A stretch of 64,000 nucleotides of DNA from the NCBI RefSeq assembly GCF_001650025.1, contig NZ_LVVY01000067.1:1-64000 (forward strand). Direction: 5' to 3'. The DNA comes from Devosia elaeis (lineage in GTDB: Bacteria; Pseudomonadota; Alphaproteobacteria; Rhizobiales; Devosiaceae). The position numbers and the translations under genes were made by a program. The notes under the pieces were generated by a model. That model worked only from the letters and a program-made list of their open reading frames with translations, had not been told where the DNA came from and did no database searches. How positions within the stretch are numbered: position 1 is the first letter of the stretch; every line of letters starts with the position of its first letter. This document shows, piece by piece, positions 1 to 64,000 of this stretch.

Positions 1-68
1 GGGAGAATAATATGGGGTGATGGGGTGGGGATAAGTTTTGGTTTTTTGCGGGTTCGGCGTTTGTGGCA

Positions 69-216
69 GCAGCCCCCTCATCCGGCCCTGACGGGCCACC
101 TTCTCCCCGAGGGGGAGAAGAATGGTGCGGCGTTTGCTTTGGCACAGCGCCTCTTATTCCTCTCCCCCTCGGGGAGAAGGTGGATCGGCCGCAGGCCGAG
201 ACGGGTGAGGGGGGTG
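69..216. repeat. RIME-like intergenic palindrome
   Basis: The left arm reads CCCCCTCATCCGGCCCTGAC and continues into a CTTCTCCCC/GGGGGAGAAG hairpin. After about 40 bases the pattern returns inverted, with CTCCCCCTCGGGGAGAAGGT and then GGCCGCAGGCCGAGACGGGT. The whole is a large imperfect inverted repeat. It resembles the intergenic mosaic elements (RIME) known from rhizobia; that identification is from memory of the motif. Confidence 0.7.
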
Positions 217-255
217 GGCGGCAAGGTGCTTGATCTCTAACGCTGTTGCGCGGGA

Positions 256-330
256 GCACCCCCTCCTAGCTTCGCTAGGCCTTTCGGCCAAGCTGCGCTA
301 CCTCCCCCGTCAAGGGGGAGGTGGGTGCCG
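256..330. repeat. Intergenic palindromic repeat, family E
   Basis: It contains CACCCCCTCCTAGCTTCGCT, then GCTGCGCTACCTCCCCC and a GGGGGAGGTGGG end. The reverse complement of about 41668-41737 has the same order (CACCCCCGCCCAGCTCCGCT, then AAGCTGCGCTACCCTCCCC), and 41768-41850 is a third relative. It lies just downstream of gnd. Confidence 0.65.
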
Positions 331-340
331 GTGTTTGCCC

Positions 341-1759
341 TTACTTGCCCAGGGTCGACGGCCAGATCCCGTGCAGGTCGCTGCCCCGGCCTTCGATCTC
401 GAAGCCGTGGGCGCCGAAGAAGTCGCGCTGGCCCTGGATGAGGTTGGCGGTGCCCTGGGCCTGGCGGTAGCTGTCGAAATAGCTCAGCGCGGCGGACAGG
501 CAGATCATCGGGAATTCGCCGATGGCGGCAGCGGCGACGACCTTGCGCAGGCTGGGATGGCTGTCCTTCATGATCGCGACGAAATCGGGGACGACCAGCA
601 GGTTGACCGCTTCGCCCTTTTCATAGGCGCTCGACATCTGGTCGAGGAAGCGCGAGCGGATGATGCAGCCGGCGCGCCAGATTTTTGCGATCGTGGCCAG
701 CGGCAGCGCCCAGCCATTTTCTTCCGAGGCCTTGGCGATGACGGCAAAGCCCTGCGCATAGGAGACGATCTTGCCGGCAAGCAGCGCCTTTTCGAGGTCT
801 TCCAGGGTCACGTCGGTCCTGGCGCGGTCCGGCTTGCCATAGATGCCCTCGGCCGCGACGCGCTCGGCTTTTCGCGAGGAGATCGAGCGGGCCGCGACGG
901 CGCCCTCGATGGCGGTGGCGGGCACGCCCATCTGCTGCGCCACGATGGCGGACCAGACGCCGGTGCCCTTCTGGCCGGCCTTGTCGAGGATGAGATCGAC
1001 CAGCGGGGCGCCCGTCTGGTCATCGACGGCATCCAGCACATGCCCGGTGATCTCGATGAGGTAGGAATTGAGCGGGCCCTGGTTCCACTTCTTGAACACG
1101 GCGGCGCATTCCTTGGCCGACATGCCGAGCCCGTCGCGCATCACGCCATAGACCTCGGCGATCATCTGCATGTCGCCATATTCGATGCCATTGTGGATGG
1201 TCTTGACGAAATGGCCCGCCCCGCCCTCGCCGAGATAGGCGCAGCAGCTTTCGCCGCTGAACTTGGCGGCAATGGCCGTCAGCACCGCCTCGGCATTGTG
1301 CCATTGCTCCTTGGAGCCGCCGACCATGATGGAGGGGCCGTGGCGGGCGCCCTCTTCGCCGCCGGACACGCCGACGCCGAGATAGCCGATATTCTTGGGC
1401 TTGAGATAATCGAAGCGGCGCTGCGTATCGGTGAACAGGGAATTGCCGCATTCGATGATGGCGTCGCCGGGCTCGAGATGGGGCAGCAATTGCTCGATCA
1501 TGTCGTCCACCGGCTTGCCGGCCTTGACCATGATGATGATGGAGCGCGGCGCCTTCACGCTCTGCACGAAATCGGCGAGGTCGTATTTCGGAATGGTGCG
1601 GTCGGACAGGCCCTGCGCCTTGGCCTCGGCGACGAATTCGTCGATGCGGCCGGCCGAGCGGTTATGCACGGCGACGGTATAGCCTTTTTCCGCGATGTTG
1701 AGGGCAAGATTGGAACCCATCACCGCCAGGCCGATCAGGCCAATATCCGCTGTCGACAT
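341..1759 (-). CDS. gnd: 6-phosphogluconate dehydrogenase, decarboxylating
   Basis: This enzyme oxidatively decarboxylates 6-phosphogluconate to ribulose 5-phosphate with NADP+ in the cytosolic pentose phosphate pathway. The N-terminus has the Rossmann signature GLAVMGSNLALN. The substrate-site block GVGVSGGEEGARHGPS lies near residue 125, and the long helical C-terminal domain ends in the usual glycine/lysine tail. The 472 residues match the family length of about 470. I take the ATG at 1759, preceded by AAGGA, rather than an in-frame TTG six bases upstream. It is divergent from the gluconate dehydrogenase/kinase pair, so gluconate entry and its onward metabolism sit back to back. Confidence 0.96.
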   Translation of the reverse strand: MSTADIGLIGLAVMGSNLALNIAEKGYTVAVHNRSAGRIDEFVAEAKAQGLSDRTIPKYDLADFVQSVKAPRSIIIMVKAGKPVDDMIEQLLPHLEPGDAIIECGNSLFTDTQRRFDYLKPKNIGYLGVGVSGGEEGARHGPSIMVGGSKEQWHNAEAVLTAIAAKFSGESCCAYLGEGGAGHFVKTIHNGIEYGDMQMIAEVYGVMRDGLGMSAKECAAVFKKWNQGPLNSYLIEITGHVLDAVDDQTGAPLVDLILDKAGQKGTGVWSAIVAQQMGVPATAIEGAVAARSISSRKAERVAAEGIYGKPDRARTDVTLEDLEKALLAGKIVSYAQGFAVIAKASEENGWALPLATIAKIWRAGCIIRSRFLDQMSSAYEKGEAVNLLVVPDFVAIMKDSHPSLRKVVAAAAIGEFPMICLSAALSYFDSYRQAQGTANLIQGQRDFFGAHGFEIEGRGSDLHGIWPSTLGK

Positions 1760-1878
1760 CCGCAAAGTCCTTCCGAAATCGTCGTATCATGCACGCAGCG
1801 CATGGCGCGCGGGCGGAAGTGAGCATAAACCAGCCGGAGAAGGAAGGGCGAATTGCGCAAAAGCGGCGCAAAACGCAC

Positions 1879-1894
1879 AACTTGTATGGAAGTT
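1879..1894. promoter_or_regulatory. Candidate GntR-type operator between gnd and the gluconate genes
   Basis: AACTTGTATGGAAGTT has perfect five-base inverted arms (AACTT/AAGTT) around six bases. It lies in the 206-bp divergent region between gnd and the short-chain dehydrogenase, 72 bases before the latter's ATG. It looks like the CTTGTATACAAG-type sites of GntR-family regulators. No gntR gene is in this window, so the assignment is inference. Confidence 0.35.
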
Positions 1895-1965
1895 CGGCGC
1901 CCCAACCTTGCATGGCGGCACCCGCTCCTCTAACAAGTCCTGACGCGCAAAAAGGGAGCCGGAAC

Positions 1966-2736
1966 ATGAGCAAAGCATCGCCTTTCGACCTTTCCGGACG
2001 CCGGGCGCTCGTCACCGGATCGAGCCGCGGGCTGGGCCTGGCCATGGCCCGGGCACTGGGCGAAGCCGGCGCCGCGCTGGTGCTGAACGGGCGCGATGGC
2101 GAAGCCCTGGGCCGGGCGGCGGCCGATCTCGCCGCCGAGGGCCATGCGGTGCGCGCCGTGGCCTTCGACGTCACCAGCCGCGACAGCGTCAACGAGGCCG
2201 TCGCCCATATCGAGGACGAAATCGGCCCCCTCGACATCCTGATCAACAATGCGGGCATGCAGTTCCGCAGCGCGCTCGAAGCCTTTCCGCCCGAAAAGTT
2301 CGACCAGGTGATCGCCACCAACCTGACCTCGGTGTTCAACGTGTCCCAGCCGGTGGCGCGGCACATGATTTCGCGCGGGCGCGGCAAGATCATCAATATC
2401 TGCTCGCTGCTGGCCGAATTGTCCCGCCCCTCCATCGCCCCCTATGCGGCGACCAAGGCGGCCGTGGCCAACCTGACGCGCGGCATGGCGGTGGATTGGG
2501 CCAAGCACGGCCTCAACGTCAACGGCATCGCGCCCGGCTACTTCTCCACCGAGATGAACGAGGCGCTGCTCAAGGACGACAAATTCAACGCCTGGATCGC
2601 CGGCCGCACGCCGATGGGCCGCTGGGGCGATCCCGAAGAACTGGGCGGCGCCGCCGTCTTCCTGGCCTCCGATGCCTCCCGCTTTGTCAACGGACACATC
2701 CTCTATGTCGACGGCGCCTTCACAGCCACGGTTTGA
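1966..2736 (+). CDS. Short-chain dehydrogenase, probable gluconate 5-dehydrogenase
   Basis: A 256-residue classical SDR. It has the cofactor motif TGSSRGLG at 17-24, the NNAG motif at 94-97, and catalytic Ser147, Tyr160 and Lys164 (YAATK). Such enzymes interconvert gluconate and 5-ketogluconate with NAD(P). The substrate is inferred mainly from context: the next gene is gluconokinase and the divergent gene is 6-phosphogluconate dehydrogenase. The ATG at 1966 follows AAAGGGAG with good spacing; longer frames upstream lack family sequence. A related sugar-acid SDR is the main alternative. Confidence 0.8.
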   Translation: MSKASPFDLSGRRALVTGSSRGLGLAMARALGEAGAALVLNGRDGEALGRAAADLAAEGHAVRAVAFDVTSRDSVNEAVAHIEDEIGPLDILINNAGMQFRSALEAFPPEKFDQVIATNLTSVFNVSQPVARHMISRGRGKIINICSLLAELSRPSIAPYAATKAAVANLTRGMAVDWAKHGLNVNGIAPGYFSTEMNEALLKDDKFNAWIAGRTPMGRWGDPEELGGAAVFLASDASRFVNGHILYVDGAFTATV

Positions 2737-3268
2737 GCCCGCCCGCATCATCATCGTGATGGGCGTTTCCTCTTCCGGCAAATCCACGATCGGCGCGGCC
2801 CTGGGCCGGGCGCTGCATGCGCCGTTCCTCGACGGGGACCAATATCACCCCGAGGCCAATGTGGAGAAAATGCGCGCCGGCATCCCCCTGACCGACGCGG
2901 ATCGCTGGCCCTGGCTGGACGCGCTGAGCGCGGCGCTCAAGCAAGCCGCCGCCCGCAAGGGCGTGGCGGTCGGCGCCTGTTCGGCGCTGAAAAAGACCTA
3001 TCGCGATTTCATCACCGAAAAGGCCGGCGAGCCGGTGCTGTTCGTCTATCTCGACGGCAGCCGGGAGGTGATCGGCGAACGCATGGCCCGCCGCAGCCAC
3101 GAATACATGCCCACCAGCCTGCTCGACAGCCAGTTCGCAACGCTTGAAGTGCCCGACGCAGCGCAGGAACACGTCATGGCCGTGCCAGTGACCGACAGCG
3201 TCGACAAGATCGTCCGCACGGTCACCGGCACGCTGGAACATCTGAAGACGTTCAAGCGCTGGCAATAG
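2705..3268 (+). CDS. gntK: Gluconokinase
   Basis: Phosphorylates D-gluconate to 6-phosphogluconate with ATP. The 187-residue protein shows the P-loop GVSSSGKST at 20-28, the DGDQYHP substrate segment and a CSALKKTYRD block, all typical of the small GntK/IdnK family. The proposed ATG at 2705 lies inside the preceding dehydrogenase gene (32-base overlap), suggesting translational coupling. A start within the dehydrogenase is needed because the P-loop begins only 19 residues later. It converges on the MerR-type gene with a 4-bp gap. Confidence 0.92.
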   Translation: MSTAPSQPRFEPARIIIVMGVSSSGKSTIGAALGRALHAPFLDGDQYHPEANVEKMRAGIPLTDADRWPWLDALSAALKQAAARKGVAVGACSALKKTYRDFITEKAGEPVLFVYLDGSREVIGERMARRSHEYMPTSLLDSQFATLEVPDAAQEHVMAVPVTDSVDKIVRTVTGTLEHLKTFKRWQ

Positions 3269-3272
3269 GGGT

Positions 3273-4046
3273 TCAGTCGCCCTGCCGCCGGGCCCAGGCC
3301 TTCATGGCCGCGACAAGATAATCGGCAAAGCCGGGCTCGATGGCCTCGTAGCGCGCCCGAAAATCGGGATGCCGGTAGATATCGGCCAGATTGGCATAGG
3401 CCTCCGGCGTGCAATCCCGCCCCCAGGACCGGCCGACCCAGCGGCGGTGCCGCTCCAGCATCGGATCGAGAGCGGCCGCCTGTGGCGGCAGGCCGCGCCG
3501 CAGACCTTCGGCCAGGCCATCCTCGATCGCCTTGAGTTCGGCCATCCAGGCCTGGCGTTCGGCCTCGCTCATGGCCGCCATGTCCTTGCGGCTCCGTTCG
3601 ATCCGTTCTTCCATGGCCGACCCGTAATGCTCAACCAGCCAGGCCTCGTATTCGGCCTGCTTTTCGGGCGAGACGATGCCCGCATATAATTGGGATTCCT
3701 GCATTTTGCGCTCTCCTTTGAGATGGGCGATCGTGCGGTCGATCGTCCTCACCATGCCGGCGAAGCGCTGCGCCTGTTCATCGAGCCGTTCGCGCTGCTT
3801 CTGCAGCGCCTCCAGACGGTCGAAACCGGGCGCATCGAGGATGGCGCCGATTTCGGCCAGGGGAATGTTCAGCTCGCGATGGATGAGGATCTGCTGCAAG
3901 CGCAGCAATTCATCCTCGCCATAATAGCGGTAGCGGTTCTCGCCGGTGAATGCGGGCTTGAGCAGACCGATCTCGTCATAATGGTGCAAGGTGCGCACCG
4001 AGACGCCGGCAAGCCGGGCCAGTTGATTGACAGAATAGGTCTTCAT
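3273..4046 (-). CDS. MerR-family regulator with TipAS ligand-binding domain
   Basis: A 257-residue transcription factor. Residues 1-70 form a MerR winged-helix domain (SVNQLARLAGVSVRTLHHYD). A helical dimerisation segment follows, and then a C-terminal TipAS-like domain (about 125-250). In Streptomyces TipA this domain binds thiopeptide antibiotics; in proteobacteria the ligands are mostly unknown. The ATG at 4046 is the natural start of the winged helix. No efflux gene is adjacent, so the target is not evident. Confidence 0.9.
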   Translation of the reverse strand: MKTYSVNQLARLAGVSVRTLHHYDEIGLLKPAFTGENRYRYYGEDELLRLQQILIHRELNIPLAEIGAILDAPGFDRLEALQKQRERLDEQAQRFAGMVRTIDRTIAHLKGERKMQESQLYAGIVSPEKQAEYEAWLVEHYGSAMEERIERSRKDMAAMSEAERQAWMAELKAIEDGLAEGLRRGLPPQAAALDPMLERHRRWVGRSWGRDCTPEAYANLADIYRHPDFRARYEAIEPGFADYLVAAMKAWARRQGD

Positions 4047-4082
4047 GTTCCCGCATCCTCCGCGAGACCAGCAGATAATCCC

Positions 4083-4568
4083 TCACGCCACGTCAGGGTC
4101 AACGGGCGGCACGCCGGGATTGCGCGACAGGCTGGCATTGGCATAGCGGTCGTCATGGCTGACCTCGCGGCCCACCCAATCCGGCAGCGCGATGGCCTGG
4201 CCGGGGCTGTCCAGCTCGATTTCGGCCATGACCAGCCCCTGGTGCAGCCCCTCGAACTCGTCCACTTCCCAAGTCACGCCCTCATGGGGCACCAGGTGGC
4301 GGCGCTTTTCCACCACATGCGGCCGCGCCAGGTCCAGCAGGGCCCTGCCCTCGTCGAGCGGCACTTCATATTCGAACTCGGCCCGGCTGATGCCGCTCAC
4401 CGGCCCCTTGAGCGTGAGAAAGGCCCTGGCATCGTCCACGATGCGGATGCGCACCGTCGCCTTGGCATTTGTGGAGAGATAGCCCTGGCGCAGGATGTGG
4501 ACCCGGCTGACCGCTGCCCGCCAGGCCGTGCCATCGACCAGGAATTTCCGTTCGATCTCGACGCCCAT
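4083..4568 (-). CDS. CYTH-domain protein, probable inorganic triphosphatase
   Basis: A 161-residue single-domain CYTH protein (triphosphate tunnel metalloenzyme). The signature EIERKFLV is at residues 4-11. Alternating basic and acidic strands follow (TVRIRI, FLTLKG, RAEFEYEVP, VVEKRR, WEVDEF, AEIEL), which line the tunnel and bind metal and triphosphate. Bacterial relatives hydrolyse inorganic tripolyphosphate. Its ATG lies 3 bases after the stop of the methyltransferase gene upstream, so the two are probably co-transcribed. Confidence 0.92.
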   Translation of the reverse strand: MGVEIERKFLVDGTAWRAAVSRVHILRQGYLSTNAKATVRIRIVDDARAFLTLKGPVSGISRAEFEYEVPLDEGRALLDLARPHVVEKRRHLVPHEGVTWEVDEFEGLHQGLVMAEIELDSPGQAIALPDWVGREVSHDDRYANASLSRNPGVPPVDPDVA

Positions 4569-4571
4569 GGC

Positions 4572-5120
4572 TCAGAACCCGAAGCTCATCTGGCCGGCCG
4601 GCGCCCCGACGCTGACGCCTTCGAGCGCGAGCATCCTGACCTTGGAGACCGCCCCGCCCGGCGCCGAAAACCCGCCCGGCTTGCCATTGCCGGCCAGCAC
4701 CCGATGGCAGGGAATGATCAGCGGGATGGGATTGGCGCCCATGGCCTGGCCCACGGCGCGCGACAGGCCGACATCGCCCAATTGGCGGGCCAGATCGCCA
4801 TAGGTGAGGGTTTCGCCCCAGCCCACCAGCAGGAGGAGATCATAGGCCCGGCGGTGAAAATCCGGCACGCCGGCCAGATCCAGCCTGGTGCCGGAAAAAT
4901 CGACGCGCACGCCCTCGGCATAATCCTCGATGCGACCCATCAACGCCGATATGGCCCGGTCCGGCTCGCCCGGACGGGCGCCGCCGCGATCGAGGCGGTC
5001 CCGCATCGCCTCGGCATCCTCCCCCGGCAGGAGCAGGCGCGCCACGCCGCGCTCGGTCCAGCCGATGCCGAACATGCCCAGGGCCGTATCGAAGGTCGCG
5101 GTTTCCATGGCGTCGAGCAT
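4572..5120 (-). CDS. ogt: Methylated-DNA-[protein]-cysteine S-methyltransferase
   Basis: Removes O6-alkylguanine damage by suicidal transfer to its own cysteine. The active-site motif IPCHRVLAGNG is present, with the acceptor Cys at about residue 138, after the helix-turn-helix region (TYGDLARQLG...RAVGQAMGANP). An RNase-H-like N-terminal domain precedes it. Two in-frame ATGs (5120 and 5108) are possible, giving 182 or 178 residues. The open frame extends further upstream, but that part has no family resemblance and overlaps the divergent reductase gene, so I exclude it. Confidence 0.93.
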   Translation of the reverse strand: MLDAMETATFDTALGMFGIGWTERGVARLLLPGEDAEAMRDRLDRGGARPGEPDRAISALMGRIEDYAEGVRVDFSGTRLDLAGVPDFHRRAYDLLLLVGWGETLTYGDLARQLGDVGLSRAVGQAMGANPIPLIIPCHRVLAGNGKPGGFSAPGGAVSKVRMLALEGVSVGAPAGQMSFGF

Positions 5121-5222
5121 AGGCCGGTGCATCCGGCGGCGCCAGCGGGGCGTTTGAGCTGCTGACAGGTTCTGTCGCCCGCACCGATCAACCAGAGCGC
5201 GCAAAAATCGAAGGGATAAACC

Positions 5223-5750
5223 ATGGCCAGAATTCTCGGATATATCGCCGCCAGCCTGGACGGATTCATCGCCGCTTCCGACGACAGCCTCGACTGGCTG
5301 TTCAAATATGATGACATGAATCTGGGCGAGCACGATTACCGCACCTTCATCAAATCCATCCGCACCGTGGTGATGGGCCGGGCCACCTATGACTGGATCG
5401 CCGCTGAGGAATCGCCCTGGGCCTATGAGGCGCAACGCACCTTGGTGGTGACGCGGACCCCGATCGACAATCCCAAGGGCAAGCTGGAAACCCGCTCCAA
5501 TGTGGACGCGCTGATCGAGGAATTGCGGGCCCTGGACGATGGCGATGTCTGGATGCTGGGCGGCGGCCAGTTGCAGATGGCCTTCATGGAGCGCGGTGCG
5601 CTGGATGAGATCGAAATCTACGTCATCCCCGAAATTATCGGCGGGGGCACCCCGCTCTTCCCGCCCACCGGCTTCAAGGCCTCGCCCGAGCTGATCTCGG
5701 CCAAGGCGCTCGACAAGGGCTGCGTGCGGCTGCATTACCGCTTCACCTAA
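5223..5750 (+). CDS. Dihydrofolate reductase-like (RibD C-terminal domain) protein
   Basis: A 175-residue RibD_C/DHFR-fold protein. It starts with an ILGYIAASLDGFIA strand, has the VMGRATYDW segment near 50-58, the cofactor loop MLGGGQLQ around 116-123, and the strand pair IEIYVIPEIIGGGTPLF. These are typical of the stand-alone YyaP/YwjB-type reductases, whose physiological substrate is mostly unknown. It is divergent from the ogt gene, with about 100 bp between them. Confidence 0.85.
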   Translation: MARILGYIAASLDGFIAASDDSLDWLFKYDDMNLGEHDYRTFIKSIRTVVMGRATYDWIAAEESPWAYEAQRTLVVTRTPIDNPKGKLETRSNVDALIEELRALDDGDVWMLGGGQLQMAFMERGALDEIEIYVIPEIIGGGTPLFPPTGFKASPELISAKALDKGCVRLHYRFT

Positions 5751-5807
5751 CAAGGCGGCGCGGGACCGGCCATTGGTCAAACCGGCCCTTGTCTGCTACA
5801 GGGCCTC

Positions 5808-6479
5808 ATGCCCGGTCCCATGCCCACTTTGCTCGACTATTTTCCGCCCACCGATCCCTACCTCGACGTCATCCATGTCGATGACGACATCCTGGTGGTG
5901 AACAAGCAATCCGGCCTGCTGAGCGTGCCGGGCAAGGATCCCAGCCTGTGGGATTGCATCGAATATCGCGCCCGCCAGACCTGGCCCTCGGCGGGCATGT
6001 GCCACCGGCTCGACAAGGACACTTCGGGCGTCCTGGTGCTGGCGCTGAACAAGCCGGCCCACGGCTTTATCGGCAGCCAGTTCGAGCATCGCAAGACCAC
6101 CAAGCATTATGTGGCCCGGGTATCGGGCATCCTGGAACAGGACAGCGGCCTGGTCGACCTGCCCCTGGCGACCGACTGGCTGAACAAGCCGCGCCAGAAG
6201 GTCGACTACGAACATGGCCGCCCGGCGCAGACCGAATGGCAGGTGATCGAGCGTGAGCAAGAGGCCACCCGGGTCAGGCTCGTGCCGCTGACCGGGCGGA
6301 CCCATCAATTGAGAGTTCACATGAAGGCCATCGGCCATGTGATTCTGGGCGATGCCTTTTATGCCGAAGGCGCCGACTTCACAGCGGCGGACAGATTGCA
6401 GCTCCACGCGGCGGAACTGGGCTTCACCCACCCGACGACGAAAGAGTTCATGACCTTTTCGGCGCCGGTGCCGTTTTAG
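5808..6479 (+). CDS. rluA: Pseudouridine synthase RluA
   Basis: Isomerises uridine to pseudouridine in structured RNA. The catalytic motif HRLDKDTSG is at 66-74 with Asp69. The order VNKQSGLLSVPG, LVDLPL, KPRQKV, GRPAQTEW and TGRTHQLRVHM follows Escherichia coli RluA closely, and that enzyme modifies 23S rRNA U746 and tRNA U32. The length of 223 residues also fits RluA rather than the longer RluC/RluD. A second ATG four codons in (5820) is an alternative start. Confidence 0.92.
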   Translation: MPGPMPTLLDYFPPTDPYLDVIHVDDDILVVNKQSGLLSVPGKDPSLWDCIEYRARQTWPSAGMCHRLDKDTSGVLVLALNKPAHGFIGSQFEHRKTTKHYVARVSGILEQDSGLVDLPLATDWLNKPRQKVDYEHGRPAQTEWQVIEREQEATRVRLVPLTGRTHQLRVHMKAIGHVILGDAFYAEGADFTAADRLQLHAAELGFTHPTTKEFMTFSAPVPF

Positions 6480-6517
6480 TCCAAGGCGGTGATGTGAGAA
6501 GCCGGCCCACCCTGCAG

Positions 6518-6600
6518 CGTCACCACCCGGCTTGTCCGGGTGGTCCATGCGATGTCGAAAATGGATTGCCGGGACAAGCCCGGCAATGACGATGGGGTGG
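6518..6600. repeat. Paired-palindrome repeat, family D, copy 1
   Basis: Two hairpins, CACCCGGCTTGTCCGGGTGG and ATTGCCGGGACAAGCCCGGC, are joined by a short spacer containing TCCATGCGATG and end in GACGATGGGGTGG. The copy at 21196-21280 is the same element in the opposite orientation. It fills the gap between rluA and the convergent ASCH gene. Confidence 0.75.
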
Positions 6601-6622
6601 GGTCGGCTCGCGAGAACTGTCC

Positions 6623-6907
6623 CTACTCTTCCCCGATATACCCAACCTCGATGCGCTGGAAGAGCGCCCCTTCCTTCATACTATCGAGCCAGCGGCGGAA
6701 ATCGGGCACGTCCTTGAAGCCGGCGCGGCGCGCCTCGGCGTCGGTGACCTCGTCCGGGCTCATATCGGTAATGGCCTTGATGGCCAAAAGGCCCACCTTG
6801 GTCTTGAGCGTGCCGCCCGGCTTGACCGTGGGCCGGTTCCAGCGCCGGAAGATGAGGTCCACCTTGCCGGCCTTGATGTCTTCGAGCAGATCGCGCTTGA
6901 GCAGCAT
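6623..6907 (-). CDS. ASCH-domain-like small protein
   Basis: A 94-residue protein with the start LLLKRDLL, then a LIFRRWNRPTVKPGG segment, and the central strand pair TKVGLLAIKAI. These fit small ASCH (PUA-like, putative RNA-binding) proteins. Its ATG overlaps the TGA of the upstream RidA gene by one base (TGATG), so translation is likely coupled. No precise function is known to me. Confidence 0.7.
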   Translation of the reverse strand: MLLKRDLLEDIKAGKVDLIFRRWNRPTVKPGGTLKTKVGLLAIKAITDMSPDEVTDAEARRAGFKDVPDFRRWLDSMKEGALFQRIEVGYIGEE

Positions 6908-7287
6908 CAGTCCAGCACCCCTTGAGCCGTGATTTCGATCCTGAGGCCCTTGGCCAGCAATTCCTTGACCACCACGGTGGCGCGGACCGGATAGGGCTGG
7001 GCGGTGAAGAATTCGCGATAGACCGCGTTCATGCCCGGGGCATCGGCGGCATCGGTGAGGAAAATCTGGACCATGGCCAGATTGGCCAGCGTCCCGCCGG
7101 CCGCCCTGATCGCGATCTCCAGGTTCTGGATGCAGCGGCGCGCCTGCGCCTCGATGCCGCCGGCGACGATGTCGCCGGTCACCGGGTCTTCGGCGATGGC
7201 GACCAGCCAGACATGCTTGCCGGCGCGCACCGCGTCATTGATGGGCGCCGAGGACGGCGCGATGCCGGTTTCGATGCGTTCGATCAT
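6907..7287 (-). CDS. RidA-family protein (YjgF/YER057c/UK114)
   Basis: A 126-residue RidA-like protein; the family deaminates reactive enamine/imine intermediates or has related roles. It shows QARRCIQNLEIAIRAAGG and the strand ending (YPVRATVVVKELLAKGLRIEITA). The segment FLTDAADAPGMNAVYREFF is typical. The position of the usual substrate-binding Arg corresponds to the R in YPVRATVV. I place the start at the ATG at 7287. The open frame continues upstream over the tRNA gene, which rules out the longer form. Confidence 0.88.
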   Translation of the reverse strand: MIERIETGIAPSSAPINDAVRAGKHVWLVAIAEDPVTGDIVAGGIEAQARRCIQNLEIAIRAAGGTLANLAMVQIFLTDAADAPGMNAVYREFFTAQPYPVRATVVVKELLAKGLRIEITAQGVLD

Positions 7288-7363
7288 TAGGCCTCCGGGA
7301 AGAATCGTCACGTCGCAATTGTCTTGTCCAAGTCCTTGTGACAAACACGGGCGGCCGGGCCAA

Positions 7364-7448
7364 GCGGGCGTGGTGGAATTGGTAGACACAAGGGACTTAA
7401 AATCCCTCGGCGATAGCCTTGCGGGTTCGATTCCCGCCGCCCGCACCA
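7364..7448 (+). tRNA. tRNA-Leu (anticodon UAA), CCA encoded
   Basis: The acceptor stem GCGGGCG pairs with CGCCCGC before A-CCA. The anticodon stem AGGGA/TCCCT encloses the loop CTTAAAA, giving anticodon TAA. A long variable arm follows (class II tRNA), then the T arm GCGGG-TTCGATT-CCCGC. The D arm carries TGGTGGAATTGGTAGACAC as in leucine tRNAs. It reads UUA/UUG codons. It is transcribed divergently from the RidA gene. Confidence 0.97.
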
Positions 7449-7577
7449 GCCCGGAAGGCGCGGCCCTGCCGAGGGCCACTTCGTCAGTGATCGGATTCCT
7501 CTCCCGAAGATTCAAAGGGATTGCCGGTGCCTGCCGGTCCGTGCCTTTATGGCCGGCAGACAGGGGGGCGATTGGAG

Positions 7578-7865
7578 ATGTCTGTACTTAAAAAACTGCT
7601 TGCGGCCACAGCTCTATCGGTGAGCTTCGCCGTTCCGGCCCAGGCCGAAGCGATCGTCTGGATGATGTTCCGGGACGCCAATGGCGCCTACAAGCCGGTC
7701 GAGGCGCGATTGCAGCGCCAGGCCATGTCCATGTTCGATTGTCGAGAGGCCCTGGACGCCGGCGCAGCGCAAGTGCTCGCGCGCCAGCTATCCGATCCGC
7801 AAAAGCATCCGGATCTCGTGGGCTGGCGGTTTACCTATGCCGAATGCCGTGAACCGCGCATGTAA
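7578..7865 (+). CDS. Small secreted protein of unknown function
   Basis: A 95-residue protein. The first 23 residues form a clear signal peptide (KKLL, then hydrophobic ATALSVSFAVPAQA) with a probable cleavage after AQA. The mature part has two cysteines (FDCREAL and YAECRE), which could form one disulfide in the periplasm. The ATG at 7578 follows TTGGAG. I do not recognise a family. It follows tRNA-Leu and converges on gpt. Confidence 0.75.
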   Translation: MSVLKKLLAATALSVSFAVPAQAEAIVWMMFRDANGAYKPVEARLQRQAMSMFDCREALDAGAAQVLARQLSDPQKHPDLVGWRFTYAECREPRM

Positions 7866-7963
7866 ATCCGCAGCCCGCACCACGCCTCAGGCGGTGTCGA
7901 ACGGAAACGACGGGTCCCAATAGCTTTCGGACTTTGATGGACGAGGGGATAAGTCGGGCCGGC

Positions 7964-8461
7964 TCAGTCCGTGCCGCCCGAAATCGGGGCCACATAGGCC
8001 ACGTCGAGGTCCCAGGGGAAGAAGATCCAGGTGTCCTGGCTGACTTCGGTGATGAAGGTATCGACCATGTCGCGACCCTTGGGCTTGGCGTAGACGGTGG
8101 CGAAATGGGCGCCGGGGAGCATGTCGCGCACGACGCGCGCGGTGTTGCCGGTATCGACCAGGTCATCGACGATCAGCACCTTACCGCCGTTCCGGGCCAG
8201 CTCCAGCACCGGCTGGCTGATTTCCTTGAGAACCTTGATCCCGCCCTGGTTCTGGTGGTCATAGCTCTTGCAGGCCACGGTTTCGACCGTGCGGATATTG
8301 AGCTCGCGCGCCACGATGGCCGCGGGCACCAGGCCCCCGCGGGCAATGGCGACCACCGCGTCGAACGGCCCCATGCCGGCCAGCCGCCATGCCAGGGCGC
8401 GGCTATCGCGATGGAACTGATCCCAGGTGACGGGAAAGGACTTCTGGTTCGGGTTGCTCAA
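7964..8461 (-). CDS. gpt: Xanthine phosphoribosyltransferase
   Basis: Salvages xanthine and guanine to their nucleoside monophosphates using PRPP. The PRPP-binding motif [11 protein letters not shown] is at 95-105. Other segments that match Escherichia coli Gpt are [48 protein letters not shown] and PPISG-like PISGG. I choose the TTG at 8461 because AGGAG lies six bases before it and it yields about the family length (165 residues). A GTG at 8509 would add 16 residues with no counterpart. Confidence 0.92.
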
Positions 8462-8599
8462 GGAACTCTCCTGACGGGACGAGGCCGATCTGTTCTGTGT
8501 GGACGCCACGCGCCCGATAAAGAAATTTGCCGTTGCTTAGCAAAAGCCGCAGGCCTGCGCTATTGCACCGCGCGCACACGCCCACAACTCTCTTGCTCC

Positions 8600-9919
8600 C
8601 TATTCCTGGTGCTCGCCGGCGCCCTCCGGCCGGATGGCGATCGACGCCACCCGATGGCGATCGAGCGCGACGACCTCGATGCGGAAGCCATGGAAAGGGA
8701 AGCTCTCGCCGGCGCGCGGCAATCTCCTGAACTGATTGAGCACCAGCCCGGCCGCCGTCTGGTAATTGCGCGGACCATCCTCGATGCCCAGCCGGGCCAG
8801 CAGTTCCGCCACCGGATAGCCGCCCCCGACATGGAGAACGCCATCGGTTTCGGCAATCTGCTCGGCGGGATCGTCCTCGTCCGCCAGGTCGCCCGCCAGG
8901 GCATTGAGCAGGTCGCTCTGGGTGACGATCCCTTCCGTCTGGCCATATTCGTCCACCACCAGCGCGATCCGCACCGGCTCGGCCTTGAAGCGCTCCAGCA
9001 CGGCGAAAACCGGGGACGTGTCGAGCACATAGAGCGGCTCCTTGAGCGCGCCGCGCACATCGATATCCCCGCCGGCCAGCAATTGCTCCAGGAGATCCTT
9101 CTTGGAGACCACGCCCACCGGCTCATCCACCCGCCCCTCGGCCACGACCAATTGGCGGTGGCGGCTCTGCCGCAAGGCGGCGCGGATTTCCGCATCGTCG
9201 GCGGTGATGTCGATCCAGTCGATTTCGTGCCGCGGCGTCATGATCGAGGCCACCTTGTGGTTGCCGATATCGAAAACCCGCGCCACGGCCTCGTGCTGGC
9301 CGGCCTCGACAATACCGGCGCGATAGCTTTCGGCCACCAGCAGCTTGATCTCCTCGGGCGAATGCACGCCCTCCTCCCCCGATGTCGGCCTGAGGCCAAG
9401 GGCGCGCAGCAGCATGTTGCCCATGCCGTTCAACACCGTGATGGCCGGGCGGAACACGATGAGAAACCAGTTCAGCGGCCGCACGATGGCCAGCGCCGTG
9501 CCTTCGCTGCGCTGCAGCGCCAGGCTTTTCGGCGCCAGTTCACCCACCACGATATGGAGCATGGTGATCAGCACGAAGGCGATGATCACCGCGGTCACAT
9601 GGGACGCCATTTCGGCATATTGGCCCATGAGCTGGACCAGCAACGGCTCGATGAGATGGGCCAAGGCCGGCTCGCCCACCCAGCCCAGCGCCAATGATGA
9701 GAGGGTAATGCCCAATTGGGTCGCCGCCAGATGGGAATCCAGCGACTCGACCGCCTTTTGCAGCGGCCTGGCATTGGCCGCCCCATCCTGCACCAATTGC
9801 GTCACCCGGCTGCGCCGGACGGCAACCAGGGAAAATTCCGCGGCCACGAAAAAACCGTTCGCCAGCACCAGCAGCAAGACCGCGCCGATCCCGACGACAT
9901 CCCAAACGTTGACAGCCAC
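8600..9919 (-). CDS. CNNM/CorC-type membrane protein (hemolysin family)
   Basis: A 439-residue DUF21-CBS-CorC protein. Residues 1 to about 190 are the DUF21/CNNM transmembrane domain, with helices at VVGIGAVLLLVLANGFFVAA and VTAVIIAFVLITML. Two CBS domains follow (about 205-335), the first with IMTPRHEIDWID. A CorC_HlyC domain occupies the last 80 residues. Relatives export Mg2+ or Co2+, or help maintain divalent-cation balance, despite the historical name hemolysin. The start is a GTG. It probably shares a transcript with the flanking minus-strand genes. Confidence 0.9.
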   Translation of the reverse strand: MAVNVWDVVGIGAVLLLVLANGFFVAAEFSLVAVRRSRVTQLVQDGAANARPLQKAVESLDSHLAATQLGITLSSLALGWVGEPALAHLIEPLLVQLMGQYAEMASHVTAVIIAFVLITMLHIVVGELAPKSLALQRSEGTALAIVRPLNWFLIVFRPAITVLNGMGNMLLRALGLRPTSGEEGVHSPEEIKLLVAESYRAGIVEAGQHEAVARVFDIGNHKVASIMTPRHEIDWIDITADDAEIRAALRQSRHRQLVVAEGRVDEPVGVVSKKDLLEQLLAGGDIDVRGALKEPLYVLDTSPVFAVLERFKAEPVRIALVVDEYGQTEGIVTQSDLLNALAGDLADEDDPAEQIAETDGVLHVGGGYPVAELLARLGIEDGPRNYQTAAGLVLNQFRRLPRAGESFPFHGFRIEVVALDRHRVASIAIRPEGAGEHQE

Positions 9920-10020
9920 CTTTTCTTTTCAATCCCATGTTTCCAAAATCCAGGAAATAATGGGCGCGCCGGCTTTTGGCAAAGGCAAAGCCGTCGATGG
10001 CTGGGGAAGACTGGCGCGGC

Positions 10021-10791
10021 TCAATCCTCCGGCGGGGTCACGCCGGCCTTGGCATGGGCCGCATCGACCATGGCCCTGACCTTGGCGGTGGCCTCCTCGA
10101 GCCGAGCCTCGTCGGCGGAACGCAGGACCAGTTCGGTCATGACGCGATCGCGGCCCATCTGCGGATAGGAGCCCATCTTGACGTCGGGATATTGCGCCTG
10201 GAGTTCGCCCAGCGGGCCGCCCACCGTCCCCTCGCCCACCGCCGCCTTGACCGTGCGCGACAGCACTTTCCGGCCGCCCTGGAGCGTGGGAGCCAGCGCT
10301 TCGAGCATGGCCCGCATGATGATGGGCACGCCGGCCATGACATGCACGTTGCCGATGCGGAAGCCCGGCGCGGCGCTGACGGAATTGACGATGAGATCGG
10401 CGCCTTCGGGAATGCGGGCCATGCGCAGGCGCGCTTCGTTTACCTCGGTGCCGGTCTGCTGCCAGCGCGCCTCCAGCATGGCGCGGGCCTGGGCATTGAT
10501 CGGCAGGGCGACGCCGAAGGCCGTGGCGATGGCATCGGCGGTGATGTCATCATGCGTCGGCCCGATCCCGCCCGAGGTGAAGACATAGGTGCAGCGGGCG
10601 CGCAGCGCGTTGACCGCCTCCACAATGGCGTCCATCTCGTCAGACACCACGCGCACCTCGATGAGGTCGATGCCCAGATCGGTGCAGAAATCGGCGACCG
10701 CGCCGATATTGACGTCCTTGGTGCGGCCGGAGAGGATTTCGTCGCCGATGACGATCATTCCGGCGGTGACGCGATTGTTCTGCTGGGTCAT
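10021..10791 (-). CDS. CinA-N / molybdopterin-binding domain protein
   Basis: A 256-residue protein with the MoaB/MogA-like domain: GMIVIGDEILSGRTKDVN near the start and TSGGIGPTHDDITADAI around 70-86. It corresponds to the N-terminal half of CinA and lacks the C-terminal NMN-deamidase (PncC) domain. Such stand-alone proteins are often called competence/damage-inducible protein A or ADP-ribose pyrophosphatase-like, but the true role is unclear. The ATG at 10791 is divergent from map, 114 bp away. Confidence 0.88.
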   Translation of the reverse strand: MTQQNNRVTAGMIVIGDEILSGRTKDVNIGAVADFCTDLGIDLIEVRVVSDEMDAIVEAVNALRARCTYVFTSGGIGPTHDDITADAIATAFGVALPINAQARAMLEARWQQTGTEVNEARLRMARIPEGADLIVNSVSAAPGFRIGNVHVMAGVPIIMRAMLEALAPTLQGGRKVLSRTVKAAVGEGTVGGPLGELQAQYPDVKMGSYPQMGRDRVMTELVLRSADEARLEEATAKVRAMVDAAHAKAGVTPPED

Positions 10792-10905
10792 GGTGTCTAT
10801 CCGAAAGGGGCATCTGTGGATGCCTCCCGGGCAAAGCCGAGTCAAGCCGCGTACGGCCTTCCCATAAGCGGCTTGTGCCCCTATTTTGCGGGCAGGAGTA
10901 TGTTC

Positions 10906-11742
10906 ATGATCACCTATGTCGACGCATCCAGCAAAACCCGCCGTACGCCCGGCATCATCCCCCTGCATGGCGCAGAAGGTTTTGAAGGCATGCGCCGGGC
11001 CGGCGCGCTGACGGCACAGGCCCTCGACATCCTGACCGAATATGTCGAGCCGGGCGTGCCCACGGCCAAGCTCGACCAGATCGCCCACGAATTCGCCCGC
11101 GACCATGGCGCGGTGCCGGCGACGATTTTCTACAAGGGCTACCGCCATGCCCTGTGCACCTCGATCAACCATGTGGTGTGCCACGGCATTCCCGACCAGC
11201 GGCCGCTGCGCGAGGGCGATATCGTCAATATCGACCTGACCCTGGTGGTGGATGGCTGGCATGGCGATTCGAGCCGGATGTATCCGGTGGGCGAAATTTC
11301 ACGCAAGGCCGAGCGGCTGATCGAGGTCACCTATGAAGGCCTTGCGGCCGGCATCGCCGCCGCCAGGCCGGGCAATACGACCGGCGATATCGGCGCCGCC
11401 ATCCAGGCGGTGGCGGAGGGCGAGCGCATGAGCGTGGTGCGCGACTTCGTCGGCCATGGCCTCGGCCGGCTGTTCCATGACGAGCCCAACATCCTGCATT
11501 TCGGCACGCCGGGCACTGGCGTCCCGCTCAAGCCGGGCATGATCTTCACCATCGAGCCGATGATCAATCTCGGCCGCCCGCATGTGAAAATCCTCTCGGA
11601 CGGCTGGACCGCGGTGACGCGCGACCGGACGCTGTCGGCGCAATGCGAACATTCCATCGGCATCACCGAAACGGGCTGCGAAATCTTCACTCTCTCTCCC
11701 GCTGACCTGTTCAACCCCATGGCCAGCCGGGCGGCAGCGTGA
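10906..11742 (+). CDS. map: Type I methionine aminopeptidase
   Basis: Removes the initiator methionine from nascent proteins. The five metal ligands are visible: two Asp in [19 protein letters not shown], His in [14 protein letters not shown], Glu in FTIEPMI and Glu in QCEHSIGIT. The substrate histidine occurs in [10 protein letters not shown]. The ATG at 10906 gives 278 residues and sits seven bases after GGCAGGAG; an in-frame ATG at 10900 is too close to it. The gene overlaps radC by four bases. Confidence 0.96.
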
Positions 11743-12461
11743 CGAAAAAGCCGGACGATACGGGATCGGGAATGTCCGAAGCGGCCAAGCCGCATTATCT
11801 GGGCCATCGCGAACGGGCGCGCGAGCGCTTCAACAACGTGGGCGGAGAGGCGCTGGCCGATTACGAATTGCTGGAACTGGTGCTGCATATCCTGCTGCCC
11901 CAGCGCGACACCAAGGCGCTGGCCAAGGAATTGCTGGGCCATTTCGGCTCGTTCTCCGCCGTGCTCGGCGCCGCGCCGGCCCGGCTGGCGGAGGTGAAGG
12001 GCCTGGGCCCCACCTCGATCACCAATCTCAAGGTCATCCAGTCGGCGGCGCAACGCTATGGCCGCGACCAGATCAGCCGCGAACAGCCCATCCTGGCCTC
12101 ATGGTCGCAATTGATCGATTATTGCCGCAGCCAGATGGCCTATGAGACGGTGGAGCAGTTCCGCATCCTGTTCCTCGACAAGAAGAACCGGCTGATCGCC
12201 GACGAGGTGCAGCAGGTGGGCACGGTGGACCATACGCCGGTCTATCCCCGCGAAGTCATCCGCCGCTCGCTGGAACTCTCGGCCACCGCCCTGATCCTGG
12301 TGCACAACCATCCCTCGGGCGACCCGGCCCCCTCCTCCGCCGATGTCCGCATGACGCGCGAAATTGCCGAGATCGCCAAGCCGCTGGGCATCGTGCTGCA
12401 CGATCACATCATCGTGGGCAAATCGGGCCACGCCTCGCTGCGCGGGCTAAAGCTCATCTGA
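11739..12461 (+). CDS. radC: RadC-family JAB-domain protein
   Basis: A 240-residue RadC-like protein. It has an N-terminal helix-hairpin-helix region ([15 protein letters not shown]...VKGLGP) and a C-terminal MPN/JAB domain with the metal motif [20 protein letters not shown]. The family was linked to DNA repair, but its biochemical role is unsettled. It starts with a GTG inside the map stop codon (GTGA overlap), so it is translated with map. It converges on the next gene, overlapping by 15 bases. Confidence 0.9.
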
Positions 12462-13646
12462 GCGTTTGCGGCCCAGCCGGTCGCGGAATTGCTGCAGGGC
12501 GCGCAGGCTCTTCTTCACCCCGGGGCTGGCCTTGGCCCATATGCGCACCTGCTGGAAGCCGCGATGGGCCGCGATCACCACGGCACCCAGCGGCGTCAGG
12601 CCGATATAATGATGGCGCAGCGGCACCTGCACATTGCACCAATGCCGCTTTTCGTCGGTGAAGCCCGAGCCCATGTCGAAGACGGCAATGCCGTTGTCGA
12701 ACACGTCCTGCATGACCCGCAGCAGGCATTGCTTGCCGGGCGAGCCGCCCTGCATGCGGCTGCAATCGCTCATCGAGGAGATGAGGCAGAACATGCGATC
12801 GCCATGCACGATATTGTAGCGCACCGCGACCACCTCGCCCTCCACCCGCAGCGCGTGCAGGCGCACATCGATGCCCGAGCCGGGCGCCATGGCCGCGTGA
12901 TAGAAGCCGATCAGATCGTCTTCCACGAAACAATCGCGGATGCCCTGGGCGCGGAAGCGCTCGGAGCGCTGGTGGAACATGGTGTCGATGACGGGCGCAG
13001 CAAGGACCGGATCGGTGATTTCCTCGAAAGAGACCGCTCCCAGCGCCGCCAGGCGATCGCCCTGCTGCCGGTCATGCTTGCGGCGGGACCGGCTGCGCTG
13101 TTCGCCGTCGCATTGCGCCCAGGACGAGAATTGCGCCCGATAGAGGGTTTCATGCTCCAGCCAGGTTCCCAATTCGTCGAAGAGGCCGGGATGTCCGTCC
13201 ACCTCGGCGGGAACCGAGCGCAGGAAGAGCAGCTCCGCCCCGCGAAAATCGGCAGTCATGGCGCGCCACAGCTCGGCGCGGCCGGCCGGGCCCAGAGCGG
13301 CGAGGCGGGCATGGTCCGCCACCGGCGCATAGCAGCCGGCATTGGTGCCGGGAAACCAGGTGAGCACCCGGATGCCCCAGACGCGCTTGAGATGGAGCGG
13401 CAGGATGGCAATGGCGCGGCCATCCAGTTCGGCGAGCACATAGCGCTGCTGGCTTGTCGGAATTTTGCGGTCCCGGACCCAGAGGCGGATGAAATCGTAG
13501 CCCAGGCCGGGGGACTGAACGGCGCCGGCGGTCAGGTCGCGCCAGGCGACCTCGACATCCTCGATGCGCCTGGTGACGCGAATGCCGATCCGCTCGCCGA
13601 AGCCGGCCGGCTCCATGGCGATGGCGCTCGCCAGATTCCCCACCAT
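12447..13646 (-). CDS. CelD/BcsL-like GNAT acetyltransferase
   Basis: About 400 residues with the FemAB/CelD-type GNAT fold. The second half contains a typical acetyltransferase core ([20 protein letters not shown], then the [15 protein letters not shown] block). CelD-like proteins are associated with cellulose or other exopolysaccharide modification; no polysaccharide genes are adjacent. The start is uncertain: the ATG at 13646 is listed, but a GTG at 13676 after a run of G's is possible. Confidence 0.75.
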
Positions 13647-13805
13647 TGCGCCAAATGACTGGCTTTCCGCTCGCACCAAACCGCCCCCCAGGCACCCCAG
13701 ATCGACCGCAGCTTCGGGTGCGCGGGTAAATCAGTCCTGAAAATGCAGCCGCGATCCGCCGATAAAGTGCGGGAAATGGTGCAAAGGTTAATGCGAGCTT
13801 CCCGA

Positions 13806-14543
13806 TCAGCCGAAGGTTGCGAGGACCGGGAAGGTCTCCAGGAACCAATAGGAGATGCGGGTGAAATTGCCGGTGAGGAACAGGATCCCGGTGAGAACCA
13901 AGAGCCCCCCCATGATCTTCTCGACCATGCCCAGATGCTTCTTGAACCCCTGGAAGAAGGTGAGGAAGGGCCCCACGGCAATGCCGGCCAGGAAGAAGGG
14001 AATGCCCAGGCCGAGCGAATAGAGGCCCAGCAGCGAGGCGCCTTCCCAGGCGGTGTCGCGGCTGGCGGCGACGGAGAGGATCGCGGCCAGGACCGGCCCG
14101 ATACAGGGCGTCCAGCCGATGGCGAAGGCCAGGCCCAGCAGGAACCCGCCCAGAGGCCCGGACGCCATGCCGGGGCCCTGATGGCGAATCTGCCGGTCGA
14201 GAATGCCGATGCGATAAAGGCCCAGGAAATGCAGGCCCATGGCGATGATGACGATGCCGGCAATCGGCGTCAGGATCGGCAGGAGCTGGCGGAACACCTG
14301 GCCGAAAGCGGTGGCGGTGGCGCCCAGCGCCACGAATACCACGGTGAAGCCCAGGATGAAGAAGATCGAGGTGACGGCGACGCGCAATTGCAGCCGCCCG
14401 CCGATACTCGCCGATTCGGCGCGCAATTGGTCATAGCTCGCCCCGCTCATATAGGTGAGATAGGGCGGCACCAGGGGCAGCACGCAGGGGCTGAGAAAGC
14501 TCAATACGCCCGCACCGATGACCAGAGGCAGGGAAAATTCCAA
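13806..14543 (-). CDS. ccdA: CcdA-type thiol-disulfide membrane protein
   Basis: Transfers electrons across the inner membrane for cytochrome c maturation or periplasmic thiol reduction. The 245-residue protein has six hydrophobic segments and the paired motifs SFLSPCVLPLVPPY (Cys20) and GWTPCIGPVLAAI (Cys147), the redox couple of the family. I use a TTG start at 14543 because AAGGAG lies about ten bases upstream and the protein then begins at the first membrane helix. Longer in-frame extensions have no family match. No other cyt c genes are adjacent. Confidence 0.9.
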   Translation of the reverse strand: MEFSLPLVIGAGVLSFLSPCVLPLVPPYLTYMSGASYDQLRAESASIGGRLQLRVAVTSIFFILGFTVVFVALGATATAFGQVFRQLLPILTPIAGIVIIAMGLHFLGLYRIGILDRQIRHQGPGMASGPLGGFLLGLAFAIGWTPCIGPVLAAILSVAASRDTAWEGASLLGLYSLGLGIPFFLAGIAVGPFLTFFQGFKKHLGMVEKIMGGLLVLTGILFLTGNFTRISYWFLETFPVLATFG

Positions 14544-14721
14544 TTCACGACGCTCCTTGCTCGCGCCCCTGTGTAGCGCCTGTCCCGCACAAAGCAATGA
14601 GCCCTTGGGTCGCATCGCGCCGATGTGAGCGCCCGGCCGGCCCCGAGTCCCCGGCCAAGAGAGCTTGCCGCCCCCTGCCCCGCGCGTTACAGCAAATGGG
14701 TTTTTTCCCATCGAGGTGCCC

Positions 14722-15399
14722 ATGACACATCGTCCGCTCCGCATTGCGCCATCGATCCTGTCCGCCGATTTCGCGCGGCTCGGCGCCGAGGTTAAGGCCA
14801 TTGCCGAAGGCGGAGCCGATTACATCCATGTCGATGTGATGGACGGCCATTTCGTGCCCAATATCAGCTTCGGGGCGCCGGTGATGAAGGCGGTGCGTGG
14901 GGTGACGGACAAGGTGTTCGACGTGCACCTGATGATCGCGCCGGCCGATCCCTACCTGGCCGATTTCGCCAAGGGCGGGGCCGATATCATCACCGTCCAT
15001 GCCGAGGCGGGGCCGCATCTGCACCGTTCGCTCCAAGCCATCAGGGCACTGGGCAAGAAGGCGGGCGTGGCGCTCAATCCGGCAACGCCGGTTTCGGCGA
15101 TCCAGCACGTCATCGAAGATTGCGACCTGGTGCTGGTGATGAGCGTCAATCCCGGCTTCGGTGGGCAGAGCTTCATTCCCGAAAGCCTCAACAAGATCAG
15201 GCAGGCCAAGGCGCTGATCGGCGGGCGCGATATCGATCTCGAGGTCGATGGCGGGGTAACCGCCGACAATGCGCGGGCGATCGTCGAGGCCGGGGCCAAT
15301 GTGCTGGTGGCGGGCTCGGCGATCTATGGCGGCAACGACCCGGCAACCTATGCCGGCCGGATCAAGGCCATCCGCGACGCGGCCAGCCGGCGGGCCTGA
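14722..15399 (+). CDS. rpe: Ribulose-phosphate 3-epimerase
   Basis: Interconverts ribulose 5-phosphate and xylulose 5-phosphate in the pentose phosphate pathway, downstream of gnd. The TIM-barrel motifs are present: [13 protein letters not shown], the metal-site strand [20 protein letters not shown]-like segment, [15 protein letters not shown], and DGGVTADNA followed by AGSAIYGG. The ATG at 14722 gives 225 residues, the usual length. It is divergent from ccdA and converges on the PilZ gene with a 6-bp gap. Confidence 0.97.
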
Positions 15400-15405
15400 G
15401 GGGGC

Positions 15406-15663
15406 TCAAGCCTCCAGCGGCATGGTGAATTGCAGGCCGGCCGATCGGCTCGCCTGCCAGGCCACGCGGAACGGCTCCATCCTGTGGTCGAACAGGATAT
15501 AGCCGTCGCTGCCGATTTCGGCCTCGTGATCGAGGCGGATGCGCAGGCCGGTCTCGGACATGTCGAGGATGATGGCAAAGGCCCGCTTCAGTCCATCGCT
15601 CCAAACGACGATGGCCCTGGTATTGACGGCTTTGCGGGTGGCGGCGCGGCGTTCTCTGAACAT
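15406..15663 (-). CDS. Single-domain PilZ protein
   Basis: An 85-residue PilZ-domain protein. The c-di-GMP-binding pattern is intact: RxxxR in RRAATRK (Arg6 and Arg10) and DxSxxG in DMSETGLRI. Such proteins act as c-di-GMP receptors controlling motility, polysaccharide or cell-cycle output. It is embedded in a much longer open frame, but only this part has family sequence and it begins at the ATG at 15663. No cyclase or phosphodiesterase is nearby. Confidence 0.85.
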   Translation of the reverse strand: MFRERRAATRKAVNTRAIVVWSDGLKRAFAIILDMSETGLRIRLDHEAEIGSDGYILFDHRMEPFRVAWQASRSAGLQFTMPLEA

Positions 15664-15882
15664 GACACCGGTCTGCCTCGAGTCGCCGAACGGGACCCTA
15701 ACGGATTCGTTAAAATGCGATTGTTCACAGCCCGCCGCGATTGCCGGATAGCGTCTTTGGGCTGGTCCTGATCGGCGTGGCGCTGTAGTGAGTTCGGCGA
15801 ACGGCCAGGCTGGCTCCGGGCCGCGCGGCCCGTCTGCCCCCGGGGCATCTGAATCAAACTCTGATCTATCAAGGCTAAACCC

Positions 15883-17214
15883 ATGATCCCGCGCTATTCC
15901 CGCCCCGAAATGGTTGCCAATTGGTCGGCCGAAAGCCGCTTCGCCATCTGGTTCGAGATCGAGGCGCACGCCACCTCCAAGCTCGCCGAACTCGGCGTCG
16001 TGCCCAAGGAGAGCGCCGACAAGATCTGGGACGTGATGAATGCCCGCAAGGCGGAGCTGGGCGATTACGGCTTCGATGTCGCGCGGATCGACGAAATCGA
16101 GCGCACCACCAAGCACGACGTCATCGCCTTCCTGACCCATCTTTCGGAAATCGTGGGACCCGATGCGCGCTTCGTGCACCAGGGCATGACCTCCTCCGAC
16201 ATCCTGGACACTACGCTCTCGGTGCAGCTCAGGAATGCCGCCGATATCCTGCTCGCCGATATCGGTGCCCTGCTCGAGGCGCTGAAGCGCCGCGCCTTCG
16301 AGCACAGGAACACCATCACCATCGGCCGCAGCCACGGCATCCATGCCGAGCCCACCACGTTCGGGGTGAAGCTGGCGGAAGCCTATGCCGAATTCTCGCG
16401 CAACCGGGCCCGCCTGGTAGCGGCGCGCGCCGAAATCGCCACCGCCGCCATTTCCGGCGCCATCGGCACCTTCGCCAATATCGACCCTTCCGTGGAAGAG
16501 TATGTGGCCGAAAAGCTCGGCCTTTCCATCGAGCCGGTCTCCACCCAGGTGATCCCGCGCGACCGGCATGCCATGTTCTTCGCCACCCTGGGCGTGATCG
16601 CCTCTTCCATCGAGCGGGTGGCAACCGAAATCCGCCATTTGCAGCGCACCGAGGTGCTGGAGGCAGAGGAATATTTCTCGCCCGGCCAGAAGGGCTCCTC
16701 GGCCATGCCGCACAAGCGCAACCCGGTGCTGACCGAAAACCTGACCGGGCTGTCCCGCCTCGTGCGCGGCATGGTCACTCCTGCCCTGGAAAACGTGGCG
16801 CTCTGGCACGAGCGCGATATTTCCCATTCCTCGGTCGAGCGCATGATCGGGCCGGACGCCACGATCACGCTGGATTTCGCGCTGGCGCGGCTGACCGGGG
16901 TGATCGACAAGCTGGTCGTCTATCCGGAAAACATGCGGAAAAATCTCGATCTCTTGGGCGGGCTGCACAATTCCCAGCGCGTGCTGCTGGCGCTGACCCA
17001 GGCCGGCTATAGCCGCGAGGATTCCTACGCGGCGGTGCAGCGCAATGCCATGAAGGTCTGGGAACATCGCGGCGACCGCGCCGGGCTGTTCGCGCAGAAC
17101 CTCAAGGATGACCCGCAAGTGACTCTGAGCGACGAACAAATCGACGCCATGTTCGACGACGGTTATCACCTCAAGCATGTCGACACGATCTTCGCGCGGG
17201 TCTTCGGCGCATGA
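15883..17214 (+). CDS. purB: Adenylosuccinate lyase
   Basis: Catalyses two fumarate-releasing steps in purine synthesis: SAICAR to AICAR, and adenylosuccinate to AMP. The 443-residue protein has the superfamily signature GSSAMPHKRNP at 271-281, GMTSSDILDT around 101-110 and RSHGIHAEPTTFG around 149-161. It begins the purine-rich section. Its last codons overlap the next ORF by four bases (ATGA). Confidence 0.97.
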   Translation: MIPRYSRPEMVANWSAESRFAIWFEIEAHATSKLAELGVVPKESADKIWDVMNARKAELGDYGFDVARIDEIERTTKHDVIAFLTHLSEIVGPDARFVHQGMTSSDILDTTLSVQLRNAADILLADIGALLEALKRRAFEHRNTITIGRSHGIHAEPTTFGVKLAEAYAEFSRNRARLVAARAEIATAAISGAIGTFANIDPSVEEYVAEKLGLSIEPVSTQVIPRDRHAMFFATLGVIASSIERVATEIRHLQRTEVLEAEEYFSPGQKGSSAMPHKRNPVLTENLTGLSRLVRGMVTPALENVALWHERDISHSSVERMIGPDATITLDFALARLTGVIDKLVVYPENMRKNLDLLGGLHNSQRVLLALTQAGYSREDSYAAVQRNAMKVWEHRGDRAGLFAQNLKDDPQVTLSDEQIDAMFDDGYHLKHVDTIFARVFGA

Positions 17215-17759
17215 GAATTGCCGATTGCGACATCCTGATCCTGCCGGGCCTGGGTAATTCCGGGCCGGGCCATTGGCAGGTCCGCTGGGCGGAAAAGATG
17301 CGGACATCGGCCATCGTCGAGCAGGCCGATTGGGATGAGCCGGAACTGGACGACTGGGTGGATACGATCGATCAGGCGACGCGGCTGACCACCCGCCCGG
17401 TCGTGCTCATCGGCCATTCCCTGTCCTGCATCGCCATTGCCCATGCCGCTTCGCGCCTGCCCGAGAATGTGCGGGGCGCCTTTCTCGTGGCGCCCACCGA
17501 TGCCGAGTTGAGCCCGGCCGTGCCGCCGGAAGTGGAGCCGTTCCGCCCGGTGCCGCGCGATCCCTTCCCCTTCCCGTCCATGGTGGTGGCGTCGACCAAT
17601 GACATCTATTGCAGCGTCGATCGCGCCGTCGAATTCGCCACCTGCTGGGGCTCGGACTTTCACATGGCGGGCGAGGCCGGCCATATCAACGTGGATTCCG
17701 GCCACGGCCCCTGGCCGGAAGGGCTGCTGATGTTCACGCGGCTGATGCAGCGGCTGTGA
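17211..17759 (+). CDS. RBBP9/YdeN-type alpha/beta hydrolase
   Basis: A 182-residue serine hydrolase of the RBBP9/YdeN family. The nucleophile motif is GHSLS (Ser70), the opening is LILPGLGNSGPGHWQ as in this family, and the catalytic His lies in GEAGHINVDSG near the C-terminus. The substrate is unknown. It overlaps purB (ATGA) and the following GNAT gene (GTGA), so the three genes probably form one translationally coupled unit. Confidence 0.88.
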   Translation: MRIADCDILILPGLGNSGPGHWQVRWAEKMRTSAIVEQADWDEPELDDWVDTIDQATRLTTRPVVLIGHSLSCIAIAHAASRLPENVRGAFLVAPTDAELSPAVPPEVEPFRPVPRDPFPFPSMVVASTNDIYCSVDRAVEFATCWGSDFHMAGEAGHINVDSGHGPWPEGLLMFTRLMQRL

Positions 17760-18178
17760 CCGGCGATTACGACATCCGGCCCGAAACGCCCTCCGCCGAG
17801 GATTACCAGCGCCTGCGCGTGGCGGCCGGGCTCAGCCCCAAGACGGCGGAACAGGCGGCCAAGGGCCTGCCCAATACCTGGTTCGGCGTCATTGTGCGGC
17901 ATGGCGGCCGCGCCGTGGGCATGGGGCGGATCATCGGCGACGGCGGCACGGCATTCCAGATCGTCGATATCGCCCTGGAGCCGGCCCATCACGGCAAGGG
18001 CCTGGGCAAGGCGATCATGGCGGCGCTGATGCAGCACCTAGCCACGCACGCCCCCGCAGGCGCCTATGTCAGCCTGATCGCCGACGGCGATGCGCGCCAT
18101 CTTTACGCGAAATACGGATTCGAGCCGGTCATGCCGGCCTCGATCGGCATGGCCATGCTGGTGCCGGCCCGCGCCTAG
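17756..18178 (+). CDS. GNAT-family N-acetyltransferase
   Basis: A 140-residue GNAT enzyme. The acetyl-CoA-binding motif A is IVDIALEPAHHGKGLGKAIM (about 65-84), and motif B contains ARHLYAKYGFEPV. The GTG start overlaps the hydrolase stop by four bases; the same open frame continues upstream inside the hydrolase gene without family sequence. The substrate is not predictable. It converges on the DUF1476 gene, with a terminator between them. Confidence 0.85.
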   Translation: MTGDYDIRPETPSAEDYQRLRVAAGLSPKTAEQAAKGLPNTWFGVIVRHGGRAVGMGRIIGDGGTAFQIVDIALEPAHHGKGLGKAIMAALMQHLATHAPAGAYVSLIADGDARHLYAKYGFEPVMPASIGMAMLVPARA

Positions 18179-18190
18179 GCCGAACGAGTG

Positions 18191-18225
18191 CAAAGAAAAG
18201 AGGCGCCCGCCGACCGGCGAACGCC
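18191..18225 (-). terminator. Rho-independent terminator for the DUF1476 gene
   Basis: The hairpin arms GGCG (18202-18205) and CGCCG (18208-18212) pair with CGGCG (18215-18219) and CGCC (18222-18225). Read on the minus strand, the hairpin is followed by TCTTTTCTTTG, a U-rich tail. It lies 25 bases after the DUF1476 stop. Confidence 0.65.
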
Positions 18226-18249
18226 CCCTAAACTTGCAGCTAAAAATGA

Positions 18250-18573
18250 TCAGCCTTCCGCAGCGACCTGCTCATTGGCCACGATCACCAATTGATCCAT
18301 CTTGGACCGGATTGCCGCGTCATCGACCGCAACGCCCTTGGCCTTGAGGTCGGCCGAAACCTTTTCGAACACATCGCTGTCGCCCGGAGTGGCGAAATCG
18401 GCGGCCACCACTTCGGCGGCATAGGCATTGGCCGCGTCGCCCGACAGGCCCAGGAGCTCGGCAACCCACAGGCCCAGCAGCTTGTTGCGGCGCGCCTCGG
18501 CCTTGAACTTCTTTTCGGCGTCGAAAGCGAACTTGGCTTCCTGGCCCTTCTGCCGATCTTCAAACTGGTTCAT
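18250..18573 (-). CDS. DUF1476 protein, F1-ATPase zeta-type inhibitor subunit
   Basis: A 107-residue, highly charged helical protein starting NQFEDRQKGQEAKFA, the DUF1476 signature. In Paracoccus this family is the zeta subunit, whose N-terminus inserts into F1-ATPase and blocks ATP hydrolysis; the same role is inferred here. The ATG at 18573 follows GGGAGAGATC and gives the family length. It is divergent from purC with about 200 bp between, as a shared regulatory region. Confidence 0.92.
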   Translation of the reverse strand: MNQFEDRQKGQEAKFAFDAEKKFKAEARRNKLLGLWVAELLGLSGDAANAYAAEVVAADFATPGDSDVFEKVSADLKAKGVAVDDAAIRSKMDQLVIVANEQVAAEG

Positions 18574-18779
18574 GATCTCTCCCAAATGGCTCTGTCTTGC
18601 CGCCTAACCGGCTTCGCTCTTGGACATAGGGGGTCTTTGCCCGCAAATCAACGCCGCGCCCAAGGCTGCGACGCCGTGCCCCGCGCATCGCGCTCCACAG
18701 GAAAGGCCTTGCTTTCTTGCCCCGTTCTGGCGCATGAAGCGGCCCAATCCACCCACCTCTCAATGGCAACGGATTCGAG

Positions 18780-19544
18780 ATGAACCGTCGACGCAAAATC
18801 TATGAGGGCAAGGCCAAGATCCTGTTCGAGGGTCCCGAGCCGGGCACTTTGGTTCAGTATTTCAAGGACGACGCCACCGCCGGCAACGGCGCCCGCCACG
18901 AAGTGATCGACGGCAAAGGCGTGCTGAACAACCGGATTTCCGAGTTCGTCTTCTCCAAGCTCAACGATCTGGGCATCCCGACCCATTTCCTGCGCCGCAT
19001 CAACATGCGCGAGCAGCTGATCAAGGAAGTCGAGATCATCCCGCTCGAGATCATCGTGCGCAATTACGCCGCCGGCTCGCTGGCCAAGCGGTTGGGGCTG
19101 GAGCCGGGCACCCGCCTGCCCCGCTCGATCATCGAATTCTGCTACAAGGACGATGCGCTCGGCGACCCGATGGTCTCCGAAGAGCACATCACCGCCTTCG
19201 GCTGGGCCAACCCGGCCGAGCTCGACGACATCATGAGCCTGGCCGTCCGCATCAACGATTTCCTCACCGGCCTGTTCATGGGCGTCGGCATCCAGCTCGT
19301 CGATTTCAAGATCGAAGTCGGCCGCCTCTATGAGGGCGACCTGATGCGCATCGTGCTGGCCGACGAAATCAGCCCGGACAATTGCCGCCTCTGGGACATC
19401 AAGACCCGCAACAAGCTCGACAAGGACCGCTTCCGCGAAAATCTCGGCGGCCTGGTGGAAAGCTATCGCGAGGTGGCCCAGCGCCTCGGCATCCTGGTGG
19501 AAAACGACAATGCGCTGACCACCGGTCCGCGTCTCGTCCAGTAG
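18780..19544 (+). CDS. purC: SAICAR synthetase (phosphoribosylaminoimidazole-succinocarboxamide synthase)
   Basis: Joins CAIR and aspartate, with ATP, in the eighth step of purine synthesis. The 254 residues contain [11 protein letters not shown] at the start, the [14 protein letters not shown] segment, LVDFKIEVG around 173-181, and [14 protein letters not shown] (about 193-206), all diagnostic. It is followed 17 bases later by purS, so the two are co-transcribed. Confidence 0.97.
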
Positions 19545-19561
19545 TTTCGGAAACAGATCTG

Positions 19562-19804
19562 ATGAAAGCGCGCGTCATCGTCACGCTCAAGAACGGCGTT
19601 CTCGACCCCCAGGGCCAGGCCATCGAAGGCTCTCTGGCCAGCCTTTCCTTCGGCGGTGTCAGCAATGTGCGCCAGGGCAAGGTTTTCGACTTCGAGATCG
19701 AAGGAACCGACGAGCAGGCCGCGCGTTCCCAGATCAAAGCGATGTGCGAAAAGCTCCTCGCCAATACTGTGATCGAAAACTTCGCGATCGAAATTTCACA
19801 TTAA
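19562..19804 (+). CDS. purS: Phosphoribosylformylglycinamidine synthase subunit PurS
   Basis: The small 80-residue subunit that bridges PurL and PurQ in the three-part FGAM synthase. It shows VIVTLKNGVLDPQGQAIEGS and the conserved VRQGKVFDFEIEG segment. The ATG at 19562 gives the usual length. Unlike the common purS-purQ-purL order, purQ follows only about 1.9 kb later, after a membrane acyltransferase gene and one or two small frames. Confidence 0.95.
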   Translation: MKARVIVTLKNGVLDPQGQAIEGSLASLSFGGVSNVRQGKVFDFEIEGTDEQAARSQIKAMCEKLLANTVIENFAIEISH

Positions 19805-19859
19805 CGCCTTTACGGCAAAATCCTAACTCGTGCCCCGTTCGGCGCAGGACCATATAGCC

Positions 19860-19946
19860 ATGCGTAAGTCCCAGATTGCTCTTTCCGTAATGTTTTTTGC
19901 CTCTCTTGGCCTGCTGTTCGCGGCCTATGCTTCGGTACCGGTGTAA
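19860..19946 (+). CDS. Candidate 28-residue membrane miniprotein
   Basis: A very small open frame starting MRKSQIALSVMFF. It has a basic N-terminus followed by one hydrophobic stretch of about 20 residues and a short tail, as in single-span small proteins. The local base composition is more AT-rich than in neighbouring genes. The Shine-Dalgarno is only a weak AGGA. It could equally be chance or part of the promoter region for the acyltransferase gene. No family is recognised. Confidence 0.3.
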   Translation: MRKSQIALSVMFFASLGLLFAAYASVPV

Positions 19947-20064
19947 GGCTTTAGCCAATTCCTTACCAAGCTGGCGTTTTACAGCATTTGCAGGCCCGGG
20001 CTTAATCCCGCGGTGACGCTGCCAGGCCTATGCTGCTCCTCATCACAAGGGGGAGCGCAGGCCG

Positions 20065-21135
20065 ATGGAAAACGCCAGGACAAGGCTCGATTGGGTGGAC
20101 ATGGCCAAGGGCCTCTCCATCTTTCTCGTCGTCATCATGTATTGCGCCTCCAGCGTGGGCGAGGATACCGGCCAGACCGGTTTCCTGCACTGGACCATCG
20201 CCTTCGCCATGCCCTTCCGCATGCCGGAATTCTTCCTGCTCTCCGGCCTGTTCCTGAGCCAGGTCATCACCCGGCCCTGGCGCGCCTATGCCGATAGGCG
20301 CGTGGTGCACTATTTCTATTTCTACGCGCTCTGGGCCATCATACACATCGTCTTCAAGGAAGCGCTGGTGGGCCGCGACCCGCTGGGCGCCGCCGGCTCG
20401 CTGGCCTGGGCGATCATCTCGCCCTACGGCGTGCTCTGGTTCATCTACATGCTCGGCGTCATGGGGCTGGTGGCCAAGTTCCTGTTCGACACCAGGGCGC
20501 CGCATTGGGCCGTTCTGGCCGTGGCCGCCATCCTGCAGATGGCCAATATCCATACCGGCAGCTATCTCATCGACCAGTTCGCCGCCTATTTCGTCTATTT
20601 CTATGCCGGCTATGCCCTGGCGCCGCATATCTTCAAGCTGGCCGACTGGGCCATGGACCATGTCGCGCTGGCGCTGGGCGCGCTCGCGGCCTGGGCCGTG
20701 ATCAATGCCGTCATGGTGTTTTCGCCGGGCTTCGTCATGGACCCGGTGCATATCCACATGGGCTGGGGCGCCCTGCCCGGCCTGCATCTCATCCTGGCCC
20801 TGGCCGGCTCCATGGCGGTGGTCATGTCGGCGGCCCTGCTGGTGCGCCTGCCCTGGATGAACTGGCTGCGCTGGATGGGCAGCAAGTCGCTGGTGATCTA
20901 CGTGGCCTTCGTGCTGCCCATGGGCATTGCCCGCATCGCCCTTTTGCGCTTCGGCATCGAGGAACCCAACCTGGTGAGCCTCGTCACCATGATCGCCGCC
21001 ATCGGCGCGCCGCTCCTGCTCTGGTGGCTGGTGCAGAAGCTCGGTTTCGGCAAATTCCTGTTCGAGCGGCCGGCCTGGGCCCACCTGCCCGGAACCGCGC
21101 GCGGCACCAAGCCCGCCGGAATCCCAGCCGAGTAA
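20065..21135 (+). CDS. Acyltransferase-3 family integral membrane protein
   Basis: A 356-residue protein with about ten membrane helices, belonging to the acyltransferase_3 (NodX/OpgC-like) family. The family opening RLDWVDMAKGLSIFLVVIMY is present, then FRMPEFFLLSGLF and the Arg-rich cytoplasmic loop RPWRAYADRRVVHYFYFY. Relatives O-acylate surface glycans or glucans; the acceptor here is unknown. The ATG at 20065 follows AAGGGGGAG. It sits between purS and purQ and is followed by a strong terminator. Confidence 0.88.
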   Translation: MENARTRLDWVDMAKGLSIFLVVIMYCASSVGEDTGQTGFLHWTIAFAMPFRMPEFFLLSGLFLSQVITRPWRAYADRRVVHYFYFYALWAIIHIVFKEALVGRDPLGAAGSLAWAIISPYGVLWFIYMLGVMGLVAKFLFDTRAPHWAVLAVAAILQMANIHTGSYLIDQFAAYFVYFYAGYALAPHIFKLADWAMDHVALALGALAAWAVINAVMVFSPGFVMDPVHIHMGWGALPGLHLILALAGSMAVVMSAALLVRLPWMNWLRWMGSKSLVIYVAFVLPMGIARIALLRFGIEEPNLVSLVTMIAAIGAPLLLWWLVQKLGFGKFLFERPAWAHLPGTARGTKPAGIPAE

Positions 21136-21195
21136 AGCAGCGGACCGGAAAATGTAGCTACGGCTGTCGGAACCCGGGCGCTCTCACCCGACTAG

Positions 21196-21280
21196 TCGTC
21201 ATTGCCGGGCTTGTCCCGGCAATCCATCGCGCGGCGAGCATGGACTACCGGGACAGGCCCGGTGGTGACGATGGTGGGGC
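21196..21280. repeat. Paired-palindrome repeat, family D, copy 2
   Basis: GTCGTCATTGCCGGGCTTGT with its CCCGGCAAT return arm forms the first hairpin, and ACCGGGACAGGCCCGGTGGT the second, ending in GACGATGGTGGGG. It is the reverse complement of the copy at 6518-6600 in order and content. It lies between the acyltransferase stop and the bidirectional terminator. Confidence 0.75.
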
Positions 21281-21317
21281 AGCCATTGCAACCCTGGAGT
21301 GAGATGAGCTGAACGCG

Positions 21318-21346
21318 AAAAAGCCGGCACCGGGGCCGGCTTTTTT
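21318..21346. terminator. Strong bidirectional rho-independent terminator
   Basis: AAAAAGCCGGC (21318-21328) pairs with GCCGGCTTTTTT (21335-21346) around a short loop. It carries an A tract on one side and a T tract on the other, so it can end transcription from both the acyltransferase gene on the plus strand and the small ORF on the minus strand. Confidence 0.9.
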
Positions 21347-21361
21347 ATCAGTAGATGTCGA

Positions 21362-21514
21362 TCAATTCGGCGTGCGGAAGATGTTCGGCACAATGGGGCG
21401 GATGCGGAGCGGCGGCCGCGCATCCTGGCGCTTCATGTCCGACACCAGATGCGCCCGGCCTTCCGAGCCCCGGACGGTTACCGGTTTTTGCGACGACGTC
21501 GATTGCTGCTGCAT
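21362..21514 (-). CDS. Candidate 50-residue small protein
   Basis: A 50-residue frame that starts at an ATG preceded by AGGGAGC at good spacing and ends 16 bases before the bidirectional terminator. The composition is hydrophilic and basic, with a polar Q/S start and a C-terminal [14 protein letters not shown]. It has no signal peptide and no family I know. The Shine-Dalgarno and terminator placement support a real gene; short length and lack of homology keep this tentative. Confidence 0.45.
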
Positions 21515-21698
21515 TGGCTTGCTCCCTGAAACTTGCACCAAGGCCGAACGCCGCATTCCCGCCATGGTTCCGCCTTTTGCAGCGATTGCCGCTCGGCGCC
21601 GCGCAATTTGCCGGCATCGGCCGGCCCAGCCCCTTGCCTTTTTCATCAAGACTCACCACAAGGACCCCGAACACCCCACAGAAACAAAGGATCAAGCG

Positions 21699-22367
21699 AT
21701 GAAGGCCGCCGTCATCGTGTTTCCGGGCCTCAACCGCGACCGCGACATGATCGCGGCGTTGACCAAGATCGGGGGCAGCAAGCCCGCCATCGTCTGGCAT
21801 CAGGACGCCGATATTCCCGATGCCGACCTGATCGTCATTCCCGGCGGCTTCTCCTATGGCGATTACCTGCGCTGCGGCGCCATCGCGGCCCGCTCGCCGA
21901 TCATGGACAAGCTGCGCGAGCGTGCCGCCCAGGGCGTCAAGGTGCTGGGCGTCTGCAACGGCTTCCAGATCCTGATCGAGGCCGGCCTGCTGCCCGGCGC
22001 GCTGATGCGCAACATGTCGCTGAAATTCGTCTGCCGCGAAGTGAAGCTCGAAGTGGTCAATGCCGACACCGATTTCACGCGCGGCTATGCCAAGGGCCAG
22101 ATCATCCGCTGCCCGGTCGCCCATCACGATGGCAATTACTTCGCCGATGCCGAAACGCTCAAGCGCATCGAGGGCGAGGGCCGCGTGGCCTTCCGCTATG
22201 CCGAAGGCACCAATCCCAACGGCTCGATCAACGACATTGCCGGCATTTTCAACGAGAACAAGAACGTGCTCGGCCTGATGCCACACCCCGAAAACCTCAT
22301 CGAGGCAGCCCATGGCGGCGAGGACGGGCGCGCCCTGTTCGCCGCCGCGCTCCAGCAGGTGGCGTAA
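21699..22367 (+). CDS. purQ: Phosphoribosylformylglycinamidine synthase subunit PurQ (glutaminase)
   Basis: Supplies ammonia from glutamine to PurL. The class I amidotransferase triad is visible: Cys86 in [11 protein letters not shown], and His196 and Glu198 in LMPHPENL. The opening [14 protein letters not shown] and [13 protein letters not shown] fit PurQ. I choose the ATG at 21699 (222 residues); the longer open frame upstream has no family content. It is followed 7 bases later by the Pr6Pr gene. Confidence 0.97.
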
Positions 22368-22374
22368 CCCCAAT

Positions 22375-23016
22375 ATGGCCCTGCAGCGCGCTCTGACCTG
22401 GACCGGCCTGCTGCTCGGCAGCGCCGGCCTGGTGCTGCAATTTTCCATCTCGATGCAGGACATGCTCGCCCATGGGCGGGACCTGCCCGGCGCCCTGGGC
22501 GCCTTTTTCTCCTATTACACGATCCTCACCAATATCGCGCTGGTCCTGGTCTATCTGTCGGACGCGACCGGCTGGCACTGGCTGAGCCTATTCCGCCGGC
22601 CGCTGGTGCGCGGTCTGGTGGCGGCCAATATCGCGCTGGTCGGCCTCTATGTCTTTTTCGTGCTGCGCTTTCTCAGCGATCTCGAAGGGCTGTTCGCCGT
22701 GGCGGATATCATCCTCCACTATGTCTGCCCGCTGGTTTACCTGGCCTGGTGGAGCGCCACGCAGCGCCACGGCCAGTTGCACTGGGCCGACCTGCCCCTG
22801 ATGCTGGTGCCGACCTTCATCTACTTCCTCTACGCCATGGCGCGCGGCGCCTGGGTGCAGGAATATCCCTATCCCATCCTCAATGCGATCGATCTCGGCT
22901 ATGGCCAGGTCGCCGCCAACGCCGTCTATATGACGGTGTTCCTGGCGGTGCTGGCCGTGCTGGTGATCGCCGCCGACCACTTCCTTGCCCGCCTTTCCCG
23001 GACACCAGCCCAATGA
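22375..23016 (+). CDS. Pr6Pr-family membrane protein
   Basis: A 213-residue protein with about six hydrophobic segments. It shows the family pattern [19 protein letters not shown] near residue 45, a [16 protein letters not shown] segment around 118-133 and a C-terminal [18 protein letters not shown] block. Pr6Pr proteins are FAR-17a/AIG1-like membrane proteins without an established bacterial function. It begins 7 bases after purQ and its stop overlaps the purL start (ATGA), so it is an integral part of the purQ-purL operon here. Confidence 0.85.
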
Positions 23017-25238
23017 CCCTGCGCAACGACATCGCCATCACCCCCGACCTGGTCGCCAGCCACGGCCTCAAGCCGGATGAATACCAGAAGATTCTCGACC
23101 TGATCGGGCGGGAGCCGACCTATACCGAGCTGGGCATTTTCTCGGCGATGTGGAACGAGCACTGCTCCTACAAGAGCTCCAAGAAATGGCTGCGCACCCT
23201 GCCGACCAAGGGGCCGCGCGTCATCCAGGGGCCGGGCGAGAATGCCGGCGTCGTCGATATCGGCGACGGACAGGCCGTGGTGTTCAAGATGGAATCGCAC
23301 AACCATCCGAGCTTCATCGAGCCCTATCAGGGCGCCGCGACCGGCGTGGGCGGCATCCTGCGCGACGTCTTCACCATGGGCGCTCGCCCCGTCGCCGCCA
23401 TGAACGCGCTGCGCTTCGGCGCGCCCGACCATGAAAAGACCCGCCACCTGGTCTCCGGCGTCGTCGCCGGCGTCGGCGGCTACGGCAATTCCTTCGGCGT
23501 GCCCACCGTGGGCGGCGAGGTCGAGTTCGACGCGCGCTATAACGGCAATATCCTGGTCAACGCCTTCGCGGCCGGGCTCGCCGATACAGACAAGATTTTC
23601 TATTCCAAGGCCGAAGGCGTCGGCCTGCCCGTCGTCTATCTCGGCGCCAAGACCGGTCGCGACGGCGTCGGCGGGGCCACCATGGCCTCGGCCGAGTTCG
23701 GCGACGATATCGAGGAAAAGCGCCCCACCGTGCAGGTCGGCGACCCCTTCACCGAAAAGCGCCTGCTGGAAGCCTGCCTTGAGCTGATGGCCACCGGCGC
23801 CGTCATCGCCATTCAGGACATGGGCGCGGCGGGCCTCACCTGCTCGGCCGTCGAAATGGGCGCCAAGGGCGATCTCGGCATCGAGCTCGATCTCGATAAG
23901 GTGCCGGTGCGCGAAGAGCGCATGACCGCCTATGAGATGATGCTGTCGGAAAGCCAGGAGCGCATGCTCATGGTGCTGCATCCTGAAAAGGAAGCGGAAG
24001 CCCGCGCCGTGTTCGAGAAATGGGAGCTGGACTTCGCCACCGTCGGCAAGACCACCGACGACCTGCGTTTCCGCGTCCTCTGGCAGGGCGAGGAAGTCGC
24101 CAATCTACCGATCAAGGAATTGGGCGACGAAGCTCCCGAATATGACCGCCCCTGGACCGAGCCGGTCATTCCCGCCGCGCTGGACAGGAGCGACGTGCCG
24201 CAGATGGACGTGGCCGAAGCGCTGCTGGCGCTGATCGGCGGGCATCATTGTTCCTCGCGTCGCTGGGTCTACGAGCAATACGACACCCTGATCCAGGGCA
24301 ATTCCATGCAGCGCCCAGGCGGCGATGCCGGCGTCATCCGCGTCGAGGGCGCCGAGACCAAGGGCCTGGCCTTCACCTCGGACGTGAACCCACGCTATTG
24401 CGAGGCCAACCCCTTCGAGGGCGGCAAGCAGGCCGTGGCCGAAGCCTGGCGCAACCTGACCGCGACCGGCGCCGAGCCGCTGGCCGCCACCGACAACCTC
24501 AATTTCGGCAATCCCGAACGCCCCGAAATCATGGGCCAGTTCGTAAAAGCCGTCGAAGGTATCGGCGAAGCCTGCCGGGTGCTGGAATTCCCCATCGTCT
24601 CGGGCAATGTCAGCCTCTACAACGAAACCAATGGCCGCGGCATCCTGCCGACCCCCACCATCGGGGGCGTCGGCCTCCTGCCCGAATGGAACAGAAGCGT
24701 CGGCATCGGCTTCGTGGCCGAGAACCAGCCCATCCTGCTGATCGGCGGCCCGGCCGAGCGCGGCATGCATCTGGGCCAGTCGATCTATCTGCGCGACCTG
24801 TTCGACCGCCGCGACGGCGATGCGCCCCATGTCGATCTCGCCGCCGAAAAGAAGACCGGCGATTTCGTGCGCAAGCTGATCCGCTCCGGCGTCGTCACCG
24901 CCTGCCACGACCTCTCCGATGGCGGCCTCGGCGTCGCCCTGGCCGAGATGGCCATTACCGGCGGCATCGGCGCGAGCGTGACCGATGTGGAGGGCAATGA
25001 CCCGATCCTCACCTTCTTCGGCGAGGACCAGGGCCGCTACCTCGTGACCCTCAACCTCGACCCGCAGGGCGAGGAGATCGCGGCACTGTGGAAGGAAGCC
25101 GAAGCGCTCGGCATCTTCGCGCCCTGGATCGGCACGACGGGAAGCAATGCGCTGACGCTCGGCGCCGCAACATCAATCCCGGTGGCCACGTTGACCGCCG
25201 CATATGAGAACTGGTTCCCCAGCTATATGAACGGCTAG
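23013..25238 (+). CDS. purL: Phosphoribosylformylglycinamidine synthase subunit PurL
   Basis: Converts FGAR to FGAM using ATP and ammonia from PurQ. The 741-residue protein is the small (bacterial, PurS-dependent) type. Landmarks are [16 protein letters not shown] near residue 45, [21 protein letters not shown] around 92, [15 protein letters not shown] around 270, and the second AIRS domain with [16 protein letters not shown]. The ATG at 23013 overlaps the Pr6Pr stop; the open frame extends upstream but without family sequence. Confidence 0.97.
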
Positions 25239-25268
25239 GCCGGCATTTGCCGCCCCTCGCCTTATGTT

Positions 25269-25304
25269 CGCCTTTCTTTGGAGCGCTTTGCTCCGGGAAA
25301 GGCG
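25269..25304. other. Long hairpin between purL and the secreted-protein gene
   Basis: CGCCTTTC (25269-25276) pairs perfectly with GAAAGGCG (25297-25304), and inside it GGAGC pairs with GCTCC. There is no T tract after it, so it is not a standard terminator. It ends 20 bases before the next ATG, just upstream of the Shine-Dalgarno, and could act as a leader element or an RNA-stabilising structure. Confidence 0.55.
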
Positions 25305-25324
25305 TCGCGGAACAGGAGCGGACG

Positions 25325-25921
25325 ATGAAACACAAGCGCGTGTTGGCCATCTTGGCGGGTTTCGGCCTGGCGCTGACGCCGATCATGGCGGCGGCCCAGG
25401 AAATCAACATCACGCGCTCCGTGCTCACCGACCTGCCCTATACGCTGATCTATCCGGCCCCGATGGTGGCCAGCGGCGGCGGCGATGCGCCGCTGATCAT
25501 CAATCATCCCGATGCGCCGCTGCAATGCGACATGCGCGTGGTGCCGGTCGAGGATACGGACTGGTCGGTGCAAACGGCGCTCTCCGCCCTGGACGACGCC
25601 GAAATCGCCTCGGCGTGGGCCGAAACGCTGCCGGGCTTCACCGTCACCAGCAAGGGAACATCGTCCTATCAGGACGCCGAAGCCCTGACCTATGAAGGCA
25701 CCAGCACGGATTCGGCCATGGGCATGCCGCTGACCCTGGTGCATACCGAAGCGGTATCGTCCGGCCGGGGCTATGCGCTCGACTGCATGTATGCCGCCGA
25801 CCAGGCGGCGCAGGCCCGGCCGCTGGTCGATTTCATCATCGCCAATTTCGCCACCCGCTCGGATGCCGATTGCTGCGTGGGCGCTACCCTGGTCCCCGAG
25901 GAAGAACCCGCCGCGCAATAG
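25325..25921 (+). CDS. Secreted protein of unknown function
   Basis: A 198-residue protein with a signal peptide (MKHKR, then a hydrophobic stretch ending AAAQ; cleavage about residue 24-25). The mature domain is strand-rich, with Cys at LQCDMRV, ALDCMYA and DADCCVG, which could form disulfides in the periplasm. I do not recognise a family. The ATG at 25325 follows AGGAGCG. It stands after purL and before bolA in the same direction. Confidence 0.75.
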   Translation: MKHKRVLAILAGFGLALTPIMAAAQEINITRSVLTDLPYTLIYPAPMVASGGGDAPLIINHPDAPLQCDMRVVPVEDTDWSVQTALSALDDAEIASAWAETLPGFTVTSKGTSSYQDAEALTYEGTSTDSAMGMPLTLVHTEAVSSGRGYALDCMYAADQAAQARPLVDFIIANFATRSDADCCVGATLVPEEEPAAQ

Positions 25922-26039
25922 CTGTTCCCGCGCCACTCCGCATTCTCCCCTTCACCGCGGTTGAAGCGGCCCGACCCGCATGCCATATCAGGGGCATGCG
26001 CCGGACGATCTCGGCAATGGACAAACGGGGAGACAGAAC

Positions 26040-26273
26040 ATGGCTATGGACGCCAATGAAATCGAGCGCCGCATCAAGGCCGCCCTGCCCGATGCCCGGA
26101 TCGAAATCCGCGATCTGGCCGGCGACGGCGATCATTACGCGGCGACGGTGATTTCCGAAGCCTTCCGCGGCAAATCCCGCGTGCAGCAGCACCAGCTCGT
26201 CTATGCCGCCTTGCAGGGCGACATGGGCGGCGCCCTCCACGCCCTGGCCTTGCAGACCAACGTTCCGGACTGA
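26040..26273 (+). CDS. bolA: BolA-family protein
   Basis: A 77-residue BolA protein. It has EIERRIKAALPDARIEIRDL, GDGDHYAATVISEAFRGKSR and the helix RVQQHQLVYAALQGDM, with the conserved histidines HYAA and QHQ. BolA proteins pair with CGFS-type glutaredoxins to handle [2Fe-2S] clusters in iron regulation or cluster delivery. grxD lies 1.1 kb downstream in the same direction, which supports this. Two ATGs (26040, 26046) are possible starts. It overlaps the next gene by one base. Confidence 0.93.
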   Translation: MAMDANEIERRIKAALPDARIEIRDLAGDGDHYAATVISEAFRGKSRVQQHQLVYAALQGDMGGALHALALQTNVPD

Positions 26274-26593
26274 TGCCCGGCCTGCGCGATTCCCTCGATC
26301 TCATCCGCATGGTCCGGCCCGAAGCGGGTACGGCGGCCCTCGAACATGAGATCATGGCCGAACGCGCCAGTTCGCTCAATGCGGCGGAAGCGCGGGTGAA
26401 AAAGGCCGTGGCGGGACTGGCCAGCGGCGCAGATCGCCAGCACTGGCTGGAGGAGGCACGACAGGCCGTGTGGGCCTATTTCGTGCAGCGCGAATTGATC
26501 GGCTTCCGCCGCCATCATGAGGTGATTCAAGACCTCAATATCCCCAGCGAAGTGCTTGCCGGGCTTGGCGCATCCCCAGCCAAGGGCAAATGA
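26273..26593 (+). CDS. DUF6665-like protein
   Basis: A 106-residue, mostly helical protein. The segments LEHEIMAERASSLNAAEARV and AVWAYFVQRELIGFRRHHEV, then IPSEVLAGLG, resemble a conserved alphaproteobacterial family that I recall as DUF6665; the number should be checked. Its ATG overlaps the bolA stop (TGATG). Placement between bolA and grxD suggests a link with Fe-S metabolism, but there is no direct evidence. Confidence 0.65.
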   Translation: MPGLRDSLDLIRMVRPEAGTAALEHEIMAERASSLNAAEARVKKAVAGLASGADRQHWLEEARQAVWAYFVQRELIGFRRHHEVIQDLNIPSEVLAGLGASPAKGK

Positions 26594-26621
26594 GCGGCAT
26601 GCCGAACCAAAAGCCGAAAAT

Positions 26622-27263
26622 ATGACCCGTGCCGTTTTCTTTGATGTCGACGGCGTGCTGATCAACGGAATTCACGCCCGCCCCGAATTGAGCCGCCGCT
26701 GGGATCAAAACCTGCTGGTCGACATGGGCATCGATCCGGAGCGCTTCACCAAGGAATTTATCTTCGACATTTTCGTCAAGAAGGTCTCGGTGGGCGAAAT
26801 GTCGGTCATGGAGGCCTTGGAACGCCGGCTGCCCTCGCTCGGCTATCACGGCTCCCCCGTTGTTTTTCACCATTATTGGCTGCTCAACGATAGCGAGCTC
26901 AATCGGCCGCTGCTTGATGCCATCCGTATTCTCAAGGGTAGGGATGACATTAGGCTCTACATCGCCACCAATCAGGAACATCTGCGCGCAAGCTGGCTCT
27001 GGAGCCATCTGGGCCTGCATGATCTGTTCGACGACATGTTCTATTCCGCCCGGATCGGTGCGCGCAAACCGGACAAGGCCTTCTTCGACTTCGCCATAAG
27101 AAAGATTGGCCCGCAGGCCGAACCGCCTCTCTTCTTCGACGATACACCCAAAGTGGTCGAAGGCGCCCGTGCGGCAGGCTGGGAAGCGATGCAATTCGAC
27201 ACCATGGATGATTTTTCGAGCCATCCCTGGATAGCGGAACGGCTTTTTTCGCCGACACAGTAA
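26622..27263 (+). CDS. HAD-superfamily hydrolase
   Basis: A 213-residue HAD phosphatase-like protein. Motif I is FFDVDGVL with nucleophile Asp8 and acid/base Asp10; motif II is the T in LYIATNQ; motif III is the K in GARKPDKAFF; motif IV is FFDDTP. The cap is helical. The substrate is unknown. It starts 28 bases after the DUF6665-like gene. Confidence 0.88.
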   Translation: MTRAVFFDVDGVLINGIHARPELSRRWDQNLLVDMGIDPERFTKEFIFDIFVKKVSVGEMSVMEALERRLPSLGYHGSPVVFHHYWLLNDSELNRPLLDAIRILKGRDDIRLYIATNQEHLRASWLWSHLGLHDLFDDMFYSARIGARKPDKAFFDFAIRKIGPQAEPPLFFDDTPKVVEGARAAGWEAMQFDTMDDFSSHPWIAERLFSPTQ

Positions 27264-27368
27264 CAATCATCGGCGCTTGCCGATGCTCATCTCGACAGCA
27301 CGGCCCGCCTGCCCTATTTAGAGACAAACGCACCGGCCCTTGACACCGGCATTCCGAAAGGCTCCGCC

Positions 27369-27704
27369 ATGACCGATATCAACGCCTTCATCGACGACCA
27401 GGTGAAGAACAACGACGTGTTCCTGTTCATGAAGGGCACCCCGGATTTCCCGCAATGCGGTTTTTCCGGCCAGGTCGTCCAAATTCTGAACTATCTCGGC
27501 GTCGAATTCGGCAGCGCCAATGTGCTGGAAAGCGAAGAACTGCGCGACGGGATCAAGGCCTATACCAATTGGCCGACCATTCCCCAGCTCTACGTGAAGG
27601 GTGAATTCGTCGGCGGCGCCGACATTACCCGCGAAATGTTCCAGTCCGGCGAATTGCAGACCCATTTCGAACAGGCCGGCATCGCCGTCAAGCAGAGCGC
27701 CTGA
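27369..27704 (+). CDS. grxD: Monothiol CGFS glutaredoxin (Grx4 type)
   Basis: An Fe-S cluster carrier of 111 residues. The active site is CGFS with Cys30 (PQCGFSGQVVQIL), the approach is FLFMKGTPDFP, and WPTIPQLYVKGEFVGGADI provides the glutathione-binding TIP and GG motifs. It is the expected partner of BolA encoded upstream. Start and length fit the family exactly. A terminator follows. Confidence 0.96.
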   Translation: MTDINAFIDDQVKNNDVFLFMKGTPDFPQCGFSGQVVQILNYLGVEFGSANVLESEELRDGIKAYTNWPTIPQLYVKGEFVGGADITREMFQSGELQTHFEQAGIAVKQSA

Positions 27705-27723
27705 TCGCCTGAATCCGAATTTG

Positions 27724-27757
27724 AAGGCCCTGTCCTAACCCGGCGGGGCCTTTTGCT
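27724..27757 (+). terminator. Rho-independent terminator after grxD
   Basis: AAGGCCC (27724-27730) pairs with GGGCCTT (27746-27752) around a 15-base loop and is followed by TTGCTTTTT. It overlaps the 3' end of the convergent GNAT gene. Confidence 0.75.
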
Positions 27758-28700
27758 TTTTCAGCGTTTCGAGCGCCGCCGCGAACCGGGGCTCCTGCTG
27801 CAATCTCGCCAAGGCCCAATGGTGGGCCAGCCAGCCGGGCTCACCCTGCCAGCCATTGCGCGCCAACCGTTCCACGGCATCGAGCGCCTTGCCGGTTTCG
27901 CCCGCTTCGGCCCAGGCACAGGCGGCGTGAAAACCCAGCCAGACGATCTCCGCCTCCCCGGCCTCGAAATGCCGCGCGAACTGGCGGCAGGGTGGCTCGT
28001 CCAGATCGCCTGCATTTTCGGCAGGAAGCGAGGCGCTATAGGCCAGCGCTTGCACCGGCGGCGCATCGGCAAAGCGCCGGGCAATGGCCACCGAGCCGCG
28101 ATTGGAGGCATGGCAATGCCAGCCGATCCGCGAAATGCCCTGCGCCCGGGCCGCGTCCAGCACCGTCTTGACCAATAAGGTACCAAGCCCCCTGCACCGA
28201 TATTTGGGATGGACCCAAAGGCCGATTTCGGCGCGCGCCCCGATGACGAGATCGGGCAGGCAGCGCCCGATTTCCATTTCGCCATCGAAAAGCCGGTGGC
28301 CGATCGCATCGGCATCGGCGCTTAGCGTGAGCTCTGTCGGCAATATTACGGGCAGGTCCGCCGGCTTGAGGCTGAACACCAGGCGCGGATGCGCCAGCAT
28401 GGCCCGGTTCGGCAGCGCGGCGCTGACATCGGCACCGGGCGGGACATGCAGATAGACCCAGTCATCGAGCAAATCCGCTATTGCAGCGGCGACAGCGTCG
28501 GCGGGCTTCCCCAGGAGATAGCTGCCTTCGGGCCCTTCGATGATCGCCACAGCCGGCCGCGCGGCATCATCCACCCAGACCGCGCCTGCCGCCACACCGG
28601 CCAGGACCGCTGCGATACTGGCATGAATTTCCGCCATGCCGGCGGCCAGCGCCGCGACGGACTCGAACTGGCTGGCGGCAAGCTGGCGCATAGTCTTCAT
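27735..28700 (-). CDS. GNAT acetyltransferase with helical C-terminal extension
   Basis: A 321-residue protein. Residues about 100-215 contain a GNAT core with motif A as EIGLWVHPKYRCRGLGTLLV and motif B as ASNRGSVAIARRF. The last 90 residues are alanine-rich helices resembling a TPR pair (AACAWAEAGETGKALDAVER). That tail is unusual for a simple GNAT. The start ATG overlaps the stop of the upstream Dabb gene by four bases, so the two are translated together. Confidence 0.75.
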   Translation of the reverse strand: MKTMRQLAASQFESVAALAAGMAEIHASIAAVLAGVAAGAVWVDDAARPAVAIIEGPEGSYLLGKPADAVAAAIADLLDDWVYLHVPPGADVSAALPNRAMLAHPRLVFSLKPADLPVILPTELTLSADADAIGHRLFDGEMEIGRCLPDLVIGARAEIGLWVHPKYRCRGLGTLLVKTVLDAARAQGISRIGWHCHASNRGSVAIARRFADAPPVQALAYSASLPAENAGDLDEPPCRQFARHFEAGEAEIVWLGFHAACAWAEAGETGKALDAVERLARNGWQGEPGWLAHHWALARLQQEPRFAAALETLKKQKAPPG

Positions 28701-28984
28701 CCCGTTTGAATATCGGCGGCGTAGCGCTGGTCCCGCAGGGGGCGGACGCGGCGGGTGGCTTCGGCGTAATTGGGGTGCTGCTTATAGGCATCGAAAGCGG
28801 CGCGATCGGCGAATTCGGCATAGACCACGACGTCGACCGCATTGCCGTAAAGATCGACCTTGCTGTTGCGGCGCACCTCGAAGGCCAGGCTATGCGGGAT
28901 TTCGGCCAGGAGGGACAGGCCCTCGCAAATGGCATCGACCTTGTCCGGGGACTTGGCGGTGAAAAAGACGATATGGCGGATCAA
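28697..28984 (-). CDS. Dabb-domain (stress-responsive A/B barrel) protein
   Basis: A 95-residue ferredoxin-like alpha+beta barrel protein. It has the Dabb opening IRHIVFFTAKSP, then AFEVRRNSKVDLYGNAVDVV and YAEFADRAAFDAYKQHPNYA. I use a TTG start at 28984 because AGGAG lies six bases upstream and the first strand begins at once; the open frame has no nearer ATG. The function of these proteins in bacteria is unclear. It precedes, and overlaps, the GNAT gene. Confidence 0.8.
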   Translation of the reverse strand: MIRHIVFFTAKSPDKVDAICEGLSLLAEIPHSLAFEVRRNSKVDLYGNAVDVVVYAEFADRAAFDAYKQHPNYAEATRRVRPLRDQRYAADIQTG

Positions 28985-29130
28985 TAGAGGCTCCTGAACT
29001 GGCGTCTCTGTCCACGCCTTTGCCGCAGAGGTCAACCCATCACCAATGCTGATGGAAGCCATTCCGTTTTATCGTTTTGCGTGATGGCGGGACGCGGCCT
29101 ATGCTGGTGCGCCTGCCGGAGAATCCTCCC

Positions 29131-30345
29131 ATGTCCACCGCCATCCGTCCCTCTGTCCCGCTTCCGCTGGTCATCATCGCGGGCTGCATCATTGCGGCCA
29201 TCGGCTTCGGCACCCGCGGCTCGTTCGGGCTCTTCACCCTGCCGGTGACTGAGGATCTCGGACTCAGCCGCGAGCAATGGGGCATGGCCATGGCCATCCA
29301 GAACCTGGTCTGGGGCCTCGCCCAGCCCTTTGCCGGCGGCATGGCCGACCGCTACGGCACCGGGCGCGTGCTCGCCCTGGGCGGCATCGTCTATGCCGCG
29401 GGCGTGCTCGGCATGGCGTTTTCGCCCGATACGCTGACTATGACGCTGACCGCCGGCGTGGTCACCGGCGTCGGCATCGCCATTGCTTCCTTCGGCGTCG
29501 TCATGGCCGCCTTCGGCCGCGTCGTGCCGGCGGAAAAGCGCAGCTTCGTCTTCGGCATCGCCACGGCGGCCTCCTCGGCCGGCCAGTTCATCTTCGCCCC
29601 GCTGGGCCAGGGCTTCATCAATGCCTTCGGCTGGCAGATGGCGCTGGTGTGGATCGCCATGCTGCTGCTGCTGATCATCCCATTGTCGGCGGCCCTGCGC
29701 GGCCGCGCCGAGTCGGTGCCCGGCGAGGCCGACCTGCCCTTCATGCAGGCCCTGTCGCGCGCCTGGGGCTACGGCTCCTACCGGCTGCTGGTCATCGGCT
29801 TTTTCGTCTGCGGCTTCCACCTGGCCTTCATCAATGTCCATATGCCGGCCTATCTGGTGCAATGCGGCCTTTCCCCGGAAGTGGGCTCCTGGACCATTGC
29901 GGTGATCGGGCTGTTCAACATTGCCGGCTCGCTCCTGTCCGGCTGGCTGGGCAGCCGGCTGCCCAAGCAATTGCTGCTGGCCCTGATCTATTTCCTGCGC
30001 GCCATCGCCATTGGTGCCTTCCTGTTGTTTCCGGTGAGCGAAATCACCGCCTATGCCTTCGCGGCGGCCATGGGCCTGCTCTGGCTGTCCACCGTGCCGC
30101 TGACCGCCGGCCTGGTCAGCCTGTTCTTCGGGCCGCGCTATATGGGCATGCTCTATGGCATCGCCTTTCTCAGCCACCAGATCGGCTCCTTTGTCGGCGT
30201 CTGGCTGGGCGGCTATGTCTATGACCTCACCGGGGCCTATGACCTGGTCTGGTATCTGGGCATCATCCTGGGCCTTGCCTCTGCGGCCATTCACATCCCG
30301 ATCAACGAACGCACCGATTCCAGCTTCGCGCTCAAGGCGGCATGA
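29131..30345 (+). CDS. MFS transporter
   Basis: A 404-residue major facilitator with twelve predicted helices. The N-terminal loop between helices 2 and 3 has GGMADRYGTGRVLALGG, the MFS signature. It resembles the oxalate/formate-antiporter and monocarboxylate-like MFS group (GFGTRGSFGLFTLPVTEDLG opening). The substrate cannot be named. The ATG at 29131 is preceded by GGAGAA; an earlier in-frame ATG would add an unlikely leader. Confidence 0.88.
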   Translation: MSTAIRPSVPLPLVIIAGCIIAAIGFGTRGSFGLFTLPVTEDLGLSREQWGMAMAIQNLVWGLAQPFAGGMADRYGTGRVLALGGIVYAAGVLGMAFSPDTLTMTLTAGVVTGVGIAIASFGVVMAAFGRVVPAEKRSFVFGIATAASSAGQFIFAPLGQGFINAFGWQMALVWIAMLLLLIIPLSAALRGRAESVPGEADLPFMQALSRAWGYGSYRLLVIGFFVCGFHLAFINVHMPAYLVQCGLSPEVGSWTIAVIGLFNIAGSLLSGWLGSRLPKQLLLALIYFLRAIAIGAFLLFPVSEITAYAFAAAMGLLWLSTVPLTAGLVSLFFGPRYMGMLYGIAFLSHQIGSFVGVWLGGYVYDLTGAYDLVWYLGIILGLASAAIHIPINERTDSSFALKAA

Positions 30346-30389
30346 TTCCTCCATCGGTTGATGCCGATTGAAGACTTGCCAAATCCGGT

Positions 30390-30402
30390 CATGAAGTTCA
30401 TG
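30390..30402. promoter_or_regulatory. Candidate operator upstream of the Bcr/CflA transporter
   Basis: CATGAAGTTCATG is a perfect 13-base palindrome 53 bases before the transporter ATG, in the 109-bp gap. It may be a regulator site, but chance cannot be excluded. Confidence 0.25.
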
Positions 30403-30454
30403 GTCCGACCATTCCTCCCGGTCGCCGTCGTCGCGGCCATGACGAGTTTCAGAC

Positions 30455-31711
30455 ATGTCCGATCACTTTTCGCGGGTTCTTTCCCGCCCTGAATTCATTG
30501 CCCTCATCGCCGCCCTGATGGCGGTCAATGCCCTGGCCATCGACGTCATGCTCCCCGCCCTGCCCTATATGGGCGAAGCGCTGGGCATTTCGAACGAGAA
30601 CGAACGGCAATTCGTCGTCAGCGCCTATATGCTCGGCATGGGTATCGCCGTCCTGGCCTTCGGCCCGCTGACCGACCGTTTCGGCCGCCGCGCGCCATTG
30701 CTCATTGGTGTCGGCATCTATGTCGTCGCGGCCATCGTCGCGGCCTTCGCGCCCAATTTCACCATCCTGCTGGTGCTGCGCTTCATCCAGGGCATGGGCG
30801 CGGCCAGCGTGCGCGTCATCTCCACCGCCGTCGTGCGCGACCGCTATTCAGGCCGCGAAATGGCCGAGGTCATGTCGCTGACCTTCATGGTCTTCATGGC
30901 CATTCCCATCATCGCGCCCGGCATCGGCCAGGTGCTGCTGCTCACCGGTCCCTGGCAATCCATCTTCATTTTCATGGGGCTATTGGCCCTGGCCCTGTGG
31001 ATCTGGACCTATATGCGCCTGCCCGAAACGCTGCCCCTGGACCAGCGCCGCCCGCTGAGCCTCAGCGGCATCCTGGGCAGCTTCCGCATCGTCTTCACCA
31101 ATCGCGTGGCGATCTTCTACGGCCTGGCCGGCATGTTCCTGTTCGGGGCGCTGTTCGGCTTCATCACCTCGGCCCAGCAGATCTATGTCGATATCTATGG
31201 GCTGGGCGTCTATTTCCCCGTGGCCTTCGCGGCCATGGCGGGCCTGATGGCGGTGTCCTCGTTCACCAATTCCCGCGTGGTCAGGCGCTTCGGCATGCGC
31301 CGCCTGTCGCATGGGGCGATGCTGGCCTTCACCTTGTTTGCCGGGATCTGGCTGGTGCTGGCCGTGAACGACATGCTGCCGCTCTGGCTGTTCTTCAGCC
31401 TGCTCGCCATCATCATGTTCTGCTTCGGCTGGTCGTCGGCCAACATGAATTCGCTGTCCATGGAACCACTTGGCAATGTCGCGGGCACCGCCGCATCGGT
31501 CTTCGGCTTCATCCAGACCGTGGGCGGCGCCCTGATCGGCTCCTATACCGGCCAGCATTTCGATGGCACGACCGTACCCACGGCCATGGGCTATTTCATC
31601 ACCGGCGCCTTGGCCCTGATCTGCATTCTGATTGCCGAAAAAGGCCGGCTTTTCGGCGTTGGCGAGCAGTATAGCAAGCCTGATTCAGCGCCGGTGATGG
31701 ACGCGCACTAG
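30455..31711 (+). CDS. Bcr/CflA-family drug-efflux MFS transporter
   Basis: A 418-residue twelve-helix exporter. The family signature is AIDVMLPALPYMGEALG in helix 1, the loop GPLTDRFGRRAPLLIG, and RFIQGMGAASVRVISTAVVRDR in the motif C region. Bcr/CflA transporters export drugs such as bicyclomycin or sulfonamides, or dipeptides; the native substrate is unknown. It converges on the ClpP paralogue with a 3-bp gap. Confidence 0.92.
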   Translation: MSDHFSRVLSRPEFIALIAALMAVNALAIDVMLPALPYMGEALGISNENERQFVVSAYMLGMGIAVLAFGPLTDRFGRRAPLLIGVGIYVVAAIVAAFAPNFTILLVLRFIQGMGAASVRVISTAVVRDRYSGREMAEVMSLTFMVFMAIPIIAPGIGQVLLLTGPWQSIFIFMGLLALALWIWTYMRLPETLPLDQRRPLSLSGILGSFRIVFTNRVAIFYGLAGMFLFGALFGFITSAQQIYVDIYGLGVYFPVAFAAMAGLMAVSSFTNSRVVRRFGMRRLSHGAMLAFTLFAGIWLVLAVNDMLPLWLFFSLLAIIMFCFGWSSANMNSLSMEPLGNVAGTAASVFGFIQTVGGALIGSYTGQHFDGTTVPTAMGYFITGALALICILIAEKGRLFGVGEQYSKPDSAPVMDAH

Positions 31712-31714
31712 GCG

Positions 31715-32341
31715 CTATTGCCCCGTCGGTCCCGGCAATTCGAGCTGGGACCGGTCGCTATAGACATGATCCACAAGGCCCCAGCTGCGGGCTTCCTCGG
31801 GCGACATGTAGCGATCTCGCTCCAGGGCGGCCTCGACCTCCTCATAGGTGCGGCCGCAATGCCTGGCGTAGAGATTATTGGTGCGCCGCTTGAGGCGCAG
31901 GCTCTCCTCGGCATGGATCATGATGTCGGTGACCTGGCCCTGATAGCCGCCCGAGGGCTGGTGTAACATTATGGAAACATTGGGCAAACTGGCGCGCATC
32001 CCCGGCGCGCCGGCCGCCAGCAGCAGCGTCGCCGCCGAGGCGGCCAGCCCCATGCACAGGGTTCCGACCGGAGCCTTGATGAATTGCATCGTATCGTAGA
32101 TGGCGAGACCGGCCGTGACCACGCCGCCGGGCGAATTGATGTACAAGTATATGGGTTTGCTGGGATTTTCTGCTTCGAGGAACAGCAGTTGGGCGCTGAC
32201 CAGGCTGGCCATGTTGTCCTCGATCTGGCCATTGAGGAAGATGATCCGCTCCCGCAGCAGGCGGGAATAGATGTCGAAGGCGCGTTCGCCGCGGCTGGAA
32301 TTCTCCACGACCATAGGGACGAGTTGCATCATGTCGCGCAT
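31715..32341 (-). CDS. ClpP-family serine protease, isolated paralogue
   Basis: A 208-residue ClpP-like peptidase. The catalytic triad appears intact: Ser102 ([15 protein letters not shown]), His127 ([10 protein letters not shown]) and Asp176 (LERDRYMS). The block after Ser102 is AATLLLA where canonical ClpP has MGAFLL. It starts with an excellent AGGAGGT five bases before the ATG. Canonical clpP lies beside clpX and lon; this one stands alone, so it is probably a second ClpP. Whether it forms its own 14-mer or mixes with ClpP1 is unknown. Confidence 0.9.
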
Positions 32342-32379
32342 CGGCGACCTCCTGTGATTTCAAGGTGTTAGGGAAAGGC

Positions 32380-32703
32380 TTAGGCGGCGCGCAGCATGGT
32401 GGGCGCCACATCATTGCTGTTGGCCGCCGCCGGAATGACGAGCGGCGCATGGGTCAGCCGGAAGCCGGTGCCGCCATTTTCGTGCGGGGTCAGCTCGATT
32501 GTCACGAGGCTCTCCTCGTCTCGCTCTTTCCAGCGATAGGTCAGCAGACTGTTAACGCTGACTGCCTCCAGACAGAGGCTAACGTCATCCGGCTTCCGCA
32601 ACCAGCGATCGCGATATTCGGGGATGGTCAGCGCCCGCCAGATTTTCTCCGGCGGCGCATCGAGAACGGTCTCGAAAACCAGTTCGCTCTCGGCGTCGCT
32701 CAT
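32380..32703 (-). CDS. SRPBCC (AHSA1-like) protein
   Basis: A 107-residue START/Bet v1-fold domain. It has the AHSA1 opening LVFETVLDAPPEKIWRALTI and WLRKPDDVSL, followed by strands around LTYRWKERDEESLVTIELTP. These domains often pair with ArsR regulators, as here: its ATG overlaps the stop of the ArsR gene upstream (ATGA). The ligand is unknown. At 107 residues it is shorter than the usual 140 or so, apparently ending early at the C-terminal helix. Confidence 0.82.
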   Translation of the reverse strand: MSDAESELVFETVLDAPPEKIWRALTIPEYRDRWLRKPDDVSLCLEAVSVNSLLTYRWKERDEESLVTIELTPHENGGTGFRLTHAPLVIPAAANSNDVAPTMLRAA

Positions 32704-33014
32704 TGGTCCATCTCCCTGAGCAGGTCTTTGAGATTGTCGATGCGGCTGGGCCAGAAATCGCGATAGCGGCCGAGCCAATCGTGCAGCGGCGCGAAACCGT
32801 CGCGCGCGATGCGGTAATGGCTGTAGCGGCCCTCGCGGCGCTCGCTGATCAGCCCCGCCCCGCGCAGCACCGCCAGATGCTGCGACATGGCCGGCTGGGT
32901 AATGGCAAAGCCGGCCCGCAGATCGGTGGCATTCATCTCGGCGCCGGCGAGGCGCTCGAGAATGGCGCGGCGGGTCGGATCGGCCAGGGCCCTGAAGATT
33001 TCGGTCTCGCTCAT
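32700..33014 (-). CDS. ArsR-family transcriptional regulator
   Basis: A 104-residue winged-helix regulator. The core is FRALADPTRRAILERLAG and the recognition helix lies in ITQPAMSQHLAVLRGAGLIS, with the wing ERREGRYSHYRI. There is no cysteine metal site, so it belongs to the non-metal group found with SRPBCC proteins. It is translationally coupled to the SRPBCC gene. A candidate operator lies immediately upstream. Confidence 0.93.
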   Translation of the reverse strand: MSETEIFRALADPTRRAILERLAGAEMNATDLRAGFAITQPAMSQHLAVLRGAGLISERREGRYSHYRIARDGFAPLHDWLGRYRDFWPSRIDNLKDLLREMDQ

Positions 33015-33023
33015 GAAAGTCAG

Positions 33024-33039
33024 ATAAGCATAGACTTAT
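33024..33039. promoter_or_regulatory. Candidate ArsR operator
   Basis: ATAAG-N6-CTTAT (33024-33039) is a perfect inverted repeat whose near edge is 10 bases upstream of the arsR ATG, where an autoregulatory site would be expected. It overlaps the ATAAGC stretch that could serve as a -10 region. Confidence 0.45.
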
Positions 33040-33093
33040 GAGTCGTGGCAAGGGGGGCGGCATGAGCCAGCCGGTGAGCGCGCCGGGTAAGAG

Positions 33094-33120
33094 CCCTCGG
33101 GTCAAGCCCGAGGGTGACGA
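33094..33120. repeat. REP half-element, family A
   Basis: The single palindrome CCCTCGGGTCAAGCCCGAGG with its GTGACGA tail is one half of the doublets at 41901, 43991 and 49290. It lies between the ArsR gene and the inositol-phosphatase gene. The rest of the surrounding 190 bp holds GC-rich tracts and no gene. Confidence 0.8.
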
Positions 33121-33203
33121 CCTGTGTGGGGGTGAGTGCGCGAGCCGGTGGATGGGTGAGGGCGCGGCCGGTGGGTGGCTGGGGCGCGAAGGCCCCTGCC
33201 CGG

Positions 33204-34016
33204 CTAGATCGCGAACACTTCGCGGCGCAGTTCGGTCCAGCTTGCCTGGTCGGGAGCGACCAGCAGGCCGCCGCCCAGATCGCCGGGGCGATAGGGCGAG
33301 CCGTCGAACTTGGCGACATGGGCGCCGGCCTCGCGCATCATCAGGGCGCCGGCCACGTGATCCCAGGGCATGAGCTTGCCATAGGCGAGAAAATGCACAT
33401 TGCCGCCGGCGGCGAAGCGATATTCGTGCCCGGCGCAACGATAATTGGCGCTCATCTTCACCTTGGCCAGATTGCCGAGGATGGTGCGGCGCTGCTCGAG
33501 CGGGAAGAAGGCCGTCGAGGCCAGGCCGCCCATTTCGGCCAGCGGCACCGGATCGGCATATTTCATGCGGATGCGGCGGCCATCGGGAAAGACCTGCCAG
33601 GTGCCGCAGCCCTTTTCCGCCATGAGGAAATCGTCGCCCATGGGATCGTAGATGACGCCGGCCACCGGCTCGCCATTCTGCACCACGGCCGCCATGACCG
33701 CGAATAGCGGCAGGCCGCCGGCGAAATTGGCCGTGCCGTCGACCGGATCGACATAGATGACGATCCGGTCCTCGAGGCTCGAGTCCAGGAGGCGCGGATT
33801 GGCGGCGACGGCTTCCTCGCCAATGACCAGAATATCGGGGGAATGATCGCGGATCGCCGCAGTGATGACCCGCTCGGCATTGGTGTCGGCCTCGGTGACC
33901 AGGTCGAAGGCGCCGGTCTTGGTCTGGATCATGCCCTCGTCGAGCCGCCGGAAGCGCGGCACGATCTCCTGCTTGGCGGCCTGCTTGAGGATGGCGGCCA
34001 GGCGGTCGATATTCAT
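33204..34016 (-). CDS. Inositol monophosphatase family protein
   Basis: A 270-residue Mg2+-dependent phosphatase-family protein. The metal-site motifs are GEE at 66-68 and DPVDGTANF at 90-98, and PWDHVAGALM near 218-227. It could act on inositol phosphate, 3'-phosphoadenosine phosphate or histidinol phosphate; the family cannot be resolved to one substrate here. It starts 4 bases after the ttcA stop, so the two genes share a transcript. Confidence 0.92.
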   Translation of the reverse strand: MNIDRLAAILKQAAKQEIVPRFRRLDEGMIQTKTGAFDLVTEADTNAERVITAAIRDHSPDILVIGEEAVAANPRLLDSSLEDRIVIYVDPVDGTANFAGGLPLFAVMAAVVQNGEPVAGVIYDPMGDDFLMAEKGCGTWQVFPDGRRIRMKYADPVPLAEMGGLASTAFFPLEQRRTILGNLAKVKMSANYRCAGHEYRFAAGGNVHFLAYGKLMPWDHVAGALMMREAGAHVAKFDGSPYRPGDLGGGLLVAPDQASWTELRREVFAI

Positions 34017-34020
34017 GCGT

Positions 34021-34890
34021 CTATTCCTTCGGCTGGATGGAGAGGCCCGCGAAATCGAAGAGGCGCGGGTCGAGCATATGGCTCGGATTGATATTGCCCA
34101 AAGCGCGGATCATCACGTCCTTGCGGCCGGGCATGGCTTTTTCCATGTCGGTCAGCATGGCCTTGGTGACATTGCGCTGCAAGCCGTCCTGGCTGCCGCA
34201 GAGGTCACAGGGAATGATGGGGAAAGCCATGGCATCGGAAAAGCGCTGCAAATCTTCCTCGGCGCAATAGATCAGCGGCCGCAGCACTTCGAGATCGCCC
34301 TCGTCATTGACCAGCTTGGGCGGCATGGCGGCCAGCTTGCCGCCATGGAAGAGGTTCATGAAGAAGGTTTCGAGGCTGTCGTCACGATGATGGCCCAGGA
34401 CCAGCGCAGAGCAGCCCTCCTCCCGCGCGATGCGATAGAGATTGCCGCGCCGCAGCCGCGAGCAGAGCGAGCAATAGGTGGCGCCGGCCGGCAGCTTGTC
34501 GGTGACGATCGAATAGGTGTCCTGATATTCGATGCGGTGCTCGATGCCGAGCCCGGTGAGAAATTCGGGCAGGATATGCTTGGGAAAATTCGGTTGGCCC
34601 TGATCGAGATTGCAGGCCAGCAATTCGACCGGCAGGAGGCCCCGCCATTTGAGATCGAGCAGGAGCGCCAGCAGGCCATAGGAATCCTTGCCGCCGGACA
34701 GCGCGATCAGCCATTTCTCGCCCGGCCGCACCATGGCGAACTTGTCCAGCGCCTCGCGGACGTTGCGAATGAGACGCTTGCGCAGCTTGTTGAACTCGAC
34801 CGAACGCGGCGCATTGGCAAAAATGGGATGCGCGCCGGAGGCATCGGCCTCGTCTTCCGGCATGGCGGGGGTTTCCATCGCCGCACTCAT
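34021..34890 (-). CDS. ttcA: tRNA 2-thiocytidine(32) synthetase TtcA
   Basis: Thiolates cytidine 32 in certain tRNAs with ATP and an Fe-S cluster. The PP-loop motif SGGKDSYG is at 65-72. The paired cysteine motifs CSLC (140-143) and CDLC (near 228-231) carry the cluster, and [14 protein letters not shown] is typical. The protein has 289 residues. The first 25 residues are a variable leader; the ATG at 34890 is the listed start. It is divergent from the SbmA-like gene. Confidence 0.93.
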
Positions 34891-35055
34891 GGCAAAACTC
34901 TCGTTTGATCGGTCGGCTAGCTGATAACGCCGTTGGGCGGCGATGGAAAGCCAAAGCGTTACAGCACAATCTTACCAAAGCTTAAGTTGTCGTCCTTGTT
35001 TTCTCCGCTTTACGGCAGTTAGATCGGGCCTCCTTCCGACACCCTGGAGCATGCG

Positions 35056-36372
35056 GTGTTTCGCTCTTTCTTCCCCAATCCCAAAGTGTTTTTCACGGCC
35101 GCGCTCGCCTGGACGGCCATCGCCATCGCGATCTGGTTCACCATAGGCCCCGCGCTTGCCAATCTGATCAGCCTTGGCCCCGTAATCGGGCAGGCACCCA
35201 CCGAGGCCGATCCGGATGTGTTCCTGACGCCGGACCGGGTCTGGCTCTACCAATATGTCATCATGGCCGGATATCTGTTCTGCATCCCCTGGTACTGGCT
35301 GGGGGACAATCGGCGCTGGTATTGGTGGTCGGTCGTGGGCAGCGTCACCATCGTGGAAGTGGTGTTCTTCGACGTGCAGGCCAGCGCGTGGATGAATGCC
35401 TGGTATGGCGAATTCTACAACATGTTCCAGGGGGCGCTGCAAAATCCCGGCAGCGTTTCGCTGGAAACCATCTATGGCGAATTGTCCACCGTGCTGATCG
35501 TGCTGCTGCCGCGCATCGCCATCCTGGTGCTGAACGCCTTCTTCATCGCCCATTACCTGTTCCGCTGGCGGCGGGCGATGACCTTCTTCTACATGAGCCA
35601 TTGGCCCCGCCTGCGCGGGGTGGAAGGCGCCTCCCAGCGTATCCAGGAAGATACCCAGCGCTTCGCCAATATCGTCGAGGGACTGGCCGTGTCCCTGGTC
35701 GGCTCGATCATGACGCTGCTGGTCTTCCTGCCGCTGCTCTGGCAGCTATCGCAGAACATCACGGAATTGCCGCTGATCGGCCCCGTCAACGGGAGCCTGG
35801 TCTGGGTGGCGCTGATGTCGGCCATGGCCGGCACGCTGCTGCTGGGCCTGGTCGGCATCAAGCTGCCGGGCCTGGAATTCCAGAACCAGCGCGTGGAAGC
35901 CGCGTTCCGCAAGGAACTGGTCTATGGCGAAGACCATCACGAAAGAGCCCGCCCGCTCGACACCAAGGAATTCTTCCTCGGCGTGCAGCGCAATTATTTC
36001 CGGCTCTATGGGCACTATCTCTACTTCAACGTAGCGCGCTACGTTTACCTCCAAGGCGCCAATTTCGTGCCGCTGATCGCCATGTCGCCCTCCATCGCCG
36101 CCGGCGCGCTGACCTTCGGCCTGTTCCAGCAGGTCAGCAATGCCTTCGACCAGGTGGACAGCTCCTTCCGCTTCCTGGCCAATTCCTGGACCACGATCAT
36201 CTCGCTGATCTCGGTCTATAAGCGCTTGCGCACCTTCGAGGCCAATATTCCGCCCGACGCGATCTCCGGTGTCGATTACGACGACCCGCGCTATGTCGCC
36301 ACCGATGCGGAATTCGAGCCCCTGCCTACGGATCGCGACCAAGGCAAGGAGGGGGTGCCGGCAGGGCTGTAA
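35056..36372 (+). CDS. SbmA/BacA-like peptide transporter
   Basis: A 438-residue inner-membrane protein of the SbmA/BacA family, with about seven helices and no ATP-binding domain. It starts MFRSFFPNPKVFF and shares the family segments YRRAMTFFY-like FRWRRAMTFFYMSHW, EGASQRIQEDTQRFA and SSFRFLANSWTTIISLISVYKRL (about 370-392). SbmA/BacA imports proline-rich antimicrobial peptides and others and is needed for symbiosis in rhizobia. I use the GTG at 35056, seven bases after GGAG. Confidence 0.9.
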   Translation: MFRSFFPNPKVFFTAALAWTAIAIAIWFTIGPALANLISLGPVIGQAPTEADPDVFLTPDRVWLYQYVIMAGYLFCIPWYWLGDNRRWYWWSVVGSVTIVEVVFFDVQASAWMNAWYGEFYNMFQGALQNPGSVSLETIYGELSTVLIVLLPRIAILVLNAFFIAHYLFRWRRAMTFFYMSHWPRLRGVEGASQRIQEDTQRFANIVEGLAVSLVGSIMTLLVFLPLLWQLSQNITELPLIGPVNGSLVWVALMSAMAGTLLLGLVGIKLPGLEFQNQRVEAAFRKELVYGEDHHERARPLDTKEFFLGVQRNYFRLYGHYLYFNVARYVYLQGANFVPLIAMSPSIAAGALTFGLFQQVSNAFDQVDSSFRFLANSWTTIISLISVYKRLRTFEANIPPDAISGVDYDDPRYVATDAEFEPLPTDRDQGKEGVPAGL

Positions 36373-36401
36373 AAGCGCCTCCGCCTCCAAGCATCGCATC
36401 G

Positions 36402-36450
36402 CCCTCGGGTCAAGCCCGAGGGTGACGAGCGGTGGGTGGGGTGGGGTGGG
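36402..36450. repeat. REP half-element, family A, with G-rich tail
   Basis: The palindrome CCCTCGGGTCAAGCCCGAGG followed by GTGACGAGCGGTGGGTGGGG matches the downstream half of the doublet elements at 41901 and 49290. It sits between the SbmA-like gene and the convergent VOC gene. Confidence 0.8.
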
Positions 36451-36481
36451 GTGAGGCTGGAAGGGTAAGTTCCCCCACCGG

Positions 36482-36546
36482 GTCATTCCCGCGAAGGCGG
36501 GAACCGCTGTTTGAAACGGAGGTCCCCGCTTGCGCGGGGATGACAT
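36482..36546. repeat. Paired-palindrome repeat, family B, copy 1
   Basis: GTCATTCCCGCGAAGGCGGG forms the first hairpin and GGTCCCCGCTTGCGCGGGGA the second, ending in TGACAT. The copy at 42998-43065 has the same order, orientation and spacing. Both are intergenic. Confidence 0.8.
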
Positions 36547-36584
36547 GGTGCGAACTCCAGCACCGAGTGCTCTCGTGAACCGCT

Positions 36585-37004
36585 CTAGCGGAACGTCACA
36601 TAGCCCTCGGGGCTGATGGGCCATTGCGGGTTCCAGGCGATTTCCCAGGCGTGGTCGTCGGGATCGGCGACATAGCCGCGATAGCCGCCATGGGGCGGTG
36701 CGTCGGCGGGGCGCAGCAGGGTGCCGCCGGCGGCGAGGAGTTGCTGCATGAGCGGGGCGACCTCTTCCTGGCTGCGCACATTATGCGCCAGCGCATAGGC
36801 GCCCGGACTGACGAGGCCGGAACGCCCCATATCGGTTTCCAGCGCCGATTTGAGGAAGAGACCGAGCACGAAACCATTCATCTGGTAGAAGATGATTTCC
36901 GGATTCTCGAAGACAGGCTTCCAGCCGAAGCCATTGAGATAAAAGCGCTTTGCGCGATCGAGATCGGTGCTGCCGAGTGTGAGAACGGCCATTTGCTGTT
37001 GCAT
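36585..37004 (-). CDS. VOC-family (glyoxalase-like) protein
   Basis: A 139-residue vicinal-oxygen-chelate fold protein with two beta-alpha-beta-beta-beta modules: LTLGSTDLDRAKRFYLNGFG at the start and DPDDHAWEIAWNPQW near the end. Metal-binding residues of true glyoxalase I are not clearly conserved. The substrate is unknown; many relatives give resistance to electrophiles or antibiotics. It lies between repeats and the rpsD terminator. Confidence 0.85.
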   Translation of the reverse strand: MQQQMAVLTLGSTDLDRAKRFYLNGFGWKPVFENPEIIFYQMNGFVLGLFLKSALETDMGRSGLVSPGAYALAHNVRSQEEVAPLMQQLLAAGGTLLRPADAPPHGGYRGYVADPDDHAWEIAWNPQWPISPEGYVTFR

Positions 37005-37171
37005 GGATCCATTACCTTTGGTTCGCCGCGCACCATGCGCGGTCGATAAAGGCCACGGGACTCACTGCCCAGGGGCAAGGCCAGGACCCGCCTGCGCGGG
37101 GGCCGGGCTAACCGCACCGACCTCTCCTTTTCTGACAGCGGGATTGTACCCATTCCGGCCGCAGCGCGCAA

Positions 37172-37202
37172 ACAAAAGGGCCGCTCCGAAGAGCGGCCCT
37201 TT
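37172..37202 (-). terminator. Terminator after rpsD with cUUCGg loop
   Basis: On the minus strand AAAGGGCCGCTC and GAGCGGCCCTTT form a perfect 12-bp stem closed by a TTCG loop flanked by C and G, the extra-stable cUUCGg tetraloop in RNA. TGTTTG follows. It lies 24 bases after the rpsD stop. Confidence 0.9.
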
Positions 37203-37225
37203 GCAATTCTTCCGGGTCGGTTCGC

Positions 37226-37843
37226 TTAGCGCGAGTAGAATTCGACGACCAGGTTCGGTTCCATCTGGACCGGATAGGGCACGTCCGACAGAGCGGGCAC
37301 GCGCACATAGGTGGCGACCTGCTTGTTGTGGTCGACTTCGACGTAATCGGGAACGTCACGCTCGGCCAGCTGGTTGGCTTCCAGAACCACGGTCAGCTGC
37401 TTGGAGCGCTCGCGCACTTCGATCTTGTCGCCGATCTTGACCTGGTAGGACGGGATGTTGACGCGCTTGCCGTTGACGAGCACGTGGCCATGGGACACGA
37501 ACTGGCGGGCGGCAAAGACGGTCGGCACGAACTTGGCGCGGTAGACGATGGCGTCCAGGCGCGATTCGAGCAGGCCGATCAGGTTTTCACCGGTATCGCC
37601 CTTGCGGCGGTTGGCTTCGTCATAGAGACGGCGGAAGCCCTTCTCGGTGATCGAGCCGTAATAGCCCTTGAGCTTCTGCTTGGCGCGCAGCTGCAGACCA
37701 TAGTCCGAGAGCTTGCCCTTGCGGCGCTGGCCATGCTGGCCGGGGCCATAGGCACGGGCATTGAGCGGGGACTTCGGACGGCCCCAGATGTTTTCGCCAA
37801 GGCGGCGGTCAATCTTGTACTTCGCGGAATGACGCTTCGACAT
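37226..37843 (-). CDS. rpsD: 30S ribosomal protein S4
   Basis: A primary 16S rRNA-binding protein that starts small-subunit assembly. The 205 residues begin [18 protein letters not shown], with [18 protein letters not shown] and the S4 domain [20 protein letters not shown] near 100-119. There is no zinc-ribbon cysteine cluster. It stands alone rather than in the alpha operon, as in other Hyphomicrobiales. The ATG at 37843 fits the family start; the open frame runs on upstream without family sequence. Confidence 0.97.
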
Positions 37844-38016
37844 CGCGTATCCTTCTTCAAACGTTGAACGGATCGCGCCCTCCTCTGCCCCGCTTTCGCG
37901 AGGCCGACAGACTCCCAACAGAGAATCCCGGGTGCGCCTATGGGCCCGAAGGCCGGAATAGGTGGGCGCGTCTTAGAGGCGGAGCGCCGGAGAGTCAAGC
38001 GCGGCGGCGCTTTCTC

Positions 38017-38058
38017 TTGACTTTCAGGCCATCCGGTCCAAAATCAGGCCAATCGGTC
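38017..38058 (+). promoter_or_regulatory. Promoter with direct-repeat operator for the TetR/CPBP genes
   Basis: TTGACT (38017-38022), then a 16-base spacer and CAAAAT (38039-38044), look like a sigma-70 type promoter. The 14-base repeat CAGGCCATCCGGTC at 38025-38038 recurs as CAGGCCAATCGGTC at 38045-38058, a 20-base period. One copy fills the spacer and the other lies just downstream of the -10, so bound protein would block RNA polymerase. Autoregulation by the TetR protein is inferred. Confidence 0.5.
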
Positions 38059-38073
38059 TATTTTTGGAATGCC

Positions 38074-38670
38074 ATGTCTTTCATCGAGGAACAGCGGCGG
38101 CGGCAGATCATCGACGCCACGATCAGCGTGCTGGCCCGCCATGGCGTCGCGCAGACCTCGCTGTCGCGCATCGCGGCCGAGGCCGGCATTTCCAAGAGCG
38201 TCATCTCCTATCATTTCGACGGCAAGGCGGAAATCTTCCGCCAGCTCTTCGCCACGATCGGTGCGCGGATCGAGGCGGCCATCCTGCCCGAGATCGAGCG
38301 GGCCGAGGACAGCTGGGGGCGCATCGCGGCCTATATCGGCGGCCAATTGGCCTATATGGAGGCCCACCGCGAGGAATTGCTGGCCATTGCCCATATCGCG
38401 CTCAGCCATGTCGGCACCGGCGCGGCGCCCGATTACATCGCCCGTGTCGAGATCGAGGAGCACGAGCTGCTGCGCGACTGGCTGAAGGAGGGCCAGGCCG
38501 ATGGCAGCTTCACCACCTTCGACGCCGATGCAATGGCCACCACCATTGCCGGCGCCATCGAGGGCACGCTGAGCCGCTGGGCCAATGACCCGCGGACCGA
38601 TCTCGATCTTTTCGCCGCCGAGCTGATCGCCCTGTTCGGCCGCGCGGTGCGGGCGGGCGGCCATGGCTGA
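38074..38670 (+). CDS. TetR-family transcriptional regulator
   Basis: A 198-residue regulator. The N-terminal DNA-binding domain has ISVLARHGVAQTSLSRIAAE and the recognition helix region ISKSVISYHFDGKAEIF. The C-terminal part is a helical ligand/dimer domain. The ATG at 38074 is preceded by a promoter with direct repeats. Its stop overlaps the first CPBP protease gene by 8 bases. The regulator and two CPBP proteins thus form one unit. Confidence 0.93.
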   Translation: MSFIEEQRRRQIIDATISVLARHGVAQTSLSRIAAEAGISKSVISYHFDGKAEIFRQLFATIGARIEAAILPEIERAEDSWGRIAAYIGGQLAYMEAHREELLAIAHIALSHVGTGAAPDYIARVEIEEHELLRDWLKEGQADGSFTTFDADAMATTIAGAIEGTLSRWANDPRTDLDLFAAELIALFGRAVRAGGHG

Positions 38671-39505
38671 GCCCGCCGGCCCGGCCCCACGCCTGTTCGC
38701 GCCGCCGCTGCTGGTGCTGGCGCTGATGGGCCTCGTGCTCATCCTCACGGGCCGGGGCGTGGAACTGGGGCCATGGGTGGCGTCGGCGGCATTGCTGGCC
38801 GGATTGACGCTGCTGGCCTTCCTGCCGCTCGCGGCCATCGGCGCGCGAGGCGAACGGGAGCGCTGGATTGCCATTGCGCTGGTAGCGCTGGTCTATGCGC
38901 TCAACCTTTTCGTGCTGACCCTGCCCCGCTTCGGACCCTTTGCCGGGCTGGACTGGAACTGGCAGGGCAAAACGCTGGATCTGGTCTGGATGCTGGGCGT
39001 CATCGCGCTGCTCGCGCCGGCGCAAAGGCGGGCAATCGGCTGGACCTGGCAGGTCCGGCCCGGAACGCTGGCCATTGCCGCCGTCAATATCGCCATTCTC
39101 GCCCTGGCCGGCTTCCTGCTGGCGGGCGTGGCGCCGGGCCGCATGGCGGGCGGGCTGAGCCTCGAACGGGTGCTGTTCGATCTGTCCCACGCCAATCTGG
39201 TGGAAGAAATCGCCTTTCGCGGCTTCATGCTGGCGCTGCTGGACCGGGTCTTCGCGCGGCATTGGGCTTTCGGCGGCACCAGGATCGGCTGGGGCGTGGT
39301 GCTGACCGCCTGGCTGTTCGGGCTGGTCCATGGCATCACCTTTACAGACGGGGTGCTGGGCTTCGATCCCGTCTGGCTGAGTTTCGCCTTCGTCATGGGA
39401 CTGGTGCTGGGCTGGATCCGCACGCTGACCGGCAGCCTCTGGCCGGCCTTTCTCGCCCATACCGCCCCCGAGGCCGGCATGCTCGCCGCCCTGGCCCTGC
39501 CCTGA
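38663..39505 (+). CDS. CPBP-family intramembrane metalloprotease (first)
   Basis: A 280-residue membrane protein with about eight helices and the CPBP (Abi/CaaX-protease-like) catalytic motifs: EEIAFRGFMLALL near 180, the His in GLVHG near 226, and a late H in FLAHTAPEAG. Such proteins are Rce1-like proteases, sometimes involved in bacteriocin self-immunity. The glutamate pair and FRG are intact, so activity is plausible. It overlaps tetR by 8 bases. Confidence 0.88.
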   Translation: MAEPAGPAPRLFAPPLLVLALMGLVLILTGRGVELGPWVASAALLAGLTLLAFLPLAAIGARGERERWIAIALVALVYALNLFVLTLPRFGPFAGLDWNWQGKTLDLVWMLGVIALLAPAQRRAIGWTWQVRPGTLAIAAVNIAILALAGFLLAGVAPGRMAGGLSLERVLFDLSHANLVEEIAFRGFMLALLDRVFARHWAFGGTRIGWGVVLTAWLFGLVHGITFTDGVLGFDPVWLSFAFVMGLVLGWIRTLTGSLWPAFLAHTAPEAGMLAALALP

Positions 39506-39519
39506 ACCGGAATTCGCCC

Positions 39520-40332
39520 ATGCCCCAATCCATCATCATCCGCATCTGCCTGGTCTGGATGGCGCTGCTGGCGCTCTTTGCCGGCAAGACGCAATTGGCG
39601 GTGCTGCTGTTCGGGCCCGAATACGATCTCGCCCGGCATATGTTCATGGCCGTGCTGAGCAGCCTGCTCGTGGTGCCCTTCATCATCATGGTGCAGCGCC
39701 TGGTGGACAGGAAGCCGTTTGCCGAACTCGGCCTGGCGCTCGATCTCTCGGCGCTGAAGCCGCTGCTGGTGGGGATTCTGGCCTGGTCCGGACCCTTCCT
39801 CGTCGGTCTTGGCATCTGCCTGGCCCTGGGCCTCGTGGACATCCGCCCGCTGGCTTCATGGGGCGACATTCTCGCCTTCGTGCCGCTGCTGATCCTGCTG
39901 GTCTTCCTGCTCGAAGCGCTGCCGGAGGAATTGGGGTTTCGCGGCTATCTGCAGACCAATCTGGGCCGGCTGCTGCAACCCTGGCTGGCGGTGACGGTCC
40001 AGGCGAGCCTGTTCGGCTCCTGGGGCGTGGCGCTCTGGCTCATCTCCGCTGGCGGCATCGATGTGATGCATGCCTCCATGTTCTATGTGATGGCCGCCGT
40101 GCTGGGCGCGGTGCGGATCATTACCGGCTCGCTCTGGAGCACGATCGGCATTCACCTGGCCTTCCAGACCACGGCGCAATTGCTGATGCATGCCGAGCGC
40201 GGCCATTTCGCCATCGAAGGCCTGTTCTGGCTGCAGGTCATCGCGCTCGGCGTGGTGCCCTTCTCGCTGGTCATCCCCATCGTCGAGCACTTCTACCGCG
40301 ACAAGGTCAACTGGAGCGCAAAGCCGGTTTAG
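39520..40332 (+). CDS. CPBP-family intramembrane metalloprotease (second)
   Basis: A 270-residue membrane protein. The family motif is EALPEELGFRGYLQTNLGR near 131-149, with the motif 2/3 His in DVMHASMFY and in IGIHLAFQTTAQ. It begins 14 bases after the first CPBP gene and is only distantly similar, so they may have different targets. The stop overlaps the convergent MFS gene by four bases. Confidence 0.88.
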   Translation: MPQSIIIRICLVWMALLALFAGKTQLAVLLFGPEYDLARHMFMAVLSSLLVVPFIIMVQRLVDRKPFAELGLALDLSALKPLLVGILAWSGPFLVGLGICLALGLVDIRPLASWGDILAFVPLLILLVFLLEALPEELGFRGYLQTNLGRLLQPWLAVTVQASLFGSWGVALWLISAGGIDVMHASMFYVMAAVLGAVRIITGSLWSTIGIHLAFQTTAQLLMHAERGHFAIEGLFWLQVIALGVVPFSLVIPIVEHFYRDKVNWSAKPV

Positions 40333-41567
40333 GCCATCCTCTTGTCGAGGCTGCGCTGGTGGAGCAGTTCGGGGAATAACCGTGCCCAGGCGCCGGCGAT
40401 GATCATGGCACCGACGCCACCCATGATCGCCGCCGGAACCGGCCCGAACAGGTGGGCCACGGTGCCGGCGCGGAAATCGCCCAATTCGTTGGACGCGCCG
40501 ACAAAGACGGAATTGACCGCATTGACGCGCCCGCGCACCGCCTCGGGCGTCCAGAGCTGCATGATGGTCTCGCGGATGGTGACGCTGACCATGTCGGCGG
40601 CCCCGACCAGCGCCAGGGCGGCCATGGAGAGCCAGACATTGGTGGAGAGGCCGAAGATGACGGTGAAGGCACCGAAAAGCGCCACGAACAGGAACAGCAG
40701 CTTGCCCGCATGGTCGCGCACCGGATGGCGCATCAGCCAAAACGCCATGACCAGCGCGCCGATGCCCGGCGCGGCGCGCAGCAGGCCCAGCTCTTCCGGC
40801 CCGGCATTGAGGATATCCTTGGCATAGATCGGCATCAAAGCCACCGCACCGCCGGCCATGACGGCGAACATGTCGAGCGACATCGCGCCCAGGACGACGC
40901 GGTTGGAAAAGATGTAGCGGAAACCGCCGAGCAGGGTTTCGAGGCTCTTGGCCTGCGCCTGCCGCAATTGGGCCGGGCGCGGAATGAGCGATACCATGAT
41001 CACGGCAACCAGGATCAGCCCGGCGGCCACCCCGAAGGCGGTTTCGGCGGAAATGCCATAGAGCAGGCCACCGGCGGCCGGCCCCATGATCGAGGCGAAT
41101 TGCCAGGCCGAGGCATTGGCGGTGATGGCATTGGCCAGGGCCTGCGGCGGCACGATATTGGGCGCCAGCGATTGCGCCGCCGGCCCCCAGAAGGCGCGGG
41201 CCGTGCCCAGGAGGAACAGAATGGCGAAGATGGGCCAGATCTGGTCGGCATCGGCATTGGCGAGCAGGAAAAAGCCCAGGGCGCAGGCAGCCTCGACCAG
41301 AAGACAGATCCGCATGATGCCGCGACGGCTGAAGCGGTCGGCGGTGAGCCCGGTGACCAGGATCAGCAGCAGAGCCGGCGCGAAGAGGCAGAGGCCCACC
41401 ACGCCGAGCAGAAAGGCATTGCCGGTGACGTCATAAACCTGCCAGGCCACCGACACCGCCATGATCTGCACGGCGAAGCTGACGAACAGGGTGGTGAGCC
41501 AGAAAAAGCGGAAGCCGCGATAGTGAAAGGCGTATTTGGACGGTTCGGCGGAGGCGGGAGTGCTCAT
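40329..41567 (-). CDS. MFS exporter (EntS-like MFS_3 family)
   Basis: A 412-residue exporter with eleven to twelve helices. The family opening is FRFFWLTTLFVSFAVQIMAV, the loop GLTADRFSRRGIMRIC, and ARAFWGPAAQSLAPNIVPPQ around 124-143, typical of the EntS/MFS_3 group that exports siderophores or drugs. No siderophore genes are near. Another in-frame ATG at 41585 would add six residues. The gene is alone and converges on the CPBP pair. Confidence 0.9.
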   Translation of the reverse strand: MSTPASAEPSKYAFHYRGFRFFWLTTLFVSFAVQIMAVSVAWQVYDVTGNAFLLGVVGLCLFAPALLLILVTGLTADRFSRRGIMRICLLVEAACALGFFLLANADADQIWPIFAILFLLGTARAFWGPAAQSLAPNIVPPQALANAITANASAWQFASIMGPAAGGLLYGISAETAFGVAAGLILVAVIMVSLIPRPAQLRQAQAKSLETLLGGFRYIFSNRVVLGAMSLDMFAVMAGGAVALMPIYAKDILNAGPEELGLLRAAPGIGALVMAFWLMRHPVRDHAGKLLFLFVALFGAFTVIFGLSTNVWLSMAALALVGAADMVSVTIRETIMQLWTPEAVRGRVNAVNSVFVGASNELGDFRAGTVAHLFGPVPAAIMGGVGAMIIAGAWARLFPELLHQRSLDKRMA

Positions 41568-41667
41568 GATGCCCTGCCATCGCATTTCGGCGATGGGCGG
41601 TCAAAGGGGATTTGGGGCCGAGTATCGGCGAGCCTGGCATGCGCGTGAAGCATCGGCTCTTTCCCCA

Positions 41668-41737
41668 CCCTCCCCCTTTGAGGGGAGGGTAGCGCAGCTT
41701 AGCCGCTGGCTTAGCGGAGCTGGGCGGGGGTGAGGCG
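41668..41737. repeat. Intergenic palindromic repeat, family E, reverse orientation
   Basis: Its reverse complement runs CACCCCCGCCCAGCTCCGCT, then AAGCTGCGCTACCCTCCCC and GGGGGAGGGTGGG, matching 256-330 in order. It faces the copy at 41768-41850. Confidence 0.65.
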
Positions 41738-41767
41738 GTTCCGACGAGCGGCGGCGCCTGACGACGG

Positions 41768-41850
41768 CGCCCCCCTCCCGAGCGCCGCTAGGGTCCTTTG
41801 GACCCAAGCTTTGCTTGCCCTCCCCGCAAGGGGGAGGGTGGCGGTGGGGC
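41768..41850. repeat. Intergenic palindromic repeat, family E, forward orientation
   Basis: CCCCTCCCGAGCGCCGCTAG, then a GGGTCC/GGACCC hairpin, CAAGCTTTGCTTGCCCTCCC and GGGGGAGGGTGGCGG. It is a more divergent relative of the copy at 256-330. Confidence 0.6.
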
Positions 41851-41900
41851 CGTGATTCCAGCTCAATGTGGACTGCTTTAAGGGCATCTAAGCCAAGCTG

Positions 41901-42056
41901 GATCGTCACCCTCGGGCTTGACCCGAGGGTTCTTTGTCTCGGGTGTATCGCAAACGCCCTCGGGTCGAACCCGAGGGTGACGAGCGGTGGGTGGGGTGGT
42001 GCAGGTATCCACTGATGGCCCCCTCGTTCCCTTCCCCAGGAGGCCGGCGGGGGAGA
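41901..42056. repeat. Composite REP-doublet element, family A, copy 1
   Basis: GATCGTCACC leads into hairpin 1 (41909-41929, CCCTCGGG/CCCGAGGG). A 27-base spacer with TTCTTTGTCTCGGGTGTATC follows, then hairpin 2 (41957-41977) and GTGACGAGC. The G-rich tract GGTGGGTGGGGTGG and TCCACTGATGGCCCCCTCG come next, ending at a C-rich stretch beside the trmJ stop. Copies at about 43905-44076 (reverse) and 49290-49445 share the whole plan. Confidence 0.85.
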
Positions 42057-42059
42057 AAC

Positions 42060-42857
42060 CTACTCCTCTGCCTTCTTCATCCGGTTGGGATTGGGGCGTT
42101 CGTGGCGGCGGTCGATGGAGGAGATGACGCCGCGCAGGGTGCGGATTTCCTGGGCGGTGAAGCGACCGCGCGTCAGGGCGGTGCGCAGATTGTTGACCAT
42201 GCTGGGGCGCTTGTCGGGCGTGGTGAAGAAGCCGGTCTGGTCGAGGACGCCTTCGAGATGCTCGAACAGGCCGACCAGTTCCTGGCGCGGCGCAGCCTCG
42301 TCCAGCCCGTCGCTGAAGGGCAGCGCCCTGCCCTCGGCGCCGGTGCGGCGCCATTCATAGGACATGAGCAGGACGGCCTGGGCGATATTGAGCGAGGCGA
42401 AGGCGGGCTCGACCGGCAGGGTGACGATGGCATCGGCCATGGAAACCTCGTCATTGAGCAGGCCCCAGCGCTCGCGGCCGAACAGCAGGCCCGCATGGCG
42501 CCCGCCGGCAATATGGGCGGCCATATTGCCCGACGCCTCTTCGGGGCCGAGCACTTCCTTCTGCATGTCGCGCGAGCGGGCGGTGGTGGCATAGACCAGG
42601 GTGAGGTCGCCAATGGCCTCCTCCAGCGTCTCGAAGACGCGAACCCGCTCCAGCACATGGTCGGCGCGGGAGGCGGCGGCGATGGCCTTTTCATTGGGCC
42701 AGCCATCGCGCGGCCGCACCAGCCGCAAATCCCAGAGCCCGAAATTGGCCATGGCGCGGGCGGCCGAACCGATATTCTCGCCCAATTGCGGCTCGACCAG
42801 GATGACGGCCGGACAGGCCTTGAAACTGGTTTCCTGAGAGCGATCGGTGCCCGCCAT
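42060..42857 (-). CDS. trmJ: TrmJ-like tRNA/rRNA 2'-O-methyltransferase (SPOUT)
   Basis: A SAM-dependent SPOUT-class enzyme, probably methylating the ribose at tRNA position 32. Motif 1 is ILVEPQLGENIGSAARAMAN, motif 2 is GGRHAGLLFGRERWGL, and motif 3 is LPVEPAFASLNIAQAVLLMSYEW. The C-terminal helical extension is as in TrmJ. I start at the ATG at 42857 (265 residues, good AGGCAGG); an ATG at 42893 would add 12 residues. Confidence 0.88.
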   Translation of the reverse strand: MAGTDRSQETSFKACPAVILVEPQLGENIGSAARAMANFGLWDLRLVRPRDGWPNEKAIAAASRADHVLERVRVFETLEEAIGDLTLVYATTARSRDMQKEVLGPEEASGNMAAHIAGGRHAGLLFGRERWGLLNDEVSMADAIVTLPVEPAFASLNIAQAVLLMSYEWRRTGAEGRALPFSDGLDEAAPRQELVGLFEHLEGVLDQTGFFTTPDKRPSMVNNLRTALTRGRFTAQEIRTLRGVISSIDRRHERPNPNRMKKAEE

Positions 42858-42997
42858 CTTGCCTGCCTTGGTTTTTCGCAATGGTGGCGTCATACATGGG
42901 CGGCGAGGCGAAAAAAAGCGTTTCGGTGCTCGGCTGCGTCAGCCAGGACCGTGCGATGACCGAAAAGTTCCCTTTGGTTGCTTTCCTCACCCACGGC

Positions 42998-43065
42998 GTC
43001 ATTCCCGCGGAGGCGGGAACCCCTGTTTAATACAACGGAGGTCCCCGCTTTCGCGAGGATGACAT
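42998..43065. repeat. Paired-palindrome repeat, family B, copy 2
   Basis: GTCATTCCCGCGGAGGCGGG, CCCTGTTT, a few bases, and GGTCCCCGCTTTCGCGAGGA with TGACAT. It matches 36482-36546 in order and orientation, with one small length change in the spacer. It lies between trmJ and the GNAT gene. Confidence 0.8.
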
Positions 43066-43102
43066 CGTGAAAATTCACGGATTGGTGCGCCCGAAACGCC
43101 TC

Positions 43103-43726
43103 TCAGGCGGCCGGCGAGCCGTAGGAGGGCCAGGCGACCTTGCGCTGCAGGGGCATGTCGAGCACCTTGCTGTCGCGCAGCCATTCGCGGTCGAGCAGGG
43201 CGAAATGCAATTCCTCGTCCCATTCGCCCTGGAACAGGGCATGTTCGCGATAATGCGCTTCGAGCCGCATGCCCAGATTCTGCAGCAGCTTGATGGAATG
43301 GTGGCAGCGCCCGTCGCAGCGCGCCATCAGCCGATGGACGCGGAAATGATCGAAGGCGAGATCGAACATGGCGCGCAGGGCCTCGGTGAGATAGCCTTGG
43401 CCGCTATAGGACGGCGCGATGACGAAACGCACCTCGCCCTGCCCGGCCGTGGCATCGGCCCATTTGAGGCTGACCTGCCCCAGGAGCGCCTTGTCGCCCT
43501 TGCGTTCCATGGCCAGGGTCAGCGCATCGCCGGGCCGGTGAATCTCCACCTGATTGCGCATGATTCCAACCGCCGCCGCCACATCGTCCGCATAGCGGGT
43601 CTGGCGCTCCACATAGCGCTGCACATTGGGCAGCGTATGATAGCGCGCCACGGCCTCGCAATCGCTGCGCTCGAAAGGACGCAGGCGCAAGTGATTGGTT
43701 TCAATAGGCAAAAGCAATGTGGACAT
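43103..43726 (-). CDS. RimJ/RimL-type GNAT acetyltransferase (first of a related pair)
   Basis: A 207-residue GNAT enzyme of the RimJ/RimL type. It has LRLRPFERSDCEAVARYHTL near the start, motif A VRFVIAPSYSGQGYLTEALR, and the end block GMRLEAHYREHALFQGEWDE. The segment HYREHALFQGEWDEELHFAL is close to HFREHALFKGGWDEEFYYAI in the protein encoded at 44186-44752, so the two are paralogues. The substrate is unknown. Confidence 0.87.
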   Translation of the reverse strand: MSTLLLPIETNHLRLRPFERSDCEAVARYHTLPNVQRYVERQTRYADDVAAAVGIMRNQVEIHRPGDALTLAMERKGDKALLGQVSLKWADATAGQGEVRFVIAPSYSGQGYLTEALRAMFDLAFDHFRVHRLMARCDGRCHHSIKLLQNLGMRLEAHYREHALFQGEWDEELHFALLDREWLRDSKVLDMPLQRKVAWPSYGSPAA

Positions 43727-43904
43727 GATGAGACTCTCCCGGTGGCCTGGTGCAAAGCCCTGAACCGAGAACGTCTCCTCACTGGCGAAGTTCCTGACAA
43801 TTAGCGGAAAATATTGCCAGATCGGGGGTTGAAAAAGGAATGGCGCGGGCAGGTGTGTTCAAGCGCTCCGAACCGGGCACTGGAGCATTCCGCATTTGGC
43901 TGGA

Positions 43905-44076
43905 ATCGCGGCTCTTTTGCTTCCCTCCCCCTTAAGAGGAGGGCTTGAGGGAGAGGCCATCCGTGGGTAACTGAACCACCCCCACCCACCGATCGTCACC
44001 CTCGGGCTTGACCCGAGGGCATTTGCGATATGCCCAAAAACAAAGAACCCTCGGGTCAGGCCCGAGGGTGACGATC
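43905..44076. repeat. Composite REP-doublet element, family A, copy 2 (reverse)
   Basis: This is the composite of 41901-42056 and 49290-49445 in the opposite orientation. A GCTCTTTTGCTTCCCTCCCC / TTAAGAGGAGGGCTTGAGGG part and a CCCACCCACCGATCGTCACC boundary come first. Hairpin 1 is at 43999-44019, the spacer GGCATTTGCGATATGCCCAA follows, and hairpin 2 is at 44048-44068. The spacer is the reverse complement of that in copy 1. Confidence 0.85.
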
Positions 44077-44165
44077 CGCGTTGGAAGGTGACGACCCAGA
44101 TGGGGGGTAACGATCCCAATTGGGGGTAACAATCCGGATTGGGGATGACGATCCGGATTGCGGGG
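44068..44165. repeat. Degenerate 19-nt tandem array attached to a REP element
   Basis: Five units follow at a 19-20 base period, starting at 44068, 44088, 44107, 44126 and 44145. Examples are GTAACGATCCCAATTGGGG and GTAACAATCCGGATTGGGG. The consensus GTGACGATCCGGATTGGGG is the reverse complement of the natural flank CCAATCCGGATCGTCAC of the copy at 49290. The array therefore looks like an expansion of the element's own edge. Confidence 0.75.
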
Positions 44166-44185
44166 GGCGCTTCCGGCTGGAAGCG

Positions 44186-44752
44186 CTATTGCCGCAGGGC
44201 CAGCCATTCGCGGCGCAGGATGGCGTAGTAGAATTCCTCGTCCCAGCCGCCCTTGAACAGGGCATGTTCGCGGAAATGCGCCTCGCGGCGCATGCCCAGC
44301 CGCTCCATCAGCCGCCAGGAGCCGGTATTGCCGGCATCGCAGCGGGCATAGACCCGGTGCAGGTCCGCCTCGGTAAAAGCCACTTCCAGCAGCCGGGCCG
44401 ACGCCTCGCTGGCATAGCCGCGCCCCTGGTGCTCGGGATGGAAAATCCAGCCCAGCTCGCCCTGCCGCGCCTCCACCGACCGCCAGATCAGCGAAACCTC
44501 GCCGATCAGCACGCCATCATCGGCCTTTTCCACGGCGAGGATGATGCGGTCGCCTTCTTTCTCCAGGCCCAGTTCGGTGGTCCGCTGCTGCACAGCCAGG
44601 GCGCATTCCTCGCGGCTGAGCGGGGGGTCGAACAGATAACGCGCCACGTCCTCGCGGCTGCGATAGGCGAAGACGGCATCGACATCGCCGCGCGTGAAGG
44701 GGCGCAGCCGCAGCCGTTCGGTCTCGAGCGGATAGTGCAGAAGAAAATTCAT
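44186..44752 (-). CDS. RimJ/RimL-type GNAT acetyltransferase (second of a related pair)
   Basis: A 188-residue GNAT enzyme related to the one at 43103-43726. It has LRLRPFTRGDVDAVFAYRSR, motif A LGWIFHPEHQGRGYASEASA, NTGSWRLMERLGMRREAHFR and a DEEFYYAILRREWL end. I use the ATG at 44752, preceded by GAGGAGC at good spacing; the longer open frame upstream crosses the divergent GFA gene and is rejected. Confidence 0.88.
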   Translation of the reverse strand: MNFLLHYPLETERLRLRPFTRGDVDAVFAYRSREDVARYLFDPPLSREECALAVQQRTTELGLEKEGDRIILAVEKADDGVLIGEVSLIWRSVEARQGELGWIFHPEHQGRGYASEASARLLEVAFTEADLHRVYARCDAGNTGSWRLMERLGMRREAHFREHALFKGGWDEEFYYAILRREWLALRQ

Positions 44753-44846
44753 GGCTCCTCCATGCCATAGCTTGCCGCCCGCGCGCCAGCCCGGCGCCAT
44801 GCGGAGAGGCTTGCGGCGCGCGCGGCCCCGTGCCAGCCTCCGCGCC

Positions 44847-45284
44847 ATGAGCAAGATGCCCCAACTCGGCCTGATTGCCACCTGCGATTGCGGGGCGGTG
44901 ACGCTGCATGCCAGCGGCCGGGCGATCTCGATGTTCCAATGCGCCTGCCTCAATTGCCAGAAGGTATCGGGCGGCGGCCATTCCTCGGTCGTGCTGCTGC
45001 CCGCCGAAGCCGTGCGCGTGACCGGTGCAACCAAAAGCGTTGTGCGGCCAGCCGATTCCGGGGCGAAGTTCACGCGGCACTTCTGCCCCGAATGCGGCAC
45101 GACCCTGTTTGCCCAATCCTCGCGCGCGCCGGCCTTCAGAATCGTGCCGGCCGGGCTGTTCGCCGGGCAGAACGAATGGTTCGCGCCCAACCAGTTGATC
45201 TTCGCGCGCAGCCACCAGGATTGGGACCGGCTGGCCGAAAACCTGCCGCGTCATCAGGCCTATCGCCCGGAGGCATCGTCATGA
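44847..45284 (+). CDS. GFA-family (glutathione-dependent formaldehyde-activating-like) zinc protein
   Basis: A 145-residue GFA/CENP-V-type protein. The zinc cysteines are present as CDCGAVTL, CACLNCQKVSGG and HFCPECGTTLF. The family name comes from a Paracoccus enzyme linked to glutathione and formaldehyde, but most members have unknown roles. Its stop overlaps the TfoX gene start (ATGA), so they are translated together. Confidence 0.9.
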   Translation: MSKMPQLGLIATCDCGAVTLHASGRAISMFQCACLNCQKVSGGGHSSVVLLPAEAVRVTGATKSVVRPADSGAKFTRHFCPECGTTLFAQSSRAPAFRIVPAGLFAGQNEWFAPNQLIFARSHQDWDRLAENLPRHQAYRPEASS

Positions 45285-45616
45285 GCATGGCGCGCGAAGA
45301 GCTGGCCGACCGCATCAGGACGCTGCTGCCGCCGGGCCTGCATCCGCGCGAAAAGCGCATGTTCGGCGGCATCGCCTTCATGCAGGACGGCAATATGCTG
45401 GTCTGCCCGCTCAAGGACGGGGCGCTGCTGGTGCGGGTGGGCAAGGACGGCATGGACGCGGCGCTGGCCCGGCCGGGCGCCGAAATCATGGAAATGTCGG
45501 GCCGCACCATGGGCGGTTTCGTCGTGGTTTCGGGCGATGCCATCGAGGACGACGAGGACCTGGCGGGCTGGATTTCCACCGCCCATGCCTTCGTGCGCAC
45601 CCTGCCCCCGAAATAG
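45281..45616 (+). CDS. TfoX/Sxy N-terminal-domain protein
   Basis: A 111-residue protein of the TfoX_N type. It has the KRMFGGIAFMQDGNMLVCPLK segment and LLVRVGKDGMDAALARPGA, typical of these small proteins. In gammaproteobacteria Sxy/TfoX activates competence, but the short alphaproteobacterial forms are not tied to competence. The ATG overlaps the preceding stop. Its role is unknown. Confidence 0.85.
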   Translation: MSMAREELADRIRTLLPPGLHPREKRMFGGIAFMQDGNMLVCPLKDGALLVRVGKDGMDAALARPGAEIMEMSGRTMGGFVVVSGDAIEDDEDLAGWISTAHAFVRTLPPK

Positions 45617-45734
45617 CCCGCCCGATGGGCAAGACCCCTTGCCGAGGCCGTCTTTGCGCTTTCCGCCAGCGATGCTATACGGGCCACCGACAGGGCCGAA
45701 GGGCCGGAAATTGCATTTTCAAGGGAGTTAATCG

Positions 45735-46946
45735 ATGAGCAAGATCAAGGTCGCCAACCCGGTCGTGGACCTCGACGGCGATGAGATGACCCGGATCATC
45801 TGGCAGGCGATCAAGGACAAGCTCATCCACCCCTATCTGGACCTGCCGATCGAATATTACGATCTGTCGGTGGAAAACCGCGACGCCACCGACGACCAGG
45901 TGACCGTGGATTCGGCCAATGCCATCAAGAAATACGGCGTCGGCATCAAGTGCGCCACCATCACCCCCGACGAGGCCCGCGTCGAGGAATTCGGCCTCAA
46001 GAAGATGTGGAAGTCGCCCAACGGCACCATCCGCAACATCCTGGGCGGCGTGATCTTCCGCGAGCCGATCATCTGCAAGAACGTGCCGCGCCTGGTGCCG
46101 GGCTGGACCCAGCCGATCATCGTGGGCCGCCATGCCTTCGGCGACCAGTACCGCGCCACCGATTTCAAGTTCCCCGGCAAGGGCAAGCTGACGATGAAGT
46201 TCGTCGGCGAGGACGGCACCACGATCGAGCACGACGTGTTCGACGCCCCGAGCGCCGGCGTGGCCATGGGCATGTACAATCTCGACGATTCCATCGCCGA
46301 TTTCGCCCGCGCCTCGATGAACTACGCCCTCAATCGCGGCGTGCCCTGCTATCTCTCGACCAAGAACACCATCCTCAAGGTCTATGACGGCCGCTTCAAG
46401 GATATCTTCCAGGAGATCTACGACGCCGAGTTCAAGGAGCAGTTCGAGGCCAAGAAGATCTGGTACGAACACCGCCTGATCGACGACATGGTCGCCTCCG
46501 CGCTCAAGTGGAGCGGCGGCTATGTCTGGGCGTGCAAGAACTATGACGGCGACGTGCAGTCCGACACCGTGGCGCAGGGTTTCGGCTCGCTGGGCCTGAT
46601 GACCTCGGTGCTGATGACGCCCGATGGCAAGACGGTGGAAGCCGAAGCCGCCCACGGCACCGTGACCCGTCACTACCGCCAGCACCAGCAGGGCAAGGAA
46701 ACCTCGACCAATTCGACCGCCTCGATCTTCGCCTGGACCCGTGGCCTCGCCCACCGCGCCAAGCTCGACGACAATACCGAACTGGCCAAGTTCGCCGCCA
46801 CGCTCGAAAAGGTCACCGTCGACACGATCGAGGAAGGCAAGATGACCAAGGACCTCTCCCTGCTCGTCGGCCCCGACCAGCCCTGGCTCTCCACCCTGGG
46901 CTTCCTGGATGCCATCGACCAGAACCTGCAGAAGGCCATGGCGTAA
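45735..46946 (+). CDS. icd: NADP-dependent isocitrate dehydrogenase
   Basis: Converts isocitrate to 2-oxoglutarate and CO2 with NADP+ in the TCA cycle. The 403-residue protein is the dimeric eukaryote-like type. It has [20 protein letters not shown] at the start, the substrate/metal block [20 protein letters not shown] around 236-255, and [19 protein letters not shown] near 304-322. The ATG at 45735 follows AAGGGAG. A terminator lies just after the stop. Confidence 0.97.
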
Positions 46947-46968
46947 GCCTGCCGGAACGACATGATGC

Positions 46969-46996
46969 AAGGCCGGGAGCGATCCCGGCCTTTTTT
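46969..46996 (+). terminator. Rho-independent terminator after icd
   Basis: AAGGCCGGGA and TCCCGGCCTT form a 10-bp stem closed by GCGA, a GNRA-type loop, and are followed by TTTT. It begins 22 bases after the icd stop. Confidence 0.93.
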
Positions 46997-47058
46997 GTCG
47001 GGCCGCCGCAATTTATACAGCTTCGGCGGCAAGGATCCGGAACGGACGGGAGGCAAGC

Positions 47059-48066
47059 ATGAAGCGTCGATATCGTGTGGGCGGCATCGTGCTCGCGGCG
47101 CTGGCGGCCGTCTATTTCTTCAATGCCGGCTGGCGGGTCGGCCCGCCTGACGACGCCGAACTGCGCCTCATCGCCCATCGCGGCGTGCACCAGACCTTTC
47201 ACCGCGACGATCTCGACAGCGATACCTGCACCGCCGAGCGCATCGACGCGCCGCGCCACGCCCTGCTGGAAAACACCCTGCCCTCCATGCAGGCCGCCTT
47301 TGCCGCCGGCGCCGACGTGGTGGAACTGGACGTGCACCCCACCACGGACGGACGGCTGGCGGTGATGCATGACTGGACCGTGGATTGCCGCACCGATGGC
47401 ACGGGCGAGACCCGGGCGCATGCCATGGCCGAGCTCAAGGCGCTCGATATCGGCCATGGCTATACCGCCGATGGGGGCCGGACCTATCCCTTCCGCGGCA
47501 CGGGACCAGGACAGATGCCGGAGCTGGAGGAGGTGCTGTCGGCGATGCCGGAGCGGCGTTTCCTCGTCAATTTCAAGAGCCGCGAAGCGCGCGAGGGCGA
47601 CATGCTGGCCGCGCTGGTGGCGGCACATCCTCAATGGCAACCGGCCATCTGGGGCGCCTATGGCGGCGACGAGCCCACCTATCGCGCCCAGGCGCTGATC
47701 GGGAACCTGCATGTCTGGTCACGGCGGGGCCTGGTGGATTGTCTCACCCAATATGCGGGCCTGGGCTGGACCGGCTTCGTGCCGGAAGCCTGCCGCAATA
47801 CGCAGGTGATGATCCCGATCAATGTGGCGCCCTGGCTCTGGGGCTGGCCCAACCTGCTCCAGGCGCGGCTGCGCGAGGCGGGCAGCGAGATCATCCTGCT
47901 CGGCTCCTTCGGCGCGGGCGATCCGGGCACGGCGGGCATCGACGATCTGGAGACGCTGGCCATGGTGCCAGCCGATTTCAACGGCTATGTCTGGACCAAC
48001 AGGATCGAACTGATCGGCCCGGCGCTCAAAAACCTTCCGGCCCCTGCTTTGCCCCCGGCACCGTAA
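47059..48066 (+). CDS. Glycerophosphodiester phosphodiesterase family protein
   Basis: A 335-residue GDPD-fold enzyme. Key motifs are the catalytic IAHRGVHQTF, the metal-binding ELDVHPTTDG with the following HDWTVDCRTDG, and ENTLPSMQAAFAAGAD. There is an N-terminal signal or anchor (about residues 8-25). GDPD enzymes cleave glycerophosphodiesters to glycerol 3-phosphate and an alcohol. The C-terminal half is less typical, so the substrate may differ. The ATG follows GGGAGG. Confidence 0.85.
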   Translation: MKRRYRVGGIVLAALAAVYFFNAGWRVGPPDDAELRLIAHRGVHQTFHRDDLDSDTCTAERIDAPRHALLENTLPSMQAAFAAGADVVELDVHPTTDGRLAVMHDWTVDCRTDGTGETRAHAMAELKALDIGHGYTADGGRTYPFRGTGPGQMPELEEVLSAMPERRFLVNFKSREAREGDMLAALVAAHPQWQPAIWGAYGGDEPTYRAQALIGNLHVWSRRGLVDCLTQYAGLGWTGFVPEACRNTQVMIPINVAPWLWGWPNLLQARLREAGSEIILLGSFGAGDPGTAGIDDLETLAMVPADFNGYVWTNRIELIGPALKNLPAPALPPAP

Positions 48067-48140
48067 CGCCCCATTCATTCGGCGGCGCTAGAATGGCGGG
48101 ACATTTTCATGCCCCGTCCCTTTCATCGCGGATTTGACAG

Positions 48141-49025
48141 ATGCCGATCGGCGTCATCCTTGCCTTCCTGGCCTATGCGATATTCTCGGTGTCCGACGCG
48201 CTGATCAAGGCGACCGGCCCGGCGCTCTCCGTTTTCGAGATCGCCTTCTTCACCACCACCTTTTCGATCATTCCCATCATGCTGACCAAGCGTGGCGAGC
48301 GCTGGCGCGACATCTACAAGCTGCACCATCCCTGGCTGGTGCATCTGCGCTGCCTGACCGCCATTTCCGGCACAGCCTGCGTGATGTTCGCCTTCACCCA
48401 TATCCTGTTCACCGATGTCTATGCCATCGGCTTCACCACGCCGCTCTTCGTGACGCTGCTCTCGGTGCTGGTGCTGCGCGAACATGTGGCCCTGCACCGC
48501 TGGATCCTGCTGTTCATCAGCTTTCTCGGGGTAATCCTGGTGATCAGGCCCGGCCTGCGCGAACTGGAAGCGGGCCATTACGTGATGATGCTGGGGGCCA
48601 TGCTGGGCGCCGGCACCACCACAATCCTGCGCCATGTCGCGCCCAAGGAGCGCCGCGTCAGCCTTGTCGGCCTGCAGGTGCTCTATTCCGGCATCATCAA
48701 TGGGGTGCTGATGATCCCCAGCTTCACCCTGCCCACGCTGGAGCAATTGGTCATCCTGCTCGGCATCGGCCTGCTCGGCGGCATGGGCGGCCTGCTGCTG
48801 ATCCAGGCCAGCAAGCAGACCCCCGCCAATCTCATCGCCCCGGTGCAATATAGCCAGCTGATCTGGGCCATCCTGTTCGGCGCGCTGTTCTTCGGGGAAT
48901 ATCCGGACTGGATCGCCATTATCGGCATGCTGGTCGTGGTCGGCGCGGGGCTGATGAATGTCCTCAGCGACAAGCGGCCCATCCGCTGGAAACCACGGGT
49001 GTTCTTCTTCCGCATCGGGGAATGA
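48141..49025 (+). CDS. EamA-type DMT transporter
   Basis: A 294-residue carrier with ten helices as two EamA repeats: the first near 5-140 (FSVSDALIKATG...ISFLGVILVIRPG), the second near 155-285 (SQLIWAILFGALFFGEYPDW). Such drug/metabolite transporters move amino acids or other metabolites; the substrate is unknown. It stands alone between the GDPD gene and a repeat-filled gap. Confidence 0.9.
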   Translation: MPIGVILAFLAYAIFSVSDALIKATGPALSVFEIAFFTTTFSIIPIMLTKRGERWRDIYKLHHPWLVHLRCLTAISGTACVMFAFTHILFTDVYAIGFTTPLFVTLLSVLVLREHVALHRWILLFISFLGVILVIRPGLRELEAGHYVMMLGAMLGAGTTTILRHVAPKERRVSLVGLQVLYSGIINGVLMIPSFTLPTLEQLVILLGIGLLGGMGGLLLIQASKQTPANLIAPVQYSQLIWAILFGALFFGEYPDWIAIIGMLVVVGAGLMNVLSDKRPIRWKPRVFFFRIGE

Positions 49026-49082
49026 AGGGGGGACTGGCGCGCCCCTAAATCGTACTACTTCTTATGGCCGTCATCCAGTAGG

Positions 49083-49172
49083 CCTTATCCTGAGCCTGTC
49101 GAAGGACGAGAGCGTGGCACTGAGACTCTCGCGTTCCCGACCTCGTGGTTCGACAAGCTCACAATGAGGTCT
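49083..49172. repeat. Long inverted repeat, family C, copy 1
   Basis: CCTTATCCTGAGCCTGTCGA with GGACGAGAGC opens the element, and CGACCTCGTGGTTCGACAAG with CTCACAATGAGGTCT closes it, the arms being roughly complementary. It is about 90 bases. The other copy is at 56827-56915. Confidence 0.8.
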
Positions 49173-49289
49173 AGGGTTATTCACTTGAAGGTCCCCACCG
49201 GGGATGACTTCGCTCAAGACAAGCACTCCTGCCCCGGAGCGACCGCCAGGCCCTAGATCATTTCACGTTTAAACATCTAACCCAATCCG

Positions 49290-49445
49290 GATCGTCACCC
49301 TCGGGCCTGACCCGAGGGTTCTTTGTTTTGGGTGCATGGCAAACGCCCTCGGGTCGAGCCCGAGGGTGACGATCGGTGGGTGGGAATGGTTGAGCTGTCC
49401 ACTCGTGGCCCCCCTCAAGCCCCCCTTAAGGGGGAAGCAAAGAGC
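49290..49445. repeat. Composite REP-doublet element, family A, copy 3
   Basis: Same orientation as copy 1. Hairpin 1 is at 49298-49318, then a spacer with TTCTTTGTTTTGGGTGCATG, hairpin 2 at 49346-49366 and GTGACGATC. A G-rich tract, TGTCCACTCGTGGCCCCCCT and the CCCCCTTAAGGGGGAAGCAA part follow. The upstream flank CATCTAACCCAATCCGGATC resembles CATCTAAGCCAAGCTGGATC at copy 1, so the shared block is even longer than the palindromes. Confidence 0.85.
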
Positions 49446-49471
49446 GCGACGCCAGCTAGATGTGAAACACC

Positions 49472-52111
<2,640 letters not shown>

Positions 52112-52250
52112 GCAGAGGCTTTCTTGGGCGAGGACGCGAGCGCGCCCTTTAGGAAAAACGGGGCTTTTTATCGTGAGGGCGGGAGCTGTGTCCAGCGCAA
52201 CAGGCTGGATTTCGTCTTCCGCCGCGACCCTGCGTCAATCAATTGACCAA

Positions 52251-52278
52251 AACACAAAAACCCCCGCCGAAGCGGGGG
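52251..52278 (-). terminator. Rho-independent terminator after recA, cUUCGg loop
   Basis: On the minus strand CCCCCGC and GCGGGGG form a 7-bp stem closed by TTCG, followed by TTTTTGTGTT. It lies 36 bases after the recA stop and before alaS. Confidence 0.88.
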
Positions 52279-52313
52279 CAATGCATGGGACTTTCGGGAT
52301 CGCGATTGGAGGC

Positions 52314-53387
52314 CTATTCGTCGCCGCCCGCATCGTCCTCGCCGCCGGCGACCAGCAGGACTTCGCCGAGAAGGCCGGAACTTTCGCGCACGCCCTGTTC
52401 GATCGTGGCGGCGATTTCTGGATTGTCCTTGAGGAATTGGCGGGAATTCTCACGCCCCTGCCCCAGACGCTGGCTGTCCCAGGAGAACCAGGCGCCGGAC
52501 TTTTCCACGATGCCCGACTTGACGCCCAGATCGAGCAATTCGCCGGTCTTGGAAATGCCTTCGCCATACATGATGTCGAATTCGACCTGGCGGAACGGCG
52601 GGGCGAGCTTGTTCTTGACCACCTTCACGCGGGTCTGGTTGCCCACGATCTCCTCGCGGTCCTTGAGCGCGCCGATGCGGCGAATGTCGAGGCGCACCGA
52701 GGCGTAGAACTTCAGCGCATTGCCGCCGGTCGTGGTTTCGGGCGAGCCATACATGACGCCGATCTTCATGCGGATCTGGTTGATGAAGATGACCAGGCAC
52801 TTGGACTTGGAGATCGAGGAGGTCAGCTTGCGCATGGCCTGGCTCATCAGGCGCGCCTGCTGGCCCGGCAGGCTGTCGCCCATTTCGCCCTCGAGTTCGG
52901 CGCGCGGGGTGAGCGCGGCGACCGAATCGACCACCAGCACGTCGATGGCGCCCGAGCGCACCAGCGTATCGGTGATTTCCAGCGCCTGCTCGCCGGCATC
53001 GGGCTGGGAGATCAGCAGGTCATCGACATTGACGCCCAGCTTGCGGGCATAGACGGGATCGAGCGCATGCTCGGCATCCACAAAGGCGCAGATGCCGCCC
53101 TTGCGTTGCGCCTCGGCTATGACATGCAAAGCCAGCGTGGTCTTGCCCGAGCTTTCCGGCCCGAAGATTTCCACGATACGGCCCTTGGGCAGGCCGCCAA
53201 TGCCCAGCGCGATATCGAGGCCGAGCGAACCGGTCGAAATCGCCTCGACCTCGATGGAGGTATTCTCGCCAAGGCGCATGATCGAGCCCTTGCCGAAATT
53301 CCTCTCGATCTGGCTCAGCGCCGCTGCGAGAGCCTTGTCCTTATCCATCGATCCACCCTCAACGACGCGAAGCGGCGAAGCTGCCAT
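52314..53387 (-). CDS. recA: Recombinase RecA
   Basis: Central strand-exchange protein of homologous recombination and the co-protease of the SOS response. The 357-residue protein has the Walker A motif GPESSGKT at 76-83, [15 protein letters not shown], the loop L1/L2 blocks ([20 protein letters not shown], then [22 protein letters not shown]) and an acidic C-terminal tail. The ATG at 53387 follows AAGGAG; a second Met 14 residues in is less well placed. LexA-like sites lie about 80 bases upstream. Confidence 0.98.
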
Positions 53388-53468
53388 AATGCTGTCTCCT
53401 TATTTCACGCTCTCGAAGGCCACGCAACGAGAGGAGCGTTCAGCTATTTGTGCGATATCCGTGCTTTA

Positions 53469-53517
53469 TTTGTTCTCATTTTGTTTCCATGACGTCAAGA
53501 GACAAAATGAGAACAAA
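53469..53517. promoter_or_regulatory. Inverted pair of LexA-like (SOS) boxes upstream of recA
   Basis: TTTGTTCTCATTTTGT (53469-53484) and ACAAAATGAGAACAAA (53502-53517) are perfect inverted copies around 17 bases that contain TGACGTCA. Each arm approximates the alphaproteobacterial LexA consensus GTTC-N7-GTTC with one or two mismatches (GTTC-N7-GTTT and its inverse AGAC-N7-GAAC). On the minus strand a -35-like TTGACG (53498-53493) lies between the arms, so the near arm would overlap the -10 region of a recA promoter. LexA binding is inferred. Confidence 0.65.
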
Positions 53518-53674
53518 GCCACACGGCGCCGGAGACGCGACCGGCCTTGGGATAGGCCGATTCTCGCCGGTTGCGAACCGTGCGCTTAAAAGTATGATTT
53601 TTATCTGGACAGCCCTGCCCGCGATGCGTTTTATGCCTCAACGCCCGAACCGGGCCCCGAGCCGAGGACTGCCC

Positions 53675-54667
53675 ATGCATCTGATCCAGTTTTACGACGA
53701 CAACGGAACCCGCGCCGTCGGGGTGACGCAGCAGGGCGAAACCCGCCGGGTGAACGGGGCCGGCAGCGTCTATGAACTGGCGCAGGCCGCCATGCAGCAG
53801 ATCGGCGGCCTGCCGGCGGCAATCGAAGCCCGCGGCCTGGGCGAGGCCCTGGACAAGAGCGTGCTGGCGCGCGAAGGCCGGCTGCTGACGCCCATCGACC
53901 ATCCCGATCCGGCGCACCTGCATGTCACCGGCACCGGCCTCACCCATCTCGGCTCGGCCGCGACACGCGATTCCATGCACAAGAAGAACGACAAGCCGGT
54001 CGAGGAACTGACCGACAGCATGAAGATGTTCCGCATGGGGCTGGAAAACGGCAAGCCCCAGGCCGGGCAAAAGGGCGTGCAGCCGGAATGGTTCTACAAG
54101 GGCAATGGCCATATCGTGGCCAATCCGGGCCATCCGATCCCCTCGCCCGCCTTTGCGCTCGATGCCGGCGAGGAGCCGGAAATCGCCGGCATCTATGTCA
54201 TCGACCAGCATGGCCAGCCGCGCCGGCTCGGCTTCACCCTGGCCAACGAATTTTCCGACCACGTGACCGAGCGGATCAATTACCTCTACCTGGCCCATTC
54301 CAAGCTGCGCGCCTGCTCCTTCGGCCCGGAACTGCGCGTGGGCGACCTGCCGCGCCATATCGAGGGCATGTCGCGGATCATCCGCGACGGCCAGGTGCTG
54401 TGGGAAAAGCCGTTCCTCTCCGGCGAGGACAATATGAGCCACACCATCGCCAATCTCGAATATCACCATTTCAAGTACGAGCTGTTCTGCCAGCCCGGCG
54501 ACGTGCATGTGCACATGTTCGGCACGGCCACGCTGAGCTTTGCAGACGGAATTTCCACCCGCCCCGACGACATTTTCGAGATCGAGGAAAGCCAGTTCGG
54601 CCTGGCCCTGCGCAACCCGGTCCGCACCGAGGCCGAAAAGCCGGTGATCGTCGGCGGGCTCTATTAG
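53675..54667 (+). CDS. AraD1-family protein (fumarylacetoacetate-hydrolase fold), probable sugar-acid dehydratase
   Basis: A 330-residue protein of the FAH superfamily, of the type annotated AraD1. It starts MHLIQFYDDNGTRAVGVTQQ. The block PEWFYKGNGHIVANPGHPIP (about residues 139-158) and the metal-site EEPEIAGIYVI are diagnostic, and the end shows HVHMFGTATLSFADGI. Relatives act on 2-keto-3-deoxy sugar acids in non-phosphorylative pentose or fucose breakdown; the exact sugar is unknown. The start follows GAGGA. It is next to an aldose-dehydrogenase-like gene. Confidence 0.82.
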   Translation: MHLIQFYDDNGTRAVGVTQQGETRRVNGAGSVYELAQAAMQQIGGLPAAIEARGLGEALDKSVLAREGRLLTPIDHPDPAHLHVTGTGLTHLGSAATRDSMHKKNDKPVEELTDSMKMFRMGLENGKPQAGQKGVQPEWFYKGNGHIVANPGHPIPSPAFALDAGEEPEIAGIYVIDQHGQPRRLGFTLANEFSDHVTERINYLYLAHSKLRACSFGPELRVGDLPRHIEGMSRIIRDGQVLWEKPFLSGEDNMSHTIANLEYHHFKYELFCQPGDVHVHMFGTATLSFADGISTRPDDIFEIEESQFGLALRNPVRTEAEKPVIVGGLY

Positions 54668-54729
54668 GCGGAAGCGCGACAAGGCGGGTGGACGATCTCC
54701 TGCGCCCCCCGCCACCTTTACGCCGGCAT

Positions 54730-54743
54730 ACTGACATGTCAGT
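54730..54743. promoter_or_regulatory. Candidate operator before the aldo/keto reductase gene
   Basis: ACTGACATGTCAGT is a perfect 14-base palindrome in the 103-bp gap after the AraD1-type gene, 27 bases before the next ATG. It is suitable as a binding site for a dimeric regulator such as a GntR or LacI family protein; none is encoded in this window. Confidence 0.4.
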
Positions 54744-54770
54744 TATCTCTTCGCCTTGGAGGAGGATGAC

Positions 54771-55790
54771 ATGAGCCCGCAGCGCCTGGAAAAACGCCGC
54801 ATCGGCCGAACCGATCTGGAAGTGACCAGCCTGGGCCTGGGAGGCGCAACGCTGGCGGGCATTTTCGATCCCGTCTCGTCCGAGCAGGCGCGGGCCACCA
54901 TCGCCCATGCACTCGATATCGGCATCAATTACGTCGATACCGCGCCCCAATATGGCCTGGGACGGTCCGAGCATCTGGTCGGCGAGGTGCTGCGCGAGCG
55001 CGCCATTCGGCCGATCCTCTCCACCAAGGTGGGCCGCCTCCTGCGGCCCATGCCGCCCGAGGCGGTGGACAAGGGCGCCTGGGCCCATCCCCTGCCCTTC
55101 AACCAGCACTACGACTATTCCTATGACGGGATCATGCGCTCCTTCGAGGACAGCCTGCAACGGCTTGGGCTCGACCGGGTGGATATTCTCTATGTCCACG
55201 ATATCGGCACCATGACCCATGGCGAAGCGGGCAACAGGCCGCTCTGGGCGCAGCTCGAAACCGGCGGCTACAAGGCGCTGCGCCAATTGCGGGACAATGG
55301 CGTGGTCAAGGCCATCGGGCTGGGCGTCAATGAATGGCAGGTGCTGATGGACGCCTTCGCCCTGGGCGACTGGGACGTGTTCCTGCTCGCCGGGCGCTAT
55401 ACGCTGCTGGAACAGACATCGCTGACGCCTTTCCTCTCCACCTGCCTCGAACGCGGCGCCTCCGTCGTCATCGGCGGCCCGTTCAATTCCGGCATTCTGG
55501 TGGGTGGCGACAGGTTCAACTATGCCAAGGCGCCGGAAAAAGTGGTGGCCAAAGTGCGCGCCATCGACGCTGTCTGCCGCGAATTCGCCGTGCCGCTGCC
55601 GGCGGCCGCGCTGCAATTCCCGCTGCACCATCCGGCCGTGTGCAATGTGCTGCCCGGGCCCAGGTCCCCGGCCGAACTGGATGGCATTCTCGGCTGGTGG
55701 GACACCGTCATCCCCGACGGCCTCTGGACCGCACTGGCGGAACGCGGCCTGCTGGAGCCCGGCAGCCCGATCCCCGGCGGCACGGCTTGA
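54771..55790 (+). CDS. Aldo/keto reductase, D-threo-aldose 1-dehydrogenase-like
   Basis: A 339-residue TIM-barrel AKR. It has the LGLGGATLAGIFDPV start, the catalytic Tyr in YVDTAPQYGLGRSE, the Lys in LSTKVGRLLRP and the His in ILYVHDIGTM. This subgroup oxidises L-fucose, L-galactose or D-arabinose to lactones. With the AraD1-type gene it suggests a sugar-acid pathway. The ATG at 54771 follows GGAGGA; the upstream in-frame TTG is not needed. Confidence 0.85.
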   Translation: MSPQRLEKRRIGRTDLEVTSLGLGGATLAGIFDPVSSEQARATIAHALDIGINYVDTAPQYGLGRSEHLVGEVLRERAIRPILSTKVGRLLRPMPPEAVDKGAWAHPLPFNQHYDYSYDGIMRSFEDSLQRLGLDRVDILYVHDIGTMTHGEAGNRPLWAQLETGGYKALRQLRDNGVVKAIGLGVNEWQVLMDAFALGDWDVFLLAGRYTLLEQTSLTPFLSTCLERGASVVIGGPFNSGILVGGDRFNYAKAPEKVVAKVRAIDAVCREFAVPLPAAALQFPLHHPAVCNVLPGPRSPAELDGILGWWDTVIPDGLWTALAERGLLEPGSPIPGGTA

Positions 55791-55824
55791 CGCGCGCCCA
55801 CCGTCGATCCTATAAATAACTATA

Positions 55825-55838
55825 TGGTTTTGTAACCA
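55825..55838. promoter_or_regulatory. Candidate ArsR operator
   Basis: TGGTT-N4-AACCA (55825-55838) is a perfect inverted repeat in an AT-rich gap, 12 bases before the arsR ATG. This pattern is common at ArsR genes paired with SRPBCC genes. Autoregulation is inferred. Confidence 0.5.
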
Positions 55839-55850
55839 GACAGTTTTTTG

Positions 55851-56204
55851 ATGATCGACACAGAACGCCTAGACGCCACATTCCACGCCCTGTCCGATCC
55901 GACGCGCCGGGCCATTCTCGCGCGGCTGGCGCAGGAGGGCGACGTGGCGGTCATGGACCTGGCCGAGCCCTTCGCCATGAGCCAGCCGGCCATTTCCAAG
56001 CATCTGAAGGTGCTGGAAAAAGCCGGTCTCGTCTCGCGCGGCCGCGATGCGCAGAAACGGCCGGTGCATCTGGAAGCCCAACCGCTGGCCGAAGCGACGG
56101 GCTGGCTGATCGAATACCGCAAATATTGGTCGGCGCAATTCGGGCGGCTGGATGACCTCTTGGACGAATTGCAGAAGCTGGAAGAGGCGGCGGGTCGGAA
56201 TTAG
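55851..56204 (+). CDS. ArsR-family transcriptional regulator (second)
   Basis: A 117-residue winged-helix regulator without metal-binding cysteines. It has FHALSDPTRRAILARLAQEG and the recognition helix region FAMSQPAISKHLKVLEKAGL. It lies upstream of an SRPBCC gene, the same pairing as at 32.4-33.0 kb. The ATG at 55851 is preceded by a TTG codon that could also start. An AT-rich promoter with an inverted repeat is upstream. Confidence 0.93.
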   Translation: MIDTERLDATFHALSDPTRRAILARLAQEGDVAVMDLAEPFAMSQPAISKHLKVLEKAGLVSRGRDAQKRPVHLEAQPLAEATGWLIEYRKYWSAQFGRLDDLLDELQKLEEAAGRN

Positions 56205-56229
56205 GACCTTCTCACAAGTGCAGGCCCGG

Positions 56230-56272
56230 TTCTCCCACCCTTCCCGGTGAGGGGAGGAAGGCGACGGCGCCG
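56230..56272. repeat. Short palindromic repeat, family E-like
   Basis: CTCCCACCCTTCCCGGTGAGG followed by GGAGGAAGG resembles the C-rich arms of the intergenic palindromes elsewhere. It lies between the ArsR and SRPBCC genes, which are otherwise 118 bp apart. Confidence 0.4.
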
Positions 56273-56322
56273 CCAAAAAGCAGTGAGAATTCCAAAGTGG
56301 CAAAAATCCAGGGAGACATGTC

Positions 56323-56817
56323 ATGACATTCGGTGATCCGCTTTCCGTGACCACGCCAGCCGACGACCAGGTGGTCGTCGAGCGGGCCTTCGCCGCGCCG
56401 CCCCACCTGGTCTATGCCTGCTATACCCAGCCCAGCCTGATCCGCCGCTGGCTAACCGGGCCGGATGGCTGGACCATGCCGGTCTGTACCTATGATGCGC
56501 GGATAGGCGGCGGCTATCGCTTCGAATGGCATGGCCCCGGCGGCGAGGGTTTCCTGGCCGTCGAGGGCGCCATCACGCGGATCGACGCCATCCGCTACAT
56601 CGATGCGCAGGAGGAATTCGACGGCGGCGTGATGGGCCCCGCCTATCGCAGCGAACTGGCTTTCGAGCTCAAGGACACAGGCACGCTGGTCACCAATACC
56701 TTCACCTATACCTCGCTGGCGCACCGCGACATGGTCGTCGCGACCGGCATGGCGGAGGGCATGGAATTCAGCTTCCAAAGCCTGGACCGCCTGCTGGCGG
56801 AAGAGCAGCGCGGCTAG
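56323..56817 (+). CDS. SRPBCC (AHSA1-like) protein (second)
   Basis: A 164-residue START-like domain. The opening VVVERAFAAPPHLVYACYTQ, RRWLTGPDGW and GGGYRFEWHGPGGEGFLAVE match AHSA1/SRPBCC proteins. The C-terminal helix MAEGMEFSFQSLDRLLAEEQ closes the fold. The ATG at 56323 follows GGGAGA. It is partner to the ArsR gene 118 bp upstream. The ligand is unknown. Confidence 0.88.
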   Translation: MTFGDPLSVTTPADDQVVVERAFAAPPHLVYACYTQPSLIRRWLTGPDGWTMPVCTYDARIGGGYRFEWHGPGGEGFLAVEGAITRIDAIRYIDAQEEFDGGVMGPAYRSELAFELKDTGTLVTNTFTYTSLAHRDMVVATGMAEGMEFSFQSLDRLLAEEQRG

Positions 56818-56826
56818 CCCCCCGTA

Positions 56827-56915
56827 GACCTCATCCTGAGCCTGTCGAAGGCGAGGTCGTGGCACACGGGCTTCGGTTTGCCGACCTCGTGGTTCGACAG
56901 GCTCATCATGAGGTC
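56827..56915. repeat. Long inverted repeat, family C, copy 2
   Basis: GACCTCATCCTGAGCCTGTC at one end and GACAGGCTCATCATGAGGTC at the other are inverted copies, with GCGAGGTCG and CGACCTCG inside. It matches 49083-49172. Confidence 0.85.
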
Positions 56916-56962
56916 TTCCGAGAGCCCCTGACGCAACACCCCAACCTGGGCCCATCCTGAGA

Positions 56963-56998
56963 TGGCGAGATGGATCCCGGCCTCCGCCGGGATGACCA
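56963..56998. repeat. Single palindrome GATCCCGGC...GCCGGGATGAC
   Basis: GATCCCGGCCTCCGCCGGGA followed by TGACCAC is a short hairpin of REP type, found once in this window. It sits between the SRPBCC gene and the convergent DUF2237 gene. Confidence 0.5.
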
Positions 56999-57043
56999 CA
57001 AGCGGGTGGAAGCTCTTGGGCGTCAATCCGGACCTGAACCGCC

Positions 57044-57439
57044 CTAATCGAGATCCAGCGCATAGGCCTTGAGGATTTCGAGCGGGATCAGCGGCAGGAC
57101 ATTGCGGTTGGTGGCGCGGAGGAAGACGCGCGGGGCCTTGCCCGCCGCGTGGGCCTGCGCCCAGCGGGCGGCGACGAGGCACCAGCGGTCACCGGCCACC
57201 AGGCCGGGAAACGCCATTTCCGGGCGGGGCGTGGAGAGATCATTGCCGACGCTGGCGGAATAGGCGAGGAAGTCCGCGCTCGCCTCGATGCAGACCAGGT
57301 GCACGGCCGCATTGTCCGGCCCCGCCGCGCAATAGCCGGTGCGGAAGAAGCCGGTCAGCGGGTCGTTGGAGCAGGGCTGGAGCGGCTCATCCAGGACATT
57401 GTATTCGGCCGGCCCCTCGAAACGCGGATGGACATTCAT
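57044..57439 (-). CDS. DUF2237 family protein
   Basis: A 131-residue protein with the DUF2237 pattern: NVLDEPLQPCSNDPLTGFFR near 14-33, AGNDLSTPRPEMAFPG-like GNDLSTPRPEMAFPGLVAGD around 65-84, and DRWCLVAARW. Three conserved cysteines (PCS, GYC, VCI) are present. The function is unknown. The ATG follows GGAGGTAGAAC, a very strong Shine-Dalgarno. It lies 46 bp after the cckA start-to-stop unit ends and is read in the same direction as cckA. Confidence 0.9.
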   Translation of the reverse strand: MNVHPRFEGPAEYNVLDEPLQPCSNDPLTGFFRTGYCAAGPDNAAVHLVCIEASADFLAYSASVGNDLSTPRPEMAFPGLVAGDRWCLVAARWAQAHAAGKAPRVFLRATNRNVLPLIPLEILKAYALDLD

Positions 57440-57485
57440 GTTCTACCTCCGCGCGGGGCCGCTCGCCGGAGCGGGACAAGGGAGC

Positions 57486-60053
57486 CTATTCCCCCTTGTC
57501 CAGCCGACCCAGCACTTCCTTGACCTTGGAATTGATCTGATCGAGCGAATAGGGCTTGGGCAGGAAATCCACGCTCTGGTCGTCCTCGATATCGCGGCGC
57601 ACGCTTTCCTCGGCATAGCCCGACACGAAGATGATCTTGAGATTGGGCATCTTCTCGCGGACGACCTTGAGCATGGTCGGACCGTCCATTTCCGGCATGA
57701 CCACGTCGGAGATGATGAGATCCACCTGGTAATCGAGGTCTTCCAGCACTTCCAGCGCCTCTTCGCCGCCATCGGCCTCGAACACCTCGTAGCCGGTGGC
57801 CTTGAGGGCGCGGGCGGAGAAGGCGCGCACGCTCTCCTCGTCCTCGACCAGCAGGATGCGCTCCTGGCCGGTCAGGTCCTTGGCCGGCGCGGCGGCGGCG
57901 CCGGCCTTGGCGGCGGCCTCCTCGGGGCTGGGGACATGACGGGGCAGGAAAATCTTGAACGTGGTGCCCACGCCCAGCGTCGAAACCGGGTAGATGAAGC
58001 CCTCGGTCTGCTTGACGATGCCGTAGACGGTCGAGAGGCCGAGGCCGGTGCCCTTGCCCAATTCCTTGGTGGTGAAGAAAGGCTCGAAAATCTTCTCCAG
58101 CACTTCCTGGCTCATGCCGGTGCCGGTGTCCTCGACATCGATGAGCACGTAATCGGCCGGCACCATGCCTTCGAATTTCATGCCGGCCGCTTCGGCCGCG
58201 CTGACATTGGCGGTGCGGATGGCGATGGCGCCGCCATTGGGCATGGCGTCGCGCGCATTGACCACGAGATTGATGATGACCTGTTCCAATTGCACCACAT
58301 CGGCGCGGACCGGCCAGATATTGCGGCCATGCTCGACCGAAAGCGTGTTCTTCTCCCCGATCATGCGCTTGAGCAGGACGGTGAGGTCATCGACGATCAG
58401 CGGCAGTTCGAGCACCTGCGGGCGCAGGGTCTGCCGGCGCGAAAAGGCCAGGAGCTGGCGGGTCAGCCCGGCGGCGCGATTGGCATTCTGCTTGATCTGC
58501 ATCAGCTCGTTGAAGGACGGATCGCCCGGCTTGTGCTTGAGCAGCAGCAGGTCGGAAAAGCCGATAATGGCGGTGAGCAGATTATTGAAATCATGCGCCA
58601 CGCCGCCGGCGAGCTGGCCCACGGCCTGCATCTTCTGGCTCTGGGCGAACTGCGCCTCCAGCTTGCGCTGGTCGGTCATGTCCAGGGCGTAGACATTGAC
58701 CTGCTCGGGCGAGCCGGCGCTGATCTCGGACGCCGAGATATAGAGGCGCACCGCATGGTCGCCCTCGACGCTGAGCAGGGCATCGACGGGCTCGACTTCC
58801 GAATGCTGGGCAATGGCATTGGCGACGGCGCGATTGAGCTTGTCGCGGCTGGCCTCGCCGACCAAGTCCTGCAAAGGCTGCAATTCGAGGCTCTTGTCCT
58901 CGCCCGACCAGCGGAAAATGCGGCCGAACGGCGCATTGGTGCGCACGATGCGCCCCTCCCCGTCCAGGGTCGCGATGGCGAAGGGGGTGTCGTTGAAGAA
59001 GCGCGAGAACCGCACTTCGGCGGCGCGCAATTCCTCCTCGGTATCGGGGGCGCTCGACATGTCGAGCACCTGGGTGCGTGTCTCGCCCAATTCGCCATCG
59101 GCAAGCCGCGCGGCGCGGTGGAGCAGACGCACCGGAAGGGCCGTGCCGTTGCGGCGCACGAGATCGATATCGATGATCTCGGTGCGGATTTCCCCATCGC
59201 CCCGGCCCCGCATCAACAGCGAAGCGCCATCGCCCCGCACGATATCGCGTAGATTGAGCTGGCCGGAATTGAACTCGGCCAGGTCGTAACCGAGCCAATC
59301 GGCCAGGGTCGAGTTGAGATATTGGATATGCCCCTGCGCATCGGCCGAGAAGAAGCCGGAAGGGGAATGATCGAGATAGTCGATCGCCCTTTGCAGGTCG
59401 CGGAAGGCCGTCTCGTTGTTCTCGCGATCGCGGGTGATGTCCTCGATGGTCCAGGCGATCAGCGCCTTGCGGGCATCCTCGGTCTGCGGCAGCGGCCGGA
59501 CCGCCACCCGATACCAGAAGGCCCGGCCCGCTTCGGCCTGCGAACCGCCCAGCCCGCCGGGCACGCGGATATCCTCGATGGCGCTGCGCCCGTCCTTGGC
59601 CGCCCGCGACAGCCGGTAGATGGCCTCGCTGGCATCGGCATGGCCGGCGAAGAGGCGCGGCACGCCCACCGGCACGCCATTGTTCACCGCCCCGGCGAAA
59701 TTGCCGTAATGCTGGTTCACATAGGAAATCTTGCCGTCCTGGTCGGCGATCACCGTGCCGAAAGGCAGGCTGTCGACCACCGCATGCGAAACGGTGCGCC
59801 GCTCCTCGGACGAGGGAAAGCGGAAAAGCCCCGCAGCGAGCCCGAACAGGAAGAAGACCCCCGCCACGGCCAGCATGCCGACAAAGGCCATGACCATCTC
59901 GGAGGGGATGCGATCGCCGAAAAACGAGAAGCCCACGGCGGCAAGCACCAGAGCCACGCCGAGCAGCACGACGCGCCATATTCCCACGGCGGAGCGGGCC
60001 GCATCCAGGACCGGTTCAGGATAGCTGTCCTCGCCGAGCGGCGTCGATGCCAT
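57486..60053 (-). CDS. cckA: Cell-cycle hybrid histidine kinase CckA
   Basis: Membrane-bound hybrid kinase/phosphatase that feeds phosphate through ChpT to CtrA in alphaproteobacteria. The 855-residue protein has two helices near 25-45 and 53-77, then three PAS-like regions (about 90-440). The H-box is [19 protein letters not shown], the ATPase has [14 protein letters not shown] and [14 protein letters not shown], and a C-terminal receiver has [10 protein letters not shown] and the phosphorylatable Asp in [14 protein letters not shown] use the ATG at 60053; an in-frame GTG at 60059 lies too close to the GGAG. Confidence 0.96.
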
Positions 60054-60193
60054 GGTCACTTGCTCCAGAAGGCAGAGGCCGTCCCGAATCGGGACATCGG
60101 GAAAGGTCTACCAAATGCTCCGCCCGCTTGGGAGGGTGAAGCGGCTTTTCAACATGACAGGCACGCAATTGTCCGCAGGCGCGATGGCCGGCT

Positions 60194-63100
60194 CTAGCGG
60201 AGCGAAGCCAGGTCCGCGCTCGGCTGGCTGGGATTGGCGGGCGCCAGCGCCCCATCCCCGGCATAGGTCTCGCGATAGGAGGCGAGGAAGGCGGTGAGGC
60301 TGTCCTGCGCCGCGATTTCGGCCGCGACCTTCTTGAATTCGAGGCTGGTCGCCTGGATCGGCCCGGTGACGAAATCGAACATCGGCCATTCGGGGGAATT
60401 GACCATCTGCTCGCCGAACTTGGCCCGCAGCCGCGACAGGCCAAACGTGTCGCCGGCCAGCACATAGCCGACCCCGGCGCGGATCAGGTTCATGCGCGTG
60501 GCGCGGCTGGGCGTCTGCCCCGCCGGCTCATTGCCATAGAGGGCTTCGAGCATTTCTCCTGCCTGGCTGTAGCGCCTGGCCTTCCAATGGGCGTCGATCC
60601 GCAGCAGCGCGACATCCTTGCCGTCCATATTGCTGATGATGTCGAGGGCCAATTGGTCGCGCCCGCCATCGATCATCGCCCGCGCCTCCAGGATGCGCCG
60701 TTGGCGGGCCAGGGATTCGGGGATCTCGGGCAGGCGCGTGTCGTTGAGCACCCGGATGGCGTCCTGCGGCCTGCGGTCGGCCAGATAGATCACCGCCAGG
60801 TCGGCGGCAATCTGGGTGCGGGCCACGCCGCGCAGCCTGTTGTCGAGCTGGTATTGCAGCAATTCGGCAGCCTGGGCCAGAAGATCCACGCGCACCAGCC
60901 GCCGCGCCAGATTGCGGATCATTTCGTCGCCGCGCGCGCCGGGCGGGGTCAGGTGGCGGAAATCGTAATAGATGGCCAGGGCTTCCACCGGCCCGAGGGC
61001 ATCGGCCATGCCATTGAGGAAGAGATCGGCGAACATCGACTGCGCCTGGTCGCGCAGGGCATTGACCGCCTGGCTTTCCGGAAAGCTCGCCACCGCGGCG
61101 CGGACGGTTTCGAAACCGGGCCGGTAATCGCCATTGCGGAAATAGAGGTCGGCCAGCAGCGATTGCATCTCCGCCTCCAGCGCCCCGCCCCGCCAGAGCA
61201 GGCTTTCCGCCGCCAGGGTCTGCGTGGCCTTGGCCAGGTCGAGCCGGTTTTCCCGGTCCAGCAGCAACAGGGTCCGGTAGACGGCCTCGGCACGGGTGGG
61301 CCGCACTTCCGAGGCGATCACCTGGCCATAGAGGTCGAGCGCCTCCTGGTTGCGCCCTTCGGCCTCGTCGATGCGCCCGGACAGCAGGTGATAGAGCGAG
61401 GCATCCTCGACGCTGAGGGCGGCGAATTCGACCTTTTCCAGCAGGCTTTCGGCGAAATCGGCATCGCCCGCCTCCACGGCGGCGCGGCTCGCGGCCAGGT
61501 GGAACATGTTGCGCAGCCATTCGGGATAGGCATCCACAAAGGGCTGGGCTTCCAGCGCATCGAGCCGCGCACCGCGATAATCGTTCTCCGCCGCGCGGGC
61601 AAGCATCCGCCAGAACAGCGCATCGACCTCCTGCGCCACAACGGCGGCATTGAGAGTCTGCAGGGCCTCCCGCGGGCGCCCGGCCATCACATTGGCCACC
61701 GCCTGCGTCATGCGGACCTGCCTGGTCAGATCCTCCGCCTTGAGATCGGCCTCGAGCACCCGCAGCACGCCCAGGGCTTCGAAAGCCATGCGATTGGCCA
61801 AGTAGAATTGCGCCAGGTCGAGGCGGGCGGCATCGCGATTGCCGCCTTCGCTGGCCGCCGCCGCCGCTTCCAGCGCATCGCGGGTCGCGATGAATTGCTG
61901 CGGGTCGCGCTGTTCGAGCGCCGCCAGGTCGATAAATCCGGCGCGGACGGCTTCCTGCGCCTGGCTGCCGGCGCTGCGCAAGGTGTCGGAGGCGGAAACG
62001 GTCAGCCCGCCATTGCTGGAAATCACCGCCAAGGGACTTTCAAGCGCCACTTCAAGCCCGGCCGATTTCGGCTTGACCACCAGGCCATGCACGCTCCGCA
62101 GCGCGGTGAAATCCACATGATCGAGATTGCGCGTCAGCCCCCGCGCCGGCGGATAGGCCGTCACCACCTTGAGGACATCGCCCACCAGCGGATCGCGGAA
62201 ATCGTGGATGCGGCCGGGCCGGGCCACGTCGGCGACCATTTCGAAGGCGCCCTCGATGTCGCGGCGGCGCGACAGGTTCATCGGCTCGGTGGGGCTCAGC
62301 ATCATGTCGCCGAGCGAGAGCACCCAGGCCATGCCTTCGGAACCCAGGGTGGCAAGCCGCTCCTGCGCCAGATCGATGCGCACCACCTGGGTGTCGCCCG
62401 AGGCAATGACGGCGAATTCGGAGGCCACGGCACCAAGATCGTCCGAGGATTGCGGCGGCCGGATGCCGGTGACGGTATCGAAGATCATCCAGACCGTGTC
62501 GCCACGCCGGAACACGGCTGCAGGAATATCCTGCTCGAAGGGAAAAACCAGCCGGACGGTGGAGCCCAGCACGTTCACGAACGGCGTGACGGCCTCGGCG
62601 GCCTCCGGTTGCAGGGCGGCGATGCGTGGTGGCTCGGCTTCGGCGGGCGCCTCCTGCTCGGCCGTCGCGGCCAGGTCGGCCAGCATCAACGCGGGCAGGC
62701 CTTGCCCGGCAATGTCGATATCGAGCACATATTGGCTGGGCGAAATCTCGTAGAAGCGCGGCTCCACTCCTTCGGCGAAGAGGAAGGTGGCCACCGCCCC
62801 ATCGGGCGAAGTCCCCGCCTGCACGGACACTACCTCGTCCGGCAGCCCGCCCAGCAGCGCGCCGATATCCATGTCCACCGGCCATTCGAAGGTGGCGGCG
62901 CCGATATTGCCTTTCTTGGTGAATTGCGCGTCGGTCGGCACCGACCAGTCGAATTGCAGACGCAGGAAGGTGGCGTTCTGGCCGACGCGGATATCGACTC
63001 GGGGATCGAGTTCGGCCGCCATGCGCGCCTTGCGGTCGCGTTCGGCCCTGATCGCGGCCTGGCGCGCCCGTTCGGCCAGCTTGTCGATGACGTCCTGCGG

Positions 63101-63559
63101 CAGCGGCGGCGGCATGCCCTGCCAGCTCGGCGGCATCAGGTCGATATAAAGCTGCTCGCCGGCATCGATGCGGTTGAAATTGAAGCTGGAGCGCAGCCCG
63201 ATGCGCAGGCCCCGGCCATCCGGATCGACCCGGGCAATGGTCAGGTAATTGGGCATGGTCAGCCCGACATCGGGCAGCAGAATATCGACAGGATCGTCGA
63301 ATTGCAGGGACAGAACGCCGTTTTCGACGCGGAAATCGTGGCGGGGCAATTCATCGCGCCCGGGGAAGCTGAGGATCAGCCGCCCATAGCCTTCCTGCTC
63401 GGCAGCAAAAAGCTGGCCCTGTTCCTGGCCATGCGCAGAGGCAGTCATTGCCAGCACGCTGGCCAATGCCGCCGCGACCAAGGCAGTTCTTGCCCGTCGC
63501 CAACCTGCGATCAATGCGGTCTTCACCGGCTTTCTGCCCGCCCGACGCCAAGATGACAC
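60194..63559 (-). CDS. Large periplasmic TPR protein beside motE
   Basis: A 1121-residue secreted protein. The first 45 residues are a signal peptide (Arg-rich, then ALVAAALASVLAMTASAHGQ, cleavage about residue 43-45). The next roughly 450 residues contain several strand-rich modules reminiscent of AMIN-type domains (RLILSFPGRDELPRHDFRVE and FLRLQFDWSVPTDAQF). The C-terminal half is helical with TPR-like repeats (DAARLDLAQFYLANRMAFEA, GALEAEMQSLLADLYFRNG). There is no enzyme motif. It sits downstream of motE in the same direction. The start is a GTG at 63559 or 63526. Confidence 0.8.
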   Translation of the reverse strand: MSSWRRAGRKPVKTALIAGWRRARTALVAAALASVLAMTASAHGQEQGQLFAAEQEGYGRLILSFPGRDELPRHDFRVENGVLSLQFDDPVDILLPDVGLTMPNYLTIARVDPDGRGLRIGLRSSFNFNRIDAGEQLYIDLMPPSWQGMPPPLPQDVIDKLAERARQAAIRAERDRKARMAAELDPRVDIRVGQNATFLRLQFDWSVPTDAQFTKKGNIGAATFEWPVDMDIGALLGGLPDEVVSVQAGTSPDGAVATFLFAEGVEPRFYEISPSQYVLDIDIAGQGLPALMLADLAATAEQEAPAEAEPPRIAALQPEAAEAVTPFVNVLGSTVRLVFPFEQDIPAAVFRRGDTVWMIFDTVTGIRPPQSSDDLGAVASEFAVIASGDTQVVRIDLAQERLATLGSEGMAWVLSLGDMMLSPTEPMNLSRRRDIEGAFEMVADVARPGRIHDFRDPLVGDVLKVVTAYPPARGLTRNLDHVDFTALRSVHGLVVKPKSAGLEVALESPLAVISSNGGLTVSASDTLRSAGSQAQEAVRAGFIDLAALEQRDPQQFIATRDALEAAAAASEGGNRDAARLDLAQFYLANRMAFEALGVLRVLEADLKAEDLTRQVRMTQAVANVMAGRPREALQTLNAAVVAQEVDALFWRMLARAAENDYRGARLDALEAQPFVDAYPEWLRNMFHLAASRAAVEAGDADFAESLLEKVEFAALSVEDASLYHLLSGRIDEAEGRNQEALDLYGQVIASEVRPTRAEAVYRTLLLLDRENRLDLAKATQTLAAESLLWRGGALEAEMQSLLADLYFRNGDYRPGFETVRAAVASFPESQAVNALRDQAQSMFADLFLNGMADALGPVEALAIYYDFRHLTPPGARGDEMIRNLARRLVRVDLLAQAAELLQYQLDNRLRGVARTQIAADLAVIYLADRRPQDAIRVLNDTRLPEIPESLARQRRILEARAMIDGGRDQLALDIISNMDGKDVALLRIDAHWKARRYSQAGEMLEALYGNEPAGQTPSRATRMNLIRAGVGYVLAGDTFGLSRLRAKFGEQMVNSPEWPMFDFVTGPIQATSLEFKKVAAEIAAQDSLTAFLASYRETYAGDGALAPANPSQPSADLASLR

Positions 63560-63674
63560 GTTTTGCGGACGGGGTATTCTTCCCCCAAAGCCTCAAAACG
63601 CGAGGATTACACGCTTGTTTCAGCGTCACCCTAATCAGCCCGGCTTAACGTCCCCCTAAGGCGATCGGCGACAT

Positions 63675-64000
63675 TTACTGTCCGACGATCTGCGGCAGGG
63701 CGGCCAGATCGTCGGGGCTCATGCTTTCGAGCGGGTCGGAATCGGCCGAGGCCATGCGCACCGTCAGCTCCTGCGCGCGGGTCGTGTTCATTTCGGCGAG
63801 GATGGGCGACATCTTGCGCGGGCTCATCATCCGGGTGACGCGCAGCAGCACGTCCATGTCCAGATTGTCGAAAATCTTGGCCGCATCCTTGGGCTTCATC
63901 GATTCATACATGGCCACGATGGCGGCGAACTGGCCTTCTTCCATCTGCTTGCGCTGCTCTACCAGCGAGGCGATCTGATCCTCGATGGATTGCAGGGTCG
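63675..64000 (-). CDS. MotE-family flagellar protein (partial, cut by window end)
   Basis: Only the C-terminal 107 residues are visible; the frame is open to base 64000. The block FAAIVAMYESMKPKDAAKIFDNLDMDVLLRV (in two halves), RMMSPRKMSPILAEMNTTRA and TVRMASADS matches the MgtE-N-like domain of MotE proteins, with a preceding charged coiled-coil part (EDQIASLVEQRKQMEEGQ). In Sinorhizobium MotE is a periplasmic chaperone needed for the motor protein MotC. An internal ATG at 63944 could mislead as a start. Confidence 0.88.
   Translation of the reverse strand, partial: TLQSIEDQIASLVEQRKQMEEGQFAAIVAMYESMKPKDAAKIFDNLDMDVLLRVTRMMSPRKMSPILAEMNTTRAQELTVRMASADSDPLESMSPDDLAALPQIVGQ

Follow-up and report, generated by a model that had tools for sequence, protein, structure and literature searches.

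The window (the whole 64-kb stretch of DNA analysed here) contains a recA gene on the minus strand (52314–53387), encoding a protein of 357 residues that scores 575.8 bits against TIGR02012 (cut-off 325.3); recA is 90–98% identical within the same genus. Its divergent neighbour is gguC, a member of the AraD1 family on the plus strand (53675–54667; NF040903 GguC, 552 bits, cut-off 340). Approximately 82 to 130 bp upstream of the recA start are two arms of an inverted repeat. The recA-proximal arm, TTTGTTCTCATTTTGT (53469–53484, plus strand), is matched by ACAAAATGAGAACAAA at 53502–53517, its exact reverse complement, which forms the recA-distal arm when read on the minus strand. This confirms the original prediction of 16-base exact inverted copies upstream of recA, and the repeat can be extended to 19 nt with 18/19 identity (53469–53487 and 53499–53517), leaving 11 nt between the arms. 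When aligned with the motif GTTC-N7-GTTC, the proximal arm gives a predicted LexA box with one mismatch (GTTC-TCATTTT-GTTT, 53472–53486) and the distal arm a weaker candidate with two (GTTC-TCATTTT-GTCT, 53500–53514), in line with the one or two mismatches that had been expected.

Perfect 16-nt inverted repeats with a spacer of up to 60 nt occurred at a mean of 0.0 in 40 dinucleotide shuffles of the window; the real window has three other such loci, all of them GC-rich palindromes. Allowing up to three mismatches, we found no third copy of the 16-mer in the 64-kb window (expected 0.06). A search of the whole 3.88-Mb genome with the box form GTTCTCATTTTGTYY and up to two mismatches returned two exact matches, which are the two arms, and no other exact or one-mismatch copy. 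A dispersed repeat was rejected as an explanation, since the core has only two exact genomic copies, both at this locus. The paired arrangement likewise occurs once in the source genome. However, in other genomes of the genus a loose pattern for the pair is about as frequent as its reversed control, so that the uniqueness of the pair carries little weight. Elsewhere in the window, a GC-rich palindromic repeat of about 85 nt, GATCGTCACCCTCGGG...CCCGAGGGTGACGATC, is present in three copies (41903–41983, 43991–44076 and 49290–49374), and a close inverted repeat lies at 96–183, where CCACCTTCTCCCCGAGGGGGAGA is followed, a few tens of bases later, by its complement.

The -35 element and the overlapping third box

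The -35-like TTGACG that had been noticed between the arms is read here as the -35 element of the recA promoter (53498–53493 on the recA strand), with TTGAC being retained in 94/94 genomes of the family. The distal box lies directly upstream of it. A palindrome, TGACGTCA, is indeed also present between the arms (53490–53497), but only its TTGAC is kept across the family genomes, and we rejected the palindrome as a functional element, considering it incidental. No consensus -10 element was found in the recA promoter at 16–18 nt from TTGAC.

The GTTC-N7-GTTC direct repeat is documented for alphaproteobacterial LexA (PMC8565304; PMC12700426); our literature search found no paper on LexA in the source genus. 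The genome encodes one LexA protein (TIGR00498, 178.7 bits, cut-off 110.95), with LexA_DNA_bind and Peptidase_S24 domains. Genome-wide, GTTCN7GTTC gives 98 matches compared with 45 for the reversed control, and two such boxes are found at lexA and two at uvrA-ssb. In order to score the window, a LexA matrix was built from the lexA and uvrA boxes of the genus only, with no recA site included, and run over both strands (127,972 positions). The proximal arm (53472) ranked third and the distal arm (53500) 29th. The first rank went to a box that had been overlooked, GTGC-TTTATTT-GTTC (GTGCTTTATTTGTTC, 53461–53475, plus strand), which has the GTTC half-site at 53472–53475 in common with the proximal arm. 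Three half-sites thus lie 11 bp apart (GTGC 53461, GTTC 53472 and GTTT 53483), making up two overlapping boxes in the recA promoter (53461–53475 and 53472–53486) with one mismatch each to GTTC-N7-GTTC. The box at 53461–53475 corresponds to the alphaproteobacterial recA box GTAC-N7-GTTC in a locally modified form. The original prediction of LexA-like boxes upstream of recA is therefore supported, whereas the idea that the inverted pair constitutes the whole operator is not.

Predicted LexA boxes were also observed at other loci. The lexA promoter (L188, G000:C106:41840–41879) carries two perfect boxes back to back, 25 bp start to start, an arrangement kept in 30/30 genus members examined. Like the recA pair, these are two oppositely oriented boxes in a promoter of the same genus; unlike it, they point outward and both have perfect half-sites. 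Two further canonical boxes may belong to the SOS regulon, one upstream of a DUF1697-radA cluster (L004:1501–1515) and the other between priA and a xerC-like recombinase gene (L021:1501–1515).

Conservation of the arms within the family

We footprinted the recA upstream region in 94 genomes of the family, comprising 57 from the same genus and 37 from 13 other genera. Against variable flanks three elements stand out, namely TTGAC, the proximal arm and the distal arm. TTGAC together with the inner GAAC half-site of the proximal arm, 21–24 nt downstream, is present in all 94, and both proximal half-sites ([AG]AAC-N7-GAAC) follow TTGAC in 82/94, the exceptions being mainly members of genus g6 and single members elsewhere. 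A canonical GTTC-N7-GTTC box makes up the proximal arm in many members of the genus. The distal arm, scored as present when at least 10 of the 13 bases of its core matched, was detected in 51/57 same-genus genomes, 10/10 of genus g16, 2/2 of g7, 1/1 of g11 and 1/7 of g12, while control stretches reached this score in 13 of 1880 cases. By the same 13-base criterion (at least 10/13) it has no match in g2–g6, g10, g13 and g15. Its spacing is mostly fixed; it lies about 10 bp further upstream in L149, L155 and L230 and 1–2 bp closer in a few genomes.

The source-genome sequence folds strongly as a single strand (-27.6 kcal/mol, z -6.85), as would be expected if the repeat were a hairpin or cruciform, acting as an RNA attenuator or as structured DNA, rather than a set of protein sites. 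The comparison of genomes speaks otherwise. Across the 56 genomes of identical geometry we counted 818 paired cells between the arms versus 812 expected (P 0.09) and a single compensatory change, and genera that lack the distal arm still have the proximal one. Moreover, with TTGAC as the -35 element, most of the sequence of the two arms would not form part of the recA transcript. The arms vary without compensatory change and hence behave as protein sites; an RNA hairpin or attenuator was rejected on the lack of covariation despite the strong fold, and we consider any structural role of this kind extremely unlikely.

Which protein reads the arms is a separate question. All 56 genomes of identical geometry retain an unchanged GTTC half-site in each arm. 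The two arms have the spacer TCATTTT in common, whereas the spacers of the lexA and uvrA boxes differ from it and mostly end in TAT; in addition, the second half-site of the distal box is almost never a perfect GTTC (28 GTCC, 13 GTCT, 5 GTAC, 5 GTGC and 3 GTTC). Both features would fit a regulator other than LexA that reads the 13-base core GTTCTCATTTTGT of the two arms, with LexA confined to the overlapping GTGC-N7-GTTC box. Yet this core has no further exact or one-mismatch site in the genome, many genomes have a canonical proximal arm, and in genus g14 (L207) the distal place is occupied by GTTCCGCATTCGTTC, in which a different spacer is flanked by canonical LexA half-sites (GTTC-CGCATTC-GTTC). 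We therefore regard a second regulator as improbable. On the basis of the matrix ranks, the perfect proximal arms of many genus members and the canonical distal box of L207, we favour LexA as the likely ligand of all the boxes, the distal one being the least certain.

The distal box and its target gene

The pair had also been proposed to govern the divergent sugar-acid operon. Such co-regulation, with the distal arm as a LexA operator for gguC and the operon, gains some plausibility from the divergent orientation of the genes in the window and from the adjacency of gguC to recA in most same-genus genomes. However, distal box and gguC adjacency proved to be uncoupled in both directions. The box is kept in the absence of an adjacent gguC in L113, L116, L119, L133 and genus g16 (the last of these has a kinase gene ahead of recA, on the same strand and reading toward it), and it is missing in G003, G017, G018, G022 and G099 although gguC is adjacent. 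A promoter-like site for gguC (53571–53598) is separated from the distal box by about 57 bp and is thus clear of it. The persistence of the distal arm where gguC is absent and its loss where gguC is present indicate that the arm serves recA, making a shared operator for both directions very unlikely.

Taken alone, the distal box has two mismatches in the window copy (GTCT) and one in most relatives (GTCC, GTAC or GTGC). Given that its second half-site is almost never perfect and that its matrix rank is only 29, the affinity of LexA for this predicted site may be low. Activators often sit just upstream of the -35 element, and the distal box, a consistently weak site, has exactly this position. 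A dual switch can thus be imagined for recA, in which low LexA occupancy of the distal box would aid RNA polymerase and the proximal boxes would repress. A dual role of LexA at recA has a cited precedent in the alphaproteobacterium Rhodobacter sphaeroides (Tapias et al. 2002, as cited in PMC8565304 and PMC6813329). On the other hand, the distance from the box to the -35 element varies by 1–2 bp, with a shift of about 10 bp in three genomes, and six of the 57 same-genus genomes manage without a distal box, so we judge a dual switch to be unlikely, though less so than the alternatives above. If true, it would mean that LexA activates basal recA transcription, as a trait specific to these genera.

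Comparison with other Alphaproteobacteria

To place the operator in a wider context, we compared it with recA upstream regions from 80 other alphaproteobacteria (loci L032–L111). The element GAACAAA-N4-GTAC is present upstream of recA in exact form in 70/80 and in near-exact form in 77/80 (0 and 0.4%, respectively, in shuffles), usually with TTG 11 nt upstream of its GAAC. We infer that this represents a -35 element followed by two LexA half-sites, the first located in the spacer; the second, GTAC, may be compromised by its overlap with the -10 element (TACAT, with a 17-nt spacer). In the common recA box, a pair of LexA half-sites seems to be fitted into the -35/-10 spacing. In the source family, the outer half-site of the proximal arm replaces the TTGC -35 element, and TTGAC lies 12 bp further upstream.

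At 67/79 loci (7% in shuffles), the 100 bp on the upstream side of the common recA box contained a further box carrying no more than one mismatch. The statement that recA genes usually carry one box is consequently wrong for this class, and two-box recA operators are common in Alphaproteobacteria. Among these 67 second boxes, 56 are in tandem with the first, commonly at a distance of 18 or 65–68 bp, and 11 face it, six of them 18–20 bp away. Facing two-box recA operators thus occur outside the source family too.

Discussion

The inverted pair is real and conserved, and it is probably functional. The observations presented above make it highly probable that the pair belongs to a compound LexA operator in the recA promoter, and repression of recA through the predicted LexA boxes is likely. 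In the model we propose, LexA would bind the half-site array just downstream of the -35 element (GTGC 53461, GTTC 53472 and GTTT 53483) and so cover the promoter spacer and the -10 region, and would also bind the second, weaker box of opposite orientation directly upstream of the -35 element. With both sites occupied, the -35 element would be sandwiched and RNA polymerase blocked or held. Upon DNA damage, RecA-stimulated self-cleavage of LexA would empty the sites and the promoter would open. The distal box would play an auxiliary part, either strengthening repression or influencing timing, for recA alone, and cooperative repression by the facing pair is possible. The binding of LexA, its repression of recA and the function of the distal box are all deduced here from sequence comparison.

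Similar arrangements have been described in other systems. The operators of alphaproteobacterial LexA, for instance those of Caulobacter SOS promoters (PMC12700426), have the same half-site, 7-nt spacer and location in SOS promoters, in organisms that likewise encode LexA. In contrast to these, the second half-site of each arm in the window departs from GTTC at one or two positions, and the -35 element is enclosed by two mutually facing boxes, with a third overlapping. The Rhizobium loci L063, L064 and L070 differ from the present one in that their second box stands in tandem with the first, about 68 bp upstream of it, instead of facing it across the -35 element. The recA promoter of Rhizobium etli reportedly carries an SOS box at its -35 region, and in this respect resembles the present operator. 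That of Rhodobacter sphaeroides is likewise said to have SOS boxes in its promoter region; the likeness lies in an alphaproteobacterial recA being under LexA control. The Rhizobium etli recA operator is attributed to Tapias and Barbe (1998) in PMC12236228.

The operator elaborates on a type already known and amounts to a modest local variant of the SOS control circuit, and the general picture of the SOS response is unchanged by it. In these genera the distal box is variously present, weak, shifted by about 10 bp or absent, forming a natural series for the study of an auxiliary LexA site. More broadly, the comparisons suggest that LexA control of recA has been rebuilt repeatedly in Alphaproteobacteria, seemingly with one GTTC half-site remaining fixed while the second box shifts in place and direction.
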